From the NCBI RefSeq assembly GCF_004339675.1, contig NZ_SLVM01000003.1:1-64000 (forward strand): a stretch of DNA of 64,000 bases. Direction: 5' to 3'. The DNA is from Rhodovulum steppense (GTDB taxonomy: Bacteria; Pseudomonadota; Alphaproteobacteria; Rhodobacterales; Rhodobacteraceae). The translations under genes and the position numbers were made by a program. The notes under the pieces are model-generated. The model made no database searches. It was not told the DNA's origin and saw nothing but the letters and a program-made list of their open reading frames with translations. Positions 1-64,000 of this stretch are shown here, piece after piece (the first letter of the stretch is position 1; the number at the start of each line of letters is the position of its first letter).

Positions 1-111
<111 letters not shown>

Positions 112-149
112 TTAGGGGGCCGCCAACGGCCCGATTCAACATCGCGCGC

Positions 150-178
150 TCTCTAGTCGCTGGCTTGCGAGAAATCAA
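150..178 (-). promoter_or_regulatory. Promoter of tuf, followed by a 5'-UTR hairpin
   Basis: On the minus strand TTGATT (178-173), a 17-base spacer and TAGAGA (155-150) form a good sigma-70 promoter pointing at tuf. The expected start is near 143, giving a leader of about 50 bases. That leader holds a perfect 6-bp inverted repeat, GGGCCG/CGGCCC (117-122 and 127-132), with no T-run after it, so it is more likely a leader structure than a terminator. The promoter is an inference from spacing and hexamers. Confidence 0.55.
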
Positions 179-211
179 GCGCCACTTGCCTTGCAGCCGG
201 GTGCGCAGCGG

Positions 212-832
212 TCACTCGAGGACCGCGGCCGACACCTCGTCGAGCGGGGCGGCGGCAGCTGTGGGCGCCTCGGCGGCCGGGTCGTAGCCGAACCAGGCCT
301 CGCGGTTCTCGACCAGCCAGCGTTCGATCCGCCAGGCGGCGTTCGCGGCCAGAACCTGCATCTGCTGGTCCTTGCTGCGGGTCAGCCCGGAGCCGACGAC
401 GGTCTCGCCCGACATGCCCTCGAAGATGGTCATCTGCTCGGCCTCTTCGTTCAGCTTGGCCTTGGCCGCATCGTCCCAGACATTGGCCGAGATCACCAGC
501 GCCGATTTCGGCGCGGCAACCACCGGCACGCCGGGCACGGCCAGCGCATAGCCGTCCACATTGATGCCGAAATGATAGAGCTTGTCGCCCTCGTAGCGCA
601 AGAAGCGCCGTTCCAGCGCCTGTTTCAGCGCAGCCTGCCATTCCTCGGGGGTAGCGGAACGGCTGGGCGGCACCAGTTTGGCATTGTCGGCGACGACGAT
701 GGTGTAGCCGAGACTGAAATCGCCGAGCGGTTCGGCGGGGCTGTCCATCGGATCCTTGGCGGCACAGGCGGAAAGGACCCAAAGCCCACCGATCAGCAGC
801 GCGGGACGGAAAACGGAAGCGGCGCGGAACAT
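212..832 (-). CDS. Putative lipoprotein, conserved hypothetical
   Basis: A 206-residue protein of unknown function. From the ATG at 832 it opens with a short basic stretch, a hydrophobic segment and a lipobox LSAC with Cys23, so it should be exported and lipid-anchored. This start is preferred over an upstream in-frame ATG because GGGGGG lies just before it and the longer form would bury the signal peptide. The mature part is mixed alpha/beta with no motif I recognise, and ends in an Ala/Pro-rich tail. It stands alone between tuf and the divergent PemK-like pair. Exported location is well supported; function is not. Confidence 0.8.
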   Translation of the reverse strand: MFRAASVFRPALLIGGLWVLSACAAKDPMDSPAEPLGDFSLGYTIVVADNAKLVPPSRSATPEEWQAALKQALERRFLRYEGDKLYHFGINVDGYALAVPGVPVVAAPKSALVISANVWDDAAKAKLNEEAEQMTIFEGMSGETVVGSGLTRSKDQQMQVLAANAAWRIERWLVENREAWFGYDPAAEAPTAAAAPLDEVSAAVLE

Positions 833-945
833 GATCCCCCCAATGTCGCAAACCCCGCCCGGGATAGCGCAGCGCAGGACGGCGCGCAACGCCCGGCTCA
901 GCTGAAGCGGTTGTCGCGCGGGAAGCAAGCCAGCTTAAGCCGATG

Positions 946-1001
946 TTGACCTGTGGAGAGAGGGGGTCCACATAGGGTCTACATCATATCATGGAGACCC
1001 C
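946..1001 (+). promoter_or_regulatory. Promoter and putative operator of the PemK-like pair
   Basis: TTGACC (946-951) is followed after 17 bases by CACATA (969-974), a possible sigma-70 promoter. Just downstream GGGTCT (975-980) and AGACCC (995-1000) form a 6-bp inverted repeat around a 14-base AT-rich centre, and GGGTC is also present directly at 964-968. The repeat lies between the -10 region and the ATG at 1005, which is where an autoregulating toxin-antitoxin complex would bind. The operator role is inferred. Confidence 0.4.
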
Positions 1002-1004
1002 ATA

Positions 1005-1364
1005 ATGACCCATATCGCACACACCAAAGTCGAAGATGTAACGATGTGGTTCAAGCACGTCGACAGTGCCGCCCTTCGCGCCCGGCTCGAAGCCCTCGAC
1101 AGCGAGGAAGAGATCGCGCTCGAAGTCCAAAATGTGGTCGGACGCTGGCGCCGGATGCGGACCGGCCGGGACGGTCGCATGGTCAACGGTCTGAGGCCCG
1201 TCGGACCAATGAAGGACGTTTGGCTCGGATGGTTCGAGACAGAGAAGGGAAAAGTGGTCACTGTCCGCACGGTCACCATGGCGGACGACCTTTCGGGCGC
1301 CGCCTCGGCCTTGATGGTCGAGTGGACCAGCCCCGAGGACGAGGCCGCCTTTGCCGGTCTTTGA
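1005..1364 (+). CDS. Unknown protein, candidate antitoxin partner
   Basis: 119 residues from an ATG at 1005. It does not resemble MazE/PemI, AbrB, Phd or RHH antitoxins: there is no recognisable DNA-binding motif. An acidic segment (DSEEEIALEV, about residues 32-41) precedes a Trp/Arg-rich region (GRWRRMRTGRDGR, about 46-58). The C-terminus reads TSPEDEAAF. Its 3' end overlaps the following PemK-like gene by 14 bases, so the two are translationally coupled, which suggests an antitoxin. Gene order (small partner first) also fits a type II module. The function is inferred entirely from this context. Confidence 0.55.
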   Translation: MTHIAHTKVEDVTMWFKHVDSAALRARLEALDSEEEIALEVQNVVGRWRRMRTGRDGRMVNGLRPVGPMKDVWLGWFETEKGKVVTVRTVTMADDLSGAASALMVEWTSPEDEAAFAGL

Positions 1365-1689
1365 ACGATTCGACACCGCCGTCGTCCCGTTCCCCTTCGC
1401 CGAAATCCCGGTCCTGAAACGGCGACCCGTCACCGTGTTGTCCGCCGCCTCGTTCAATTCCGAAAACGGCGCGACCCTGGTGGCCATGATCACCACCGCG
1501 AAGGCGACGGTGTGGCCCTCGGATATCGAGATTTCCGATCTTCAGTCGGCGGGGCTCGACACGCCCTGCATCCTCCGCTTCCGCCTCGTCACGATCCCGA
1601 ACGATCTTTTCGTTCGGCCACTCGGGCGGCTCGCTGCTCTGGACCGGCTCAAGGCGGAGGGTCAGCTTGCCAGGATGCTGCTCGGCTGA
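1351..1689 (+). CDS. PemK/MazF-like growth-inhibitor family protein
   Basis: 112 residues, the usual size of MazF/PemK-type endoribonuclease toxins. The N-terminus VVPFPFAEIPVLKRRPVTVL (residues 11-30) matches the family opening: a beta strand, PFPF, then the (R)RP turn before a hydrophobic strand. A second strand ends in ITTA (47-50), where the family has a conserved Thr. The C-terminal LGRLAALDRL helix is also typical. The first possible start is a TTG at 1351, preceded by GAGG at 6 bases; no ATG is available before residue 46. It ends 6 bases from the convergent end of parC. Family membership is likely; ribonuclease activity is inferred. Confidence 0.7.
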   Translation: MPVFERFDTAVVPFPFAEIPVLKRRPVTVLSAASFNSENGATLVAMITTAKATVWPSDIEISDLQSAGLDTPCILRFRLVTIPNDLFVRPLGRLAALDRLKAEGQLARMLLG

Positions 1690-1695
1690 CCGCGC

Positions 1696-4005
<2,310 letters not shown>

Positions 4006-4058
4006 GGATGTTGTGTAAAGCGGCGCATAGGCGTGGTCCAGAGGCGAGTGGTTAACGC

Positions 4059-4889
4059 ATGGCGCAGAGATCGGTCCTGATCACGGGATGCTCGTCGGGC
4101 ATCGGGTATGACGCGGCTTACGCCCTGCACGCGCGCGGCTGGCGGGTCTTTGCCACCTGTCGGGCCGAAGCCGATTGCGACAGGCTGCGCGCCGAGGGGC
4201 TGGAAAGCTTCCGCCTCGATTATGCCGACGAGGCCAGCATCGCCGCGGCGGTGGACGAGGCGCTGGGGCGCACCGGCGGCACGCTTGACGCGCTGTTCAA
4301 CAACGGGGCCTTCGCCTGCCCCGGCGCGGTCGAGGATCTGCCGCGCGGCGCGCTGCGCGAGATCTTCGAGGTGAACCTGTTCGGCGTGCATGACCTGACG
4401 CGGCGGGTGATTCCCGCGATGCGGGCGCAAGGCCATGGCCGGATCGTCAATTGTTCCTCGGTGCTGGGCTTCGTGCCGATGAAATGGCGCGGCGCCTATG
4501 TGGCGACGAAATTCGCGCTGGAAGGGCTGACCGACACGCTGCGGCTGGAGATGCGGGATACGGGCGTCAAGGTGATCCTGATCGAGCCGGGGCCGATCGC
4601 GACGCGCATCCGCGCCAATTCCATCCCGCATTTCGAACGCTGGGTGGACTGGCAGGCCAGCGCGCGCGCCGAGCAGTACCGCGCAACCCTGCTGAAGCGG
4701 CTTTACGAGAAACGCCCCCCCGACCGGTTCGAACTGCCGCCCGCAGCGGTCAGCGCCCGCCTGATCCACGCACTGGAACACCCCCGCCCCCGCGCGCGCT
4801 ATTTCGTGACCACGCCGACCTGGATCATGGCCGCGCTGCGCCGGGCGCTGCCCACCGCGGCGCTGGACTGGATCGTGGCGAAAGGCTGA
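4059..4889 (+). CDS. SDR family NAD(P)-dependent oxidoreductase
   Basis: 276 residues of the classical short-chain dehydrogenase type. The dinucleotide-binding motif TGCSSGIG is at residues 9-16, the structural NNGA at 81-84, and the catalytic triad is Ser134, Tyr147 and Lys151 (YVATK). The length and the extended C-terminal region resemble retinol/17-beta-hydroxysteroid-type SDRs, but the substrate cannot be read from sequence. The cofactor preference is uncertain. The gene is followed 78 bases later, same strand, by the PduO-type adenosyltransferase gene; the two may be co-transcribed but have no obvious common pathway. Confidence 0.88.
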
Positions 4890-4967
4890 CAGGGCGGGTT
4901 CGCTTTGCGGTCGGAACCCGCTATGTCGCGGGGGGCAAGAGACGGATGCATGAAGAAGGGGGGCGCG

Positions 4968-5540
4968 ATGGTCGTTCTGAACAAGATCTATACCAAGACG
5001 GGCGATGACGGGGAAACCGCGCTGGGCGATGGCAGCCGGGTGGCCAAGCACGGGATGCGGGTGACCGCCTATGGCACCGTGGACGAGGCCAACGCGACCG
5101 TGGGTCTGGCGCGGATGCATGCGACAGGCGAGATGGATGCCCGCCTCGCCGCGATCCAGAACGATCTGTTCGATCTCGGCGCCGATCTCTGCCGACCCGA
5201 CCTGCACAAGGACGCCGAAGCCACGCATCCGCCGCTGCGCATGATCGAAAGCCAGGTGGCCCGGCTGGAAGCCGAGATTGACGCGATGAACGCCGACCTC
5301 GCACCGCTGCGCAGCTTCATCCTGCCCGGCGGGTCGGCGCTGTCTGCGCATCTGCACCTGTGCCGGACGGTGGTCCGCCGGGCCGAACGCGAGACGGTGG
5401 AACTGGCCACGATGGAATCGGTGAACCCGATGGCAGTGAAATATCTGAACCGACTGTCGGACTGGTTCTTCGTCGCCGCACGCGTGGCAAACGACAAGGG
5501 GAGCGCCGACGTTCTCTGGGTGCCGGGGGCCAACCGCTGA
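4968..5540 (+). CDS. PduO-type cob(I)alamin adenosyltransferase
   Basis: 190 residues. It transfers the adenosyl group of ATP to cob(I)alamin, making coenzyme B12 for mutases such as methylmalonyl- and ethylmalonyl-CoA mutase. The N-terminal ATP-binding motif reads YTKTGDDGETALGDG (about residues 7-21) and the C-terminal cobalamin-site signature includes RRAERE and YLNRLSDWFFVAAR. Both are canonical. I chose the ATG at 4968 because AAGGGGGG precedes it at good spacing and the family starts just before KIYTKTGD; an ATG at 4950 is also in frame. B12 need fits the ethylmalonyl-CoA pathway suggested by the dehydrogenase at 17.7 kb. Confidence 0.92.
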   Translation: MVVLNKIYTKTGDDGETALGDGSRVAKHGMRVTAYGTVDEANATVGLARMHATGEMDARLAAIQNDLFDLGADLCRPDLHKDAEATHPPLRMIESQVARLEAEIDAMNADLAPLRSFILPGGSALSAHLHLCRTVVRRAERETVELATMESVNPMAVKYLNRLSDWFFVAARVANDKGSADVLWVPGANR

Positions 5541-5568
5541 ACCCTGTGCAACAATCGAAAAGCCGGGG

Positions 5569-5604
5569 GACGCGACGTCGAAACATCCTGTCGCGTCGAT
5601 TTTG
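5569..5604 (+). terminator. Possible terminator after the adenosyltransferase gene
   Basis: GACGCGAC (5569-5576) pairs perfectly with GTCGCGTC (5590-5597) across a 13-base loop, followed by GATTTTGG. The stem is good but the T-run is only four bases, so termination may be partial. It separates the adenosyltransferase gene from etfB. Confidence 0.4.
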
Positions 5605-5698
5605 GTCTGTTGTCCCGGTTTCAGACTCGCTAACACGTCGCGAAACGATTGAGCCGCCCCGGTTCCGGGGCCTGCGATAGCCAAGGAGACACACGCCG

Positions 5699-6460
5699 AT
5701 GAAGGTACTCGTGCCTGTCAAGCGGGTGATCGACTACAACGTGAAGGTCCGCGTCAAGGCGGACGGCACGGGCGTCGATCTCGCCAACGTCAAGATGTCG
5801 ATGAACCCCTTCGACGAAATCGCCGTCGAAGAGGCGATCCGGCTGAAGGAAAAGGGCCAGGCCGAAGAGATCGTTGCGGTCTCGATCGGCGTGAAGCAGG
5901 CGCAGGAAACGCTGCGCACCGCGCTGGCGATGGGCGCGGACCGCGCGATTCTGATCGTCGTCTCCGACGACATCCATCAGGACATCGAACCTCTCGCAGT
6001 CGCCAAGCTGCTGAAGGCGGTGGTCGACGAGGAACAGCCGGGCCTCGTGCTGGCCGGCAAGCAGGCGATCGACAACGACATGAACGCGACGGGCCAGATG
6101 CTGGCCGCGCTTCTGGGCTGGGCGCAGGGCACCTTTGCCTCGAAGCTGGAGATCGAGGGCGATCATGCCGTCGTCACCCGCGAGGTGGATGGCGGCCTGC
6201 AGACGATCAAGGTGAAGATGCCCGCCATCGTCACCGTCGACCTGCGCCTGAACGAGCCGCGCTATGCGAGCCTTCCCAACATCATGAAGGCCAAGAAGAA
6301 GCCGCTGGATGAAAAGACGCCCGCCGATTACGGCGTCGACATCACGCCGCGCCTGACCGTGGTCAAGACCGTCGAGCCGCGCGAGCGGCAGGCGGGCATC
6401 AAGGTGGGCTCGGTCGACGAGCTGATCGCGAAACTGAAAGACGAAGCGGGGGTGCTCTGA
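5699..6460 (+). CDS. etfB: Electron transfer flavoprotein beta subunit
   Basis: 253 residues, normal for EtfB. With EtfA it accepts electrons from acyl-CoA dehydrogenases and passes them to ETF-ubiquinone oxidoreductase. The start [20 protein letters not shown], the AMP-site region and the conserved C-terminal half ([20 protein letters not shown], about residues 180-199) are typical. A clear AAGGAG lies before the ATG. etfA starts one base after the stop, so the two form a coupled operon closed by a strong terminator. Likely clients within the window are the methylsuccinyl-CoA dehydrogenase at 17745-19430 and fatty acyl-CoA dehydrogenases elsewhere. Confidence 0.97.
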
Positions 6461-6461
6461 C

Positions 6462-7388
6462 ATGGCCGTTCTTCTTCTTGCCGAAGTGACCAATGGCGAG
6501 TTGCAGCGCGACGCGACCGCCAAGGCCGTGACCGCCGTCAAGGGCCTGGGCGAGGTGACCGTACTTTGCGTCGGGGCCCACGCCAAGGCCGCCGCCGAGG
6601 CCGCCGCGACCATCGACGGCGTGGCCAAGGTGCTCTGCGCCGAGGATCCGCGCTACGGCCACCGGCTGGCGGAACCCACCGCGGCGCTGATCGTCTCGCT
6701 GGCGGATGGCTACGAGCATATCGCGGCGCCCGCGACGACCGATGCCAAGAACGTCATGCCGCGGGTCGCCGCGCTGCTGGACGCGATGGTGATCACCGAT
6801 GTCGTGGGCGTGGTCGATGCCGTCACCTTCGAGCGGCCGATCTATGCGGGCAACGCGATCCAGACCGTGCAGACGACGGATGCCAGGAAGGTGATGACGA
6901 TCCGCACCTCGACCTTCGAGGCCGCAGGCGACGGCGCCGCCGCCCCGGTCGAGGCGGTGGCACCGGCGGACGATCCGGGCCTGTCGTCCTGGGTCGAGGA
7001 CAGCGCGGCGGCCAGCGACCGGCCGGAGCTGACCTCGGCCGGGGTGATCGTGTCGGGCGGGCGCGGCGTCGGCTCGGAAGAGAATTTCCGCATGATCGAA
7101 AGCCTCGCCGACAAGCTGGGCGCCGCGGTCGGCGCCTCGCGCGCGGCGGTCGATTCGGGCTATGCGCCGAACGACTGGCAGGTCGGCCAGACCGGCAAGG
7201 TCGTGGCGCCCGAGCTTTACATCGCGGTGGGCATCTCGGGCGCGATCCAGCACCTTGCGGGGATGAAGGACAGCAAGGTGATCGTGGCGATCAACAAGGA
7301 CGAAGAGGCGCCGATCTTCCAGGTCGCCGATTACGGCCTTGTCGCCGATCTGTTCGACGCGGTGCCGGAACTGATCGAAAAGCTCTGA
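6462..7388 (+). CDS. etfA: Electron transfer flavoprotein alpha subunit
   Basis: 308 residues, full length. The N-terminal domain interacts with EtfB. The C-terminal FAD-binding domain shows [20 protein letters not shown] followed by NKDEEAPIF and [10 protein letters not shown] (about residues 256-303), the hallmark of the family. It follows etfB with one base between stop and start and is followed by a GC-rich hairpin with a T-tract. ETF is a soluble cytoplasmic FAD/AMP heterodimer. The sequence shows nothing unusual. Confidence 0.97.
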
Positions 7389-7406
7389 TCCCGCCATCCC
7401 GGCAGC

Positions 7407-7433
7407 AAAGGCCCGCCCCAGGCGGGCCTTTTC
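7407..7433 (+). terminator. Rho-independent terminator of etfBA
   Basis: AAAGGCCCGCC (7407-7417) and GGCGGGCCTTT (7421-7431) form a perfect 11-bp stem with a 3-base loop, ending in TTTT. It sits between the convergent ends of etfA and the DUF6473 gene, and its A/T flanks would let it act in both directions. Confidence 0.9.
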
Positions 7434-7445
7434 GCTGTCCGGGGG

Positions 7446-8279
7446 TCAGTCGGCAAGCAGGTCGCGCAGCACCGGCTGCAGCGCCTCGGCAACTTCGCCA
7501 TGAACGGCAGGACCGGGCAGCATGGCGGCGGCCGGGGCGTCAAGCTCGCCGACCAACATGCCCGGCGCGCCGGAGGCCCGCGCCTCGGCGCAATCCGTGA
7601 CCTCGACCACCTGGTTGAAATAAGGGCGCACCGTGTCCAGCATGTGCCGGGTCACGAAAAGCGGATCGTCGCCCAGCCCGCAGACATGCTGCTCGCCCTC
7701 GGGCGGGCGGGTCGAGAGCCACAGCAGCACCTTGGCCCCGGGAAGCCGCGTCGCCAGCATCCGCATCCGCGCCTGCCAGGCCATCTGCAATTCGGCAACG
7801 ACGATCTCGAAGGCGGTGGGAGATTTCTCCCTCAGCGCGCCGAGAAGGTGGCGGGTGAAATGGTATTCGGTGAAGTCGATGCCGGGGTAGAGCGCCTTGA
7901 GCATCGCCGAGGCGCGCAGGAAGCGGTCGTTGCGGCGCGGATGCACAACGTAGAAGCGGTTCGACATGTTGTGCGCGCCCAGCGCCTGAATCACCGTCAC
8001 CCGCGCCCCAGCCGCCACCTCCATCACTGTGGAATCGTTCACAAAGACGTCGAGGCCGGCATTCACGCAGCCCAGATTGACGACCGGCATCCCGACCGCC
8101 TGCTCGAGCAGCGTAGCGAAGGGCGTGGGGATGAACTTGCCATAGGTTTCGGTGCCGCCGATTACCGCGCAATAGGGTCGGTCGAGATCCTGCCTGGGGC
8201 CACGGAAAAGAAGCCTCGAACTGCCGTATCGGCATGTGTCGAAGGACATCGCCCCGTTGCCAGCCTTCTCGAAACTCAT
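7446..8279 (-). CDS. DUF6473 family protein
   Basis: 277 residues, full-length match to the DUF6473 group I know mainly from Rhodobacterales. Recognisable features are the N-terminal CRYG(S)SRLLFRGP segment (about residues 16-29) followed by VIGGTETYGKF (about 39-49), and the NLGCVNAGLDVFVND region (about 67-81), suggesting an SGNH-hydrolase-like or sulfotransferase-associated fold. No catalytic role is established. I kept the ATG at 8279 because the family N-terminus begins there; a second ATG lies ten codons in. It is convergent with etfA and divergent from the 3-hydroxybutyryl-CoA dehydrogenase gene. Confidence 0.8.
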   Translation of the reverse strand: MSFEKAGNGAMSFDTCRYGSSRLLFRGPRQDLDRPYCAVIGGTETYGKFIPTPFATLLEQAVGMPVVNLGCVNAGLDVFVNDSTVMEVAAGARVTVIQALGAHNMSNRFYVVHPRRNDRFLRASAMLKALYPGIDFTEYHFTRHLLGALREKSPTAFEIVVAELQMAWQARMRMLATRLPGAKVLLWLSTRPPEGEQHVCGLGDDPLFVTRHMLDTVRPYFNQVVEVTDCAEARASGAPGMLVGELDAPAAAMLPGPAVHGEVAEALQPVLRDLLAD

Positions 8280-8429
8280 ATCCCTGCCGCTCGCCTTTCC
8301 GACTCACCTGCACCGACAGTGGCCGCTCAGGGTTTCGAACTAGCTAAATCCTGCATTTTAAGCATCCCTCCACCTTGCGCGCGGATGCAGCCGCACCTTA
8401 AGGTCGCGCCAGCAGCGCGGGGGTCTTCC

Positions 8430-9305
8430 ATGGAAATCAGGACGGTCGGGGTTGTCGGGGCGGGCCAGATGGGCAGCGGCATCGCCCATGTCTTTGCCCT
8501 CGCGGGCTTCGATGTCACGATCCACGACATCTCGCTGGATGCACTGGCCCGCGCGCGCGAGATGATCGGGTGCAATCTCGACCGCCAGATCGCGCGCGGC
8601 AAGATCGCCGAGGCCGACAAGGACGCAGCCATGGCGCGGATCGCGACGACAACGACGCTGAGCGAACTCGGCCCCTCGGACCTGATCATCGAGGCCGCGA
8701 CCGAACGCGAAACCGTCAAGATCGCGATCTTCGAGGATCTGCAACCGCATCTGCGACCCGAAACGATCCTGACCTCGAACACCTCCTCGATCTCGATCAC
8801 GCGGCTGGCCAGCCGCACCGACCGGCCGGAACGGTTCATGGGCCTGCATTTCATGAACCCGGTGCCGGTGATGCAGCTGGTGGAACTGATCCGCGGCATC
8901 GCCACCGACGAGGCGACCTACACCACGCTTCTGGCCGTGGTCGAACGGCTGGGCAAGACCGCGGCCCCGGCCGAGGACTTCCCCGCCTTCATCGTCAACC
9001 GCATCCTGATGCCGATGATCAACGAGGCGGTCTATACGCTCTACGAGGGCGTGGGCTCGGTCCAGTCGATCGACCAGTCGATGAAGCTGGGCGCGAACCA
9101 CCCGATGGGGCCGCTGGAACTGGCCGATTTCATCGGGCTCGACACCTGCCTTGCGATCATGAACGTGCTGCATGACGGGCTTGCGGACACGAAATACCGC
9201 CCCTGCCCGCTGCTGACCAAGTATGTCGAAGCCGGATGGCTGGGCCGCAAGACCCAGCGCGGCTTCTACGACTATCGCGGCGAAATCCCGGTGCCGACCC
9301 GCTGA
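8430..9305 (+). CDS. 3-hydroxybutyryl-CoA dehydrogenase
   Basis: 291 residues. It oxidises (S)-3-hydroxybutyryl-CoA with NAD(P), or works in reverse, in short-chain acyl-CoA metabolism. The Rossmann motif GAGQMGSGIA is at about residues 9-18; the catalytic region FMNPVPVMQLVELI and the C-terminal dimerisation domain (NHPMGPLELADFIGLDTCL) are canonical. The start is the ATG at 8430, immediately before the conserved IRTVGVVGAG strand; a long upstream open frame is ignored because it is antisense to the DUF6473 gene. It is close to etfBA and fits acetate/butyrate or PHB-related metabolism. Confidence 0.95.
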   Translation: MEIRTVGVVGAGQMGSGIAHVFALAGFDVTIHDISLDALARAREMIGCNLDRQIARGKIAEADKDAAMARIATTTTLSELGPSDLIIEAATERETVKIAIFEDLQPHLRPETILTSNTSSISITRLASRTDRPERFMGLHFMNPVPVMQLVELIRGIATDEATYTTLLAVVERLGKTAAPAEDFPAFIVNRILMPMINEAVYTLYEGVGSVQSIDQSMKLGANHPMGPLELADFIGLDTCLAIMNVLHDGLADTKYRPCPLLTKYVEAGWLGRKTQRGFYDYRGEIPVPTR

Positions 9306-9325
9306 TTGCCCCCCCGGCACGGCCT

Positions 9326-9347
9326 CTTCTTCTTGGGGAAAACACCC
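9326..9347 (-). repeat. AAGAAGAAG motif, copy 1
   Basis: On the minus strand this reads GGGTGTTTTCCCC then AAGAAGAAG. It lies 58 bases after the stop of the minus-strand acyltransferase gene, in the gap between two convergent genes. Copies 2 and 3 are at 20236-20258 and 34071-34092. All three lie just 3' of a gene on the same strand. Function unknown. Confidence 0.6.
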
Positions 9348-9405
9348 GAAAAACCGCACGAAGTGCCAGAAGGCGTGCGCCGCAGGCGCTCAACCGGATC
9401 ACGCC

Positions 9406-10266
9406 TCATCCCAGCGCCAGCGTGCGCTCCCTGAGCCAGGCCATGAAGCCGCGCGGGTTGTCCGCCCAGGGCTCGATCTCGTCGCGCCCGATGGCCGGGC
9501 CGATCACCGGCGCCTGCGGCCGGTTCAGCGCATGGCAGACCTCGTGCAGCAACAGCCCCTGGCGCAGCGTCGGCGAGATCTGGGCAGCCATCTGGTACCA
9601 GCGCGAATTCGCCCCCGGAAAGCGGATCGGCACCACGCGCGCGCCGGAACGCTGGATCATCTTCGCGGTGAATGGGTTCCACTCGGCCTCGATCACGGGG
9701 CCGAACATCGTCTGCGACGAGGCGACCACGCCCGAGGGAAACAGCGCGATCGCACCGCCCCGGGCCAGATGCGCCATCGCCCGGCGGCGCATGTCGAGGT
9801 TGCGCTCCAGCGCATCGGTCTCGTGCGGAAAGGGCACCGGGATCAAGAATTCCGCGACCTCGCTCACCCCGGTCAGAAGCGAGCGGGTCAGGATCTTGTA
9901 ATCGGTCCTCACCCGACCGATCAGTTCGGCCAGAACCATGCCGTCGACCAGACCATGCGGGTGGTTGGCCACGACGACCAGCGGCCCCTCGGGCGGGATG
10001 TTGGCGATCTGCGCGGGCGGCGTGCGCAATTCGATCCCCATCACGTCAAGCGCCTGTTTCCAGAACAGCTGCCCCTCGGGCAGGCCCATCGCCTCGAACC
10101 GCCGGATCAGGCGCAGCAGGCGCAGCTTGCCGGTCATGAATTCCATCGTCCGGATCGTGCGGATCTGCACCGGATTCGTGAAGGAATTGGCATAGGACAG
10201 CCGCCGCGACTCGTAGGGACCGCCGTCAACCGGTTGCGCGTCGTCGCCCCGGCCGATATCACGCAT
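9406..10266 (-). CDS. Lysophospholipid acyltransferase family protein
   Basis: 286 residues. The PlsC-type acyltransferase domain shows block I as NHPHGLVDG (about residues 96-104), in the HX5D spacing typical of the hemolysin-like/OlsA-like subgroup, and block III LFPSGVVASS. The substrate could be an ornithine-lipid or phospholipid precursor; sequence alone does not decide. The start is the ATG at 10266; longer frames run into the HPr gene. It lies downstream of the HPr gene on the same strand with a 71-base gap. It probably acts at the inner face of the cytoplasmic membrane. Confidence 0.85.
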   Translation of the reverse strand: MRDIGRGDDAQPVDGGPYESRRLSYANSFTNPVQIRTIRTMEFMTGKLRLLRLIRRFEAMGLPEGQLFWKQALDVMGIELRTPPAQIANIPPEGPLVVVANHPHGLVDGMVLAELIGRVRTDYKILTRSLLTGVSEVAEFLIPVPFPHETDALERNLDMRRRAMAHLARGGAIALFPSGVVASSQTMFGPVIEAEWNPFTAKMIQRSGARVVPIRFPGANSRWYQMAAQISPTLRQGLLLHEVCHALNRPQAPVIGPAIGRDEIEPWADNPRGFMAWLRERTLALG

Positions 10267-10337
10267 GACAGCCCCGGCGGGACGCGCGGCGGTTGCCATT
10301 CGCCGGGCCGCGGCGGCCTTTTGGGGATTTGGCCGGG

Positions 10338-10616
10338 TCACATGTCTTCGCCGAAGCGATCCGCGACGAGGCGGGCAAGTGCATCGGCCAGCCGGTCGGC
10401 CTCGGGGCCGCTGGTCGTCACCTCGATCGACGTGCCCTTGGAGGCGGCCAGCATCAGAAGGCCCATGATCGAGTCGCCCGAGGCGCTCATCCCGTCGCGG
10501 CGGACCTCGGCCTGGGCATCGTGCTGTTCGACGCATTCGACGAACCTGGCAGAGGCGCGGGCATGCAGACCCTTCTCGTTGACGATCTCCAGCCGCCGAC
10601 TCACGCTTCCACCCAT
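10338..10616 (-). CDS. HPr family phosphocarrier protein
   Basis: 92 residues. HPr receives phosphate from EI at a histidine and passes it to EIIA proteins. Phospho-acceptor His18 lies in GLHARAS and the regulatory serine is Ser49 in GDSIMGLLML, the site HprK would phosphorylate. The ATG at 10616 has GAGGGG five bases upstream; a GTG two codons earlier is possible. It is the last gene of an hprK-rapZ-EIIA-HPr operon, separated by 9 bases from the EIIA gene. No sugar permease is present, so this is a regulatory (nitrogen-type) PTS branch, with PtsN encoded at 53.6 kb. Confidence 0.95.
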   Translation of the reverse strand: MGGSVSRRLEIVNEKGLHARASARFVECVEQHDAQAEVRRDGMSASGDSIMGLLMLAASKGTSIEVTTSGPEADRLADALARLVADRFGEDM

Positions 10617-10625
10617 ATGCACCCC

Positions 10626-11018
10626 TCAGAACCCGCCCGCGTCGAAACTGTCGATGTATTTCCGTCCTGCCGCCAGCGCCGAGGCGGTGGCCTCGCCCAC
10701 GCTCAGCCGCCGCGACTTCGCCAGCTTGATCAGCATGGGCAGGTTGGCGCCGTAAAGGATGCGCCGGTCCGAGGGCACGCAGGCGCGGATCGACAGGTTA
10801 GAGGGCGAGCCGCCGAACATGTCTGTCACCACCACCACCCCGTCGCCGGTATCGACCTCGTCGGCGGCACGGCAGATCTCGTCCTGCTTCGAGGCGCGGT
10901 CGTCATCGGGCTCTATCGAGATGGCGCGCATGCCCGGCTGGTGGCCGACGACATGCTCGACCGCCGCCAGGTATTCGCGGGCCAGCCCGCCATGCGCGAC
11001 GATGACGATTCCGATCAC
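10626..11018 (-). CDS. PTS system EIIA component, mannose/fructose type
   Basis: 130 residues, a stand-alone IIA-Man domain. The phosphorylated histidine is His9 in IVAHGG, and the active-site loop DMFGGSPSN (about residues 66-74) is intact. There are no IIB, IIC or IID genes, so it is thought to be regulatory rather than part of a transporter, as in other alphaproteobacteria. The start is a GTG whose last two bases overlap the TGA stop of rapZ (GTGA), showing tight translational coupling. Its phosphate donor should be the HPr encoded next to it. Confidence 0.93.
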   Translation of the reverse strand: MIGIVIVAHGGLAREYLAAVEHVVGHQPGMRAISIEPDDDRASKQDEICRAADEVDTGDGVVVVTDMFGGSPSNLSIRACVPSDRRILYGANLPMLIKLAKSRRLSVGEATASALAAGRKYIDSFDAGGF

Positions 11019-11941
11019 GCGCCCCTTCCCGTTGCCTGGGCGGACACGCCCTGCACCCGCCGCTCCAGCTCTCTATGCCTTATAGACACTTGCCATCCGG
11101 TTGCCGCAAGCCTCTTTGCCAGCGCTTCGGCCACCGCGACCGAGCGATGCTGCCCGCCGGTGCAGCCGAGCCCGATCGAGATATGGCTGCGTCCCTCCTC
11201 TCGATGTGCGGGCAGCACGAATCCGGCCAGTTCAGTCAGCCGCTCGACAAAGGGGGTATAGCGGGCATCCGTAGCGATATAGGCGCGCACCTCCGGGTCG
11301 CGGCCGTCGCGGGCACGCAACGCGGCCTCCCAGTACGGATTCTTCAGGAAGCGGCAGTCGAAGGTCATGTCGAGGCCATGCGGCATGCCCCGCTTGTAGG
11401 AAAAGGAATGCAGGGACACCGCAAGCGGTGCTGCGCCCCCCACGGCAAACCGTGCGGCCATCTCGGCGCGGAACTCGTGGATGGTCAGGTCCGAGGTGTC
11501 GATCAGGATCGTCGCGAGGTCGCGGATCGGCCCCAGCAGGTCAAGCTCGCGCGCGACACCCTCGGCGGGGCTTTCGGCGGGCGCCATCGGGTGACGGCGG
11601 CGCGTTTCGGAAAAGCGGCGCAGCAGCACGTCGGGGCGGCAGTCGAGATAGACCACATCCGCCTCTATCGCGGGCGCGGCCGCAAGATGGCCGATCAGGT
11701 CGGCCAACGCGCGCGCGGAAAAGTCGCGGGTCCGGATATCCACGCCCAGCGCCAGTGGCGGACGCGGCGGCTGCCCTTCCAGCAGCCGCGGGATCAGCGA
11801 GATAGGCAGGTTGTCGATCGCCTCGAAGCCCAGATCCTCGAGCACGTTCAGGGCCGTCGAACGGCCCGCGCCAGAGGCGCCGGTCACCAGCACGACGCGC
11901 TGCACGGCGGGGCCTTGGTCTTTCAGGAGGGCATCGGGCAT
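11015..11941 (-). CDS. rapZ: RapZ-type nucleotide-binding protein
   Basis: 308 residues. The N-terminal P-loop GASGAGRST is at 21-29 and the C-terminal domain, which in E. coli RapZ binds RNA and metabolite, holds GLGCTGGQHRSV near residues 264-275. In enterics RapZ controls GlmS through small RNAs and RNase E; its role in alphaproteobacteria is not settled. The ATG at 11941 shares its A with the TGA of hprK; a GTG one codon upstream also works. Position between hprK and the EIIA gene is the standard arrangement and links it to PTS signalling. Confidence 0.92.
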   Translation of the reverse strand: MPDALLKDQGPAVQRVVLVTGASGAGRSTALNVLEDLGFEAIDNLPISLIPRLLEGQPPRPPLALGVDIRTRDFSARALADLIGHLAAAPAIEADVVYLDCRPDVLLRRFSETRRRHPMAPAESPAEGVARELDLLGPIRDLATILIDTSDLTIHEFRAEMAARFAVGGAAPLAVSLHSFSYKRGMPHGLDMTFDCRFLKNPYWEAALRARDGRDPEVRAYIATDARYTPFVERLTELAGFVLPAHREEGRSHISIGLGCTGGQHRSVAVAEALAKRLAATGWQVSIRHRELERRVQGVSAQATGRGA

Positions 11942-12372
11942 CACTCGGCGCGGCCGTGGGTCAGGTGGATCAGGATCGCTGAAGCGAAATATGGCCGATC
12001 GACCCGGTGAAGCAAGGGCACGGGATGTTCAAGAAACCGCGTTTCGCGCCGGGTGGGCAGGCGCTCGGTCTCGGCCTGGTCCAGATCGACGGCCAGCGCG
12101 ACGGGGGCCGCGTCGCAGGGATCGGCGCGCAGCAGGCCGACGAAGCGCGCCTCGATCAGGCCGCGGATCGTCTCGGGCGCGGTCGCGATCAGGCCTTCGG
12201 GCACGGCGGTCAGGATCGTGCGGTCGTCTGCGACAAGGCGGGCGCCCAGCGCGATCATTTGCAGCGCCAGCGCCGACTTGCCCGCGCCCGAACGGCCGAG
12301 GATGAGCACCGCCCGCGCGCCGATGGCGACGCAGCTTGCATGCAGGGTGATCGTGGGCGGCGGGGTGTTCAT
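11941..12372 (-). CDS. hprK: HPr kinase/phosphorylase, short alphaproteobacterial form
   Basis: 143 residues, only the C-terminal catalytic domain of Gram-positive HprK; this short form is normal in alphaproteobacteria. The P-loop GRSGAGKS is at 26-33, and the HprK signature region appears as ETIRGLIEARFVGLL (about residues 67-81). It would phosphorylate Ser49 of the HPr encoded downstream and reverse that reaction. The gene starts 9 bases after the chvG stop, so two-component and PTS genes may be co-transcribed. Confidence 0.92.
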   Translation of the reverse strand: MNTPPPTITLHASCVAIGARAVLILGRSGAGKSALALQMIALGARLVADDRTILTAVPEGLIATAPETIRGLIEARFVGLLRADPCDAAPVALAVDLDQAETERLPTRRETRFLEHPVPLLHRVDRPYFASAILIHLTHGRAE

Positions 12373-12381
12373 CGTCGCCCC

Positions 12382-14085
12382 CTAGAGCGGCAGGCCAACG
12401 ACGAAGCGGGCGCCGAGCGGTTCCGAGGTGAGATCGGCGGCGGTGGGACGGATGTTCTCGGCCCAGATCACGCCGCCATGGGCCTCGACGATCTGCTTGG
12501 AAATCGCAAGGCCGAGGCCGGAATGATTGCCGAACTGACCCGCGGGCCGTTCGGAATAGAAGCGGTTGAAGATCTTGGCCAGCGCTTGGTCGGGGATGCC
12601 CGGTCCGGTATCCTCGACCACCACCAGCACACGGTTGTCGCGGGTGCGTGCCCAGACCCGCACCGCATCGCCCGCCTCGCAGAACGAGACCGCGTTCGTG
12701 ATGAGATTGACGAAGACCTGCGCCAGCCGCCCCTCAAGCCCGTTGATGGTGATCGTGTCGGTCGGCAGGTCGGCGATGAACTCGACCCCCTTCTCGCGTG
12801 CTTCCTTGCCCAGATGGCTGGTCAGCCGACGCAGCAGGCGCACAAGATCGAAGGTCTCCTCTTCCTCCTTGACGAGTTCGCTATCGAGCCGCGACGCGTT
12901 CGAGATGTCGCTGACCAACCGGTCGAGACGTCGCACGTCATGCTCGATCACGTCGAGTAGGCGGGCGCGCTGGTCGTCGCGCTTGGCCAGCCGCATCGTG
13001 CCTGTGGCCGAGCGCAGCGAGGCGAGCGGGTTCTTGATCTCGTGCGCGACATCGGCGGCGAACTGTTCGTTCGCGTCGATCCGGTCGTAAAGCGCGGTGA
13101 TCATGCCGCGCAGCGCGCCCGACAGGCGGCCGATCTCGTCGGGCCGGGCCGTCAGGTCGGGGATGCGCACGCGCCCTGGGTTCACCTTGCGGGCATTGCG
13201 GTCGCGCCCCATCTCGGCCGCGGCGGCAAGCTCGGCCAGCGGGTTGGCGATGGTCGAGGCCAGCACGAGGCTGAGGCCGATCGAGACCACGATGGCAATC
13301 ACGAAGACCTGCAGGACCTGCTCGCGCTCGATCCGCAGCAACCGGTCGATCTCGCCGGAGGCCGAGGTCAGGGCGACGACCCCGACGGTCAGATCGTCAT
13401 GGACGATCGGCATCGTGACGGTAAAGGTGGTGAGGCCGCGCTCGTCCATCCCGGTCTCGACCTGGGCGCCCGCCTCAAGGGTCCGGTCGACCTGGGAACG
13501 CAGCCGGTCCTGCGGATCGACAAGGCCCGGCGCGGTGCGATCCGACCCGGTGATGCGGGCCAACCCCTCCCAGACGATATTGAGGAAATCGGTCAGTCGG
13601 GTGATCGGCTGCTTGTCATCGTAAGGGGTTACCGGCCAGCCAGGGCTGAAGGCGCCCCGGGCATGGCCGAGGAAAGCGGCGGTCGCGTCGTAGACGAACA
13701 CGTCCGCGCCGGCTGCGAGGTCAAGTGCGGCAAGCGTCGCGGCAACGTCCACCCCGTCGCCCGAGACCAGGTCGACTGGCGCGCCGGGGGTCATCTGCAA
13801 CTCGAACACATCGGCCACCAATGCGGCCTCGGCGACCATGCCGCTTTCGCGCTGGCCAAGCAGGCTGTCACGGGCGGGATTGAGGTAGAGCACACCCGAG
13901 ACGAGGACTATCTGGGCGATCAGGTTGAACGCGATGATCTTGCGCGCCAGCGGCGAGCGTTTCAGCAGGACGAAGCCGCGGCCCTGGCGCCGGGCGCGGC
14001 CTGCACGCTCAGGCCCGACGCCTTGGACGTTCCATCGCTCGGCAAGCGCGACGTCTCCGTCGGAAGTTCGACTGGTGTCCCGCAA
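12382..14085 (-). CDS. chvG: Sensor histidine kinase ChvG
   Basis: 567 residues. Transmembrane helices at about 50-68 and 258-278 flank a periplasmic sensor domain; a HAMP-like segment precedes the HisKA dimerisation helix with phospho-acceptor His348 in AADVAHEIKNPLAS, followed by the HATPase domain (N box VFVNLITNAVSF, G boxes EDTGPGIPD and HSGLGLAISK). ChvG in related bacteria senses acidity or envelope stress and controls exopolysaccharide and carbon metabolism through ChvI. No ATG is available upstream of TM1; the first start is a TTG at 14085 with GGGGGCGG before it. It follows chvI by 29 bases and precedes hprK. Confidence 0.93.
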   Translation of the reverse strand: MRDTSRTSDGDVALAERWNVQGVGPERAGRARRQGRGFVLLKRSPLARKIIAFNLIAQIVLVSGVLYLNPARDSLLGQRESGMVAEAALVADVFELQMTPGAPVDLVSGDGVDVAATLAALDLAAGADVFVYDATAAFLGHARGAFSPGWPVTPYDDKQPITRLTDFLNIVWEGLARITGSDRTAPGLVDPQDRLRSQVDRTLEAGAQVETGMDERGLTTFTVTMPIVHDDLTVGVVALTSASGEIDRLLRIEREQVLQVFVIAIVVSIGLSLVLASTIANPLAELAAAAEMGRDRNARKVNPGRVRIPDLTARPDEIGRLSGALRGMITALYDRIDANEQFAADVAHEIKNPLASLRSATGTMRLAKRDDQRARLLDVIEHDVRRLDRLVSDISNASRLDSELVKEEEETFDLVRLLRRLTSHLGKEAREKGVEFIADLPTDTITINGLEGRLAQVFVNLITNAVSFCEAGDAVRVWARTRDNRVLVVVEDTGPGIPDQALAKIFNRFYSERPAGQFGNHSGLGLAISKQIVEAHGGVIWAENIRPTAADLTSEPLGARFVVGLPL

Positions 14086-14114
14086 GGCCGCCCCCGGGCT
14101 ATGGGTTTCTCAAG

Positions 14115-14816
14115 TCACTCTTCGTTGTAACGATAGCCGATGCCGTAAAGCGTTTCGATGGCCGAGAAATCCGGATCGCCCTGGCGCATCTTCTTGCGCA
14201 GCCGCTTGATGTGGCTGTCGATGGTCCGGTCATCGACATAGACCTGATCGTCATAGGCCACATCCATCAGCTGGTCGCGGCTCTTGACGAAACCGGGGCG
14301 CTGGGCGAGCGCCTGCAACAGCAGGAATTCGGTCACCGTCAGCGAGACGTTCTGACCCTTCCAGGTCACGGCATGGCGCAGCGGGTCCATGGTAAGCTTA
14401 CCGCGCACCAGCACCTTGTTCTCTTCGGGCGAGGGACCGGAATCCGAGGCGATCACCTCCTGGCGGCGCAGCAGCGCGCGGATCCGTTCGACCAGAAGGC
14501 GCTGGGAAAACGGCTTCTTCACATAGTCGTCGGCCCCCATCCGGAGGCCCAGAACCTCGTCGATCTCGTCATCCTTGGACGTCAGGAAGATCACAGGCAT
14601 GCTGGATTTCTGGCGGACGCGCTGCAACAGGTCCATCCCGTCCATGCGGGGCATCTTGATGTCGAACACCGCCATGTCGGGCAGGCGCTTGTTGAACGCG
14701 TCCAGCGCGGCCTGGCCGTCATTGTAGGTTTCCACCTCGAAGCCCTCGGCCTCAAGCGTCATGGAGACGGAGGTCAGGATGTTCCTGTCATCGTCAACGA
14801 GCGCAATCCTCGACAT
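14115..14816 (-). CDS. chvI: Response regulator ChvI
   Basis: 233 residues, OmpR/PhoB type. The receiver domain has the acidic pocket LVDDD (6-10), phospho-acceptor Asp52 in [10 protein letters not shown] and TSKDDE. The C-terminal winged helix ends with [20 protein letters not shown] and [10 protein letters not shown]. The ATG at 14816 is the family start; longer frames include non-coding sequence. First gene of the chvI-chvG-hprK-rapZ-EIIA-HPr run and divergent from pckA, a synteny also known in Rhizobiales, where ChvI and PckA are functionally linked. Confidence 0.95.
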
Positions 14817-15024
14817 GGGGTATTCCTTGTTCTTCTCAGGGTCAGATATGCCTGATTGTCGGCGCTGTTCTTTCCGGATCGGCGCCGCCGACCCGGTGGC
14901 TACCTCCGAATCACGGCGATCTCGTGGCACTACTGAACGCGGAAAACCCTGACAGAATGCTAATCCGTCCGATCCTGCCCCGATCCTGCCGCGCATTCCG
15001 GGGACAATCCGGGCGGCGCGCAGG

Positions 15025-15070
15025 ATGATTGCGCTAACGACGCGCTCAATGTCATATGATTGCGCTAACG
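15025..15070 (+). repeat. Tandem 15-bp operator-like repeats upstream of pckA
   Basis: ATGATTGCGCTAACG occurs identically at 15025-15039 and 15056-15070, start-to-start distance 31 bases (about three helical turns). The second copy ends 15 bases before the -35 box of the pckA promoter. TGCGCTAACG resembles a LacI-family half site, so a PckR-like regulator or ChvI are both candidates. The repeat is seen directly; the regulator is inferred. Confidence 0.65.
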
Positions 15071-15085
15071 TCCTTTCCCCGCCTG

Positions 15086-15113
15086 TTGCTTCATGGAAAC
15101 GTCATGATATAGC
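15086..15113 (+). promoter_or_regulatory. Candidate pckA promoter
   Basis: TTGCTT (15086-15091), 16-base spacer, TATAGC (15108-15113). A start near 15120 would give a leader of about 30 bases ahead of the ATG at 15152. Confidence 0.5.
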
Positions 15114-15151
15114 CGCGCCACCGACCAACGCGGCGTCATGGAGTGTGCGAG

Positions 15152-16750
15152 ATGGAAATCGGACGGGTGAACCCGGCTCATCGCCTTGAGGATCAAGGCA
15201 TCACCGGGCTCGGCAAGGTGCATTACAACCTGCTGGAACCGGCGCTTGTCGAAGCGGCACTGACCCGCGGCGAGGGGCATCTGGGCCAGGGCGGCGCCTT
15301 CCTCGTGACCACCGGCGAACATACCGGCCGCTCGCCCAAGGACAAGCATGTGGTCCGCACCGCGGATGTCGAGGATACGATCTGGTGGGACAACAACCGG
15401 CCCATGGAACCCGAGGCCTTCGACCGCCTGCATGCCGACATGCTGGCGCATCTGAAGGGCCGCGAGGTCTTCGTCGAGGACCTTTATGCCGGCGCCGACC
15501 CCGCCCACCGGCTCGACGTGCGCGTGATCACCGAGATGGCCTGGCACGGTCTGTTCTCGCGCCACCTGCTGCGCCGCCCCGCGCTCGAGGAACTCGACAG
15601 CTTCGTGCCCGAGTTCACCATCGTCAACTGCCCCTCCTTCAAGGCCGACCCCGAACACCATGGCTGCCGCACCCGGACCGTGGTCGCGATGAACTTTGCC
15701 AAGAAGTTGATCCTGATCGCCGACACCGAATATGCGGGTGAAATCAAGAAGTCGGTCTTCACGCTGCTGAACTACATCCTGCCCGCCAGGGGCATCATGC
15801 CGATGCATTGCTCGGCCAACCACGCCACCGGCAACCCGGTCGATACCGCGGTGTTCTTCGGGCTGTCGGGCACCGGCAAGACCACGCTTTCGGCCGACCC
15901 CTCGCGCACGCTGATCGGCGATGACGAGCATGGCTGGTCGGACAAGGGCACCTTCAATTTCGAGGGCGGCTGCTATGCCAAGACCATCAGCCTGAGCGCC
16001 GAGGCCGAGCCCGAGATCTTCGCCACCACGACCAAGTTCGCGACCGTGATCGAGAACATGGTCTTCGATCCGCACACGCTGGCGCTGGATTACGAGGATG
16101 ACAGCCTGACGGCGAACATGCGCTGCGCCTACCCGCTGCACTACATCTCGAACGCGTCCGACACGGCGCTGGGCGGGCATCCCAAGAACATCATCATGCT
16201 GACCTGCGACGCCTTCGGGGTGCTGCCGCCGATCGCCCGGCTGACCCCGGCGCAGGCGATGTATCACTTCCTGTCGGGCTTCACCTCGAAAGTGGCGGGG
16301 ACCGAAAAGGGCGTGACCGAGCCCGAGCCCACCTTCTCGACCTGCTTCGGCGCGCCTTTCATGCCGCGTCGGCCAGAGGTTTACGGCCAGCTTCTGCGCG
16401 AGAAGATCGCGACCCATGGCGCGACCTGCTGGCTGGTGAATACCGGCTGGACCGGCGGCGCCTATGGCACCGGCTCGCGCATGCCGATCAAGGCGACGCG
16501 CGCCCTGCTGGCCGCCGCGCTGGACGGCACGCTCAACGATGCCGAGTTCCGCAAGGATCCGAATTTCGGCTTCGAGGTCCCGCTGTCGGTGCCGGGCGTG
16601 GACGACGCGCTTCTGGACCCGCGCCGCACCTGGGCCGATGGCGCGGCCTATGATGCGCAGGCACGGAAACTGGTGGGCATGTTCTCGGAAAACTTCGCCA
16701 AGTACCTGCCCTTCATCGACCAGGACGTGAAGGAAGCCGCGATCGGCTGA
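15152..16750 (+). CDS. pckA: Phosphoenolpyruvate carboxykinase (ATP)
   Basis: 532 residues. It converts oxaloacetate and ATP to phosphoenolpyruvate, CO2 and ADP, the entry to gluconeogenesis during growth on acids. The kinase P-loop GLSGTGKTT is at 237-245, preceded by the substrate-site region [10 protein letters not shown] and [15 protein letters not shown] near the C-terminus is also conserved. The ATG at 15152 has GGAG eight bases upstream; a GTG three codons earlier is possible. It ends in a strong terminator. Divergent from chvI. Confidence 0.97.
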
Positions 16751-16775
16751 TCCCGGTTCCGCCGTGGAAGCACAT

Positions 16776-16803
16776 GGCCCGGTCCCCGCGACCGGGCCTT
16801 TTT
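16776..16803 (+). terminator. Rho-independent terminator of pckA
   Basis: GGCCCGGTC (16776-16784) and GACCGGGCC (16790-16798) form a perfect 9-bp stem with a 5-base loop, followed by TTTTT. Confidence 0.93.
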
Positions 16804-16816
16804 CCTGCGCCCTGCG

Positions 16817-17578
16817 TCAGCCCATCAGCCCCTTGCGGATCAGGTTCAGCGCCGCGACCGTCAGCACCACCAGCGTCGCCTTGCGGAACTTGTCGGGGTT
16901 CAGCCGGTCCTGCAACCGGAACCCCAGCATCGTGCCCAGCATCGCCGGAACCACCAGCGCGGCCGAGAAGGGCAAGGTCGTGCCGTTCAGCACGCCCGAG
17001 CCCAGATGCGCGGCCAGAAGCATCGCCGCGCCCAGCAGATAGACCACCCCCTGCACGCGCACCATCTCGGCCTTGGCGGTGTCGAAGCTCAGCAGATAGG
17101 CGATCACCGGCGGCCCCCAGACCCCCGAAATCCCGCCGAAGAACCCCCCGGCCAGCCCCGTCATCACCTCGGCCCGCGCCCGGTGGCGGGCGGACAGGAT
17201 CAGCTGTCGGCCAAGCAGCTGCGAGATCGTGAAGGCCGCAATCGGCACGCCCAGCAGCAGAAGCATCGCCCGGGCGGGGATCACGTTGACCAGGGGCGCG
17301 CTGGCCGCGATCGCAAGCACCACGCAGCCGATCAGCAGTCGGTATTGCACGACCGACGCCCATGCCGCCCGCGCCCCCTGCCGGAACGCCTGCGCCACAT
17401 TCGTCACAAGGGTCGAAAGGATCAGCCCCGCCAGCGCCAGCTCGGTGGACAGAAAGCTCGACAGCCCCGAGATCAGGATCAGCGGCATGGCAAAGCCCAC
17501 CGCCCCCTTGACCAGCCCCGCAAAGAGCGCGACGCCGAAAGCGGCGGCGAAAAGATGGGGATCTAGACCGAAGACCAT
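16817..17578 (-). CDS. TauE/SafE family sulfite exporter-like membrane protein
   Basis: 253 residues, mostly hydrophobic, with about eight membrane segments. The internal duplication typical of TauE/SafE is visible: GLVKGAVGFAMPLILISGL near residues 21-39 and GGFFGGISGVWGPPVIAYLL in the second half. These transporters export sulfite, sulfoacetate or other organic anions; the substrate here is unknown. It is convergent with pckA and monocistronic. Confidence 0.88.
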   Translation of the reverse strand: MVFGLDPHLFAAAFGVALFAGLVKGAVGFAMPLILISGLSSFLSTELALAGLILSTLVTNVAQAFRQGARAAWASVVQYRLLIGCVVLAIAASAPLVNVIPARAMLLLLGVPIAAFTISQLLGRQLILSARHRARAEVMTGLAGGFFGGISGVWGPPVIAYLLSFDTAKAEMVRVQGVVYLLGAAMLLAAHLGSGVLNGTTLPFSAALVVPAMLGTMLGFRLQDRLNPDKFRKATLVVLTVAALNLIRKGLMG

Positions 17579-17686
17579 GGCATTTCCCTGCCTGTTGTCC
17601 GGCCTATAACGTGGATCGCGGGGCGCTGCAGCGGCAAAATCCGGCAGACATTATCCTTCACCAGACCCATGGAAATTGAATTTTTG

Positions 17687-17715
17687 TTGCGCTGCACCTG
17701 CGAAGGCCCTATGTC
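17687..17715 (+). promoter_or_regulatory. Candidate promoter of the methylsuccinyl-CoA dehydrogenase gene
   Basis: TTGCGC (17687-17692), 17-base spacer, TATGTC (17710-17715), 30 bases before the ATG. The spacing is ideal but the hexamers are only moderate. Confidence 0.4.
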
Positions 17716-17744
17716 ACCCCAAGCCCGATTGAAGGAGACGATTC

Positions 17745-19430
17745 ATGCCCCATGACGGACAGGACATGCCCATGTCGGACAGCGCCATCCTTGCCGATCT
17801 GACGATCCTGACCCGCGCAGCGCTTGCCTCGGTCGAGGCGGTGACAGAGGCCGCGCGCGCCGCGCTGTTGCCCCGCGTCACCGAAGGCGACCGCATCTCG
17901 GGCAGCCTGGTCGAGACGCATCAGCACGCCGCCCATGGTCTTGCCTGGCTTGCGACCTACGAACAGGCGCTGAAGCAGATGCAGGGCTGGGCCGAGCGGC
18001 TGGCCGAGCAGGGCCGGTTCGGCGAGGTCGAGCAACTGATCCTTCAGATCGCCTTTGGCGAATACCTCGCCCAGATCGCCGGCGGCATCCCGATGAGCCA
18101 GGGCGAGATCGTGCGTCTGGGCGATATCGGCGTATCGGCCGAGGATCGCCATGCCTTCCACACGCCCGAGGTGACGGCGCTGATCGAGGGCGCCAACAGC
18201 CCCGCTGCCCGCGCACGGCTGGTCGTGCTGATGCAGGAACAGGCGGCGAATGTGACCGTGGGGGCCACCGGCCTCGACGAGGAACTGGAAATGATCCGCG
18301 AACAGTTCCGCCGCTTTGCCGTCGACCGGGTGGAACCCTTCGCCCATGAATGGCACCTCAAGGACGAGCTGATCCCGATGGAGATCATCGAGGAGATGGC
18401 CGAACTGGGCGTGTTCGGGCTGACCATCCCCGAGGAATTCGGCGGTCTTGGCCTGTCCAAGGCGTCGATGTGCGTCGTCTCCGAGGAACTCTCGCGCGGC
18501 TATATCGGCGTCGGCTCGCTGGGCACCCGTTCGGAAATCGCGGCCGAACTGATCCTGTGCGGCGGCACCGAGGAACAGAAACAGCACTGGCTGCCGAAAC
18601 TCGCCAGCGCCGAGATCCTGCCCACCGCCGTCTTCACCGAACCCAATACCGGCTCGGATCTTGGCTCCCTGCGCACCCGCGCGGTCAAGGTGGGCGAGGA
18701 TTACGAGATCACCGGCAACAAGACCTGGATCACGCATGCCGCGCGCACCCATGTGATGACGCTTCTGGCCCGCACCGACCCGGCGACCAGCGACTATCGC
18801 GGCTTGTCGATGTTCCTGGCCGAAAAGACCCCGGGCACCGACGAAGCCCCCTTCCCGACCGAGGGCATGACCGGCGGCGAGATCGAGGTGCTGGGCTATC
18901 GCGGCATGAAGGAATACGAGCTCGGCTTCGACCGCTTCAAGGTCAAGGGCGAGAACCTTCTGGGCGGGGTCGAGGGACAGGGCTTCAAGCAGCTGATGCA
19001 GACCTTCGAATCGGCCCGCATCCAGACCGCCGCCCGCGCCATCGGCGTCGCGCAATCGGCGCTGGATGTCTCGATGCGCTATGCCCAGGACCGCAAGCAG
19101 TTCGGCAAGGCGCTGATCGCTTTCCCGCGGGTGTCCGACAAGCTGGCCATGATGGCGGTCGAGATCATGGTGGCCCGCCAGCTGACCTATTTCGCGGCCT
19201 GGGAAAAGGACCACGACCAGCGCTGCGATCTCGAGGCCGGGATGGCGAAGCTGCTGGGCGCCCGCGTGGCCTGGGCCTGTGCCGATAACGGCTTGCAGAT
19301 CCATGGCGGCAACGGCTTCGCGCTGGAATACACGATCAGCCGCATCCTGTGCGACGCGCGCATCCTGAACATCTTCGAGGGGGCCGCCGAGATCCAGGCA
19401 CAGGTGATCGCGCGCCGCCTGCTGGGCTGA
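17745..19430 (+). CDS. mcd: (2S)-methylsuccinyl-CoA dehydrogenase
   Basis: 561 residues, clearly longer than a normal acyl-CoA dehydrogenase (about 380). The N-terminal extension of about 170 residues is the distinguishing mark of Mcd, which oxidises (2S)-methylsuccinyl-CoA to mesaconyl-CoA in the ethylmalonyl-CoA pathway. The ACAD core has TAVFTEPNTGSDLGSLRT, GNKTWITHA, RKQFGKALIAF and the C-terminal IFEGAAEIQAQVIARRLLG. AAGGAG lies 7 bases before the ATG at 17745. Electrons go to ETF, encoded at 5.7-7.4 kb. AidB-like ACADs are also long, but their extension is C-terminal, so I favour Mcd. Confidence 0.9.
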   Translation: MPHDGQDMPMSDSAILADLTILTRAALASVEAVTEAARAALLPRVTEGDRISGSLVETHQHAAHGLAWLATYEQALKQMQGWAERLAEQGRFGEVEQLILQIAFGEYLAQIAGGIPMSQGEIVRLGDIGVSAEDRHAFHTPEVTALIEGANSPAARARLVVLMQEQAANVTVGATGLDEELEMIREQFRRFAVDRVEPFAHEWHLKDELIPMEIIEEMAELGVFGLTIPEEFGGLGLSKASMCVVSEELSRGYIGVGSLGTRSEIAAELILCGGTEEQKQHWLPKLASAEILPTAVFTEPNTGSDLGSLRTRAVKVGEDYEITGNKTWITHAARTHVMTLLARTDPATSDYRGLSMFLAEKTPGTDEAPFPTEGMTGGEIEVLGYRGMKEYELGFDRFKVKGENLLGGVEGQGFKQLMQTFESARIQTAARAIGVAQSALDVSMRYAQDRKQFGKALIAFPRVSDKLAMMAVEIMVARQLTYFAAWEKDHDQRCDLEAGMAKLLGARVAWACADNGLQIHGGNGFALEYTISRILCDARILNIFEGAAEIQAQVIARRLLG

Positions 19431-19452
19431 CGCCCCGCCGCAACAAGGGACC

Positions 19453-19485
19453 GGTCCCGGCCACAGCGCCGGGGCCTTTTCTTTT
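19453..19485 (+). terminator. Rho-independent terminator after mcd
   Basis: GGTCCCGGC (19453-19461) pairs with GCCGGGGCC (19468-19476), with one G-T pair and a 6-base loop, followed by TTTTCTTTT. Confidence 0.85.
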
Positions 19486-19489
19486 GGAG

Positions 19490-20218
19490 CTATACCTCCC
19501 GGCCCAGCATCCCGACCAGCCGCGCCCGGGCGCCGGGCAGAGGCTTGTCGCCCATCGCGGGCGCCAGCCATTTCTCCAGGAAATGCCCGGTCAGGCGCAG
19601 GCCCTCGGCAATCTCATGCGCCCGCACCGGACCCTGCCCCAACAGGCAGGGCGGCAGCGGCAGCAGACGATCCGCCCATTCGCCCGCCCCCGTGGCACTG
19701 ACCGCGCGGCCCGTTTTCGGCGAGACATGAACCAGATCGTCGCGATCGCCCGTGACCGCGCAGCGCGTGAGATCCAGCCCGAAGCCCATCTCGTCCAGCA
19801 GCGCAAGTTCCCAGCGCAGATAGGCAAGCGGCCAGGCATCGGCATGGCCAAGCAGGTCCAGCAACGTCACCGAGCGGGCGTAAAGCCCGGGATGCGGCGC
19901 CCGTTCGGGCAGGGCAAAGGACAACAGCGCGGTGATCGCGTTCAGCCCCGCCAGCGCGCGCGCATCCCCCATCACATGCGCCGCACGGCTGCGGACCGGC
20001 TCGACGGTGAAGGCGCCGATATGATCCTCAAGCCGCGCCTTCCAGTTCACGGACAGTTGCGTGCCGGGCTGCAACACGGGCGCCAGCCGCCGCCCCGCAC
20101 CGCCCCGCACCACGCCCAGATGGCGGCCATGCCGGGCGGTGAACAGCTCGACGATGGCTGCGCTTTCGCCATGGGGCCGTACCCCCAGCACCGCGCCCTC
20201 GTCCTGCCACTCGATCAT
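19490..20218 (-). CDS. recO: DNA repair protein RecO
   Basis: 242 residues, normal for RecO, which with RecF and RecR loads RecA on gapped DNA. The N-terminal OB-fold starts [20 protein letters not shown], and the helical C-terminal domain contains [20 protein letters not shown] (about 133-152). Only one cysteine of the usual zinc cluster is obvious in this part, as in many alphaproteobacterial RecO proteins. It is convergent with mcd and downstream of the DUF1491 gene; era-recO linkage is common. A copy of the AAGAAGAAG motif lies just ahead of the gene. Confidence 0.92.
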
Positions 20219-20235
20219 CCGCGCGCGCCCTTCCC

Positions 20236-20258
20236 CTTCTTCTTGGAAAAAAATACCC
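20236..20258 (-). repeat. AAGAAGAAG motif, copy 2
   Basis: On the minus strand: GGGTATTTTTTTCC then AAGAAGAAG. It starts 15 bases after the stop of the DUF1491 gene and ends about 18 bases before the recO start. See copies at 9326 and 34071. Confidence 0.65.
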
Positions 20259-20273
20259 AGATCCCGCGGCCCG

Positions 20274-20606
20274 TCACGAAAAACCCGGCTCGTCCAGAAG
20301 ATGCCGGCCGTCCCGATCCTCGACCTCGATCACCCACAGATCGGGATCGAAGCCGCGTTGGCGGGCCACGGCCGCATCCACCGCGCGTTCGTCGCCCTCG
20401 GCCAGCACGATCCAGACCCGGTCGCCGCTGGACAGATCGAAGGAACGCTGAAACACCCGCGCCTGGCCGTCCAGCGTGTTCAGCTTGACCAGAACCGCGC
20501 CTGCCGTGTCGTCGCCATGGGCCACGACGAAAGCCGGAATACCCGCAAGCCGCAGCCGGGCCAGATAGGCATGCACCCAGAACTCGGCGCTCAGGCGGGG
20601 CGACAT
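20274..20606 (-). CDS. DUF1491 family protein
   Basis: 110 residues. The N-terminus ([20 protein letters not shown]) and the centre ([20 protein letters not shown]) match DUF1491, a small soluble alphaproteobacterial family of unknown function often found close to recO/era or cell-wall genes. No catalytic motif or signal peptide is visible. The start is the ATG at 20606. It is co-directional with recO and the AAGAAGAAG motif lies between them. Confidence 0.85.
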
Positions 20607-20675
20607 GCTGGCCTCTGGCCCCTGCCGCCACGCACGCTAGGTTGACGCCGACACGCCCTCAGACGAAAGCCCCCC

Positions 20676-20909
20676 ATGCTGGTCCTGCCGCGCTTCTCGA
20701 AACCGATCATCGCCGCCGCCATCGTGCTTGATATCATGGTGTTCGCCATGGGCCTGCGCGCCCTTCCGCTGCTGGTGCTGATGCTGCTGGCCAATCTTGC
20801 GGTCTGCCTGGTGATCTACTGGGCGATCCTTGGCCATTACTTCACCCCCAAACCGGCGCCGGACGCGGATCAGTCGCCGTCGCGGAAATCGAGCCCCATT
20901 TCGGAGTAA
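20676..20909 (+). CDS. Small two-helix membrane protein, hypothetical
   Basis: 77 residues with two hydrophobic segments, about 11-28 and 31-51, and a charged C-terminal tail (PDADQSPSRKSSPISE). Codon third positions are strongly G/C, like real genes here, which supports coding. Its last 40 bases overlap the end of the convergent era gene, an unusual arrangement that could create antisense interference. No family recognised. TTGACG at 20642-20647 could be a -35 element, but no convincing -10 was found. Confidence 0.65.
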   Translation: MLVLPRFSKPIIAAAIVLDIMVFAMGLRALPLLVLMLLANLAVCLVIYWAILGHYFTPKPAPDADQSPSRKSSPISE

Positions 20910-21778
20910 CGCTCGGCCTCGTCCAGCCAGCCGGGGCGCACCTTGACGGTCAGGAACAGGTGCACCGGGCGGCCGATGAACTCGGCGATCTCGGCGCGGG
21001 CGGCCTGGCTGACGGATTTGATCGTCTCGCCCTTGTGGCCCAGCACGATACCCTTGTGCCCGTCGCGGGCGACATAGACGATCTGGTCGATCCGGGTCGA
21101 GCCGTCCTTGCGATCCTCCCAGGCCTCGGTCTCGACGGTCAGTTCGTAGGGCAGTTCCTGATGCAGCCGCAGCGTCAGCTTTTCGCGCGTCATCTCGGCC
21201 GCGATCATGCGCATCGGCAGATCGGCGATCTGGTCCTCGGGGTAAAGCCACGGACCTTCGGGCAGGGTTTCGGCCAGCCAGCGGCGCAGATCGTCCACGC
21301 CATGCCCCCGCTCGGCCGAGATCATGAAGCTGCGCGCAAAGGGATAGGCCTCGTTCAGATCGGCCGACAGCGCCAGCAGCGCCTCGGCCTTGACCCGGTC
21401 GATCTTGTTGATGGCCAGCGCCACGGTCCGCCCCTCGGCCACCCGCTCGCGCAGCGTTTCGATTATCGCGTCAACGCCCGCCGTTCGGCCGCGATGCGCC
21501 TCGACCAGAAGCACCACGATATCGGCATCCGCAGCCCCGCCCCAGGCGGCGGCCACCATGGCGCGGTCCAGCCTGCGGCGCGGACGGAACAGGCCCGGCG
21601 TGTCGACAAAGACGATCTGCGCCTCGCCCTCGATCGCCACGCCGCGGATGCGGGCGCGGGTGGTCTGAACCTTGTGGGTCACGATCGAGACCTTCGCCCC
21701 CACCATCCGGTTCAGAAGCGTGGACTTGCCCGCATTGGGCTCTCCGATCAGGGCAACGAAGCCCGCGCGTTGGTTCAT
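20870..21778 (-). CDS. era: GTPase Era
   Basis: 302 residues. Era binds the 3' end of 16S rRNA and acts in 30S assembly. The GTPase domain has G1 GEPNAGKST (12-20), G3 DTPG and G4 NKID; the C-terminal KH domain shows GHKGIVLGHKGETIKSVSQ. The ATG at 21778 has AAGAGG upstream; the longer frame covers the divergent region. In most relatives rnc lies directly upstream; here a tryptophanase-family gene on the other strand separates them, so era needs its own promoter. Confidence 0.96.
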   Translation of the reverse strand: MNQRAGFVALIGEPNAGKSTLLNRMVGAKVSIVTHKVQTTRARIRGVAIEGEAQIVFVDTPGLFRPRRRLDRAMVAAAWGGAADADIVVLLVEAHRGRTAGVDAIIETLRERVAEGRTVALAINKIDRVKAEALLALSADLNEAYPFARSFMISAERGHGVDDLRRWLAETLPEGPWLYPEDQIADLPMRMIAAEMTREKLTLRLHQELPYELTVETEAWEDRKDGSTRIDQIVYVARDGHKGIVLGHKGETIKSVSQAARAEIAEFIGRPVHLFLTVKVRPGWLDEAERYSEMGLDFRDGD

Positions 21779-21998
21779 GGGATCCTCTTGATGATTCCCG
21801 ACGCAATACCCCGTTTCCACCCGTCGGGCCATATGCCGCGCGCGTGTTCCCGCCAGGGCTAGCCCGCGGGGGCCTGTGCACTCGACGGTCCGTGCTACCC
21901 ATGGCAGGCCAGTTTGACGCAGTGCCAAGAGCGGCCCGGGGGGTGACAAGTCTGCGGGTCGCTCAAGCGATGCAAATCCGGCAAGGGAGGAATCCGCC

Positions 21999-23447
21999 AT
22001 GCCCAACGTCCGTTTCTTCAGCGGCGAGACCGTGCCTCTCGAGATGCACAAGGTCCGCGTCGTCCAGAAGCTGAACCTGCCGCCGATCGAGGCGCGTCTG
22101 GCTGCTGCCTCCGAGGCCGGCAACAACACGTTCCTGTTGCAGAACAAGGACGTATTCATGGACATGCTGACCGACAGCGGCGTGAACGCGATGAGCGATC
22201 AGCAGGTCGCAGCGATGATGGTGGCCGATGACAGCTATGCCGGCTCGGCCACCTATACACGGCTCGAGGCCAAGCTGCGCGATCTGTTCGGCATGCACTG
22301 GATCCTGCCCACCCACCAGGGCCGTGCCTGCGAGAACATCCTGGCGCAGGTGCTGGTCACGCCGGGCTCGATCGTGCCGATGAACTATCACTTCACCACC
22401 ACCAAGGCTCATATCGTGCTGAACGGCGGTTCGGTCGAGGAAATCATCTGCGAAAAGGGCTTGCAGGTGACATCCTCGGAACCCTTCAAGGGCGACATGG
22501 ATGTGGCCGCGCTGGAACGGCTGGTGGCGGCGCATGGCGCGGAAAAGATCGCCTTTGTCCGGATCGAGGCGGGCACCAACCTGATCGGCGGCCAGCCGGT
22601 CTCGCTGGCGAACATGCAGGAAGTGCGCGCGGTCTGCGACCGGCACGGGCTGACGCTGGTCTATGACGCCAGCCTGATGGCCGACAACCTCTACTTCCTC
22701 AAGGAGCGCGAGGCGGCCTGCAAGGACCTGTCGATCCGCGAGATCACCCGCAAGATCGCCGATCTGTGCGACATCATCTATTTCTCGGCACGCAAGCTGG
22801 GCTGTGCCCGGGGCGGCGCGATCTGCATCCGCGACGAGAAGATGTTCCAGAAGATGCGCGGGCTGGTGCCGCTTTACGAAGGCTTCCTGACCTATGGCGG
22901 CATGTCGGTGCGCGAGATCGAGGCGCTGACCGTCGGCCTGGAAGAGACCATGGACGAGGACATGATCTCGCAGGGGCCGATCTTCATCGAATACATGGTC
23001 AACGAACTGGACCGCCGCGGCATCCCGGTCATCACGCCCGCGGGCGGGCTGGGCTGCCATATCGACGTGATGCGCTTCCTCGACCATGTGCCGCAGGCGC
23101 AATATTCCGCGGGCGCGCTGGCCTCGGCGCTTTACATCGTGTCGGGCATCCGCGGGATGGAACGCGGCACGCTGTCGGAACAGCGCAACCCCGACGGCAC
23201 CGAGCCCTTGGCCAATATGGAACTGGTGCGTCTGGCGCTGCCGCGGCGGGTGTTCACGCTGTCCCAGGTGAAATACGCCATCGACCGGATCGACTGGCTT
23301 TACCAGAACCGCGCGCTGGTAGGCGGGCTGAAATTCGTCGATGAGCCAGAGATCCTGCGCTTCTTCTACGGGCGTCTGGCGCCGGTGTCGGACTGGCAGG
23401 AAAAGCTGGTGGCAAAGTTCAAGGCCGATTTCGGCAACAGCCTCTGA
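21999..23447 (+). CDS. Tryptophanase/tyrosine phenol-lyase family beta-eliminating lyase
   Basis: 482 residues, the size of tryptophanase and tyrosine phenol-lyase. These PLP enzymes split Trp or Tyr into indole or phenol, pyruvate and ammonia. The PLP aspartate is in LVYDASLMAD (Asp223) and the Schiff-base lysine is Lys266 in YFSARKLGCARGG; the classical enzymes have (S)(G/A)KKD there, so the RKLG variant marks a divergent subfamily. The substrate is therefore uncertain. AGGGAGGA precedes the ATG. The gene sits opposite in strand between era and rnc, breaking a normally continuous cluster, which suggests later insertion. Confidence 0.85.
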   Translation: MPNVRFFSGETVPLEMHKVRVVQKLNLPPIEARLAAASEAGNNTFLLQNKDVFMDMLTDSGVNAMSDQQVAAMMVADDSYAGSATYTRLEAKLRDLFGMHWILPTHQGRACENILAQVLVTPGSIVPMNYHFTTTKAHIVLNGGSVEEIICEKGLQVTSSEPFKGDMDVAALERLVAAHGAEKIAFVRIEAGTNLIGGQPVSLANMQEVRAVCDRHGLTLVYDASLMADNLYFLKEREAACKDLSIREITRKIADLCDIIYFSARKLGCARGGAICIRDEKMFQKMRGLVPLYEGFLTYGGMSVREIEALTVGLEETMDEDMISQGPIFIEYMVNELDRRGIPVITPAGGLGCHIDVMRFLDHVPQAQYSAGALASALYIVSGIRGMERGTLSEQRNPDGTEPLANMELVRLALPRRVFTLSQVKYAIDRIDWLYQNRALVGGLKFVDEPEILRFFYGRLAPVSDWQEKLVAKFKADFGNSL

Positions 23448-23499
23448 GGAGCGGCGCTTGCCGGGGGGAACCCCCGGCATGGGGGCGGGCCGGGCGTTA

Positions 23500-24198
23500 T
23501 CAGCCTTCGCCCCCGCCCATCCGATCAAGCAGCGCCTTTGCGGCAGCCTGTTCGGCCTGTCGCTTGGCGCCCGCGGTGGCCAGCGCCTCCTCGCCGGTCG
23601 AAAGCCGCACGGCGATGGTGAAGACCGGGGCGTGGTCAGGGCCTTCACGGGCGATCTCGACATAATGCGGCGGGGTCAGGCCGCGGGCCTGGGCCCATTC
23701 CTGCAACGCGGTCTTGGCATCGCGGGCGTCGGGCTCGACCGCGCCGATCCGCGTCCCCCATAGCCGCAGGACCAGATCGCGCGCCGCCTCGAAGCCCGCG
23801 TCGCGATAGACCGCGGCGATCACCGCCTCCATCGCATCGGCCAGCAGCGCCTCCTTGCGCCGTCCGCCCGACATCATCTCGGACCGGCCGAGTTTCAGCA
23901 CGTCGCCCAACCCGATCTCGCGGGCTACATCAGCGCAGGTCTCGCGCCGAACCAGCGCATTGAACCGCGGCGCAAGCTGGCCTTCGGTCGCGCCCTTGTC
24001 GGCCAGCAACAGCGCCTCGGCCATCACCAGGCCCAGAATCCGGTCGCCCAGGAATTCCAACCGCTGGTTGTCCGGCCGGGTGGCGCTGGACAGCGAGGAA
24101 TGGGTCAGCGCGCGCAGCAGCAGTTCGGGCCGGGCAAAGCTGTGGCCCAAGCGTCCGCTGAACGCGACAAGATCGGCCGACAGCTTCACGCGACTCAC
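23500..24198 (-). CDS. rnc: Ribonuclease III
   Basis: 232 residues. The double-strand-specific endonuclease matures rRNA. The catalytic signature is [20 protein letters not shown], and the second acidic cluster is [14 protein letters not shown]. The C-terminal dsRNA-binding domain covers about the last 75 residues ([12 protein letters not shown] to [17 protein letters not shown]). The start is a GTG at 24198 overlapping the TGA of lepB by four bases (GTGA), giving translational coupling; longer frames run through lepB. Last gene of the folK-to-rnc run. Confidence 0.94.
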
Positions 24199-24986
24199 TC
24201 GATCTTCTTGAAGAACCGGTCGGGTCGCCAGGTCCAGACGAAGAACAGCGACCGCCCCGCGGACGAGAACATCACCCGGTCCGCGCGCCCGATCAGGTTC
24301 TCGGCCGGCACGAAGCCGACCCCGCCATTGGCGCGCGCATAGCGGCTGTCCTGGCTGTTGTCGCGGTTGTCGCCCATGAAGAAGTAATGGCCCTCGGGCA
24401 CGGTAAAGAGCGGCGTGTTGTCCGAGAAAAACCCGTCGCGGATGTTCAGGATGTTGTGCGACGCCCCGCCGGGCAGCGTTTCGCGATAGCGCGACTTGGT
24501 GCAGGTGCCGCCCTCGCCCACCGGCGCGTTCTCGCATTGCGGATAATAGCCCATCGGCCCCTGGCGGTCATAGACCTCCTCGAACTGGCCTGCGGGTTTC
24601 ACATCGACCGGGGCGCCGTTGAGATAGAGCAAACCCTCACGCATCTGCACCGTGTCGCCGGGCATCCCGATCAGCCGCTTGATGAAATCCGATCCGTTCA
24701 CCGGATGGCGGAACACCACGACATCGCCGCGTTCGGGTTCCGAGGAGAGGAGCCGACCATCGAAGGGGCACATCGAGAACGGGCAGGAATAGCGCGAATA
24801 GCCATAGGCCATCTTGTTGACGAACAGGAAATCGCCGATCAGCAGCGTGTCCTTCATGCTGCCCGAGGGGATCCAGAACGGCTGGAAGAACAGGGTGCGG
24901 AAGATGCCCGCGATCAGCAGCGCCCAGAAGATGGTCTTGATCGTCTCGACCAGACCGCCATCCTTCTTGTCGCCCGCTTTCGCCAT
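24195..24986 (-). CDS. lepB: Signal peptidase I
   Basis: 263 residues. It cleaves signal peptides from Sec- and Tat-exported proteins at the periplasmic face of the inner membrane. One N-terminal membrane helix (about 18-36) is followed by the nucleophile Ser43 in [10 protein letters not shown] and the general base Lys103 in [23 protein letters not shown] is the third signature. All key residues are present. It is coupled to rnc by a 4-base overlap and separated from acpS by 87 bases. Confidence 0.97.
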
Positions 24987-25073
24987 CTGCTTGGTCCTGC
25001 CCCTTGTGTCAGCACCCGCTTCATGCGCGGGCGGGCCGGGGGTGTCAAGGCGACGGCCCGACCCCAGCCGCCG

Positions 25074-25475
25074 TCACGGGCAGGGACGCGCCTCGATCAC
25101 CACGAAGGCCTGCGCCCAGGGGTGATCGTCGGTCAGCGAGACATGGACGATCGCCTCATGGCCCTCGGGCGTCATTGCGGCCAGCCGCTCGGCCGCCCAG
25201 CCGGTCAGCCGCATCACCGGCTGGCCGGTCTCGAGATTGGCCACCGACATGTCCTTCCAGGCGATGCCCATGCGCAGCCCGGTGCCAAGCGCCTTGGAAC
25301 AGGCCTCCTTGGCGGCCCAGCGCTTGGCATAGGTGCCCGCCACATCGGCGCGGCGCTCGGCCTTCTGCTGTTCGGCCTCGGTGAAGACGCGGTTGCGGAA
25401 ACGGTCGCCGAAGCGCTCCAGCGTCTGCTGGACCCGCTCGATATTGGCCAGATCGGTGCCGATGCCGAGGATCAT
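25074..25475 (-). CDS. acpS: Holo-[acyl-carrier-protein] synthase
   Basis: 133 residues. It transfers 4'-phosphopantetheine from CoA to ACP. The magnesium-binding Asp8 is in [12 protein letters not shown], and the second metal ligand region is [16 protein letters not shown]. The ATG at 25475 is the family start and overlaps the stop of the upstream membrane-protein gene by four bases. In relatives pdxJ directly precedes acpS; here one extra gene is between them. Confidence 0.95.
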
Positions 25476-26164
25476 TCTACGGTTTCCGGCTTGTCCATGA
25501 TCGAGTGGCCGACCCCTTCCAGCCATCGGAGCATCGAGTCATTCACCCGACCAGCCCAACCGGACCAGTCCACCTCGGTGACGGCGATTCCCGCGCTTCG
25601 CGCGGCGTCGTATGCTTTTCCAGGTGCCTTCCGCATTTCCGCCCAAATAACCTCGCTCGTCGGAACATTGTCGAAATCGGGGATTATGGCACTGCAATCA
25701 AAGGAATCCTCTGCATCCACCCTTGCGGCTTCGGGATCGTCATCGGCCGTTAGGGCTGCCTCGAGTTCAGACATGTTCCTGGCGGTTTCACAGGCATCGT
25801 GCACCTCCCAGACGAGGCCGCCCGCAATTACCCCTACACCGATGAAGGGAATTGCCTCTCCTGCCGCCGAGGCCATGCTGCGGGCGGCACCCCGCTTCAC
25901 ACGACGCGTCACCCTTTGCGACGTTTCACGAACAATCTCTCGCTGCGCCGCCTGTCGGGACGCCCGGCTGGCAGCCTCGCGCACCGCCTTGGTGCCAATT
26001 CCTGCCCCGGCAAGTGCACCCGCCGCCGCTGTATAAAGCCCTTGAACCGAGAAGAGAGCGACGTTGAAAGCCAGTGACGCGACTAGAAGCACCGGTACCA
26101 TCACGCGCCACGAAGCAACCAGCAATCGGACCGACAAGAGCAACAGAAACAGGATTGCCTGCAT
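25472..26164 (-). CDS. Hypothetical membrane protein
   Basis: 230 residues from the ATG at 26164. It starts with a strongly hydrophobic stretch (residues 2-33, one or two helices), then a glycine/alanine-rich segment ([15 protein letters not shown]), a basic amphipathic region rich in Arg/Ser/Thr, a second hydrophobic segment ([15 protein letters not shown]) ending [16 protein letters not shown], and an acidic C-terminal part with several Trp. I do not recognise the family. Base composition looks less GC-rich than the neighbours, with more A/T-ending codons, which could mean recent acquisition. It is coupled to acpS by a 4-base overlap and starts 10 bases after pdxJ. Confidence 0.75.
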
Positions 26165-26174
26165 GTTATCGGCC

Positions 26175-26936
26175 CTATAGCAGGTCCCCCCGCCGCGCCT
26201 CGTCCATGCACCGGCGCATCTCGGCGATGGCGGGGCCAAGGCCGAGGAAGATCGCCTCGCCGATCAGGAAATGGCCGATATTCAGTTCGCGCACCTGCGG
26301 CAGGGCCGCGACCGGTCCGACGGTGTCATAGGTCAGACCGTGGCCGGCATGGACCTCCAGCCCCAGGCTGTCGGCATGGGCCGCCATGGCGCGCAGCCGC
26401 GCGAGATCGGCATCGCGCTCGGCAAACCGGGTTTCGGCATGCAGATCGCAATAGGCGCCGGTATGCAGTTCCACCACCGCCGCACCGATCCGCGCCGCGG
26501 CCTCGACCTGGACCGGATCGGCGGCAATGAAGATCGACACCCGGCAGCCCGCGTCCCTGAGCGGCGCGATGAACCGGGCCAGCCGGGCCTCGTCCTGCGC
26601 GACATCCAGCCCGCCTTCGGTCGTGCGCTCCTCGCGCTTCTCGGGGACGATGCAGACAGCGTGCGGCCGATGCCGCAGCGCGATCGCCTGCATCTCGTCG
26701 GTGGCGGCCATTTCCAGGTTCAGCGGCACCTTCAGCGCCGCCATCAGCCCGTCGATATCGGCATCCGAGATATGCCTACGATCCTCGCGCAGATGGGCGG
26801 TGATGCCGTCCGCCCCCGCCGCTTCGGCCAGAAGCGCCGCCCGGATCGGATCGGGATAGGCCGACCCGCGGGCGTTCCTGACGGTCGCCACATGATCGAT
26901 GTTCACGCCCAGCCTAAGACGCGTACCGTCCGCCAT
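26175..26936 (-). CDS. pdxJ: Pyridoxine 5'-phosphate synthase
   Basis: 253 residues. It condenses 3-amino-2-oxopropyl phosphate and deoxyxylulose 5-phosphate to PNP, the last ring-closing step of DXP-dependent B6 synthesis. Motifs are [17 protein letters not shown] near the N-terminus, [14 protein letters not shown], the catalytic Glu region NLEMAA and [22 protein letters not shown] and [14 protein letters not shown] complete the TIM barrel. The ATG at 26936 has AAGGA upstream. Standard member of the rnc/acpS cluster. Confidence 0.96.
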
Positions 26937-26965
26937 GTCCTTGCCCCCTTGTTCCCTGTCCGGCC

Positions 26966-27610
26966 TCAAGGCCGGTCGTCGGCCTTGCCCGTCTTTTGGC
27001 GCAACTCGGCCAGTTTCTCCTTCAGCCGCCCGCGGCGACGGTTTTGGTATGCGGTGATCACCGGAACGCTGAGGTAGTAGGCCACCAGACCCGCGGCAAT
27101 CCCCGGCGCGATCCCGCCGATCAGATAGGGCAGGAACAGTTCGTGATAGAACTGGCCCAGCTTGGCCCAGTTCGCCTCGGCCCCGGAGAAGACCGCAAGA
27201 AGATTGTCGAGAAGATCCTCGCCCGCGCCCCGGAACTTCGCAATGAGCGTGCTCTCGGTCGGTTCATCAAACCGGCTGCCCAGAAGGAAATGCCCGGTCT
27301 TCAGCGAGACCATCGCGATCGGTAGAAAGGTTAGCGGGTTGCCGAACAGCGTCGCCAGCAACGCAGCAAGGATGTTGCCGCGAACCGCCCAGGCGACTAG
27401 ACCGGCAACGAAGAAATGCAGCCCGAAGAGCGGCGTGAAGGAGGCGAAGACGCCTGCGGCGATACCCCGCGCGACCTTGTGCGGCGAGTCGGGCAGGCGC
27501 CGCAGCCGATGGGTGACGTAATGGAACGCGCGCGCCCATCCGCCGCGCGGATAGACGCTGTCCAGCATGACCCGGCCGAATCTTCGCTTGTCGCGGCGCT
27601 TGAACACCAA
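26966..27610 (-). CDS. DUF2062 domain membrane protein
   Basis: 214 residues. The DUF2062 core, with three or four hydrophobic segments, contains [20 protein letters not shown] and [15 protein letters not shown]; a basic N-terminus and a Lys/Arg-rich C-terminus flank it. Function is unknown; the family is often beside rel or glycosyltransferase genes. The first start is a TTG at 27610 eight bases after GAGGA; a GTG one codon later is the alternative. It is 28 bases after rel and 29 before pdxJ, so part of the operon. Confidence 0.85.
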
Positions 27611-27638
27611 GCCGGTCGTCCTCGTGTGCAGGCGGCCG

Positions 27639-29759
27639 TCACTCGGCGCGCTCGGGGTTCCGATACCGTTCTATCTCGGCGACATCGCTCTCCGCCTCAA
27701 GGGCGGTCATCACGGTGTGAAGATGTTCGACGTCCCGCAGGTCAACCTGAATCAGCAAACGGTAAAAATCCGGCTTCTTGTCGACAAATTCCATGTCGGA
27801 AATATTGGCCTTCTGCTCTCCGATCAGGGTGCAGATGCGTCCCAGCACGCCCGCATCGTTTCGGATCGTGATGTAAAGCCCGACGCTGTGCACCGCCGGA
27901 TGCTTGCCCGAATGCCAGTGCAGGTCGATCCAGCGGTCGGGCTGGTCCTCGAACCTTTCCAGCACCGGGCAATCGATGGCATGCACCACTACGCCGCGCC
28001 CGCGCCAGGTGATGCCCACGATCCGCTCGCCCGGCACCGGCTGGCAGCACGGCGCGCGGGCGAAGGTCTCGTCGGGCGACAGGCCCACCACCGCGCGGCT
28101 TGCGTCGATCTCGTCGCCGCGGGAGGTGGCAAGCTCGGGATAGAGCGCCTCGACCACGTCCTGGGCGCGCAACTCGGCCGAGCCGAGGCGTGCCAGAAGC
28201 TCGGCCCCGGAGTGCAGGCCGAAACTCCTGGCCGCAGTCCTCAGCGCCTTGTCGGTCGCCTTCTTGCCGACATGTTCGAAGGCCACGCGGGCAAGCTCGC
28301 GGCCGAGCTTGATATAGCGTTCGCGATCCTCCTCGCGCAGCGACTTGCGGATCGCGGCCTTGGCTCGTCCCGTCACCACGATATCGATCCAGGTGGCCTG
28401 CGGGCGCTGGCCTTCGGCGGTGATGATCTCGACCGACTGGCCATTCTTGAGCCTTGTCCAGAGCGGCACGCGGATGCCGTCCACCTTGGCGCCGACACAG
28501 GAATCCCCGATCCGCGTATGGATCGAATAGGCGTAGTCCAGCGGCGTGGCACCCCGGGGCAGCTTCACCACATCACCTTTGGGCGTGAAGCAGAACACCT
28601 GGTCGGTATACATCTCGAGCTTGACATGCTCGAGGAACTCGTCGTGATCCTCGGCACTCTCGAACCGCTCGGTCAGGGACGCCAGCCACTTGGCCGGATC
28701 GACGGCAAACGGGTTCTCGGCCCGCACCCCGTCGCGATAGGACCAATGCGCGGCAACACCCGCCTCCGCCACCTCGTGCATCTGGCGGGTGCGGATCTGC
28801 ACCTCGACGCGCTTGCCGTCGCGCCCCGAGACGGTGGTCTGGATCGAGCGGTAGCCATTCGACTTGGGCTGACTGATATAATCCTTGAAGCGGCCCGGCA
28901 CCGCGCGCCAACGGCGGTGGATCGCGCCCAGCACCCGGTAGCAATCGCCCTCGGTCTCGGTGATGACGCGGAAACCGTAGATATCGGACAGCCGTGAGAA
29001 GCCCTGCTGCTTCTCTTCCATCTTGCGCCAGATCGAGTAGGGCTTCTTGGCGCGACCAAAGACATCGGCCTCGACCTCCTCGCGTTCCAGTTCCTTGCGG
29101 ATGTCCTGGGTGATCTTCTGAATCACGTCGCCCGATTCGCGTTGCAGCGTGATGAAGCGGCGCATGATCGAGTTGCGCGCCTCGGGGTTCAGGACGCGGA
29201 AGGCCAGATCCTCCAGTTCCTCGCGCATCCACTGCATGCCCATCCGGCCGGCGAGCGGCGCGAAGATGTCCATCGTCTCGTGGCTTTTGCGGACCTGCTT
29301 TTCATGCGGCAGCGACTTGATCGTGCGCATGTTGTGCAGCCGGTCGGCGAGTTTCACCAGGATCACCCGCAGATCCTTGGACATCGCCATGAAGAGCTTG
29401 CGGAAGTTCTCGGCCTGCTTGGTCTCGGAGGAGGACAGTTGCAGGTTGGTCAGCTTGGTCACGCCGTCCACCAGTTCCGCGACCTCGTGGCCGAACAGCC
29501 GCTCGACCTCGGAATAGGTGGATTTCGTGTCCTCGATCGTGTCGTGCAGAAGCGCGGTGATGATCGTGGCGTCGTCCAACCGTTGTTCGGTCAGGATCGC
29601 GGCAACCGAAACCGGGTGGATGAAATATTCCTCGCCCGATCGGCGATATTGTCCGGCGTGCATCTCGCGCCCATAGGCATAGGCACGCCGAATCAGAGCC
29701 TCGTCGGTTCTGGGGTTGTAGTTGCGCACCAGTGAGATCAGGTCTTCGACGTCGATCAT
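27639..29759 (-). CDS. rel: Bifunctional (p)ppGpp synthetase/hydrolase
   Basis: 706 residues, the long RelA/SpoT homologue. The HD hydrolase domain is intact (HAGQYRRSGEEYFIHPV and ALLHDTIEDT with His72-Asp73), so it can degrade (p)ppGpp. The synthetase domain holds YGFRVITETEGDCYRVLGA and ISQPKSNGYRSIQTTV. TGS (VFCFTPKGDVVKLPRGATPL) and C-terminal ACT domains complete it. In alphaproteobacteria one such protein usually does both jobs; an SpoT-type name is equally defensible. It lies between rpoZ and the DUF2062 gene, as in many relatives. Confidence 0.96.
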   Translation of the reverse strand: MIDVEDLISLVRNYNPRTDEALIRRAYAYGREMHAGQYRRSGEEYFIHPVSVAAILTEQRLDDATIITALLHDTIEDTKSTYSEVERLFGHEVAELVDGVTKLTNLQLSSSETKQAENFRKLFMAMSKDLRVILVKLADRLHNMRTIKSLPHEKQVRKSHETMDIFAPLAGRMGMQWMREELEDLAFRVLNPEARNSIMRRFITLQRESGDVIQKITQDIRKELEREEVEADVFGRAKKPYSIWRKMEEKQQGFSRLSDIYGFRVITETEGDCYRVLGAIHRRWRAVPGRFKDYISQPKSNGYRSIQTTVSGRDGKRVEVQIRTRQMHEVAEAGVAAHWSYRDGVRAENPFAVDPAKWLASLTERFESAEDHDEFLEHVKLEMYTDQVFCFTPKGDVVKLPRGATPLDYAYSIHTRIGDSCVGAKVDGIRVPLWTRLKNGQSVEIITAEGQRPQATWIDIVVTGRAKAAIRKSLREEDRERYIKLGRELARVAFEHVGKKATDKALRTAARSFGLHSGAELLARLGSAELRAQDVVEALYPELATSRGDEIDASRAVVGLSPDETFARAPCCQPVPGERIVGITWRGRGVVVHAIDCPVLERFEDQPDRWIDLHWHSGKHPAVHSVGLYITIRNDAGVLGRICTLIGEQKANISDMEFVDKKPDFYRLLIQVDLRDVEHLHTVMTALEAESDVAEIERYRNPERAE

Positions 29760-29776
29760 CCGGCGGCAAATCCAGG

Positions 29777-29799
29777 GGGGCGCGTCATGGGCGCGCCCC
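29777..29799 (-). other. GC hairpin between rpoZ and rel
   Basis: GGGGCGCG (29777-29784) and CGCGCCCC (29792-29799) form a perfect 8-bp stem with a 7-base loop in the 46-base gap between the rpoZ stop and the rel start. No T-run follows on the minus strand, so it is better seen as an mRNA stability or attenuation element than a terminator. Confidence 0.5.
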
Positions 29800-29805
29800 G
29801 GGGGG

Positions 29806-30162
29806 TTATCGCTGCGCCTGCGCTTCCATCAGGGCGCGCAGGAGTTTCTCTTCGGACATGTCGTCATCGGCGGGCCGGTCGGGCATTCCGCTCCCCATCA
29901 GTAGCACCATCGAGTCCTCTTCGGGCTCGTCGACCTCGATCTGGGTCTGGTTCGCCTCGATCATCCGCTCGCGCAGTTCGTCCGCCGACTGGGTTTCCTC
30001 GGCGATCTCACGCAGCGCAACGACGGGGTTCTTGTCGTTGTCGCGGTCGATGGTTGGCGCGCCGCCGGACGCGATCTCGCGCGCCCGGTGCGCGGCGAGC
30101 AGGACAAGCTCGAACCGGTTCGGAACCTTATCGACGCAATCTTCTACCGTCACGCGGGCCAT
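29806..30162 (-). CDS. rpoZ: RNA polymerase omega subunit
   Basis: 118 residues. Omega supports assembly of beta' and is needed for part of the (p)ppGpp effect. The N-terminal motif [19 protein letters not shown] and [13 protein letters not shown], followed by [14 protein letters not shown], are canonical. The acidic C-terminal tail is typical of alphaproteobacteria. Directly upstream of rel. Confidence 0.96.
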
Positions 30163-30198
30163 GGCGCACTCCGATCCCTGGGAGATTGAACCCCCTCT

Positions 30199-30837
30199 CT
30201 ATTGAGTCTCAAAGGTCTTGACAAGGGCGGAAAGACTCTCCCAAGGCCCCGAAATCGGAACAATCGCGGCCTTCTCCGCCTCGGGAAGAGCCGCCAGCAT
30301 CTGGCGCACGGTCCGCCCCAGAATCGGATGGCACCAATCGGGTGCGATCTCGGCCAACGGCACCAGCACGAAGGCGCGGTCCTGCAGGCGGGGATGGGGC
30401 AGGATCAGACCATCTGGGACCTCCGCTTGCTGCACCTCGGCTGGCAGCGTCCGCCAGCGCGTCTGGGTCGCGACATCGGGCAGCACCAGTTTGCCAAGCG
30501 CAAGCAGATCGAGATCGAGGGTCCGCGCCGCCCAGCGCACCCCGCGCGCACGTCCAAAGTCGGCCTCTACCGCGTGCAGCCGGGCCAAAATCGCTTCGGG
30601 TGCGAGGTCAGTCTCGATCTCGGCGGCCGCGTTCACGAAATCGGGACCGGCGCCCGGCGGCCAGCAGGGCGTGCGGTAAAATCGGCTGATCCGGTTCACT
30701 CGAACTGATTCGTTTTCGAGCGCGGCGATGGCTCTTGCCAGCCTTCCGGGCAGCGTCTCGCCGGAAGCCGCGACATTTGCGCCCAACGCAACTTGTCCTT
30801 TTAGAGTAGTTTTTGCATAATTTCTCGGTTGCGGCAT
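30199..30837 (-). CDS. folK: 2-amino-4-hydroxy-6-hydroxymethyldihydropteridine pyrophosphokinase
   Basis: 212 residues. It pyrophosphorylates 6-hydroxymethyl-dihydropterin in folate synthesis. The core starts QVALGANVAASGE, with FVNAAAEIET, ARTLDLDLLALG and the HPPK signature around LPHPRLQDRAFVLVPLAEI. From the ATG at 30837 about 15 residues precede the core; this stretch is AT-rich for the region. GGAG is 5 bases upstream. First gene of the folK-rpoZ-rel-DUF2062-pdxJ-(hyp)-acpS-lepB-rnc run, divergent from the NYN gene. Confidence 0.93.
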   Translation of the reverse strand: MPQPRNYAKTTLKGQVALGANVAASGETLPGRLARAIAALENESVRVNRISRFYRTPCWPPGAGPDFVNAAAEIETDLAPEAILARLHAVEADFGRARGVRWAARTLDLDLLALGKLVLPDVATQTRWRTLPAEVQQAEVPDGLILPHPRLQDRAFVLVPLAEIAPDWCHPILGRTVRQMLAALPEAEKAAIVPISGPWESLSALVKTFETQ

Positions 30838-30950
30838 CGGACTCCATCCTTAGATTTCAGGGGATGTCCCGCAGCGCTTTGTATTTCAGTGCGCATTGTT
30901 TCAACCACTCACGAACCCCAGCTGGCGGGCATATTACGGAAGGAGCCCGA

Positions 30951-31526
30951 ATGTTTTACAGAGATGAACGCTTGGCGCTATTCATCGACGGCTCGAATCT
31001 CTACGCGGCCGCGAGGGCGCTGGAATTCGATATCGATTACAAGCTGTTACGCCAAGAATTCATGCGCCGCGGCAAGCTGTTGCGTGCATTCTACTATACG
31101 GCACTGCTGGACAACGATGACTACTCGCCGATCCGGCCGCTGGTCGACTGGCTGAACTACAACGGCTTCACCATGGTGACCAAGCCCGCGAAGGAATACA
31201 CCGACAGTCAGGGGCGGCGGAAGGTCAAGGGCAACATGGATATTGAGTTGACGGTTGACGCCATGGAACTGGCCCCCCGAGTCGATCACATTGTCTTGTT
31301 CTCGGGCGATGGCGACTTCAAGCCTCTGGTCGAGAGCCTTCAGCGGCAGGGCGTGCGCGTGTCGGTCGTATCGACGATACGCAGCTCGCCGCCGATGATC
31401 GCCGACGAACTGCGCCGCCAGGCCGACAACTTCATCGAACTCGACGAGTTGAAAGAGGTGATCGGTCGCCCTCCGCGTGAGCCGCGCAACTTCGACCAGC
31501 GGGCCGAGGCCCAGCAGGAAAGTTGA
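30951..31526 (+). CDS. NYN-domain (LabA/DUF88-like) protein
   Basis: 191 residues. The PIN-like NYN fold is shown by ALFIDGSNLYAAARAL (about 9-24), KVKGNMDIELTVDAM and HIVLFSGDGDFKPLVESLQR, which place the acidic metal-binding residues of this putative RNase family. The start is the ATG at 30951 with AAGGAG six bases upstream. The family is widespread in alphaproteobacteria and probably acts on RNA, but the substrate is unknown. Divergent from folK with a 113-base shared promoter region. Confidence 0.9.
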   Translation: MFYRDERLALFIDGSNLYAAARALEFDIDYKLLRQEFMRRGKLLRAFYYTALLDNDDYSPIRPLVDWLNYNGFTMVTKPAKEYTDSQGRRKVKGNMDIELTVDAMELAPRVDHIVLFSGDGDFKPLVESLQRQGVRVSVVSTIRSSPPMIADELRRQADNFIELDELKEVIGRPPREPRNFDQRAEAQQES

Positions 31527-31531
31527 ACGGA

Positions 31532-31555
31532 CGGGCCGACTTCACCGTCGGCCCG
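31532..31555 (+). terminator. Hairpin after the NYN gene
   Basis: CGGGCCGAC (31532-31540) and GTCGGCCCG (31547-31555) form a perfect 9-bp stem with a 6-base loop five bases after the stop. No T-run follows, so it may stabilise the 3' end rather than terminate. Confidence 0.5.
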
Positions 31556-31594
31556 CGCCTAATGCCGGACCGCCAGCGCATGACGTGACGCCAC

Positions 31595-32041
31595 ATGACC
31601 GGCCTCGAGACCCTCGCCCAGCTTGGCTTGCTGTTCCTTGCCGCCTTCGGCGCGGCCACCATCCTGCCGTTCCAGTCCGAGGTGGTCTTTGTCGCCCTGC
31701 AACTGGCCGACCGGGTCGATCTCGGCTGGCTGCTGCTGGTCGCGAGCGTGGGCAACGTGCTCGGCTCGGTGGTGAACTATGTGCTCGGGATATGGATCGA
31801 ACATTTTCGCGGCCGTCGCTGGTTTCCGGTCAGCGAGAGGCAGCTCGACCGTGCGCAGCACTGGTACAATCGGTGGGGCGTGTGGACGCTGCTGTTGAGC
31901 TGGGCACCGCTGGGCGACGGGTTCACCGTGGTCGCGGGCATGATGCGCACGCCGCTCTGGCTGTTCCTGGCACTGGTCACGATCGCCAAGACCGGGCGAT
32001 ATGCCGCGCTTGCCTGGGCCACGGCGGCGGCCGCGGGATAG
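31595..32041 (+). CDS. YqaA family membrane protein
   Basis: 148 residues with about four hydrophobic segments. [20 protein letters not shown] and [15 protein letters not shown] match the YqaA branch of the DedA/SNARE-associated superfamily, whose larger relatives act in lipid carrier recycling. YqaA itself has no settled role. The gene precedes ispH by 61 bases, same strand. Confidence 0.88.
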
Positions 32042-32102
32042 GGCCGGGACTGGACGAAAAACGCCCGCGGGGTTACCTCTTGGGCGGACAGGAGAAACGC
32101 CC

Positions 32103-33053
32103 ATGACCAAGCCCAAGCTGACTCTTTACCTGGCCGCGCCCCGCGGCTTCTGCGCCGGTGTCGACCGCGCGATCAAGATCGTCGAGATGGCGCTGGAGAA
32201 ATGGGGGCCGCCCGTCTATGTGCGCCACGAGATCGTGCACAACAAGTTCGTCGTGGACGGGCTGCGCGCCAAGGGTGCGGTCTTCGTCAAGGACCTGGAC
32301 GAGTGCCCGGTGGATCGCCCCGTCATCTTCTCGGCCCATGGCGTGCCGAAATCGGTGCCCGCCGAGGCCGCGCGGCGCGAGATGATCTATGTCGACGCCA
32401 CCTGCCCGCTGGTCTCCAAGGTGCATCTCGAGGCCGCACGCCATCACGAGAACGGCAAGCAGATCGTGATGATCGGCCATGCCGGCCACCCCGAAACCAT
32501 CGGCACCATGGGCCAACTGCCCGAAGGCGAGGTTCTGCTGATCGAGACGCCCGAGGATGTGGCGGGGCTGATCGTGCGCGATCCCGATAACCTGGCCTTC
32601 ATCACGCAAACGACGCTGTCGATCGACGACACCGCCGAGGTGGTCAAGGCGCTGGAAGCGCGCTTCCCGACCATCGAGGGGCCGCACAAGGAAGACATCT
32701 GCTACGCCACGACCAACCGTCAGGGCGCGGTCAAGGCGGTGGCGCCCCAGGTCGAGGCGCTGCTTGTGATCGGCGCGCCGAACTCGTCGAACTCGAAACG
32801 GCTGGTCGAGGTGGGCGCGGCGGCGGGCTGCGGCACGGCGTTTCTGGTCCAGCGCGCGGCCGATATCGACTGGACGGCGCTTGAGGGCATGTCGAAAGTG
32901 GGGCTGACGGCCGGTGCCTCGGCGCCCAATGTGCTGATCGAGGAGGTGGTGCAGGCATTCCGCGACCGCTACGACCTGGAAATCGAGCAGGTCGTCACCG
33001 CCACCGAGAAGATCGAGTTCCGCCTGCCGCGCATCGTGCGCGAACCGGCATGA
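32103..33053 (+). CDS. ispH: 4-hydroxy-3-methylbut-2-enyl diphosphate reductase
   Basis: 316 residues. The [4Fe-4S] enzyme makes IPP and DMAPP in the last step of the MEP pathway. The three cluster cysteines are Cys17 ([13 protein letters not shown]), Cys101 ([12 protein letters not shown]) and Cys200 ([11 protein letters not shown]). AGGAG lies upstream of the ATG at 32103; the longer frame covers the yqaA-type gene. It is followed by DUF3429 and rnhA genes on the same strand, a common Rhodobacterales order. Confidence 0.97.
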
Positions 33054-33078
33054 GCCGCGCGGCGATTCTGGGGCACCC

Positions 33079-33528
33079 ATGAATGCGATCCCGCGCTCTG
33101 CACTGATCCTTGGCCTTGCCGGGCTGATCCCCTTCCTGTGGGGCGCGGCCACGGTCTTCATGCCCGAGCTTGCAGGTTACGCGCCGCCAGAGATCGGCCC
33201 GCGCTTTCGTGGGGTCGAGGTGCTGACGACCTATGGCACGGTGATCCTGGCCTTCATGTCGGGCGTGTTGTGGGGCTTTGCCGCCAAGGCCACGGGGGCC
33301 AAGGCGGCGCTGGGCTACGGGCTGTCGGTGATCCCGGCGCTCTGGGCCTTTGCCGTGCTGGGCGGCGCGGCGGGCAAGCCCATCCTGCCACTGATGGCAG
33401 GCTTTGCCGGGCTTCTGCTGCTGGACGCGCTGTTCTGGATGATGAACATGACGCCGCGCTGGTGGATGCGGCTGCGGATCATCCTGACCGCAGTGGTTCT
33501 GGCCTGCCTCGCGGCGCCGCTGGTCTGA
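33079..33528 (+). CDS. DUF3429 family membrane protein
   Basis: 149 residues with four to five membrane helices: about 8-27, 51-68, 77-95, 104-120 and 129-148. GLIPFLWGAA and ILAFMSGVLWGFAAK match DUF3429. Function unknown. It lies 25 bases after ispH and 66 before rnhA, so is probably part of one transcript. Confidence 0.88.
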   Translation: MNAIPRSALILGLAGLIPFLWGAATVFMPELAGYAPPEIGPRFRGVEVLTTYGTVILAFMSGVLWGFAAKATGAKAALGYGLSVIPALWAFAVLGGAAGKPILPLMAGFAGLLLLDALFWMMNMTPRWWMRLRIILTAVVLACLAAPLV

Positions 33529-33594
33529 GCCTCGGGCGGTTGACGGCACCGGACCCGCCCCCTAAACCCGCGCCGGACCCTTCAGGAAATCGCC

Positions 33595-34047
33595 ATGCCC
33601 GACCTTTTCGCCTATACCGACGGTGCCTGTAGCGGCAATCCCGGCCCCGGCGGCTGGGGCGTGCTGTTGCAGGCAAAGGAGGGCGCGCAGGTGGTGCGCG
33701 AGCGCGAGTTGTCGGGTGGCGAGGCGGCGACCACGAACAACCGCATGGAGTTGCTGGCCGCGATCAACGCGCTGGAAAGCCTGATCCGGCCCTCGCAGAT
33801 CACGGTGGTCACCGACAGCGCCTATGTGAAGAACGGCGTGACCGGCTGGATCCATGGCTGGAAGCGCAATGGCTGGAAGACCGCCGACAGAAAACCCGTG
33901 AAGAATGTCGAGCTGTGGCAGCGGCTGGACGAGGCGCAGGCCCGCCATCAGGTGCGCTGGGAATGGGTGCGCGGCCATGCCGGCCACCCCGAGAACGAGC
34001 GCGCGGACGAACTGGCCCGGGCGGGGATGGCCCCCTACAAGCGGTAG
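33595..34047 (+). CDS. rnhA: Ribonuclease HI
   Basis: 150 residues. It cuts the RNA strand of RNA-DNA hybrids. The DEDD residues are in [17 protein letters not shown] (Asp9), [10 protein letters not shown] (Glu), [10 protein letters not shown] (Asp) and NERADELAR (Asp). Normal length and start. A copy of the AAGAAGAAG motif lies 23 bases after the stop. Confidence 0.97.
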
Positions 34048-34070
34048 CGCCTGGCCGCGCGGTCGGATTT

Positions 34071-34092
34071 GGGTATTTTTTCCAAGAAGAAG
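34071..34092 (+). repeat. AAGAAGAAG motif, copy 3
   Basis: Reads GGGTATTTTTTCC then AAGAAGAAG, 23 bases after the rnhA stop and immediately before the end of the convergent hydratase gene. Nearly identical to the copy at 20236-20258 and related to that at 9326-9347. Confidence 0.65.
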
Positions 34093-34093
34093 A

Positions 34094-34912
34094 TCAGTAA
34101 CGCTCCTGCCCGTGCTCGACCTCGGCTGACATGCAGAGCCGCCCGTCCGGCCCCCGCACCCAGAGCCGGTCGCCCGCCCGGCAGAGCGTGGCGGTTTCGT
34201 GGTCGATCAGCGCCGAGCGGGCGCGGAAGCTGAAGCGGCGCAACGGACCCTTCGCCGTGGCCTTCAGCATCAGCAGTTGCGCCAGAAGCGGGCCGTGGAC
34301 GACAAGCCCGCCATAGCCTTCGGTGCCGGTGGCATAGTCGCGGTCGTAATGGATGCGGTGACCGTTGAAGGTGAGCGCCGAGTAGCGGAACAGAAGCGTG
34401 GGCGGAAAACGCGCTTCGGTCGCGTCCTCGGCCGTCTCTGGGGCGGGGGGCGGCGCTGGGCGGGGGGCGCCCGCGCGCGGATCCTCGCGATAGACGATGT
34501 CCTGACGTTCGCTGACCCGCAGCACACCCGCCTGCACGATGTCATGGCGCAGCGTGACGAAGGCCAGCGGCCCGGTACGCCCCTGCTTGCGGGTGATGCC
34601 CTCGATGGCGGTGGTCCGCTCTGCCGGGCTGCCGGCACGCAGCGGGCCGAAGAAAGCAAGTTCCCCCCCGGCCCACATCCGCCGCGGCAGGCCGAGATCG
34701 GGCAGGAAGGCACCGAGTCGGGGATGCCCGTCGCGGCCCAGGTCCGCGGGCGGGCGAGGATCCCAGAAATAGACCTGGTGGAAGAAAGGCGGCAGGATGG
34801 CCAGATGGCCCGGCGGCGGGCCGTCCAGCCCCAGCGCGGCATGCAGCGCCGCGGCCCGGACCGGGTCCATCGCGTCGCGGAGGATTTGCGTTCTGCCCAG
34901 CGCCTCGGTCAT
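34094..34912 (-). CDS. MaoC/HTD2-like acyl-CoA hydratase
   Basis: 272 residues, with N- and C-terminal hotdog halves. LPPFFHQVYFWDPRP near the N-terminus, RMWAGGELAFFGPLRAG and the hydratase-like segment NGHRIHYDRDYATGTEGYGG followed by LVVHGPLLAQLL match the FAS1-like/mesaconyl-C4-CoA (itaconyl-CoA) hydratase group. This could connect with C5-dicarboxyl-CoA metabolism, but the substrate is inferred only from family resemblance. The ATG at 34912 is preferred over one 12 codons upstream. It is convergent with rnhA. Confidence 0.75.
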   Translation of the reverse strand: MTEALGRTQILRDAMDPVRAAALHAALGLDGPPPGHLAILPPFFHQVYFWDPRPPADLGRDGHPRLGAFLPDLGLPRRMWAGGELAFFGPLRAGSPAERTTAIEGITRKQGRTGPLAFVTLRHDIVQAGVLRVSERQDIVYREDPRAGAPRPAPPPAPETAEDATEARFPPTLLFRYSALTFNGHRIHYDRDYATGTEGYGGLVVHGPLLAQLLMLKATAKGPLRRFSFRARSALIDHETATLCRAGDRLWVRGPDGRLCMSAEVEHGQERY

Positions 34913-34957
34913 GGGCCGGACGCTAGCCGCAGGCCGCGGGGCGCGCAAGCGGGGTGG

Positions 34958-35500
34958 CTAGCGTCCGATCTCGGCCTTGAGCGCGGCCATCAGTTCGGTC
35001 AGAAGCTTCAGCCCGACCTCGTTGGTCAGCCGCCCCTCGGCATCGAATTGCTGGGCGGCATTGCCCACCATCACCTCGGGCCCCTGCAACAGCCGCGGGC
35101 GAAAGGCGACAAGGCAATGGCGGAGCGCGAATTGCGCGCGCGGCCCGCCCGCGATTCCCGCCGCTGCCGAGACGATCGCAACGGGTTTGTCCGCCCAGGG
35201 GTTCCCCTTGGTCCGGCTGACCCAGTCGAGCGCGTTCTTCAGCACGCCCGAGATTGACTTGTTGTATTCCGGCCCCGAGATCACCACCGCATCGGCCGCC
35301 GCGATCTGGTCGGCAAGGCGCAGGACGGGCGCCGGGATGCCTCCGGCCGCTTCCAGATCACCATCGTATAGCGGCAGGCGCAGGTCGGCCATCTCGAACC
35401 CCGCGGGGTCGAACAGCCGCGCGGCCTCGCGGACCAGCAGGGTGTTGAACGAGCCCGCCCTGAGCGCGCCGGAAATCCCCAGAAGCCTGTGTGCGGCCAT
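34958..35500 (-). CDS. NADPH-dependent FMN reductase family protein
   Basis: 180 residues, flavodoxin-like fold. GISGALRAGSFNTLLVREA (about 8-26) is the FMN-phosphate loop, and ISGPEYNKSISGVLKNALDW is the family signature; both match chromate/quinone reductases of the ChrR/YieF type. It probably reduces quinones or flavin with NAD(P)H in the cytoplasm. It is 45 bases upstream of the hydratase gene on the same strand. Confidence 0.9.
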   Translation of the reverse strand: MAAHRLLGISGALRAGSFNTLLVREAARLFDPAGFEMADLRLPLYDGDLEAAGGIPAPVLRLADQIAAADAVVISGPEYNKSISGVLKNALDWVSRTKGNPWADKPVAIVSAAAGIAGGPRAQFALRHCLVAFRPRLLQGPEVMVGNAAQQFDAEGRLTNEVGLKLLTELMAALKAEIGR

Positions 35501-35618
35501 GTCGCTGCCTCCGTCTGGTACAGCCCGAACCTAGGCCACAGGCGCCGGACTGCAAGCGGGTTGTGCCCTGTGCTCGCTTGGCGCAGGGTGCGGCCGAGGC
35601 AGGACGGAGGGCAAGCGG

Positions 35619-37274
35619 ATGGAACGACATGGCGGGCGCATCCTGGCCGATCAACTGGCGCTTCAGGGGGTCAGGCGGGTCTTTTCGGTGCCGGGCGAAA
35701 GCTTTCTGGCCGCCCTCGACGGGCTTTACGATGTCGGCATCCCGAACATCACCTGCCGCCACGAGGGCGGCGCGGCGATGATGGCCGAGGCTTACGGAAA
35801 GATGACCGGCCAGCCCGGCGTTCTGTTCGTCACGCGCGGGCCGGGGGCGACGAATGCGGCCAGCGGGCTGCATGTCGCGCGGCAGGATTCGACGCCGATG
35901 GTCGTTTTCGTCGGGCAGATCGCGCGCAGCGACCGGGATCGCGAGGCGTTTCAGGAACTGAACTATCGCCGCTTCTTCGGCCCGCTGGTCAAATGGGTGG
36001 CCGAAATCGACCAGACCGAACGCCTGCCGGAATACATCGCGCGCGCCTTTCATGTGGCTGTCTCGGGCCGCCCCGGTCCGGTGGTGCTGGCGCTGCCCGA
36101 GGACATGCTGAGCGCGCGGGCCGACATCCCCGACCTGCCGCCCCCTGCCCGGCTTGCGCCCGAACCAAGCGCCGCGCAGGTCACCGCGGTGACCGAGGCG
36201 CTGGCGCAGGCCGAACGTCCGCTGGTTGTCGTCGGCGGGCCGCATTGGTCGACACAGGCGGCGGCGGATCTGGCGCGGTTTGCCGGGGCCTTCGATCTGC
36301 CGGTGGCGGCCAGCTTTCGCCGACAGGGGCATATGGACAACCGCCATCCCTGCTATGTGGGCGATCTGGGCGTGGGGATGAACCTCCGGCTGGGGGCGCG
36401 GCTGGCCGGGGCCGATCTGGTGCTGGCACTGGGCACGCGGCTGGGCGACACGGCGACCAATGGCTACACGCTGCTCGATCCCACAAGGCCGGGGCCGCGG
36501 ATCGTGCATGTTCATGCCGATGCGGACGAGTTGGGCCGGGTCTGGCGCCCCGATCCCGGCATCGCGCTGCCCGCGCCCGCGATGGTTGCGGCGCTGGCGC
36601 GGCTGAACGGTCGGCTGGGGCCGTGGGGGGCCTGGCGGGCCGAGGCGCGGGCCGAATACGAGGCATGGACAACGCCCCGGCAGACGCCCGGCGCGGTCCG
36701 GATGGAAGCGGTGATCGCCTGGCTCTCGGCCCATCTGCCCGAGGATGCGATCGTCACCAATGGCGCAGGGAACTACGCCGCCTTCCTGCACCGCTATTTC
36801 GCCTTCAAGCGGCATGGCACCCAGCTTGCGCCGACGTCGGGGTCCATGGGCTATGGCTTTCCCGCCGCGATCTCGGCCGCGCTGGAACATCCAGGCCGGG
36901 CGGTGATCTGTCTGGCCGGGGATGGCTGTTTCCAGATGACCCTGAACGAGATGTCGACCGCCATTCAGCACGGGGCGAAGGTGGTGGTGATCGTGGCCAA
37001 CAATGGCCGCTACGGCACGATCCGCATGCATCAGGAACGCCGTTTCCCGGGCCGGGTCAGCGGCACCGATCTGGTCAATCCCGACTACCCGGCACTGACG
37101 CGGGCCTATGGGGGCGACGGGGTGGTGGTGACGGATCAGGCCGAGTTTCCGGCCGCGATAGCGCGGGCCCTGGCCGCGACCGTGCCCTTCGTGGTCGAGT
37201 TGCAGCTTGACCCCGAGGCGCTGGCGACGGGTCTCACACTGTCGGAGGCTCGGGCGATGGGCTTTGCGGGCTGA
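35619..37274 (+). CDS. Thiamine diphosphate-dependent enzyme, acetolactate-synthase-like
   Basis: 551 residues with the three-domain ThDP fold. The catalytic glutamate lies in NITCRHEGGAAMMAEAYGKM (about residues 44-63), the ThDP/Mg motif is GDGCFQMTLNEMSTA, and NNGRYGTIRMHQ follows. It resembles AHAS large subunits but no small-subunit gene (ilvN) is adjacent, so it may be a catabolic ThDP lyase or decarboxylase rather than a biosynthetic AHAS. GGAGG lies upstream of the ATG. Monocistronic by appearance. Confidence 0.85.
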   Translation: MERHGGRILADQLALQGVRRVFSVPGESFLAALDGLYDVGIPNITCRHEGGAAMMAEAYGKMTGQPGVLFVTRGPGATNAASGLHVARQDSTPMVVFVGQIARSDRDREAFQELNYRRFFGPLVKWVAEIDQTERLPEYIARAFHVAVSGRPGPVVLALPEDMLSARADIPDLPPPARLAPEPSAAQVTAVTEALAQAERPLVVVGGPHWSTQAAADLARFAGAFDLPVAASFRRQGHMDNRHPCYVGDLGVGMNLRLGARLAGADLVLALGTRLGDTATNGYTLLDPTRPGPRIVHVHADADELGRVWRPDPGIALPAPAMVAALARLNGRLGPWGAWRAEARAEYEAWTTPRQTPGAVRMEAVIAWLSAHLPEDAIVTNGAGNYAAFLHRYFAFKRHGTQLAPTSGSMGYGFPAAISAALEHPGRAVICLAGDGCFQMTLNEMSTAIQHGAKVVVIVANNGRYGTIRMHQERRFPGRVSGTDLVNPDYPALTRAYGGDGVVVTDQAEFPAAIARALAATVPFVVELQLDPEALATGLTLSEARAMGFAG

Positions 37275-37294
37275 CGCTCCGGGGCCGCAGAACG

Positions 37295-37768
37295 CTACCA
37301 GTTGCCGCGCCGACCGGAAACATACGCGGGCAGATCGACCACGGGCGCGGCGGTTCCGGCTCCCTTCAACCAGCACATTCTGCGTTTGTTCGGCAGGGGA
37401 TGCGACGACCGCGCAAACGTGAAGGCTGCGCATTGGCTGTCCGCCTCGCAGGCCCGCACGCAGTCCCCAAGACCGACAACGCGAAATGCCGCGTAATCGC
37501 CGCCGGGGATGTCGACCGCATCGCGAATTTGCAGCATGTCGCTGGACATCAGGTCGTCGCCCGCAAGAAATTCCTCGCGATCCTCGGCGGTCAGCAGCCA
37601 ACCATCGTCGTCCAGCGTGGGCGGGTGGGCCGGGGCGGCGACTTGTTGCCGTGCGACCCGGTCTTTCCTTCGGTAGTCGCGATAGACCGATCCCGCCAGC
37701 GCGACCACGGCGCTGCCAAGCGCGAAACCCGCGATGCCGGACAGAAGCTCGCGCCGGGTCAGACTCAT
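37295..37768 (-). CDS. Tat-signal PAN/Apple-domain protein
   Basis: 157 residues. The N-terminus SLTRRELLSG followed by a hydrophobic stretch is a twin-arginine signal (TRRxLL). After a linker, residues about 85-155 form a PAN/Apple-like domain: GDYAAFRVVGLGDCVRACEA, QCAAFTFAR and the MCWLK strand provide the expected four cysteines. PAN domains bind proteins or sugars. The start overlaps the GMC oxidoreductase stop by four bases (ATGA), so the two are translationally coupled, and this small protein may help export the flavoprotein, as Tat small subunits do for other GMC dehydrogenases. Confidence 0.75.
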   Translation of the reverse strand: MSLTRRELLSGIAGFALGSAVVALAGSVYRDYRRKDRVARQQVAAPAHPPTLDDDGWLLTAEDREEFLAGDDLMSSDMLQIRDAVDIPGGDYAAFRVVGLGDCVRACEADSQCAAFTFARSSHPLPNKRRMCWLKGAGTAAPVVDLPAYVSGRRGNW

Positions 37769-39150
37769 GCCGCATCCGCCAGATGGTCGCCAAGACGCGC
37801 CGCCAGCGCCATGATCGTCAGGGTAGGGTTCTCGTAACCGCCGGTAGCGAAGACCGAAGACCCCGCGACGAAGAGATTGCGATAGCCATGCACACGACAG
37901 TCGCGGTTTACCACGCTGCGTCGCGGGTCGTCGCCCATGCGCGTTGTTCCCATTATATGGCCTCCGCCGGTTACACCGCGGTAAAGCGCGTCATTGAGGA
38001 TTCGCAGCCGCCCCGGTCCGTTGGCGACCAGCCGCCCGCCAAGCGCCTCGAGGCAAAGATCGATCGCCCGCAGGTCGTCCGCGCCGATGACACAACGGGC
38101 GCGCAGTCGTGGCAGGCCCGCGGGGTCACGGCCTTCGCCGATGGTGAGGCGGTTCACCGGATCTGCGGCCATTTCGGACCGGACGTTCAGGAAAAAGCTC
38201 CGGGCCGCGGGGCCGATGCGATCCAGCAGAAAAACCTCGTGCGGATCGTTCAGGTTGGGCGCGGTTTCGACCCATTCGACCGAGACATCGCGCCCGCCGA
38301 TCTGCGCGTGAAGCGAGTCGTCTGGCACGAGCGCGGGCACCTGCGCCCCGAATGGCTCCGGCGCTTCGGGCAGCGCCAGTTCCGACGGCACGACGACCCG
38401 GCCGCAATGGTAGGAATGCGGATGCTCCATCAGATACCGGCCGACCTGATCTGCCTCGTTCCCGACCGCTGCACTTGTGCCATCGGTCGAGGCCAGCAGG
38501 ATCTGGGCATTGCCCACCCCCCCGGCCGCGAGCACGATAGACTGGGTCTCGGCGACGCGGGCCTCGATCCTCCCTCCGCCCGGAGACCATATCGCGATGC
38601 CATCGACACCCTGCCGGTCCAGCCGCGGCCGCAGTCCGGCAAGCGTGGTGTTCAGGGCGATGTCGATCATGGGATCGTCCTCGGGCACACCGAATTCCGG
38701 ATCGCCAAAATGGACCGGCGGCTCGGTCGAGAAAGGACGCAGCCGGAACCCGTCAAGGTGATCCTGCTGGAATGTCAAAAATGTCGGATCGCGGCCAAGG
38801 ATGCGGGCAGCGATCCTATAATAGGGGTCAAGTTCGGCCCGACCGATCGGCCAGTGGGCCATGTTCCGGTCAAGAAGCGGAAGGCAGAAGCCCTGCCAAG
38901 CCCCCGAAGTGCCGCCAAGAGCCCGAATCCAGTGCGATGACCAGTGGATCCCGTCAAAATGTCCCCGGCCATACACCGACGAGAAGGCGGACTGAACCCC
39001 GGCGTCATAGTCGCGTCCACCGCTTTCGAGGATCAAAACACGCCTACCCCGCTGGGCAAGCTGAAGGGCAAGGGTCGTTCCCGCGGGACCGGAGCCGACG
39101 ATGAACACATCGTAGCGTTCAAGATTGGCGTCCCGGATCTCGACGAACAT
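37765..39150 (-). CDS. GMC family FAD-dependent oxidoreductase
   Basis: 461 residues. The FAD-binding Rossmann motif is FIVGSGPAGTTLALQLAQRG (about 16-35), ending in LESGG; GGTSGAWQG, AAGGVGNAQILLAS and the C-terminal YRNLFVAGSSVFATGGYENP are typical of GMC alcohol/sugar dehydrogenases. There is no signal peptide of its own. It is coupled to the Tat-PAN gene downstream, recalling gluconate/fructose/sorbitol dehydrogenases in which the small subunit carries the Tat signal; no cytochrome subunit is adjacent. Substrate unknown. Confidence 0.85.
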   Translation of the reverse strand: MFVEIRDANLERYDVFIVGSGPAGTTLALQLAQRGRRVLILESGGRDYDAGVQSAFSSVYGRGHFDGIHWSSHWIRALGGTSGAWQGFCLPLLDRNMAHWPIGRAELDPYYRIAARILGRDPTFLTFQQDHLDGFRLRPFSTEPPVHFGDPEFGVPEDDPMIDIALNTTLAGLRPRLDRQGVDGIAIWSPGGGRIEARVAETQSIVLAAGGVGNAQILLASTDGTSAAVGNEADQVGRYLMEHPHSYHCGRVVVPSELALPEAPEPFGAQVPALVPDDSLHAQIGGRDVSVEWVETAPNLNDPHEVFLLDRIGPAARSFFLNVRSEMAADPVNRLTIGEGRDPAGLPRLRARCVIGADDLRAIDLCLEALGGRLVANGPGRLRILNDALYRGVTGGGHIMGTTRMGDDPRRSVVNRDCRVHGYRNLFVAGSSVFATGGYENPTLTIMALAARLGDHLADAA

Positions 39151-39236
39151 GGCGGCGGGCCGTTTCTATGGGCAAGCGGGACGACACTACAGCCCATAGT
39201 TGCAATGGACAAGGGCGGCTCCCCTGTCGCCGGTCG

Positions 39237-39929
39237 CTAGGCCACCGCCGCCATTTCCAGCGCGGCGGCGCAATGCACCTGCACCGTGTCGAAGACCGGC
39301 ATCGGCACATTGCCCGCATGCAGCAGCAGGCCGACCTCGGTGCAACCCAGGATCAGGCAATCGGCGCCGCGCTTGGCCAGCCGCATCGCGATGTCCTCAT
39401 AGGCGGTGCGGCTGTCGTCGCGGATCACGTCGCGGCAAAGCTCGTCATAGATGATCCGGTGCGTGGTCGCGCGGTCCTCGGGGCCGGGCAGCATCGGCGA
39501 CAGGCCCGCCGCGCGCAGCCGGTCGGTGTAGAAGCTTTGCTCCATCGTGTAGGCGGTGGCCATCAGGCCCGGCCGGGACAACCCCGCCGCCCGGATCGCC
39601 GCGGCGGTCGCGTCGGCGATATGCAGGAACGGGATCGTGACGCCCGCCATCATCGGCCCGGCCAGCTTGTGCATGGTGTTGGTGGCCAGGATCAGCAGCG
39701 AAGCACCCCCCGCCTGCAAGGCGCGCGCCTCGCGGTTCAGCAGACGGCCTGCCGCCTCCCAGTCGCCTGCGGCCTGCATCCGCTCGACCCCTGCGAAATC
39801 GAGCGAGCGGATCAGCAGTTCGGCCGAATGCAGCCCGCCCAGCCTTTCGCGCGCGCCGCGGTTCAGCGCGTCGTAATAAAGCGCGGTCGAGGCGGCGGAC
39901 ATACCGCCGAGAATGCCGATGGTCTTCAT
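39237..39929 (-). CDS. Aspartate/glutamate racemase family protein
   Basis: 230 residues, the YgeA/RacD type. TIGILGGMSAASTALYYDAL starts the protein. The first catalytic site reads ILATNTMHKL, with Thr and no Cys, while the second GCTEVGLLL has the cysteine. One-cysteine members are known among L-Asp/Glu racemases of the E. coli YgeA kind, so it is probably active. PLP-independent, cytoplasmic. Substrate may be Asp, Glu or another amino acid. Confidence 0.88.
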   Translation of the reverse strand: MKTIGILGGMSAASTALYYDALNRGARERLGGLHSAELLIRSLDFAGVERMQAAGDWEAAGRLLNREARALQAGGASLLILATNTMHKLAGPMMAGVTIPFLHIADATAAAIRAAGLSRPGLMATAYTMEQSFYTDRLRAAGLSPMLPGPEDRATTHRIIYDELCRDVIRDDSRTAYEDIAMRLAKRGADCLILGCTEVGLLLHAGNVPMPVFDTVQVHCAAALEMAAVA

Positions 39930-40034
39930 GCCTGTCTTCCCGATGTCAGCCCGGTGGTGAAACAGCGCGAATGCACGCGCAAGGCGACAAAGCGAAGCCG
40001 GCGGGCCTCCGCCGAAAGGTGCGGACGTGCCGCG

Positions 40035-40049
40035 TTAACCGCCGCTTAA
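40035..40049 (+). promoter_or_regulatory. CtrA-like binding site
   Basis: TTAACCGCCGCTTAA matches TTAA-N7-TTAA exactly and lies 23 bases before the start of the small lipoprotein gene. In this GC-rich sequence an exact match by chance is improbable. CtrA is the response regulator that in Rhodobacterales governs motility and gene-transfer-agent genes. Binding is inferred. Confidence 0.5.
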
Positions 40050-40072
40050 CCCGGTTCTGCCCCGATACCGGC

Positions 40073-40366
40073 ATGGCGCGGATGCTGCCCCTTCTGATCG
40101 TCCTGAGCCTGGCGGGCTGCGATTCGCCCGGACCGGAATTCGGCGCCCTGCCCGGCACGCGGGTCGTGGTCGAGGGGTCGCATTTCGCGGTGCGCCGCAA
40201 GGACGGCACGGCACAGGCGATCCGGCTGAACGCCGAGCATCGCCCCGGCACGATGGCGCGCGGCGCGCGGGCGATCGAACTGGGCACGGGCTGCCGGATA
40301 CGCCCCGGCTCGCTGTCCGGCGATCCGGCGGTGATCTATGCCCGCCTGAGCTGCGCGGCCCCCTGA
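40073..40366 (+). CDS. Small putative lipoprotein
   Basis: 97 residues. MARMLPLLIVLSLAGCDSPG is a clear lipoprotein signal with lipobox LAGC (Cys16). The mature part of about 80 residues contains GTRVVVEGSHFAVRRKDGTA and one later cysteine pair (Cys in GTGCRI and LSCAAP). No family recognised. The start is chosen for the signal peptide. A CtrA-like box lies just upstream. The last 31 bases overlap the convergent GNAT gene. Confidence 0.75.
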   Translation: MARMLPLLIVLSLAGCDSPGPEFGALPGTRVVVEGSHFAVRRKDGTAQAIRLNAEHRPGTMARGARAIELGTGCRIRPGSLSGDPAVIYARLSCAAP

Positions 40367-40836
40367 TCATCGCGCAGGCACAGCCCGATCCGCTTTTCCA
40401 TGAACATGTTCGAGGAGATGTCAGGATAGCCGCCGAACGGCGCGCAATCCTGATAGCCCATCCGGCGGTATAGCTGCACCGCCGCCGCCAGCGCCGCACC
40501 GGTTTCCAACCGCAGAAGCCCCAGCCCGATATCGCGGGCGGCGGCCTCCAGATCCTCCATCAACGCGCGGCCGATGCCCTGCCCGCGCTGGGCCGTATCG
40601 ACGTAAAGCCGCTTGATCTCGCCATAATGGCCCTGATCGACCAGCGCGACGCAGCCCACGGGCGCCCCGGCGCGGCGGGCAACAAGGAACTGGGTGGATT
40701 TCGTCGCCAGTTCATCGACCGAGAAGCTGAAGCATTCCTCGGGCGGATAGACGGCCAGCAGTGCCGCCTCGCTCGCCTCGATCAAGGCCCGTCCGCAGTC
40801 GGACAGGACGGATTCGGTTGCGATGGTCACAGGCAT
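40336..40836 (-). CDS. GNAT family N-acetyltransferase
   Basis: 166 residues. The acetyl-CoA-binding motif A is IKRLYVDTAQRGQGIGRALM, with the Q/RxxGxG/A loop QRGQGIG; LYRRMGYQDCAPFGGY is the C-terminal signature. Substrate unknown. The ATG at 40836 is preferred over an upstream frame without a ribosome site. Its 3' end overlaps the convergent lipoprotein gene. It is divergent from smc. Confidence 0.88.
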   Translation of the reverse strand: MPVTIATESVLSDCGRALIEASEAALLAVYPPEECFSFSVDELATKSTQFLVARRAGAPVGCVALVDQGHYGEIKRLYVDTAQRGQGIGRALMEDLEAAARDIGLGLLRLETGAALAAAVQLYRRMGYQDCAPFGGYPDISSNMFMEKRIGLCLRDDQGAAQLRRA

Positions 40837-40997
40837 GGGGGACACCCTTTCGCAAAATCTTAACGGTGGTCGCCCGACCCGCGACAAAGGTCAAGGGGTG
40901 ACGCCGCACCGCAGCGAAAGCCACCGGCGCCGCAGGAATCGTCAGTCAATATCTTGTGGAGAAACCCCCGAAGGCGCCCAGATGCTGGGGCGAACGC

Positions 40998-41026
40998 TTG
41001 ACACCCGGGGCGACCCGGCAAAGGAT
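40998..41026 (+). promoter_or_regulatory. Candidate smc promoter
   Basis: TTGACA (40998-41003), a 17-base spacer and AAGGAT (41021-41026). The -35 is consensus and the -10 weak. It would start transcription about 30 bases before the GTG of smc. Confidence 0.45.
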
Positions 41027-41062
41027 CGAACAACCTCGCGGGAATCAGGACAGGACGGATCC

Positions 41063-44000
41063 GTGCGCTTCACCCGACTCAGGCTCAACGGTTTCAAGAG
41101 CTTCGTCGATCCCACCGATCTGGTGATCGCCGAGGGGCTGACCGGGGTTGTCGGGCCGAATGGCTGCGGCAAGTCGAACCTGCTTGAGGCGCTGCGCTGG
41201 GTGATGGGCGAGAACCGCCCGACCGCGATGCGCGGCGGCGGCATGGAAGACGTGATCTTTGCCGGTGCCGCCACGCGGCCCGCCCGCAACTTCGCCGAAG
41301 TCAGTTTGCTGATCGACAATTCCGACCGTCTGGCCCCCGCCGAGTTCAACGACAGCGACATCCTCGAGGTCGTGCGCCGGATCACCCGCGATGCGGGCTC
41401 GGCCTACAAGCTCGGCGGCAAGGAGGTGCGCGCGCGCGACGTGCAGATGCTGTTCGCCGATGCCTCGACCGGCGCACATTCCCCGGCGCTGGTCCGCCAG
41501 GGCCAGATCTCGGAACTGATCAACGCCAAACCGCGCAACCGCCGCCGCGTGCTGGAAGAGGCCGCGGGCATCTCGGGGCTTTACCAGCGTCGGCACGAGG
41601 CGGAATTGCGCCTGAACGCGGCCGAGCAGAACCTGTCCCGGGTGGATGACGTTCTGGACCAGCTTGCCCAGCAGCTTGCGCAACTGGCCCGGCAAGCCAA
41701 ACAGGCAGCGCGCTATCGCGAGATCGCCGAGGAATTGCGCCGCGCCGAGGGGCTGTTGCTGTTCCGCCGCTGGCAGGAGGCCGACAGCACCCGCGCCACG
41801 ACCGAGGCGCAACTGACCGAACGCACCCGCGCCGCCGCTGCCGCCGAGGTCGCGGCGCGCAAGGCCGGCACCGCGCGCGAGGCTGCCGAGACCGCCCTGC
41901 CGCCCTTGCGCGAGGAAGAGGCCATCGCCGCCGCGATCCTGCAACGGCTGGTCGTGCAACGCGACGCGCTGACCGAGCAGGAATCCCGCGCGCGCGCCGC
42001 GATCGAGACGCTGACAGGCCGGATCGTGCAGCTTGGCCGCGATATCGAGCGCGAGGCGGGGCTGAACCGCGATGCGGGCGAGACGCTGGCGCGGCTGGAC
42101 GAGGAAAGCGCCGCGCTCGAAGCGGCACATCACGGGCACGAGGCCGCGATGGAGATTACCAGCGCGGCCGCGCAGGAGGCCGCGTCGGTGCTGCGCGACC
42201 GCGAGGATGTGCTGGGCCAGAAGACCGAGGACATGGCCCGTCTGTCGGCCCGCCACCATTCGGCCCAGCGCCTGCGCGAGGATGCCGCCCGGACGCTGGC
42301 GCGCAACGAGGCCGAGGCCGCCGAGGCCCGCGCCGCGGTGGGCGAGGCCCAGGGCGCGCTGTCGGCGGCACGCGCGGCGGTCGATACGGCAAGCGAGCGG
42401 CAGGACCGGACGGCCGAAGCCGCCGAGGCCGCCGAAGCCGCCCTGATAGCCGCGGACGAGGCGCGCGGCGATGCCCAGGCGCGCGAGGCCGACGCCCGGG
42501 CCGACAAGGCGCAGGCCGAGGGCGAGGCGAACGCCCTGCGCGCCGAGGCAGCCGCCCTTGCCCGGCTGGTCGAGCGCGACGCGGCCGAAGGCGGCCAGGT
42601 GCTGGACCTTCTGGGCGTCGAGAAGGGCTACGAAAAGGCGCTGGGCGCCGCGCTTGCCGACGATCTGCGCGCGCCCGAGGCGCGGGACCAGGCCGCCTCG
42701 GGCTGGGCCGCCCTGCCCCCCTATGACCGGCCGCAGCCGCTGCCCGAAGGCGCGCTGCCGCTGGCCGATCATGTGAGCGTGCCGCCGGTCCTGCTGCGCC
42801 GGATCGGGCAGATCGGGCTGGTGCCGGATCGGGCGACGGGGATGCGGCTGCACCCCGCGTTGAAACCCGGTCAGCGGCTGGTCAGCGCCGAGGGCGATCT
42901 GTGGCGCTGGGATGGCTTGCGCGCAGGCGCAGGCGATGCCCCCAGCGCCGCCACGCTGCGCCTGCAACAGCTCAACCGGCTGGCCGATCTGCGCCGCGAT
43001 CTGGACACGGCGACGGCCCGGGCCGAGGCGGCGGCGCGCGCCCATCAGGGCGTGGCCGAGGCGCTGGCCGATGCGACCGAGGCCGACCGCGCCGCGCGCG
43101 AGGCCCGCCGCGCCGCCGACCGCGATCTGGCCGAGGCGGGAAGGGCGCTTTCGCGCGCCGAGGCCGACCGCGATATCGCGGCCAGTCGGCTGGAAACCGC
43201 GAAGATGGCGGTTTCGCGCCACGAGGACGAAGCCACCGCCGCGCGCACCCGCCTGCGCGAGGCCGAGGCGGCGCTGGCCGGGCTGGGTGACCTGGACGCG
43301 GCGCGGGCCGGGCTTGAGGATGTCCGCACCACGGTCGAGGCCGCGCGGATGACGATGATCACCCGCCGCGCCGCCCATGACGAACTGAAGCGCGACGCCG
43401 AGGCGCGGCAGCGCCGTCTGGTCGAGATCGCAAGGGAAGTGGCGACCTGGCGCAAGCGGCTGGACACCGCCGAGACGCGGATCGCGGAACTTGCCGAACG
43501 CAAGGCAGCGTCAGAGGCCGATCTGGAGGAAGCCGCCGCCGCGCCCGAGGAAATCGCCGCGAAGCGCGAGGAGTTGGACGCCGCGATCGGGCAGGCCGAG
43601 GACCGGCGACGGCGCGCGGCCGATGCGTTGGCCGAGGCCGAGACCGCCCTGCGCGAGGCCGACCGCGCCGCGCGCGAGGCCGAACGCGCCGCTGGCGAGG
43701 CCCGCGAGGCCCGCGCCGGAACCGAGGCCCGTGCCGAAGCCGCGCGCGAGGCCGCAGCCCAGGCCGCAGCCCGCATCGCCGAGGAAATGGAGGCGACCCC
43801 CGCCGCGCTGCTGGACCGGCTGGGCGCCGACCCCGAGCGGATGCCCTCTGCCGAACAGATCGAGCATGACGTCACCCGGCTGAAACGCCAGCGCGAGGCG
43901 CTGGGCGCGGTGAACCTGCGCGCCGAGGAAGATGCCCGCACCGTGCGCGTCGAGCACGAGACACTGGCCACCGAAAAGCGCGATCTGGAAGAGGCGATCC

Positions 44001-44521
44001 GCGCGCTGCGCTCTGGCATTGCCAGCCTCAATCGCGAGGGGCGCGAGCGGCTTCTGACCGCGTTCGAGCAGGTCAATTCCAACTTCGCGATGCTGTTCAC
44101 GCATCTGTTCGGCGGCGGCGAGGCGCGGCTGGTGCTGGTGGAATCCGACGATCCGCTGGAGGCGGGGCTCGAGATCATGTGCCAGCCGCCGGGCAAGAAG
44201 CTCTCGACCCTGTCGCTTCTGTCGGGGGGCGAGCAGACGTTGACGGCGCTGGCGCTGATCTTCGGCGTGTTCCTTGCAAACCCGGCCCCGATCTGCGTTC
44301 TCGACGAGGTGGACGCGCCGCTGGACGACGCCAACGTCACGCGCTTCTGCGACATGCTCGACGAGATGACGCGCCGGGCCGATACGCGCTTTCTCATCAT
44401 CACCCACCACGCGATCACCATGAGCCGGATGAACCGGCTGTTCGGTGTGACCATGGCCGAGCAGGGCGTCAGCCAGCTTGTTTCCGTCGATCTGAGCCGG
44501 GCCGAGGCGCTGGTCGCCTGA
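41063..44521 (+). CDS. smc: Chromosome segregation protein SMC
   Basis: 1152 residues, full length. Walker A GPNGCGKS is at 31-38 after MRFTRLRLNGFKSFVDPTD; two long coiled coils, exceptionally rich in Ala, Glu and Arg, flank a hinge around 500-650. The C-terminal head has the signature LSGGEQTLTALALIFG and Walker B ICVLDEVDAPLDD. SMC with ScpA and ScpB condenses and orients chromosomes. The start is a GTG at 41063, because the family begins at this strand; the open frame continues upstream without any resemblance. The Ala/Arg codon bias creates very long antisense frames that are not genes. Confidence 0.96.
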   Translation: MRFTRLRLNGFKSFVDPTDLVIAEGLTGVVGPNGCGKSNLLEALRWVMGENRPTAMRGGGMEDVIFAGAATRPARNFAEVSLLIDNSDRLAPAEFNDSDILEVVRRITRDAGSAYKLGGKEVRARDVQMLFADASTGAHSPALVRQGQISELINAKPRNRRRVLEEAAGISGLYQRRHEAELRLNAAEQNLSRVDDVLDQLAQQLAQLARQAKQAARYREIAEELRRAEGLLLFRRWQEADSTRATTEAQLTERTRAAAAAEVAARKAGTAREAAETALPPLREEEAIAAAILQRLVVQRDALTEQESRARAAIETLTGRIVQLGRDIEREAGLNRDAGETLARLDEESAALEAAHHGHEAAMEITSAAAQEAASVLRDREDVLGQKTEDMARLSARHHSAQRLREDAARTLARNEAEAAEARAAVGEAQGALSAARAAVDTASERQDRTAEAAEAAEAALIAADEARGDAQAREADARADKAQAEGEANALRAEAAALARLVERDAAEGGQVLDLLGVEKGYEKALGAALADDLRAPEARDQAASGWAALPPYDRPQPLPEGALPLADHVSVPPVLLRRIGQIGLVPDRATGMRLHPALKPGQRLVSAEGDLWRWDGLRAGAGDAPSAATLRLQQLNRLADLRRDLDTATARAEAAARAHQGVAEALADATEADRAAREARRAADRDLAEAGRALSRAEADRDIAASRLETAKMAVSRHEDEATAARTRLREAEAALAGLGDLDAARAGLEDVRTTVEAARMTMITRRAAHDELKRDAEARQRRLVEIAREVATWRKRLDTAETRIAELAERKAASEADLEEAAAAPEEIAAKREELDAAIGQAEDRRRRAADALAEAETALREADRAAREAERAAGEAREARAGTEARAEAAREAAAQAAARIAEEMEATPAALLDRLGADPERMPSAEQIEHDVTRLKRQREALGAVNLRAEEDARTVRVEHETLATEKRDLEEAIRALRSGIASLNREGRERLLTAFEQVNSNFAMLFTHLFGGGEARLVLVESDDPLEAGLEIMCQPPGKKLSTLSLLSGGEQTLTALALIFGVFLANPAPICVLDEVDAPLDDANVTRFCDMLDEMTRRADTRFLIITHHAITMSRMNRLFGVTMAEQGVSQLVSVDLSRAEALVA

Positions 44522-44527
44522 CCGGCC

Positions 44528-45517
44528 TCACGCGGCTTTCAGCCGGTCCCGGCCATGCGGCGCCAGCCAGTCGATCCGCGGGCCCGTGGGCAGGATCCGG
44601 TGCGGATTGATGCTGTCATGGCTGTAATGGTAGTGGCGCACGATATGGCCGAAATCGGTCGTCGCGGCGACGCCGGGCCATTGATAGAGCTCGCGGGTAT
44701 AGGCCCAGAGGTTCGGGAAATCGGCCAGCCGGTTCCGGTTGCACTTGAAATGCCCGTGATAGACCGGATCGAAGCGCACCAGCGTGGTGAACAGCCGCCA
44801 ATCGGCCTCGGTGATCCGCACGCCCATCAGGTAGCGCCTTGTGGCAAGCCGATCCTCCAGCCAGTCGAGGCTGTCGAACAGCGCCGCAACGGCCTCGTCA
44901 TAGGCGGCTTGCGTGGTGGCAAAGCCCGCCTTGTAGACGCCGTTGTTCACGCTGTCATAGATGCGCTCGTTCAGCGTCTCGATCTCGGCGCGCAGGGCCG
45001 CGGGCCAGTAATCGTCGCGGTTGCCGGTGATGCCGTCGAAGGCCGAATTGAACATCCGGATGATCTCGGCCGATTCGTTCGAGACGATGGTGCCGCGCGT
45101 CCTGTCCCACAGGACGGGCACCGTCACCCGGCCCGAAACGTCGGGTTTCGCGCGTGTATAGATGTCGCGCAGAAAGGGCAGTCCGTGCAGGCTGTCGCCT
45201 GTCGCGCCGGGGAAATCGGTGGCGAAGGTCCAGCCATCGTCCAGCATGTCGGGATGCACGACCGAAACGCCGATATGCTCCGTCAACCCCTTGAGCGCGC
45301 GGAAGATCAGCGTGCGATGCGCCCAGGGACAGGCAAGCGAGACGTAAAGGTGATAGCGCCCGCTTTCGGCCGGAAACCCGCCCTCGCCCGAGGGGCCTGG
45401 GGCGCCATCGGCCGTGATCCAGTTGCGAAACCCGGCGGTGGAACGCACGAAACGCCCGCCGCTTTCGGCGGTGTCATACCAGCCCGGATGCCATTTTCCG
45501 TCGATCAGTTGACCCAT
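44528..45517 (-). CDS. Glutathionyl-hydroquinone reductase (Xi-class GST)
   Basis: 329 residues, the size of the YqjG/PcpF type. The active-site CPWAHR motif with Cys63 is at 63-68 and LPFLRDIY, TVPVLWDRT and IVSNESAEIIRMFN are the thioredoxin-fold continuation. These enzymes remove glutathione from glutathionyl-hydroquinones. The start is the ATG at 45517 with a near-perfect AAAGGAGGATGAT ahead of it. It is convergent with smc, with only 6 bases between stops. Confidence 0.93.
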   Translation of the reverse strand: MGQLIDGKWHPGWYDTAESGGRFVRSTAGFRNWITADGAPGPSGEGGFPAESGRYHLYVSLACPWAHRTLIFRALKGLTEHIGVSVVHPDMLDDGWTFATDFPGATGDSLHGLPFLRDIYTRAKPDVSGRVTVPVLWDRTRGTIVSNESAEIIRMFNSAFDGITGNRDDYWPAALRAEIETLNERIYDSVNNGVYKAGFATTQAAYDEAVAALFDSLDWLEDRLATRRYLMGVRITEADWRLFTTLVRFDPVYHGHFKCNRNRLADFPNLWAYTRELYQWPGVAATTDFGHIVRHYHYSHDSINPHRILPTGPRIDWLAPHGRDRLKAA

Positions 45518-45603
45518 ATCATCCTCCTTTGCAGGACCGAGATAGGGGCGCGGGCGGCGCGCTGCCTCCCCGCTCGACGCGCAAGAGCCCTGCGCAGACG
45601 CAC

Positions 45604-46143
45604 CTAGGGCAGGATGTCGACCGGGGTTCCCAGCGGCACGACGCGCCAAAGCTCGTCCATTTCGGCATTGCTCAGCGCGATGCAACCCGCCGTCCAGTCA
45701 TGGCCAAGGCGGCGGTCCTGGGGAATGCCCGGCGGCTGGCCGTGGATGAAGATGTCGCCGCCCGGGTTCACGCCGGCCCGCGCGGCGCGGGCGCGGTCCT
45801 CGGGGCGGGGATAGTTCAGGCCCAGCGACAGGTGATAGCCGCTTTGCGGATTGCGCCGGTCGATGTGAAACCGGCCCTCGGGCGTGCGGCCATCGCCCTG
45901 CGCCTGCTTGTGCCCCTCGGGGTCAAAGCCCAGGGCGATCGCGTAGCTGCGCACCGGCAGGTCGCCGACGAACAGGGTCATGCGGCGATCCGACTTCACC
46001 ACTTCGATCCGGTCGACGGGGCCGGTCAGCGGCGGGGGTGGTGCAGGCATGCGCGGCGCGATCAGGCCCAGCGCCAGGACAACCGCGCCCGCCGCCAGAA
46101 GCGCCAGCGCCAGATGGCTGAAAAGCCCCGCGATCCGTTTCAT
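45604..46143 (-). CDS. L,D-transpeptidase (YkuD) family protein
   Basis: 179 residues. A membrane anchor or signal (about 7-29) is followed by a YkuD domain with FIHGQPPG and the catalytic GHDWTAGCIALSN, whose cysteine is the nucleophile. It likely makes 3-3 peptidoglycan cross-links or attaches proteins in the periplasm. The start overlaps the upstream aminotransferase stop by four bases; the pair may be co-transcribed without functional link. Confidence 0.92.
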   Translation of the reverse strand: MKRIAGLFSHLALALLAAGAVVLALGLIAPRMPAPPPPLTGPVDRIEVVKSDRRMTLFVGDLPVRSYAIALGFDPEGHKQAQGDGRTPEGRFHIDRRNPQSGYHLSLGLNYPRPEDRARAARAGVNPGGDIFIHGQPPGIPQDRRLGHDWTAGCIALSNAEMDELWRVVPLGTPVDILP

Positions 46144-47309
46144 TGCAGGTCGGCAAAGGACGCCTGCAACCGTTCGACCGCCTGCGCGACGCGGGCGCGG
46201 GACGTGGCGATGTTGAACCGCAGGAAGCATTCGCCCCCGGCCCCGAAGGTCGGCCCATGGTTCGCGGCGATCCTGGCGCCCTTCTCGACGCGCGCGGTAA
46301 ACTCGGCCGCCGTCATGCCGGTGCCCGCGAAATCGACCCAGGCCAGATAGGTCGCCTCCAGCGGCATGGACGCAAGCCCCGGGATGGCGTTCACGCCCGC
46401 GTCGAACAGCCGCCGGTTGCCGTCGAGATAGACCATCAGCGCGTCGATCCATTCCGCGCCCTCGGGCGAATAGGCGGTGGTTGCCATCTCGATCCCGAAG
46501 GAATTGGCCGAGATCCCCAGCGCGGCCATGCGCCCGGCGAAACGGGCGCGCAGCGCCTGATCGGGGATGATGACATTGCCGCTATGGGCGCCCGCGATAT
46601 TGAAGCTCTTGGTGGTGGCGGTCAGCATCACCAGCCGCTCGCGCAGCGTCGGGTCCACCAGGTCCATGACGATGTGCTTCTGCCCCGGATAGACCAGATC
46701 GTGATGGATCTCGTCCGATACGAGGATCAGGTCATGCCGCTTGGCGAAATCGGCCAAGCCCTGCAATTCCGCGCGGCTCCAGACCCGCCCGCCGGGATTG
46801 TGCGGCGAACACAGGATCACCATGCGCGCGCCCTCGGCCAGCCCGTCGCAGGCGGCGAAATCCATCTCGTAGCGGCCATCGCGCAGCACCAGCGGACATT
46901 CCACCACGCGCCGCCCCGCCGCCCGGATCACCCGCGCGAACGCATGATAGACCGGCGTGAACAGCACCACGCCATCGCCCGGCGCGGTGAAGGCATCGAC
47001 GCACATCGCGGTGCCGTTCACCAGACCATGGGTGGTAAAGATCCAGTCGGGTTCGATCTGCCAGCCGTGGCGGCTGTGCATCCACCAGCCGATTGCCGCA
47101 CGATAGGCGCCCTCGTCGCCGTAATAGCCGTAGATCCCGTGATCGACCATCTTCTGCACGGCGGCGCCGACACAGGCGGGCGGGCGGAAATCCATGTCGG
47201 CCACCCACATCGAAATGCCGTCGGCGGCGGGCACGCCATAGATCGGCTCCATCATGTCCCATTTCATCGAATGGGTGCCGCGGCGGTCGATGATCTCGTC
47301 GAAATCCAT
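46140..47309 (-). CDS. PatB-type aminotransferase / cystathionine beta-lyase
   Basis: 389 residues, fold type I PLP enzyme of the MalY/PatB group. WVADMDFRPP near residue 36 and the PLP lysine Lys234 in TATTKSFNIAGAHSGN are typical; SDEIHHDLVY supplies the PLP aspartate. MalY/PatB proteins are C-S beta-lyases on cystathionine and related thioethers. The start is the ATG at 47309. It is coupled to the L,D-transpeptidase gene downstream. Confidence 0.92.
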   Translation of the reverse strand: MDFDEIIDRRGTHSMKWDMMEPIYGVPAADGISMWVADMDFRPPACVGAAVQKMVDHGIYGYYGDEGAYRAAIGWWMHSRHGWQIEPDWIFTTHGLVNGTAMCVDAFTAPGDGVVLFTPVYHAFARVIRAAGRRVVECPLVLRDGRYEMDFAACDGLAEGARMVILCSPHNPGGRVWSRAELQGLADFAKRHDLILVSDEIHHDLVYPGQKHIVMDLVDPTLRERLVMLTATTKSFNIAGAHSGNVIIPDQALRARFAGRMAALGISANSFGIEMATTAYSPEGAEWIDALMVYLDGNRRLFDAGVNAIPGLASMPLEATYLAWVDFAGTGMTAAEFTARVEKGARIAANHGPTFGAGGECFLRFNIATSRARVAQAVERLQASFADLQ

Positions 47310-47411
47310 GGGGGCCTCCTGCTCGTGCCGCGCCAAGCTAGCGGCTGGCCCCGCAGGCGCAAGCGTTCGTCGCATTGCAAGGCGGCCTCGATTCGCCTAA
47401 ATCCATGCGCC

Positions 47412-47933
47412 ATGAGCATCCGACCGATCCTGATCCATCCCGATCCGCGCCTGAAAACGGTGGCCGACCCCGTGTCGGACATCACGGGCGAGTTGCAGCG
47501 TCTGGCAGAGGACATGCTGGCCACCATGTATGACGCGCCGGGCATCGGCCTTGCCGCGCCGCAGGTGGGCATCCTGTCCCGCCTCATCGTGATGGATTGC
47601 GCCAAGGACGTGGGTACGCGGCCCAAACCCTTTGCCATGTTCAACCCCGAAGTGGTCTGGAAATCGGACGAGCGCAACATCCACGAGGAAGGCTGCCTTT
47701 CGGTGCCCGAGACCTATGCCGAGGTGACGCGCCCCTCCGAGGTCGTGGTGCGCTGGACCGATCCCGCGGGCGACCAGAAGGAGGAACGGTTCTCGGGCCT
47801 CTGGGCGACCTGCGTCCAGCACGAGATCGACCACCTCGATGGCATCCTGTTCATCGACTACCTCAAGCCGCTGAAACGCCAGCTCATCACGCGCAAGATG
47901 CAGAAGATCAAGCGCGACCGGGCCAGGGCGTGA
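47412..47933 (+). CDS. def: Peptide deformylase 1
   Basis: 173 residues. It removes formyl from the N-terminal Met of new proteins. All three family motifs are intact: GIGLAAPQVG (44-53), EGCLSVP with metal ligand Cys95, and QHEIDHLDG with His137, catalytic Glu138 and His141. This is the most canonical of three adjacent copies and the likely housekeeping enzyme. ATG at 47412; the stop overlaps the start of the next copy (GTGA). Confidence 0.96.
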   Translation: MSIRPILIHPDPRLKTVADPVSDITGELQRLAEDMLATMYDAPGIGLAAPQVGILSRLIVMDCAKDVGTRPKPFAMFNPEVVWKSDERNIHEEGCLSVPETYAEVTRPSEVVVRWTDPAGDQKEERFSGLWATCVQHEIDHLDGILFIDYLKPLKRQLITRKMQKIKRDRARA

Positions 47934-48424
47934 GCATCCTGCAGATCCTGCGCTGGCCGGACGAGCGGTTGCGCATGGTCTGCGCCCCGGTGGAAGAGAT
48001 CACCGACGAGATCCGCCTGCTGGTCGCGAACATGCTGGACACGATGTATGACGCGCCGGGCCGGGGTCTGGCGGCACCGCAGGTGGGCGTTCTCAAGCGG
48101 CTGTTCGTCATGGATGTGAACGGAAGGGCGGGCCCGCGCGCGCCGCGCATCTTCCTCGACCCGGTGATCGAGGCGTGGTCAGACGAGACCGCCACCGGCC
48201 CCGAGGGCTGCCTGTCGATCCCCGGTATCGTGGCCGAGATCGAGCGGCCGGTGGAAATCGCGCTGCGCTGGCGCGATATCGACGGGACCGAGCGGCGCGA
48301 GACGCTGGCGGGGTTTCCCGCGATCTGCGCCCAGCACGAGATCGACCACCTGGACGGCATCGTCACCTTGGACCGCATGGCGCCCGCGTTGCGTGCCGGG
48401 CTGGAAGAGGCCTATCGCGCATGA
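47930..48424 (+). CDS. Peptide deformylase 2
   Basis: 164 residues. Motifs are GRGLAAPQVG, EGCLSIP with Cys94, and QHEIDH with His136, Glu137 and His140, so all metal and catalytic residues are present and the protein should be active. It differs from copy 1 by a shorter C-terminus lacking the basic tail. The start is a GTG overlapping the previous stop by four bases, and its own stop overlaps the next start (ATGA). Confidence 0.92.
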   Translation: MSILQILRWPDERLRMVCAPVEEITDEIRLLVANMLDTMYDAPGRGLAAPQVGVLKRLFVMDVNGRAGPRAPRIFLDPVIEAWSDETATGPEGCLSIPGIVAEIERPVEIALRWRDIDGTERRETLAGFPAICAQHEIDHLDGIVTLDRMAPALRAGLEEAYRA

Positions 48425-48924
48425 TCCGTCCGATCCTGCAATGGCCCGACCCAAGGCTTTCACGCCCCGCCGCCCCGGTCGAGACGATCACCGACGAGGT
48501 CCGCGCCCATTGGGCCGACATGATCGACACGATGGAGGCGATGCCGGGACAGGGCGTCGGCCTTGCCGCGCCGCAGATCGGGGTCATGCTGCGGTTGGCG
48601 GTCGTGGATTGCTCGGACAGCCGCGGCCAGGCCGTGCGCATGGCCAATCCCGAGATCGTCGCTTCCTCGTCCGCGCTGAACGCCCATGACGAGGCAAGTC
48701 CCTGCCTGCCGGGTGTCTGGGCCGAGATCACGCGCCCCGCGCGGGTGACGGTGCGCTTCCTGAACCAGGAGGACGAAACCGAGGAGCGCGAGTTTGCCGA
48801 GCTTTGGGCCACTTCGGTCCAGCACCAGATCGACCATCTGAATGGACGGATGTATTTCGACAACCTGTCACGCCTGAAACGCGATCGGCTTCTGAAAAAG
48901 GCCGCCAAGCTGGGGCGGGGCTGA
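48421..48924 (+). CDS. Peptide deformylase-like protein with altered active site
   Basis: 167 residues. The fold is retained ([10 protein letters not shown] at 45-54) and the metal-binding cysteine survives (Cys95), but EGCLSxP has become ASPCLPG and the catalytic HEIDH has become HQIDH: Glu136 is replaced by Gln. His135 and His139 remain, so it may still bind metal yet not deformylate. It is not decayed: the frame is open, codon use is normal and overlaps with the previous gene (ATGA) and with fmt (TGATG) are exact. A regulatory or accessory role is possible. Confidence 0.88.
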
Positions 48925-49823
48925 TGCGCGTCGTCTTCATGGGGACGCCCGATTTCTCGGTGCCGGTGCTGGATGCGCTGGTCGCCGCGGGCCACCAAAT
49001 CGCCGCCGTCTATTGCCAGCCCCCCCGCCCCGCAGGCCGCGGCAAGAAGGATCGCCCCTCGCCCGTTCAGGCCCGGGCCGAGGCGCTGGGGCTGCCCGTT
49101 CGCCATCCGAAATCGCTGAAGGGCGCCGAGGCGCAGGCCGAGTTCGCCGCGCTGGCGGCCGATATCGCGGTCGTGGTCGCCTATGGGCTGATCCTGCCGC
49201 AGCCGGTGCTGGATGCGCCGCGGCTGGGCTGTCTGAACATCCACGCCTCGCTCCTGCCGCGCTGGCGGGGGGCGGCGCCGATCCACCGGGCGATCATGGC
49301 GGGCGACACCGAAACCGGCATCTGCATCATGCGGATGGAGGCGGGGCTGGATACCGGACCCGTCCTGCTGCGCGAGGCCACACCCATAGGGGCGCAGGAA
49401 ACCACCGGCGAGTTGCACGACCGACTGTCCGCCATGGGCGCGCGGCTGATCGTGCAGGCGCTGGACCGGCTGCCCGAGTTGACGCCCGAGACCCAGCCCG
49501 AGGCGGGCGTCACCTATGCCGACAAGATCGACAAGGCCGAGGCGCGGGTGGACTGGACCCGCCCGGCCGCCGAAATCGCGCGCCAGATCAACGGACTCTC
49601 GCCCTTTCCCGGCGCATGGTGCATGGCGGGGGACGAACGGCTCAAGCTGTTGCGCGCCCGGGTGGCCGAGGGCGACGGCGCGCCCGGCCAGGTGCTGGAT
49701 CGCCTGACCATCGCCTGCGGATCGGGCGCGGTCGCCATCCTCGAAGCCCAGCGCGAGGGCAAACGGCCCATGTCGGCGGACGAGATCCTGCGCGGATTGA
49801 CGCTGCCCGAACGGCTGGATTGA
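48924..49823 (+). CDS. fmt: Methionyl-tRNA formyltransferase
   Basis: 299 residues. It formylates Met-tRNAi using 10-formyl-THF. [18 protein letters not shown] begins the Rossmann domain; [20 protein letters not shown] is the formyl-THF site with the family's Asn-His, followed by the essential Asp region [11 protein letters not shown]. The C-terminal OB-like domain is complete. The start shares one base with the previous stop (TGATG). The order def-def-def-fmt places formylation and deformylation in one transcript. Confidence 0.96.
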
Positions 49824-49934
49824 TCGCCCCGCGCCGGGGGCCTTCCGGACAGGGGCATTCTCGCGACAGTGCCGCCGGGCTATACAGGCAGGGTCAGGTC
49901 GAATGAGGCGCAGGTCGGGCAGGGGAGGCCGGGC

Positions 49935-50462
49935 ATGACCGGAACGGAGGAGGGAACGGCCGAGCCGCGGATCGCCGCTTTTCCCATTGCCGCGGGGGTT
50001 CCGGTCGATACCCTTCTGGCGGGACTGGTGGCGGCGCTGCAGGCCGAGGGCTGGCGGCTGGCGGGGTTCCGGCAGACCGGGCTTGCGGATGGCGGCATGG
50101 CGGTCGTGGCCCTGTCGGATGGTGCGGTGTTCGGGATTTCGCAGGCCCTGGGGCCGGGCGCGACAGGCTGTCGCCTCGATCCCCGGGGTCTTGCCGCGGC
50201 GGCAGGCGCGGCACTTGTGGCGCTCGATGCGGGGGCCGATCTGGTCGTCCTGCCCCGCTTCGGCAAGGCCGAGGCCGAAGGCGGCGGCTTCCGCACGGTG
50301 ATCGAGCGTGCCTGCGCTTGCGGCATCCCCGCGCTGGTCGCGGTGCGCCCTGACTACGCCGCCGCGTGGGAGGCATTCACCGGCGGGCTTGCGCAGAACC
50401 TGTCACCCGAGCCGCGGGCCCTGCTGGACTGGTGCCGCGCGACGCTGCCCGCCCGCGCCTGA
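49935..50462 (+). CDS. DUF2478 domain protein
   Basis: 175 residues. PIAAGVPVDTLLAGLVAALQ near the N-terminus and ADLVVLPRFGKAEAEGGGFR (about residues 98-117) match DUF2478, a putative nucleotide-binding family seen near molybdenum transport and nitrogen-fixation genes. No such genes are adjacent, so the role is open. The ATG at 49935 follows GGGGAGG at a rather long distance. It is convergent with the M48 protease gene. Confidence 0.75.
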   Translation: MTGTEEGTAEPRIAAFPIAAGVPVDTLLAGLVAALQAEGWRLAGFRQTGLADGGMAVVALSDGAVFGISQALGPGATGCRLDPRGLAAAAGAALVALDAGADLVVLPRFGKAEAEGGGFRTVIERACACGIPALVAVRPDYAAAWEAFTGGLAQNLSPEPRALLDWCRATLPARA

Positions 50463-50485
50463 CCACACAGGGGCCGCGCGGGCTC

Positions 50486-51241
50486 TCAGGCCGGAAGGGT
50501 GGCAAGCAGGCGTTCCATCGCCCCGATCCGGGCCGCCGGTGCGGGATGGGTCGCCAGGAATTCCGGGGAGCGCGCGCCGCCGGCCAGTTCCATCTGCTGC
50601 CAGAGCGTGATCGCCTGCCGCCCCTCGTAGCCCGCGCCGACCATCGCCCGGACGCCGAACTCGTCGGCCTCAAGCTCCTGGTTGCGCGAATAGGGCAATA
50701 ACAGCCCGACCTGCGCCCCCAGCCCCAGCGCGGCGGTGATCACATCGGCATTGCCCACATTGCTTGCGCCCAGCATCCCGCCGATAAGCCGCAATCCGGT
50801 TTCGGTCGCGACCTCGGCGCTGATGCGTTCCTCGGGGTGCTTGGCCAGAAGATGCCCGATCTCGTGACCGATCACGGCGGCAAGCTGGTCGGGCGTGCGG
50901 GCAACGCGGAACATGCCTTCGTAGACGCCGATCTTGCGCCCCGGCAAGGCAAAGGCGTTGATCTCGGGCGAGGAAAAGACCTGCACCTCCCACGCGCCGG
51001 TCGGCTCGCCCAGATGGGTCAGCAGCCGCCGCGAGACCTGCTGTGCCGAGGACTGGAACCCGGTATCGCGCGACAGCGGCTGTTGCGCGCGCAGCTCCGA
51101 CCAGGCGCGCAGCCCCATCGCCTCGACCTCGGACGACGACACCAGCGCGGGCGGCGTCCCGACGCAGCCCGAAAGCGACATCACCGATCCGGCGGCGGTG
51201 GTGGCAAGAAAGCGGCGGCGGGTCAGACAGGAACAGGCCAT
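50486..51241 (-). CDS. M48 family metalloprotease, lipoprotein
   Basis: 251 residues. The N-terminus has both a twin-arginine-like TRRRFLATT and a lipobox SLSGC (Cys26), so it is an exported lipoprotein. The zinc site HEIGH is at 126-130, and ELEADEFGVRAM supplies the third ligand. It resembles the LoiP/YggG type, proposed to degrade misassembled outer-membrane proteins. The start at 51241 is chosen for the signal; a longer open frame has no resemblance. Confidence 0.9.
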   Translation of the reverse strand: MACSCLTRRRFLATTAAGSVMSLSGCVGTPPALVSSSEVEAMGLRAWSELRAQQPLSRDTGFQSSAQQVSRRLLTHLGEPTGAWEVQVFSSPEINAFALPGRKIGVYEGMFRVARTPDQLAAVIGHEIGHLLAKHPEERISAEVATETGLRLIGGMLGASNVGNADVITAALGLGAQVGLLLPYSRNQELEADEFGVRAMVGAGYEGRQAITLWQQMELAGGARSPEFLATHPAPAARIGAMERLLATLPA

Positions 51242-52046
51242 GGCAATGTCCTCACGGGTTGCAGGGGGGGCGGCGAAGGCAAGCCGCGCCCGGGCCGACA
51301 TGCGGGTGGGCCAGCGGCGCGGACGCGCCTTACGATCAGCCCGGTCTTCGCCGCTCGCGCATGCCCCACACTCACTCTGGATAGGGGATGGCACACCCGA
51401 TCGTCCAGACCGGATCGCGATTGTGAACCGCCCTTTGTCGATCATAGGCCTAATGCGGAGGCGTCGGTGCCAAGCGTAGAACCGCGCCCGGTCCCTGTTG
51501 ATCCAGACTCCGCCGATGATCCGGAAGGACAATCCGCAAGCCAAGTGCCCAGGCGGAAGCGATCGAGACCGCGCAGCCCTTTGTCGGTGTCGGCCTGCAC
51601 CAGATCGGCGGCCATATGTGGCCGCGCGAGCAGGGCAGAAAGAAGAACGGCTCGGCCTGAACGAGTCCCGGGTGATCGCGCTGTGACGCTGGCTATTGTA
51701 CCGATGCAAATGCAAGAGGCCGGGCGCTTTTTTGTCCTGGAGCGGATTGGGCGCGGACATGGCCTGAACTGCGCCAGCGTCGTGCAGAATCGGCGATCCG
51801 GGACCGGAATCGCCACCCTTGCGGGGTTTTGACACGGCTTCGGCCCAATCCTGACGCAAGCCGACGGGCCCTCAGCGATCTGCGAGAAATCCGCGCGGTT
51901 GCGCCGCTTTGTTGCCTTGGAGGGTAGTAGTATGTTCTTAACGCCTGCTTTACCTTTCTGATACGTTCCCGATGCATTAAGGTCACCCCGGAACTCATGG
52001 ACCGGCGCGGTCCAGAAAACTGAAACAGAAAAGAGCGATTGAGCGA
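51242..52046. other. Gene-poor region upstream of galU
   Basis: 805 bases with no gene I can support. Several open frames exist on both strands but have no recognisable motif, ribosome site or codon pattern. The last 150 bases are less GC-rich and likely hold the galU promoter: TTGTTG (51909-51914), 16 bases, TATGTT (51931-51936) is a weak candidate. No RNA gene, repeat or IS end was seen. Confidence 0.6.
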
Positions 52047-52949
52047 ATGAAGCGCAAGGTTACCAAGGCCGTCTTTCCCGTCGCAGGGCTGGGGACGCGC
52101 TTCCTGCCTGCCACGAAGTCGATCCCGAAAGAGATCATGACCCTCGTGGATCGGCCCTTGATCCAGTACGCGATCGACGAGGCCCGTGCCGCCGGAATCA
52201 AGGAGTTCATCTTCGTCACATCGCGCGGCAAGGGTGCGCTTGAGGATTATTTCGATCACTCGCCTACCCTTGAGGAGGCGCTGCGCTCGGCCGGCAAGGA
52301 CGAGTTGCTTGCGATCCTGAACAGAACCGACATGGAAAGCGGAGCGATCGCCTATATCCGGCAGCACAAGCCCATGGGGCTTGGCCATGCCGTCTGGTGT
52401 GCCCGCCGCCTGATCGCGAACGAGCCCTTTGCCGTTATCCTGCCGGACGATGTGATCGCCGCCGAAACCCCCTGCCTGCAGCAGATGGCTGAGGCGTATG
52501 AGGAAACCGGTGGGAACATGGTCGCGACGATGGAAGTGCCACACGAGAAGACCAAGGCCTATGGCATCCTCGATGTGGACCGCGACCTTGGCGACAGGGT
52601 TCTGATCAAGGGCATGGTCGAGAAACCCACGGTCGAGGAAGCACCATCGAATCTTGCGGTAATCGGCCGCTACATCCTGACACCGCGCGTGTTGCACAAT
52701 CTCGACCAGAACCTGAAGCACAACCGGCTTGGTGCGGGTGGCGAGCTTCAACTGACCGACGCCATCGCCGAAGAAATCAATGGCCAAGGCGTCTACGGCT
52801 ACCGCTTCAAGGGCCAGCGCTTCGACTGCGGGTCAAAGGCGGGCTTCCTGCAGGCGACGGTGTCCTTCGCCATGGCCCGCCCCGAACTTCGGGACGAGTT
52901 CATGGACTACCTCGTGGACCTCGTCGCGATGCGCGAGGCTGCGCAATAG
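52047..52949 (+). CDS. galU: UTP-glucose-1-phosphate uridylyltransferase
   Basis: 300 residues. It makes UDP-glucose for LPS, exopolysaccharide and glucans. The nucleotide-binding N-terminus is KAVFPVAGLGTRFLPATKSI with catalytic residues, followed by PKEIMTLVDRPLIQYAID, and VEKPTVEEAPSNLAVIGRYI in the sugar-binding half. Normal length. It sits alone between two gene-poor stretches of 805 and 671 bases, unusual in this otherwise compact window. Confidence 0.96.
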   Translation: MKRKVTKAVFPVAGLGTRFLPATKSIPKEIMTLVDRPLIQYAIDEARAAGIKEFIFVTSRGKGALEDYFDHSPTLEEALRSAGKDELLAILNRTDMESGAIAYIRQHKPMGLGHAVWCARRLIANEPFAVILPDDVIAAETPCLQQMAEAYEETGGNMVATMEVPHEKTKAYGILDVDRDLGDRVLIKGMVEKPTVEEAPSNLAVIGRYILTPRVLHNLDQNLKHNRLGAGGELQLTDAIAEEINGQGVYGYRFKGQRFDCGSKAGFLQATVSFAMARPELRDEFMDYLVDLVAMREAAQ

Positions 52950-53620
52950 CCGCGCCGGACCATACGTCTCGCCAAGGTCCACCTCGCTGCCGGGTAGATG
53001 CGGCGCGACCTGCCCGGCCCCTTGAACCGCGCCATATCTGCACGGCTTGACTGGTGGGCTGGGTCCGGTGCCGCATGTTTCTGGCGCAAATTTCCCCGGA
53101 CACTCCGGCAACTGCGATGACTTTGCGGGGCAAGCACATTTTCGTCATTGGCTGCGGAGGGTTGTCGTTGTAATCTTCCACCAATCCGAGAACCGTTTGG
53201 ACCTCTGGTGTCAGCGTCACCTGAATGCAGTCGCGCTTGGTCCTCGAGGTGCCATGGCTCGGCGGACTCTGAGCCGACACGAAGCGGAGTTTTCCGGCGA
53301 TCCGCGCTACGCTAAATAGCGGCTAAGGTGTCGCGCAGCCGAAAGTGTGCATGGGCTGGATTGCGCCGCAGCGGCAGACCGGACGGCCTTTCCGATCTTC
53401 ATGCGGTTTCTCGAAGTCGATCAGATCAGGCAAACCGGCTACAGGAGACGCCCGCCGGGCCTTGCAGACCGGCGTTCTGGAGGGAGCGACAGAAGTCTCC
53501 CTGCACAAGATGGCACCATACGCGGAATGGATTCAGGCATAGCTTGCAATGTTAGCCACGCAGATCAATGCGCCATCGCCCGGCAGATGGAGCGGATGCC
53601 CCCCAGGTGGCGGTCCGAGA
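52950..53620. other. Gene-poor region downstream of galU
   Basis: 671 bases without a supported gene. Base composition is more mixed than in the neighbouring genes. A minus-strand stretch near 53050-53280 is open and could read LTPEVQTVLGLVEDYNDNPP, but I recognise no family and no proper start with a ribosome site. No tRNA-like fold, CRISPR or inverted-repeat element end was found. It may be a decayed remnant. Confidence 0.5.
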
Positions 53621-54085
53621 TCAGGCCGCCTGCGAGGCCTGCGCCTCGGTAAGCACCGCATGCAGGGTCGCGGGGTCGGAATTGGCGCGCAGCTTGCCGC
53701 AGACCGTCGCATCGCGCAACGTCCGGGAGACGAGCGCAAGCGCCTTGAGATGGTCGACGCCCGAATCCAGCGGCGCGAACAGCGCAAAGATCAGGTCCAC
53801 CGGCATCCGGTCGACTGCGCCGAAGTCGATCGGCTTTTCGAGCCGGATAAAGGCGCCCTTCACCTTGTCCAGCCCGGCGAGGCGGGCATGGGGCAGGGCA
53901 ACGCCATGCCCCACCCCGGTCGGACCCAGGCTTTCGCGCTCCTGCAGTGCGTCGACCACCTCGTTGGCCGACAGGCCATAGACGACATGCGCCACCTCGC
54001 CCAGTTCCTGGAACAGGCGTTTCTTGCTCGACATGGTGCCGAAAACCCGCACAGCTTCGGGTTTCAGGAGGCTGGAAAGCTGCAT
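53621..54085 (-). CDS. ptsN: Nitrogen PTS EIIA protein PtsN
   Basis: 154 residues. The phospho-acceptor His66 is in GVALPHARLAGLDKVKGAF, the PTS EIIA type-2 signature. PtsN signals nitrogen and carbon state, for example to K+ transport and stringent response enzymes. The start is the ATG at 54085. It follows rpoN and hpf as in most proteobacteria; its phosphodonor HPr is encoded at 10.3 kb in the same window. Confidence 0.96.
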   Translation of the reverse strand: MQLSSLLKPEAVRVFGTMSSKKRLFQELGEVAHVVYGLSANEVVDALQERESLGPTGVGHGVALPHARLAGLDKVKGAFIRLEKPIDFGAVDRMPVDLIFALFAPLDSGVDHLKALALVSRTLRDATVCGKLRANSDPATLHAVLTEAQASQAA

Positions 54086-54143
54086 GTGCCTCTCGTCTCT
54101 GTCGTGCCGCACGCCGCGCGGTCTGCGTCAGGCGGCCTTCGGC

Positions 54144-54707
54144 TCATGTATCGATCCAGCCGACATTCCCGTCCTCGCGGGTATGCACGACGTTGATCTT
54201 GCCCGTCTTCTCGTTGCGGAACACTAGCATGTCCTTGCCCGCGAGTTCCATCTGCATCACCGCTTCGCCGACCGAGATCGATTGGATCCGCGTCTCCATC
54301 TCGGCTATGATCATCGGTTGCAGGGTCTCGGGCTCGGCTTCTTCCTCATGCTCGGCCGAAGCCAGGATGTAGGAGGAGGCCTGCATCAACTCGACCGGCT
54401 CCACGCGATCTCGGTGGTGATCCTTCAGCCGACGCTTGTAGCGGCGCAGCTGCTTTTCCATCTTGTTGCAGCAACTGTCGAAGGCGGCGTAGATTTCGGT
54501 GGCGTGGGCCTTGGCCTGAGCCGTCAGGCCCGTAGACAGGTGAACGGTGGTCTCGCAGACATATTCATGCGCGTTGCGCGAGAAAACGACATTCGCATCG
54601 GTCGGGCGTTCGGCATATTTCTTCACCGCCGCATTCAGCTCGTCCTTTACATGGATTTGCAGCGCCTCGCCGATATCGATCTGTTTGCCGCTGATCTGAT
54701 ACTGCAT
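54144..54707 (-). CDS. hpf: Ribosome hibernation promoting factor, long form
   Basis: 187 residues. The N-terminal S30AE domain (MQYQISGKQIDIGEALQIHV to about residue 100) and the C-terminal dimerisation domain (QSISVGEAVMQMELAGKDML to the end) show the long HPF that dimerises ribosomes into 100S particles in stationary phase. Lies between rpoN and ptsN, 86 and 58 bases away. Confidence 0.95.
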   Translation of the reverse strand: MQYQISGKQIDIGEALQIHVKDELNAAVKKYAERPTDANVVFSRNAHEYVCETTVHLSTGLTAQAKAHATEIYAAFDSCCNKMEKQLRRYKRRLKDHHRDRVEPVELMQASSYILASAEHEEEAEPETLQPMIIAEMETRIQSISVGEAVMQMELAGKDMLVFRNEKTGKINVVHTREDGNVGWIDT

Positions 54708-54793
54708 CTTGCCTCCTGGTACTTCCTGCCAGAGCAGGATCGCCTCCCGTTAAAGCGGGCGCGCTTCGGGGTCAACAGGGTTCGGGGCGGGTT

Positions 54794-56056
54794 TCAACCA
54801 CATCCCCCCTTTCGCCTCCTGCGTTCGAAGGATGACGGAATGGTCAGGCAGTTCCTGTATTTGGCGACAGTTCGTCGGGCGATGTCAACGCCCTCGCGTC
54901 GCAGAAGTTCCGCAATTTCAGCGTCCGAGAGAATGCTGTCGAAGGTCTCGGTCTCGATCATCTTGCGGATTTGGTGCTGGGCGGCATAGGCGGTGACGCC
55001 GCGCCCCGCCGCCGCGGGCAGTGCGGGCGAGACGAAGAGCGATAACGGATGGACCGCGCCACGAAAGGCGAGGGCCTTGCCAGCCAGCGCGCGGCCAACC
55101 GTCGAGGGGTGCAGGCCCAGCCCGCGCGCCATTTCGGCCCGGGTCATCGGGAGAAGGTTCTCTTGGCCCTCGGCGAAGAAGCGGTGCTGGTGGGACAGGA
55201 TCAGCCGCGCCACCGCCTCAAGCGTGCGCTCGCGAAAGTGCAGCGCCTTTATCAGCGCCTGGGCGCTTTCGCGCAACCGCGCGGCACCGCGGCCAAGCCC
55301 TTGCGCGAGGGCGACGTCGAAGTCGACCCGTGGCATGATACGGCGATCCAGGATCACGCTGAACTGGCCGCTCGGCCCGTCCTCGACCAGAATTTCCGGC
55401 ATCGGCGGCAGAGGCTCGTCCCCGATCCCGTCGCCAGGTCGAGGGGTGAGTCCAGGCAGGGCATCGGCCATCGCCTGCAATGTCGGGGCGCCGATCCCTG
55501 ACAGAGCAGCAAGGTCGGCCAGCCGCCCCTCGGCCAGCAGGTCGAGCCGGGCGCAGGCGGCGCGCGCCTCGTTCTCGTCGAAACCGCGCTCGCGTAATTG
55601 CAGGGCAAGGCATTCCTCCAGGCTGCGCGCTCCCACGCCCGCCGGGTCGCAGGATTGCAGCGCGGCGATTGCCGCCGCGGCCTGTTCGGGCGCGGCGCCC
55701 ATCGCCTCGACATTGGCGGCGGCTTCGGAGTCGAGATAGCCGTGATCGTCGACATCCCCGGTCAGGAACCGCGCGATGGCGGCGATAGCCGGGTCCAGCG
55801 GCATCAGCGCGATCTGACGGCGCAGCCTTTCGCCCAGCGGGTCGGGGGCGGCAAGCGTGTCGGTCCCGCCCCAGCCGCCGGACCTGTCGGGCGCGTCCTC
55901 GGCCAGCCGGATCAGCGGGTTCTCGGCCGCGGCGCGGTGCAGTTCGGCGACCAGATCGGCCGCGGGCATCCGCAAAAGCGACAGGCTCGTGCGCAGCGCC
56001 GGGGTCAGGCGCAGGGTCTGTATCTGGCGCTGGGTGAGTGTGGTGCGGAGGTTCAT
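54794..56056 (-). CDS. rpoN: RNA polymerase sigma-54 factor
   Basis: 420 residues, slightly short for RpoN. Region I is present (LTQRQIQTLRLTPALRTSLS, activator-interacting), followed by an acidic region and the core-binding domain; a helix-turn-helix is near residues 314-333 (TRAEMARGLGLHPSTVGRAL) and the RpoN box ARRTVAKYR is at about 393-401 with a very basic C-terminus. The ATG at 56056 is the natural family start. It follows lptB by 10 bases, so transcription probably comes from the lpt genes. Confidence 0.95.
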   Translation of the reverse strand: MNLRTTLTQRQIQTLRLTPALRTSLSLLRMPAADLVAELHRAAAENPLIRLAEDAPDRSGGWGGTDTLAAPDPLGERLRRQIALMPLDPAIAAIARFLTGDVDDHGYLDSEAAANVEAMGAAPEQAAAAIAALQSCDPAGVGARSLEECLALQLRERGFDENEARAACARLDLLAEGRLADLAALSGIGAPTLQAMADALPGLTPRPGDGIGDEPLPPMPEILVEDGPSGQFSVILDRRIMPRVDFDVALAQGLGRGAARLRESAQALIKALHFRERTLEAVARLILSHQHRFFAEGQENLLPMTRAEMARGLGLHPSTVGRALAGKALAFRGAVHPLSLFVSPALPAAAGRGVTAYAAQHQIRKMIETETFDSILSDAEIAELLRREGVDIARRTVAKYRNCLTIPSSFERRRRKGGCG

Positions 56057-56066
56057 TGTCCTGCCG

Positions 56067-56828
56067 TCACGAAATCCGGAAACTCTGGCCAAGATAGACG
56101 CGGCGCACATTCTCGTCGCGGACGACCTCCTGGGTGGTGCCGCTCATCAGCACCTTGCCATCATGCAGGATATAGGCACGGTCCACGATTTCCAGCGTTT
56201 CGCGGACGTTGTGATCGGTGATCAGCACGCCGATGCCGCGCGTCCTGAGATCGGCCACCAGCGCGCGGATCTCGCCCACCGCAATCGGATCAACACCCGC
56301 AAAGGGTTCGTCCAGCAACAGGTATTTCGGGTTCGCGGCCAGGCAGCGCGCGATCTCGACCCGCCGCCGTTCGCCGCCCGACAGCGACAGGGCCGAGGCC
56401 CGGCGCAGATGCTCGATCGAGAATTCCGACAGCAATTCCTCCAGCCGCTCGCGCTGCTTGTGGCGGTCGCTCTCGACCAGTTCGAGGATCGCGAGGATAT
56501 TGTCCTCGACGCTGAGCCCGCGGAAGATCGACACTTCCTGCGGCAGATAGCCGATCCCCAGCCGCGCGCGGCGATACATCGGCAGCCCGGTGACATCGCG
56601 TCCGTCGATGGTGACGCGCCCGCCCTCGGGCATCACAAGCCCCGCGATGGCGTAAAAGCAGGTGGTCTTGCCCGAGCCGTTCGGCCCCAGAAGCGCCACC
56701 ACCTCGCCGCGGTCGAGCGTCAGGCTGACATCGCGGATCACCGGGCGGCGGCGGTAGTTCTTGCGAAGGTCCCGAACGCGCAGCCCGGCCGCGCCTTCGG
56801 CAACGCTCAGATCGGTGCGCCCGATCAT
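56067..56828 (-). CDS. lptB: LPS export ABC transporter ATP-binding protein
   Basis: 253 residues. Walker A GPNGSGKT is at 48-55, the signature is LSLSGGERRRVEIARCLA and Walker B LLLDEPFAGVDP; ITDHNVRETLEI follows. LptB powers the LptFG complex that extracts LPS from the inner membrane. The start overlaps the lptA stop by four bases (ATGA). Confidence 0.96.
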   Translation of the reverse strand: MIGRTDLSVAEGAAGLRVRDLRKNYRRRPVIRDVSLTLDRGEVVALLGPNGSGKTTCFYAIAGLVMPEGGRVTIDGRDVTGLPMYRRARLGIGYLPQEVSIFRGLSVEDNILAILELVESDRHKQRERLEELLSEFSIEHLRRASALSLSGGERRRVEIARCLAANPKYLLLDEPFAGVDPIAVGEIRALVADLRTRGIGVLITDHNVRETLEIVDRAYILHDGKVLMSGTTQEVVRDENVRRVYLGQSFRIS

Positions 56829-57358
56829 CGCGGGCTGCCGGGTTGCAGAACGGTGCGGACCCGACCCTCCATCGTGCCGGTGCCGCGGTCCAGATTGACC
56901 ACCAGCCGCTCGCCCGAAATCGCGCTCTGCCCCTGGGTCAGCAGCACGCTGCCGGTCATCACGATTGTCCCCGCGTCAATGGTATAGACTGCCCGATCGG
57001 CCTCGGCGGCCTCGTCGCCCAGCGCCAGCACGACCTTGCCCTGCGCCTCCATCCGCGCGATGCGCCCCGATGCCTCGGCCTCGGTGTCGTAGACCACCAG
57101 CACCTCGTCGGCCGAAAGCCGCATTTCGCCCTGCCCCACAAGAACGCCGCCGGAAAAGATCGCGGTGCCATCGGTCTGATCGACGGTCAGCCGGTCGGCG
57201 GTGACCTCGACGGGCTGGGACTGGTCATGGGCAAGCGTGCCGAACGCGATCTCGGCGCCCTGGGACAGGGCCACCGACGCGCCACAGGCAAGGGCCATCG
57301 CGGCCAGGGCAACGCGAAACGACAAGAGCAAGACCTTTCCCCTAACGCTCCGGATCAT
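56825..57358 (-). CDS. lptA: LPS transport periplasmic protein LptA
   Basis: 177 residues. A signal peptide (residues 1-33, cleavage near ALSQG) is followed by an OstA/LptA beta-jellyroll domain: PVEVTADRLTVDQTDGTAIF, ADEVLVVYD and AQGKVVLALGDEAAEADRAV. LptA oligomers bridge the periplasm. The N-terminus overlaps the lptC end by 17 bases. Confidence 0.92.
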   Translation of the reverse strand: MIRSVRGKVLLLSFRVALAAMALACGASVALSQGAEIAFGTLAHDQSQPVEVTADRLTVDQTDGTAIFSGGVLVGQGEMRLSADEVLVVYDTEAEASGRIARMEAQGKVVLALGDEAAEADRAVYTIDAGTIVMTGSVLLTQGQSAISGERLVVNLDRGTGTMEGRVRTVLQPGSPR

Positions 57359-57950
57359 ATACCAGCCTGACGCCGTCCTTGAAAACCAGAACGTATCTGT
57401 CTTCGTTACCGGGATCGGTGCTCAGCTGCATCGCACCCGCCTCGATCCGGCCGGGCGGCCCCTCGGCGGTGACCGGCCCCTCGCCCAGCACATCGGTCCG
57501 TTCCAGCGCCGCGGTCAGGCGCGTTGCGCGCACTATGTAGCCGGTCGACGTGTCGATCTGCGCCGCGCCATCCAGCACCGCGACCCCCGCGCCGGTATCG
57601 ACGATGCCGCGCCGGGCAGCGATGTCGGCATGGCTGCCATCGGGCATGTCGAGCCGGGCACGCATCGCCTCGGCCGAGGCGCGGCCAGAGATATCAGGAT
57701 CGGGCCGCGCGGTTTCGGCCCGGAACGCGATGGCCGTGCCGTCCTGCGTGACGCCCGCATAGTTCGGCGTGCCGATCCGCTGTTCGCGGATCAGCTCGTC
57801 CACATCGACCTTCGAATAGGGCAGTTCGTCGCCCGATGGCGTATCGCGCGAGAACAGGAACAGTGTCGAGAGGATCCCCAGCGCGGCCAGCGGCAGCACG
57901 ATCCGCGCCAGCGCGATGAACCGGGAATAGGCGTTGTCATACGAGGCCAT
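57342..57950 (-). CDS. lptC: LPS export protein LptC
   Basis: 202 residues. One N-terminal membrane helix (about 13-29) anchors an OstA-like periplasmic domain; LPYSKVDVDELIREQRIGTP and VVDTGAGVAVLDG-type strands fit the LptC/YrbK family, although the family is weakly conserved. It receives LPS from LptFG and passes it to LptA. Directly upstream of lptA with a 17-base overlap. Confidence 0.88.
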   Translation of the reverse strand: MASYDNAYSRFIALARIVLPLAALGILSTLFLFSRDTPSGDELPYSKVDVDELIREQRIGTPNYAGVTQDGTAIAFRAETARPDPDISGRASAEAMRARLDMPDGSHADIAARRGIVDTGAGVAVLDGAAQIDTSTGYIVRATRLTAALERTDVLGEGPVTAEGPPGRIEAGAMQLSTDPGNEDRYVLVFKDGVRLVYDPER

Positions 57951-57953
57951 GCC

Positions 57954-58913
57954 TCAGGCGATCCCGGCGCGCAGGCAGTCGTGGATATGCAGGATGCCCT
58001 GCGGCCGCCCCTCGGCGCCCACCACGAACAGGCAGGTGATCTTGCGCCCGTTCATCACGCCCAGCGCCTTTTCGGCCAGATCGTCGGGGCCGATGGTCAG
58101 CGGCGCGTGGGTCATCACCTGATCGACATTGCGATCGAGCAGCCCCGCCATGTTCCGGCGCAGGTCGCCATCGGTGACAATGCCCGCCAGTCGGCCATCG
58201 ACATCGGTCACCCCCACCACGCCGAAGCTCTTGCCGCTCATGGTCAGAAGCGCCTCGGCCATCGGCGTGCCCAGCGGCACCAGCGGCAGATCGGCGCCGC
58301 CATGCATCAGATCGCCCACCTTCGACAGCCGCGCGCCCAGCTTGCCGCCCGGGTGAAAGGCGCGGAACGCCTCGGGGGTGAACTGGCGATGTTCCATCAG
58401 CGCCACGGCCAGCGCATCGCCCAGCGCCAGCGTCATCGTGGTCGAGGTGGTGGGCGCAAGGCCCATCGGACAGGCCTCGTCGGCGGGCGGCAGCACCAGC
58501 GCCACATCGGACTGGCGCAACAGCGTGCTGTCCGCGCGGCCCGCCACCCCGATCAGCGGGATCGCGAAGCGGCGGGTATGGGCGACGATATCGGCCAGTT
58601 CCGGGGTCTCGCCCGAATTCGACAGCACAAGGCAGACATCGCCCCGTGCCAGCATGCCCAGATCGCCGTGGCTGGCCTCGGCGGGGTGGACGAAATGCGC
58701 GGGCGTGCCGGTCGAGGCGAAGGTCGCCGCGATCTTGCGCGCGACATGGCCCGACTTGCCCATGCCCGAGACGATCACCCGGCCCTCGGCGGCCAGGATC
58801 AGTTCGACCGCTGCCGCGAAACTGTCATCCAGCGCCTCGGACAGACTGGCCAGCGCCCTGGCCTCGCTGGTCAGAACCCGGCGGCCGATGGCTATGTAGG
58901 TGTCGCGGTTCAT
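57954..58913 (-). CDS. kdsD: D-arabinose-5-phosphate isomerase
   Basis: 319 residues, KpsF/GutQ type. An N-terminal SIS domain (VIVSGMGKSGHVARKIAATF and HPAEASHGDLGML) is followed by two CBS repeats (GDLMHGGADLPLV onward and IVTDGDLRRN). It converts ribulose-5-P to arabinose-5-P for Kdo synthesis, so it fits next to lpt genes. Three bases separate it from lptC. Confidence 0.95.
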   Translation of the reverse strand: MNRDTYIAIGRRVLTSEARALASLSEALDDSFAAAVELILAAEGRVIVSGMGKSGHVARKIAATFASTGTPAHFVHPAEASHGDLGMLARGDVCLVLSNSGETPELADIVAHTRRFAIPLIGVAGRADSTLLRQSDVALVLPPADEACPMGLAPTTSTTMTLALGDALAVALMEHRQFTPEAFRAFHPGGKLGARLSKVGDLMHGGADLPLVPLGTPMAEALLTMSGKSFGVVGVTDVDGRLAGIVTDGDLRRNMAGLLDRNVDQVMTHAPLTIGPDDLAEKALGVMNGRKITCLFVVGAEGRPQGILHIHDCLRAGIA

Positions 58914-58922
58914 GGCTTGGCC

Positions 58923-59534
58923 TCAATGGGCAAAGATGTCGATCTCGGGCCAGCCTTCAAGATCCAGCCGCGCGCGCATCGGCAGAAAGCCGAAACAGGC
59001 CCGCGCCATGTCCACCCGCCCCTCGCGTTCCAGCATCGCGTCCAGAATGGCCTTCAGCGCATGCAGGTGCAGCACGTCCGACGCGGCATAGTCAAGCTGC
59101 GCCGCACTCAGCTCGGCCGCACCCCAGTCCGAGCTTTGCTGCTGTTTCGAGATGTCGACGTTCAGCAATTCCTGAAGCAGGTATTTCAGCCCGTGCCGGT
59201 CGGTATAGGTGCGCACCAGTTTCGAGGCGATCTTGGTGCAATAGACCGGCGCCGTCACGACGCCAAAGGCATTGAACAGCGCGGCAATGTCGAACCGGCC
59301 GAAATGAAACAGCTTCAGCACCACCGGATCGGCCAGCATCCGGGTCAGGTTCGGCGCCTCGGTCTGGCCCCTGACGATCTGCACGATATGCGCATTGCCG
59401 TCCCCGCCCGAAAGCTGCACCACGCACAGCCGGTCGCGATGCGGGTTCAGCCCCATCGTCTCGCAGTCGATGGCGACCGTCGGCCCCAGATCGAGCCCTT
59501 CGGGCAGATCGTTTTTGTAGAGGAAATTCGCCAC
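58923..59534 (-). CDS. rnd: Ribonuclease D, short form
   Basis: 203 residues; only the DEDD 3'-5' exonuclease domain, with no HRDC domain, which is common in alphaproteobacteria. Exo I is VAIDCETMGLN, Exo II FHFGRFDIAALFNAF and Exo III LDYAASDVLHL. The start is a GTG at 59534 because the family opens (V/M)ANFLYKNDLP; a longer ATG form adds 17 unconserved residues. It trims tRNA and other RNA 3' ends. First gene of the run towards rpoN-ptsN. Confidence 0.9.
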   Translation of the reverse strand: MANFLYKNDLPEGLDLGPTVAIDCETMGLNPHRDRLCVVQLSGGDGNAHIVQIVRGQTEAPNLTRMLADPVVLKLFHFGRFDIAALFNAFGVVTAPVYCTKIASKLVRTYTDRHGLKYLLQELLNVDISKQQQSSDWGAAELSAAQLDYAASDVLHLHALKAILDAMLEREGRVDMARACFGFLPMRARLDLEGWPEIDIFAH

Positions 59535-59730
59535 GTTGGCCTCTGATCCTGACAAATCCGTGTCCGGTAGACCCCGGCCTTCCAAGCGCCGCCTCCCGGA
59601 AGACGGCCCAATCCGAGGATGGCAGACCGGCGAGGCCAGCCCCCCCGTCCAGCGCGCGGACCATAGCGGCGGTGCCCGCGAGGGTCCAGAATATTTCGCC
59701 TCAAGGGATCACGGCTCGGACCGGGTCGGC

Positions 59731-60606
59731 TCACTCGGAGAACTCGCCCTGCGAGTAACCCTGAAGGTAAAGCAGCGCGGTCAGGTCGCCGTGATTGATG
59801 CGGATGTCGCATTGCGCGGCCACCGCGGGTTTGGCATGCAGCGCGACACCCGCCCCGGCAAGGCCCAGCATGCCCAGATCGTTCGCGCCGTCGCCGACCG
59901 CCATGGCCTGATCGGGGCCGATGCCGAGCCGGGCGGAGATCTCGGTCAGCGCGGCGACCTTGGCCTCGCGGCCCAGGATCGGCTCGGCGACCTTGCCGGT
60001 CAGCTTGCCATCCGCGACCAGCAGCGTATTTGCCCGGTGCTCGTCGAAGCCCAGATCGGCGGCGACGCGCGCGGCGAAGCTGGTGAAGCCGCCAGAGACC
60101 AGCACGCAATAGGCGCCGCTGGCCTTCATCGTGGCGATCAGTTCGCGCCCGCCGGGCGTATGGGTGATGCGCGTGGCCAGCACCTTGCCGATCACCTCGG
60201 CGGGCAGGCCCGCAAGCAGACCCACGCGTTCGCGCAGCGCGCCCTCGAAGTTCAGCTCGCCATTCATCGCCCGGGCGGTGATCTCGGCCACGTGCGGGCC
60301 CACGCCCGCCTCGTCGGCCAGTTCGTCGATGCATTCCTGCCCGATCATGGTCGAATCCATGTCGGCGATCAGCATGCGTTTCCTGCGCCCCTCGGCCGGT
60401 TGGGCGATCAGGTCAATGCCGAGGGCCTGCATTTCGGTCCACACCTCCCACAGGTTGGCGGGCAGGGCGGGCACCCCGAACTCGGCCGCGATGCCCGGCG
60501 CCAGCCAGCGCAGATCGCCCCCGCCCCAGGCATTGCGCAACGCCTCGACCGCCGCAGGGTCAAGCACCGGGCGGGCGGGATTGGTCAGCAGGGTGACGAC
60601 ATGCAT
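59731..60606 (-). CDS. serB: Phosphoserine phosphatase
   Basis: 291 residues. HAD motif I is DMDSTMIGQECIDELADEAG, motif II SGGFTSFAARVAADLG and motif III GDGANDLGML; an N-terminal ACT-like region of about 75 residues precedes them. It makes L-serine from phosphoserine. Together with serC and serA about 1 kb away on the other strand, all serine synthesis genes are within 4.3 kb. Confidence 0.96.
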   Translation of the reverse strand: MHVVTLLTNPARPVLDPAAVEALRNAWGGGDLRWLAPGIAAEFGVPALPANLWEVWTEMQALGIDLIAQPAEGRRKRMLIADMDSTMIGQECIDELADEAGVGPHVAEITARAMNGELNFEGALRERVGLLAGLPAEVIGKVLATRITHTPGGRELIATMKASGAYCVLVSGGFTSFAARVAADLGFDEHRANTLLVADGKLTGKVAEPILGREAKVAALTEISARLGIGPDQAMAVGDGANDLGMLGLAGAGVALHAKPAVAAQCDIRINHGDLTALLYLQGYSQGEFSE

Positions 60607-60722
60607 GGGCGGGCTCCGGCCTCACAGGGATCGGGCGTCTTTAAGCACGCCCGCGCGGCAAGGGCCAGAGCAGCGGGCGGCGGTTTGTCCCCGATCAAGG
60701 ACGGCGGCGGCCCGGTTGCACA

Positions 60723-60756
60723 GGCTCTCCCCGGAACGCGCCGCAACCGGAGAGCC
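60723..60756 (+). promoter_or_regulatory. Hairpin covering a ribosome-binding site
   Basis: GGCTCTCC (60723-60730) and GGAGAGCC (60749-60756) are perfect 8-bp inverted repeats. The 3' arm contains the GGAG that serves as ribosome site for the ATG at 60760, so folding would block translation. Seen directly; the regulatory meaning is inferred. Confidence 0.5.
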
Positions 60757-60759
60757 TTG

Positions 60760-61602
60760 ATGGCGACGCCACGATCCGAAAGCCCGGCACCGGCCGACCT
60801 GGGCACCGGTGCCATCCTGCCCTTCCTTGCCATCACCTTCGGCTTGTCCTGGGGCATCCTGGGGCTGTGGATGGCCGCGCCGGGGCCGATGGCCGCCCTC
60901 TTCGGCGAGATCTCGGGTTCCAACCCCAGCTTCCTGCTGGCGGTCTATGCCCCGGCCATCGCCGCCCTGATGCTGGTGCTGGCGCAGGGTGGCCGCGCTG
61001 GCCTGGCACGATTCCTCGGCCGGCTGCTGCTGTGGCGATGCGCCCCGGGCTGGTACCTTGTGCTGCTGGTCGGCATGCCTGCCGCCTTCGTGGCGGGGGC
61101 GCTGGTCAAGGGCGCGTCCCTGACCGAGCCGCTGGCGGTCGGGTGGGGGCCGCTGCTGGGCCTTGTCGCGCTGCGCAGCCTGACCGGCCCCGTCGAGGAA
61201 CTCGGCTGGCGCGGGGTTCTGCAACCCCTGCTGCAACGGCACATGGCACCGCTCTGGGCCGGGCTTGCCGTGGGCACGGTCTGGGGCGTCTGGCACCTGC
61301 CGGCCTTCTTCCTGTCGGGCACGCCGCAAAGTGCCTGGGGGTTCCTGCCGTTTCTGGCGGGCTCGGTCGCGGTGGGCGTCATCGTTACCGGGATGGTCAA
61401 CGCCGCCCGCGGCAGCCTGTTGCTGCCGGTGCTGGCCCATGCCCAGCTGAACAGCCCCCTCTGGCCCGACGCCCAGCCGAACGACACGGTGTTCTTCGTG
61501 GCGCTGGCGGCGCTGGTCGTGGCCTTGGACGCGCGCGCGATGTTCACCCGGACGGGCGCCGCGACCGCCGTGATCCCGCCGGTTTCCGATCCGCTACGCT
61601 GA
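60760..61602 (+). CDS. CPBP family intramembrane metalloprotease-like protein
   Basis: 280 residues with about seven to eight hydrophobic segments. The CPBP/Abi motif 1 EExxxR is present as VEELGWRGVL, and motif 2 is VWGVWHLPAFF with the expected histidine; LAHAQLNS supplies another His/Asn. The family includes CAAX prenyl-protease-like and bacteriocin-immunity proteins, mostly uncharacterised. The ATG at 60760 is used; the much longer open frame reaches back through serB antisense. Confidence 0.88.
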   Translation: MATPRSESPAPADLGTGAILPFLAITFGLSWGILGLWMAAPGPMAALFGEISGSNPSFLLAVYAPAIAALMLVLAQGGRAGLARFLGRLLLWRCAPGWYLVLLVGMPAAFVAGALVKGASLTEPLAVGWGPLLGLVALRSLTGPVEELGWRGVLQPLLQRHMAPLWAGLAVGTVWGVWHLPAFFLSGTPQSAWGFLPFLAGSVAVGVIVTGMVNAARGSLLLPVLAHAQLNSPLWPDAQPNDTVFFVALAALVVALDARAMFTRTGAATAVIPPVSDPLR

Positions 61603-61690
61603 TGTCGCAAACGGCGGCGAAAGCGGCGCTTGCGCGCGGTTTTCCCCCTTGCGCCAGTGAGGGAACAGGCGTAATGGCGGCGGTGGGACA

Positions 61691-61726
61691 CCCCTCCCCA
61701 ACGAGGGGCGCTTATCTGGAAGGATA
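61691..61726 (+). ncRNA. serC leader RNA motif
   Basis: Two small hairpins directly ahead of serC: CCCCT/AGGGG (61691-61695 with 61704-61708) and TATCT/GGATA (61713-61717 with 61722-61726) closing a GGAA loop. The second covers the ribosome site GGAAGGA. This matches the serC leader known upstream of serC-serA in alphaproteobacteria, where the last stem overlaps the ribosome-binding site. No ligand is established. Confidence 0.75.
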
Positions 61727-61732
61727 GCATCA

Positions 61733-62884
61733 ATGGTCATCGAGACTCCGGCTGCGCGGCCGGCAAACCCGCGTTTCTCCTCTGGCCCCTGCGCCAAACT
61801 CCCCGGTTTTTCGCTCGACATGCTGGCTGACGCGCCCTTGGGGCGGTCGCACCGTGCCGCCATCGGCAAGGCCAGGCTGAAGGCCGCGATCGAGGAGACC
61901 CGCGCGATCCTCGGGATCCCCGCCGATTACCGCATCGGCATCGTGCCCGGCTCGGATACCGGCGCCGTGGAAATGGCGATGTGGTCGCTGCTGGGTGCGC
62001 GCGGGGTCGAGATGCTGGCCTGGGAAAGCTTCGGCGCGGGCTGGGTCACGGATGTCGTCAAGCAGCTGAAACTGGACGCCGTGGTGCGCGAGGCGCCCTA
62101 TGGCGAGATCGTGGATTTCGCGCAGGTCGATTTCGACAAGGACGTGGTGTTCACCTGGAACGGCACCACCTCGGGCGTGCGCGTGCCGAATGGCGATGCG
62201 ATCCCGGCCGACCGTCAGGGCCTGACGATCTGCGACGCGACCAGCGCGGCCTTTGCGATGGACCTGCCCTGGGACAAGCTGGATGTGACCACGTTCAGCT
62301 GGCAGAAGGTGATGGGCGGCGAGGGTGCGCATGGCATGCTGATCCTGTCCCCGCGCGCGGTCGAGCGGCTGGAAAGCTACAAGCCCGCCTGGCCGCTGCC
62401 GAAGATCTTTCGCATGACCAAGGGCGGCAAGCTGATCGAGGGCATTTTCGAGGGCGAGACGATCAACACGCCCTCGATGCTGGCGGTCGAGGATTACCTT
62501 GTGGCGCTCGCCTGGGGCAAATCCATCGGCGGGCTGCCCGCGCTGATCGCGCGGTCGAACGCGAATTTCGCCGCCGTGCAATCCTTTGTCGACAGCAAGC
62601 CCTGGATCGAGAATCTGGCGGTGGATCCGGCGACGCGGTCGAACACCAGCGTCTGCCTGAAATTCACCGACCCGCGCATCGCGGATGGCGCAGCCTTTGC
62701 CAGGGCCATCGCCAAGCGGCTGGAAAAAGAGGGCGTCGCGCTGGATATCGGCGCCTATCGCGATGCGCCCGCGGGCCTGCGGATCTGGTGCGGCGCCACC
62801 GTGGAAACGGCGGATGTCGCGGCCCTGATGCCCTGGATCGAATGGGCCTTCGAGGCCGAGATCGCCGCGCAGGCCGCCGCCTGA
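61733..62884 (+). CDS. serC: Phosphoserine aminotransferase
   Basis: 383 residues. It makes phosphoserine from 3-phosphohydroxypyruvate and glutamate. The start [20 protein letters not shown] is the family N-terminus and the PLP lysine lies in [19 protein letters not shown]; the family type is the alphaproteobacterial/archaeal one rather than E. coli-like. AAGGA precedes the ATG and is part of the leader hairpin. serA follows after 96 bases. Confidence 0.96.
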
Positions 62885-62892
62885 GCCGGGAC

Positions 62893-62947
62893 GGTGGGTT
62901 TCACCCACCCTACAGACCGCATTGAAGGGTGGGGGCACCCCCACCCT
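62893..62947 (+). repeat. Two inverted repeats between serC and serA
   Basis: GGTGGGT (62893-62899) pairs with ACCCACC (62903-62909). AGGGTGGGGG (62926-62935) pairs with CCCCCACCCT (62938-62947), followed by CTTT. The GGTGGGTTTCACCCACC core looks like a dispersed intergenic (REP-like) element I have seen in Rhodobacteraceae. The second stem, with its short T-run, could lower serA transcription relative to serC. Confidence 0.6.
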
Positions 62948-62980
62948 CTTTCCCCAGACATTCTGCAAAGGACCACGAAA

Positions 62981-64000
62981 ATGGCTCCCAAGGTTCTCGT
63001 TTCCGACGCGCTGTCCGAAACCGCTGTCCAGATCTTCCGTGACCACGGGATCGAGGTCGATTTCCGCCCCGAACTGGGCAAGGACAAGGATGCGCTGATC
63101 GCGGCCATCGGCCAGTATGACGGGCTGGCCATCCGCTCGGCCACCAAGGTCACCGAAAAGGTGCTGGAGGCCGCCACCAACCTCAAGGTCATCGGCCGCG
63201 CCGGGATCGGGGTGGACAACGTGGACATCCACGCCGCCTCCAAGAAGGGCGTGATCGTGATGAACACGCCCTTCGGCAACTCGATCACCACGGCCGAGCA
63301 CGCGATTTCCATGATGATGGCGGTCGCCCGCCAGATCCCCGAGGCCAACGCCTCGACCCATGCGGGCAAGTGGGAAAAGTCCCGCTTCATGGGCGTGGAA
63401 CTGACCGCCAAGACGCTGGGCCTGATCGGCTGCGGCAATATCGGCTCGATCGTGGCCGACCGCGCCATCGGGCTGAAGATGAAGGTGCTGGCCTATGACC
63501 CGTTCCTGTCCGAGGAACGCGCCGACAAGCTGGGCGTGCACAAGGTCGAGCTGGACGAGTTGCTGCACCGGGCGGATTTCATCACGCTGCACGTTCCGAT
63601 GACCGAGAAGACGGCGAACATCCTGTCCCGCGAGAACCTGGCCAAGACCAAGAAGGGCGTGCGCATCGTCAACTGCGCCCGCGGCGGGCTGGTCGACGAG
63701 GCGGCGCTGGCCGAGATGCTAAAAACGGGCCATGTCGCGGGCGCGGCCTTCGACGTGTTCGCCGAGGAGCCGGCCAAGGAGAACGTGCTGTTCAACCTGC
63801 CCAACGTGGTCTGCACGCCGCATCTGGGCGCGTCCACGACCGAGGCGCAGGAAAACGTGGCGCTTCAGGTGGCCGAGCAGATGGCGGACTACCTGCTGAC
63901 GGGTGCGGTGACCAACGCGATCAACATGCCGTCCATCACCGCCGAGGAAGCCAAGGTGATGGGGCCGTGGATCGCGCTGGCGGGCCATCTGGGCAGCTTT
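62981..64000 (+). CDS. serA: D-3-phosphoglycerate dehydrogenase, N-terminal part
   Basis: 340 codons are in the window; the gene runs off the right edge and lacks the C-terminal intervening and ACT domains (long SerA is about 530 residues). Substrate-binding and Rossmann domains are present: GRAGIGVDNVDIHAASKKG, LIGCGNIGSIVADRAIG and VNCARGGLVDEAAL, with HLGAST for the catalytic histidine. It catalyses the first step of serine synthesis. AAAGGA precedes the ATG at 62981. Confidence 0.96.
   Translation, partial: MAPKVLVSDALSETAVQIFRDHGIEVDFRPELGKDKDALIAAIGQYDGLAIRSATKVTEKVLEAATNLKVIGRAGIGVDNVDIHAASKKGVIVMNTPFGNSITTAEHAISMMMAVARQIPEANASTHAGKWEKSRFMGVELTAKTLGLIGCGNIGSIVADRAIGLKMKVLAYDPFLSEERADKLGVHKVELDELLHRADFITLHVPMTEKTANILSRENLAKTKKGVRIVNCARGGLVDEAALAEMLKTGHVAGAAFDVFAEEPAKENVLFNLPNVVCTPHLGASTTEAQENVALQVAEQMADYLLTGAVTNAINMPSITAEEAKVMGPWIALAGHLGSF

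Follow-up and report, generated by a model that had tools for sequence, protein, structure and literature searches.

The paired genes and their products

The 64,000-nucleotide stretch of Rhodovulum steppense DNA analysed here, hereafter the window, encodes on its minus strand a GMC-family flavoprotein and, overlapping it downstream, a small protein with a Tat-type N-terminus followed by a PAN domain, which is referred to as the Tat-PAN partner (Table 1). The positions that the original prediction had given for both genes are exact, as is the twin-arginine motif of the downstream one, and the two reading frames share an ATGA.

Table 1. Features of the GMC/Tat-PAN gene pair in window coordinates
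Feature	Position	Strand	Basis
GMC-family flavoprotein, 461 aa, without signal peptide	37765..39150	(-)	GMC_oxred_C and FAD-binding family matches
FAD dinucleotide-binding segment of GMC, residues 13-44	39019..39114	(-)	FAD_binding_2 and related matches
GMC Ala84, at the BcGDH His105 position	38899..38901	(-)	alignment with FAD-GDH
GMC_oxred_C, residues 332-450, with His398 and Asn441	37801..38157	(-)	profile match; aligned to BcGDH C-terminal region
4-base ATGA shared by the GMC stop and the partner start	37765..37768	(-)	sequence; -4 overlap also in L025, L026
Tat-PAN partner, 157 aa	37295..37768	(-)	PAN_4 6.4e-12; orthologues adjoin orthologous GMC in L025, L026
Partner twin-arginine signal, residues 1-26, TRRELL and hydrophobic stretch	37691..37768	(-)	sequence; RR invariant in three orthologues
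GW motif DDGWLLTAEDRE, residues 54-65, proposed GMC-docking element	37574..37609	(-)	PSSM score 20.8
PAN_4 domain, residues 85-135, cysteines 103/107/113/132	37364..37516	(-)	profile match

Profile search matched the flavoprotein to GMC_oxred_C (3.2e-22) and to FAD-binding families, and GMC_oxred_N gave no match at E 0.1 in this compact enzyme. The nearest PDB entries by sequence are FAD-glucose dehydrogenase (FAD-GDH, 2.7e-25) and fructose dehydrogenase (FDH, 3.5e-18). In the alignment with the Burkholderia FAD-GDH (BcGDH), His398 and Asn441 likely represent the His/Asn catalytic pair, which is His476/Asn519 in BcGDH; His105 of BcGDH is a possible covalent FAD link (PMC6719666). The window GMC lacks this histidine and therefore should bind FAD without that link. 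Its five cysteines (89/249/353/366/418) are scattered. No N-terminal hydrophobic stretch precedes the FAD-binding motif, and just five codons separate an in-frame stop from the GMC ATG, so a longer start hiding a signal is excluded. The enzyme is thus without a signal peptide, as had been claimed.

The partner begins with MSLTRRELLSGIAGFALGSAVVALAG, which reads as a twin-arginine motif and then a hydrophobic stretch. Its signal class and cleavage were judged from sequence by eye: a possible AxA site lies at A23-L24-A25, and a basic stretch, YRDYRRKDRVAR, comes after the signal. The genome encodes TatC, and an RR signal on only one of two adjoining proteins in such a genome is the configuration expected of a Tat hitchhiker pair. 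Behind the signal, PAN_4 (PF14295; 45.8 bits against a cut-off of 27) and PAN_1, which sits just at its cut-off, are the only Pfam families to reach cut-off, and the protein also matches the Apple domains of factor XI and plasma kallikrein by sequence. The predicted cysteine-containing PAN/Apple-like domain is therefore present, with four cysteines, and sets the partner, as foreseen, apart from the known GMC small subunits. PAN_4 is what it shares with other PAN/Apple-domain proteins; those of this bacterial family are mostly long alpha-2-macroglobulin-like ORFs, unlike the 157-aa partner. The one further PAN_4 match of the genome (L004, G000:C2:164813-164923) falls in the N-terminal part of such an ORF, of 1839 aa.

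The genome has no second GMC of this kind, the sole other match at E 0.001 reaching 49 bits. An aspartate/glutamate racemase-like gene (39237-39929(-)) is found 86 bases upstream in the same orientation, and the two may be co-transcribed. A cytochrome subunit had been stated to be missing nearby, and indeed no CxxCH occurs in the called genes (simple-script gene calls) of window positions 24000-52000, nor in those of L025-L027, three loci with related GMCs described below.

Distribution of the pair and a wider set of partners

A scan of the species-genome collection with the GMC, which reaches close relatives only, returned 20 loci. The same overlapping GMC and Tat-PAN pair was found in a Paracoccaceae MAG (L025; GMC 55%, small protein 54% identity) and in an uncultured Roseobacter (L026; 52% and 46%). 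Chance is excluded for the pair by this conservation, which extends past close relatives, to three genomes found in all. The PAN form is rare and patchy. At E 1e-5, the Tat-PAN alignment matched 115 of 394 family genomes, most of them owing to ORFs of about 1800-2100 aa; full-length matches came only from the window and the L025 genome, and the next-best match (E 1.2e-10) covered the PAN part only. Among 29 other PAN loci of the family that were inspected, a GMC was in the stretch only at L046, which belongs to the L025 genome. A search of 299 phylum genomes at E 1e-10 gave the PAN form from the window alone, and one of 90 genomes of the L026 family at 1e-15 gave it from L026 alone. Samples of 169 genomes from the phylum of L027 and 131 from that of L028 gave no match near the L027 score, and in Microvirga, where the PAN protein has its sole plasmid match, the surrounding 6 kb contain no annotated GMC. 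Within the genus (16 genomes, own included), the GMC query matched five at E 1e-20, none of the four others better than 2.9e-44.

Two more distant GMC relatives adjoin other small proteins. In an Acidobacteria MAG (L027, GMC 43%), the downstream gene (L027:7367-7990) encodes a Tat-type N-terminus followed by DGWLVT, behind which comes a different, C-terminal domain of roughly 130 residues with no Pfam match above cut-off (best E 0.13). In a Chloroflexi MAG (L028, GMC 32%), yet another small RR protein is found. The motif common to such partners is [VIL][DN]GW[VIL]Lxxx[DE]; the window protein has DDGWLLTAED ahead of PAN, its first motif residue being D in place of the usual V, I or L. Scored with a PSSM built from 41 non-PAN partners, the window motif reached 20.8, against 18.0 for the best of 55,365 background positions and 19.7 for the best of 2000 shuffles. 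The motifs of L025 and L026 scored 13.8 and 12.0, levels that 1 and 5 of the 55,365 background positions reached, respectively.

We gathered 96 different GMC ORFs as relatives from whole genomes and divided them by a score of at least 400 against a profile built from 12 of the GMCs, which 59 passed, the other 37 scoring lower. Of the 59, 42 have next to them a Tat-type partner that bears the motif (40 with the W and 2 degenerate; hand-curated). Nearly always, the partner overlaps the GMC or lies, on either side, within a few dozen bases of it. The remaining 17 have no such adjoining partner, two being at contig edges; when the 12 profile members, all partnered, are excluded, 30 of 47 GMCs are partnered. 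Before curation, a loose pattern, in which W follows any residue and precedes two hydrophobic-type residues, had picked 41 of the 59 loci; curation removed the unrelated ORFs of L010, L109, and L128 and added L028, L108, L110, and L124 from an earlier listing. The lower-scoring group holds one clear partner (L084) and one degenerate one (L087). There, the loose pattern hit 12 of the 37 loci (2 and 10 in two bands), mostly through LWYS/LWYL stretches of another small-protein family, which were set aside. L084 (G411:C16) has a GMC ORF of 939 aa with an extra C-terminal part, and its micro-partner is upstream.

Four partner kinds were distinguished: micro, helical, PAN, and the L027 type, whose label 'beta' is a guess from sequence. 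Micro-partners, whose length of about 41-79 aa varies with the start codon taken, consist of signal and motif, while helical partners measure 111-174 aa when their start is clear and have the motif close to the C-terminus. L120 was labelled helical from a distant start; a nearer start makes it a 58-aa micro-partner. The distance from motif start to C-terminus is 8-44 residues in undecorated partners, 100-105 in the PAN proteins, and 147 in L027, and the PAN and L027 domains are hence read as C-terminal additions. PAN, in particular, looks like an add-on behind a putative docking motif. Among loci found later, when the motif was already fixed, six of seven inspected (L181, L184, L185, L187, L188, L189, and L190, the four on plasmids being drawn from 38 plasmid hits) have a motif-bearing partner ORF. 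These partners occur in the phylum of L027, Roseobacter, Skermanella, and Halomonas, and the Skermanella records call them hypothetical protein. At L187 the annotated start falls after the RR, and the ORF extends upstream to an RR start; at L189, where the GMC is annotated in two pieces, no motif partner was seen.

Seventeen helical-type partners matched no Pfam or NCBIfam family at E 0.01, by which a known small-subunit family was rejected for them, and no match among PDB profiles was meaningful, the best being to a designed protein (E 0.26). GW-motif Tat-type GMC partners apparently form an unnamed set. The window pair shows all that delimits it, namely a Tat-type N-terminus, the motif, and an adjoining compact GMC; the PAN protein is best regarded as one architecture within this broader set, whose members have the motif in common and differ in what surrounds it. 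The literature search agrees with the original prediction, which named no described system like the pair: among the matches listed, with subscription journals and preprints mostly outside coverage, neither a GMC-PAN pair nor GW-motif partners are described.

The partner motif also resembles a conserved segment of the GMC itself, SGWPIxRxELxPYY (residues about 99-116), and MAFFT aligned the two. Mimicry was rejected, as the profile-profile comparison, which pointed to that segment too, gave a probability of 0.9% with E 0.065, which is not significant.

Partner type and FAD-linking position on the GMC tree

A GMC tree of 65 rows was built with six partner labels, including 4 outgroup rows and 17 labelled 'none'; its bootstrap is not quite settled. 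The three PAN GMCs form one clade (100/97) with L027 as sister (100/98), and L028 joins them on a long branch (98/80). All 17 micro-partner GMCs fall in one group of 20 (99/94), together with two unpartnered ones and L120, and the 21 helical-partner GMCs are grouped with 15 unpartnered ones (82/96). Partner architecture needs 14 changes on the tree compared with 34.6 when shuffled, and none of 200 shuffles was as low. Partner type thus follows the GMC tree, as would be expected of a working pair.

The FAD-linking histidine is distributed unevenly among these enzymes. Outside the PAN/beta clade, 39 of 40 partnered GMCs have it (two of the 40 score under 400), the exception being L028. It is present in 4 of the 17 unpartnered GMCs, in 14 of the other 35 lower-scoring GMCs, and in none of the four GMCs of the PAN/beta clade. 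With relatedness ignored, the difference between partnered and unpartnered GMCs has a Fisher p of 1e-8, or 2e-6 when the PAN/beta clade is counted as partnered. The later-found GMC of L185 has Arg at this position although it is partnered. The pattern suggests that the histidine marks export among GMC relatives. Having none, the window GMC may be unlike other partnered GMCs.

This tree and residue pattern bears on whether the two genes are merely co-transcribed, the PAN protein being an independent Tat substrate and the GMC remaining cytoplasmic. We regard that as improbable. The lack of a partner beside 17 of 59 GMC relatives and the weak docking in the AlphaFold2 chains described below would fit it, but the GW motif is common to partners differing widely in length and domain content, a partner adjoins its GMC on either side and is of a type that follows the tree, and the histidine is kept by nearly all partnered GMCs outside the PAN/beta clade and is mostly missing from unpartnered ones.

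Comparison with dehydrogenase complexes and the proposed export route

Fructose dehydrogenase is exported through a small Tat-bearing partner. The Burkholderia FAD-GDH likewise has a Tat hitchhiker small subunit, and its description states that this subunit is needed for proper folding and secretion of the catalytic subunit, that its C-terminal region, including Gly157-Phe158-Trp159, packs on the catalytic subunit, and that a 3Fe-4S cluster is held by Cys212/213/218/222 (PMC6719666). The window pair resembles Burkholderia FAD-GDH and Gluconobacter fructose dehydrogenase in having a signal-less GMC, an adjoining small Tat-bearing partner, and the His/Asn pair. It differs in that complexes of this type are characterised by a 3Fe-4S cysteine cluster, a multihaem cytochrome c subunit, and a small subunit of known family, whereas the window GMC has no such cluster, no CxxCH occurs among the called neighbours, and the partner matches no small-subunit family and carries PAN. 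Lacking all three of these features, the window system is not a member of the GDH/FDH complex family. By analogy, it probably works like a complex of that type. The Gly-Phe-Trp packing reported for BcGDH parallels the W motif near the C-terminus of partners, and we propose that the GW stretch takes the part played by the C-terminal region of the BcGDH small subunit.

The pairs at L029-L031, L038, and L039, which we take to be of the FAD-sorbitol-dehydrogenase type, also place a Tat-type small protein beside the GMC, in their case upstream. They differ in forming a separate clade (the 4 outgroup rows, 100/100) with a different small protein, and the loose motif search gave only LWYS/LWYL-type stretches at these loci.

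AlphaFold2 was run on the read-through partner-GMC chains of L100 and L107, with the stop read as Ser; the window pair does not lie in one frame. Whole-chain mean pLDDT was 90.7 (L100) and 87.3 (L107), the GMC parts being mostly confident. The closest folds to both GMC chains are the fructose dehydrogenase large subunit and the Burkholderia FAD-glucose dehydrogenase alpha subunit, with Z of 42 and 36, respectively, for L107. At the motif, confidence is middling and the models disagree: L100 has a helix (10-residue blocks of 64 and 78) and L107 two strands (block of 72). Docking of the GW motif on the GMC is thus not confirmed by these models.

Taken with the conserved pairing, these comparisons make it fairly probable, in our judgement, that the two genes constitute a Tat hitchhiker system in which the PAN protein binds the GMC and carries it through the Tat pore. 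The GMC would fold and acquire its FAD while still in the cytoplasm; the PAN protein, translated together with it, would bind it via the segment around DGWLLTAED, and the twin-arginine signal of the PAN protein would take it through the Tat pore. The pair would remain together in the periplasm, with the signal either cleaved or left uncleaved as a membrane anchor; a disulfide-held PAN domain would adjoin the enzyme and offer it a glycan or protein ligand, and the GMC would oxidise a sugar-like alcohol there. The hitchhiker export first put forward for this pair is therefore favoured by the fold matches and the BcGDH precedent, and the PAN partner at its centre is best placed as one architecture of the GW-motif set. 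The adhesion or ligand-binding function that the original prediction gave to PAN is a putative one.

Two variants of the partner's role were weighed. Export might still occur in trans with anchoring as the partner's lasting role, which seems rather unlikely; many micro-partners amount to about an RR signal and the motif and would be nearly gone if cleaved, and the basic stretch after the window signal would suit an anchor, against which stands the possible AxA site. It is improbable that the partner is instead a maturation factor or assembly chaperone of the GMC, in which case PAN would serve to sense or inhibit and would not bind a substrate polymer: this would accord with the folding role stated for the BcGDH small subunit (PMC6719666), but a four-cysteine PAN domain should suit the periplasm better, and no family match of the partner points to a cofactor site.

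Extending the hitchhiker reading, we tentatively suggest, at somewhat less than even odds, that bacteria of several phyla share a set of trans-acting Tat signals, small proteins each dedicated to one compact GMC and many consisting of scarcely more than the signal and the GW element, and that this element is also a platform for C-terminal domains (PAN here, another in Acidobacteria) that give the enzyme binding specificity. If so, a few dozen residues would suffice to send a folded 50-kDa flavoenzyme through Tat in trans, and the same escort could also bear a targeting domain, surface polysaccharide being an example of specificity given by the escort. The pairs could then serve as a simple model for studying the acceptance of hitchhikers by Tat. 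The motif would moreover assign signal-less GMC enzymes to the periplasm and be a cue to polysaccharide-modifying enzymes in some clusters.

Polysaccharide-type gene context is absent at the window and L025. The L026 pair adjoins genes for a UDP-sugar dehydrogenase, an epimerase, a glycosyltransferase, and FkbM, and L027 adjoins FAD_binding_4 and short-chain dehydrogenase genes. That L026 and, by family tally and by eye, several relatives lie in polysaccharide-type clusters suggests a glycan as the PAN ligand; since the window and L025 do not, this context was kept out of the main argument. A tally of neighbour families, made with no control set on 125 of 148 listed genes (omitting the 16 at the PAN/beta loci, four in number, and 7 more), has Epimerase as the largest, with 5 of the 125 genes, among the 25 commonest of 136 families. 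GMC pairs among epimerases, flippases, and sugar transferases were noted, mostly by eye, at L144, L146-L148, L150, L155, L163, and L164, and L155 also has an EpsH-type exosortase by Pfam.
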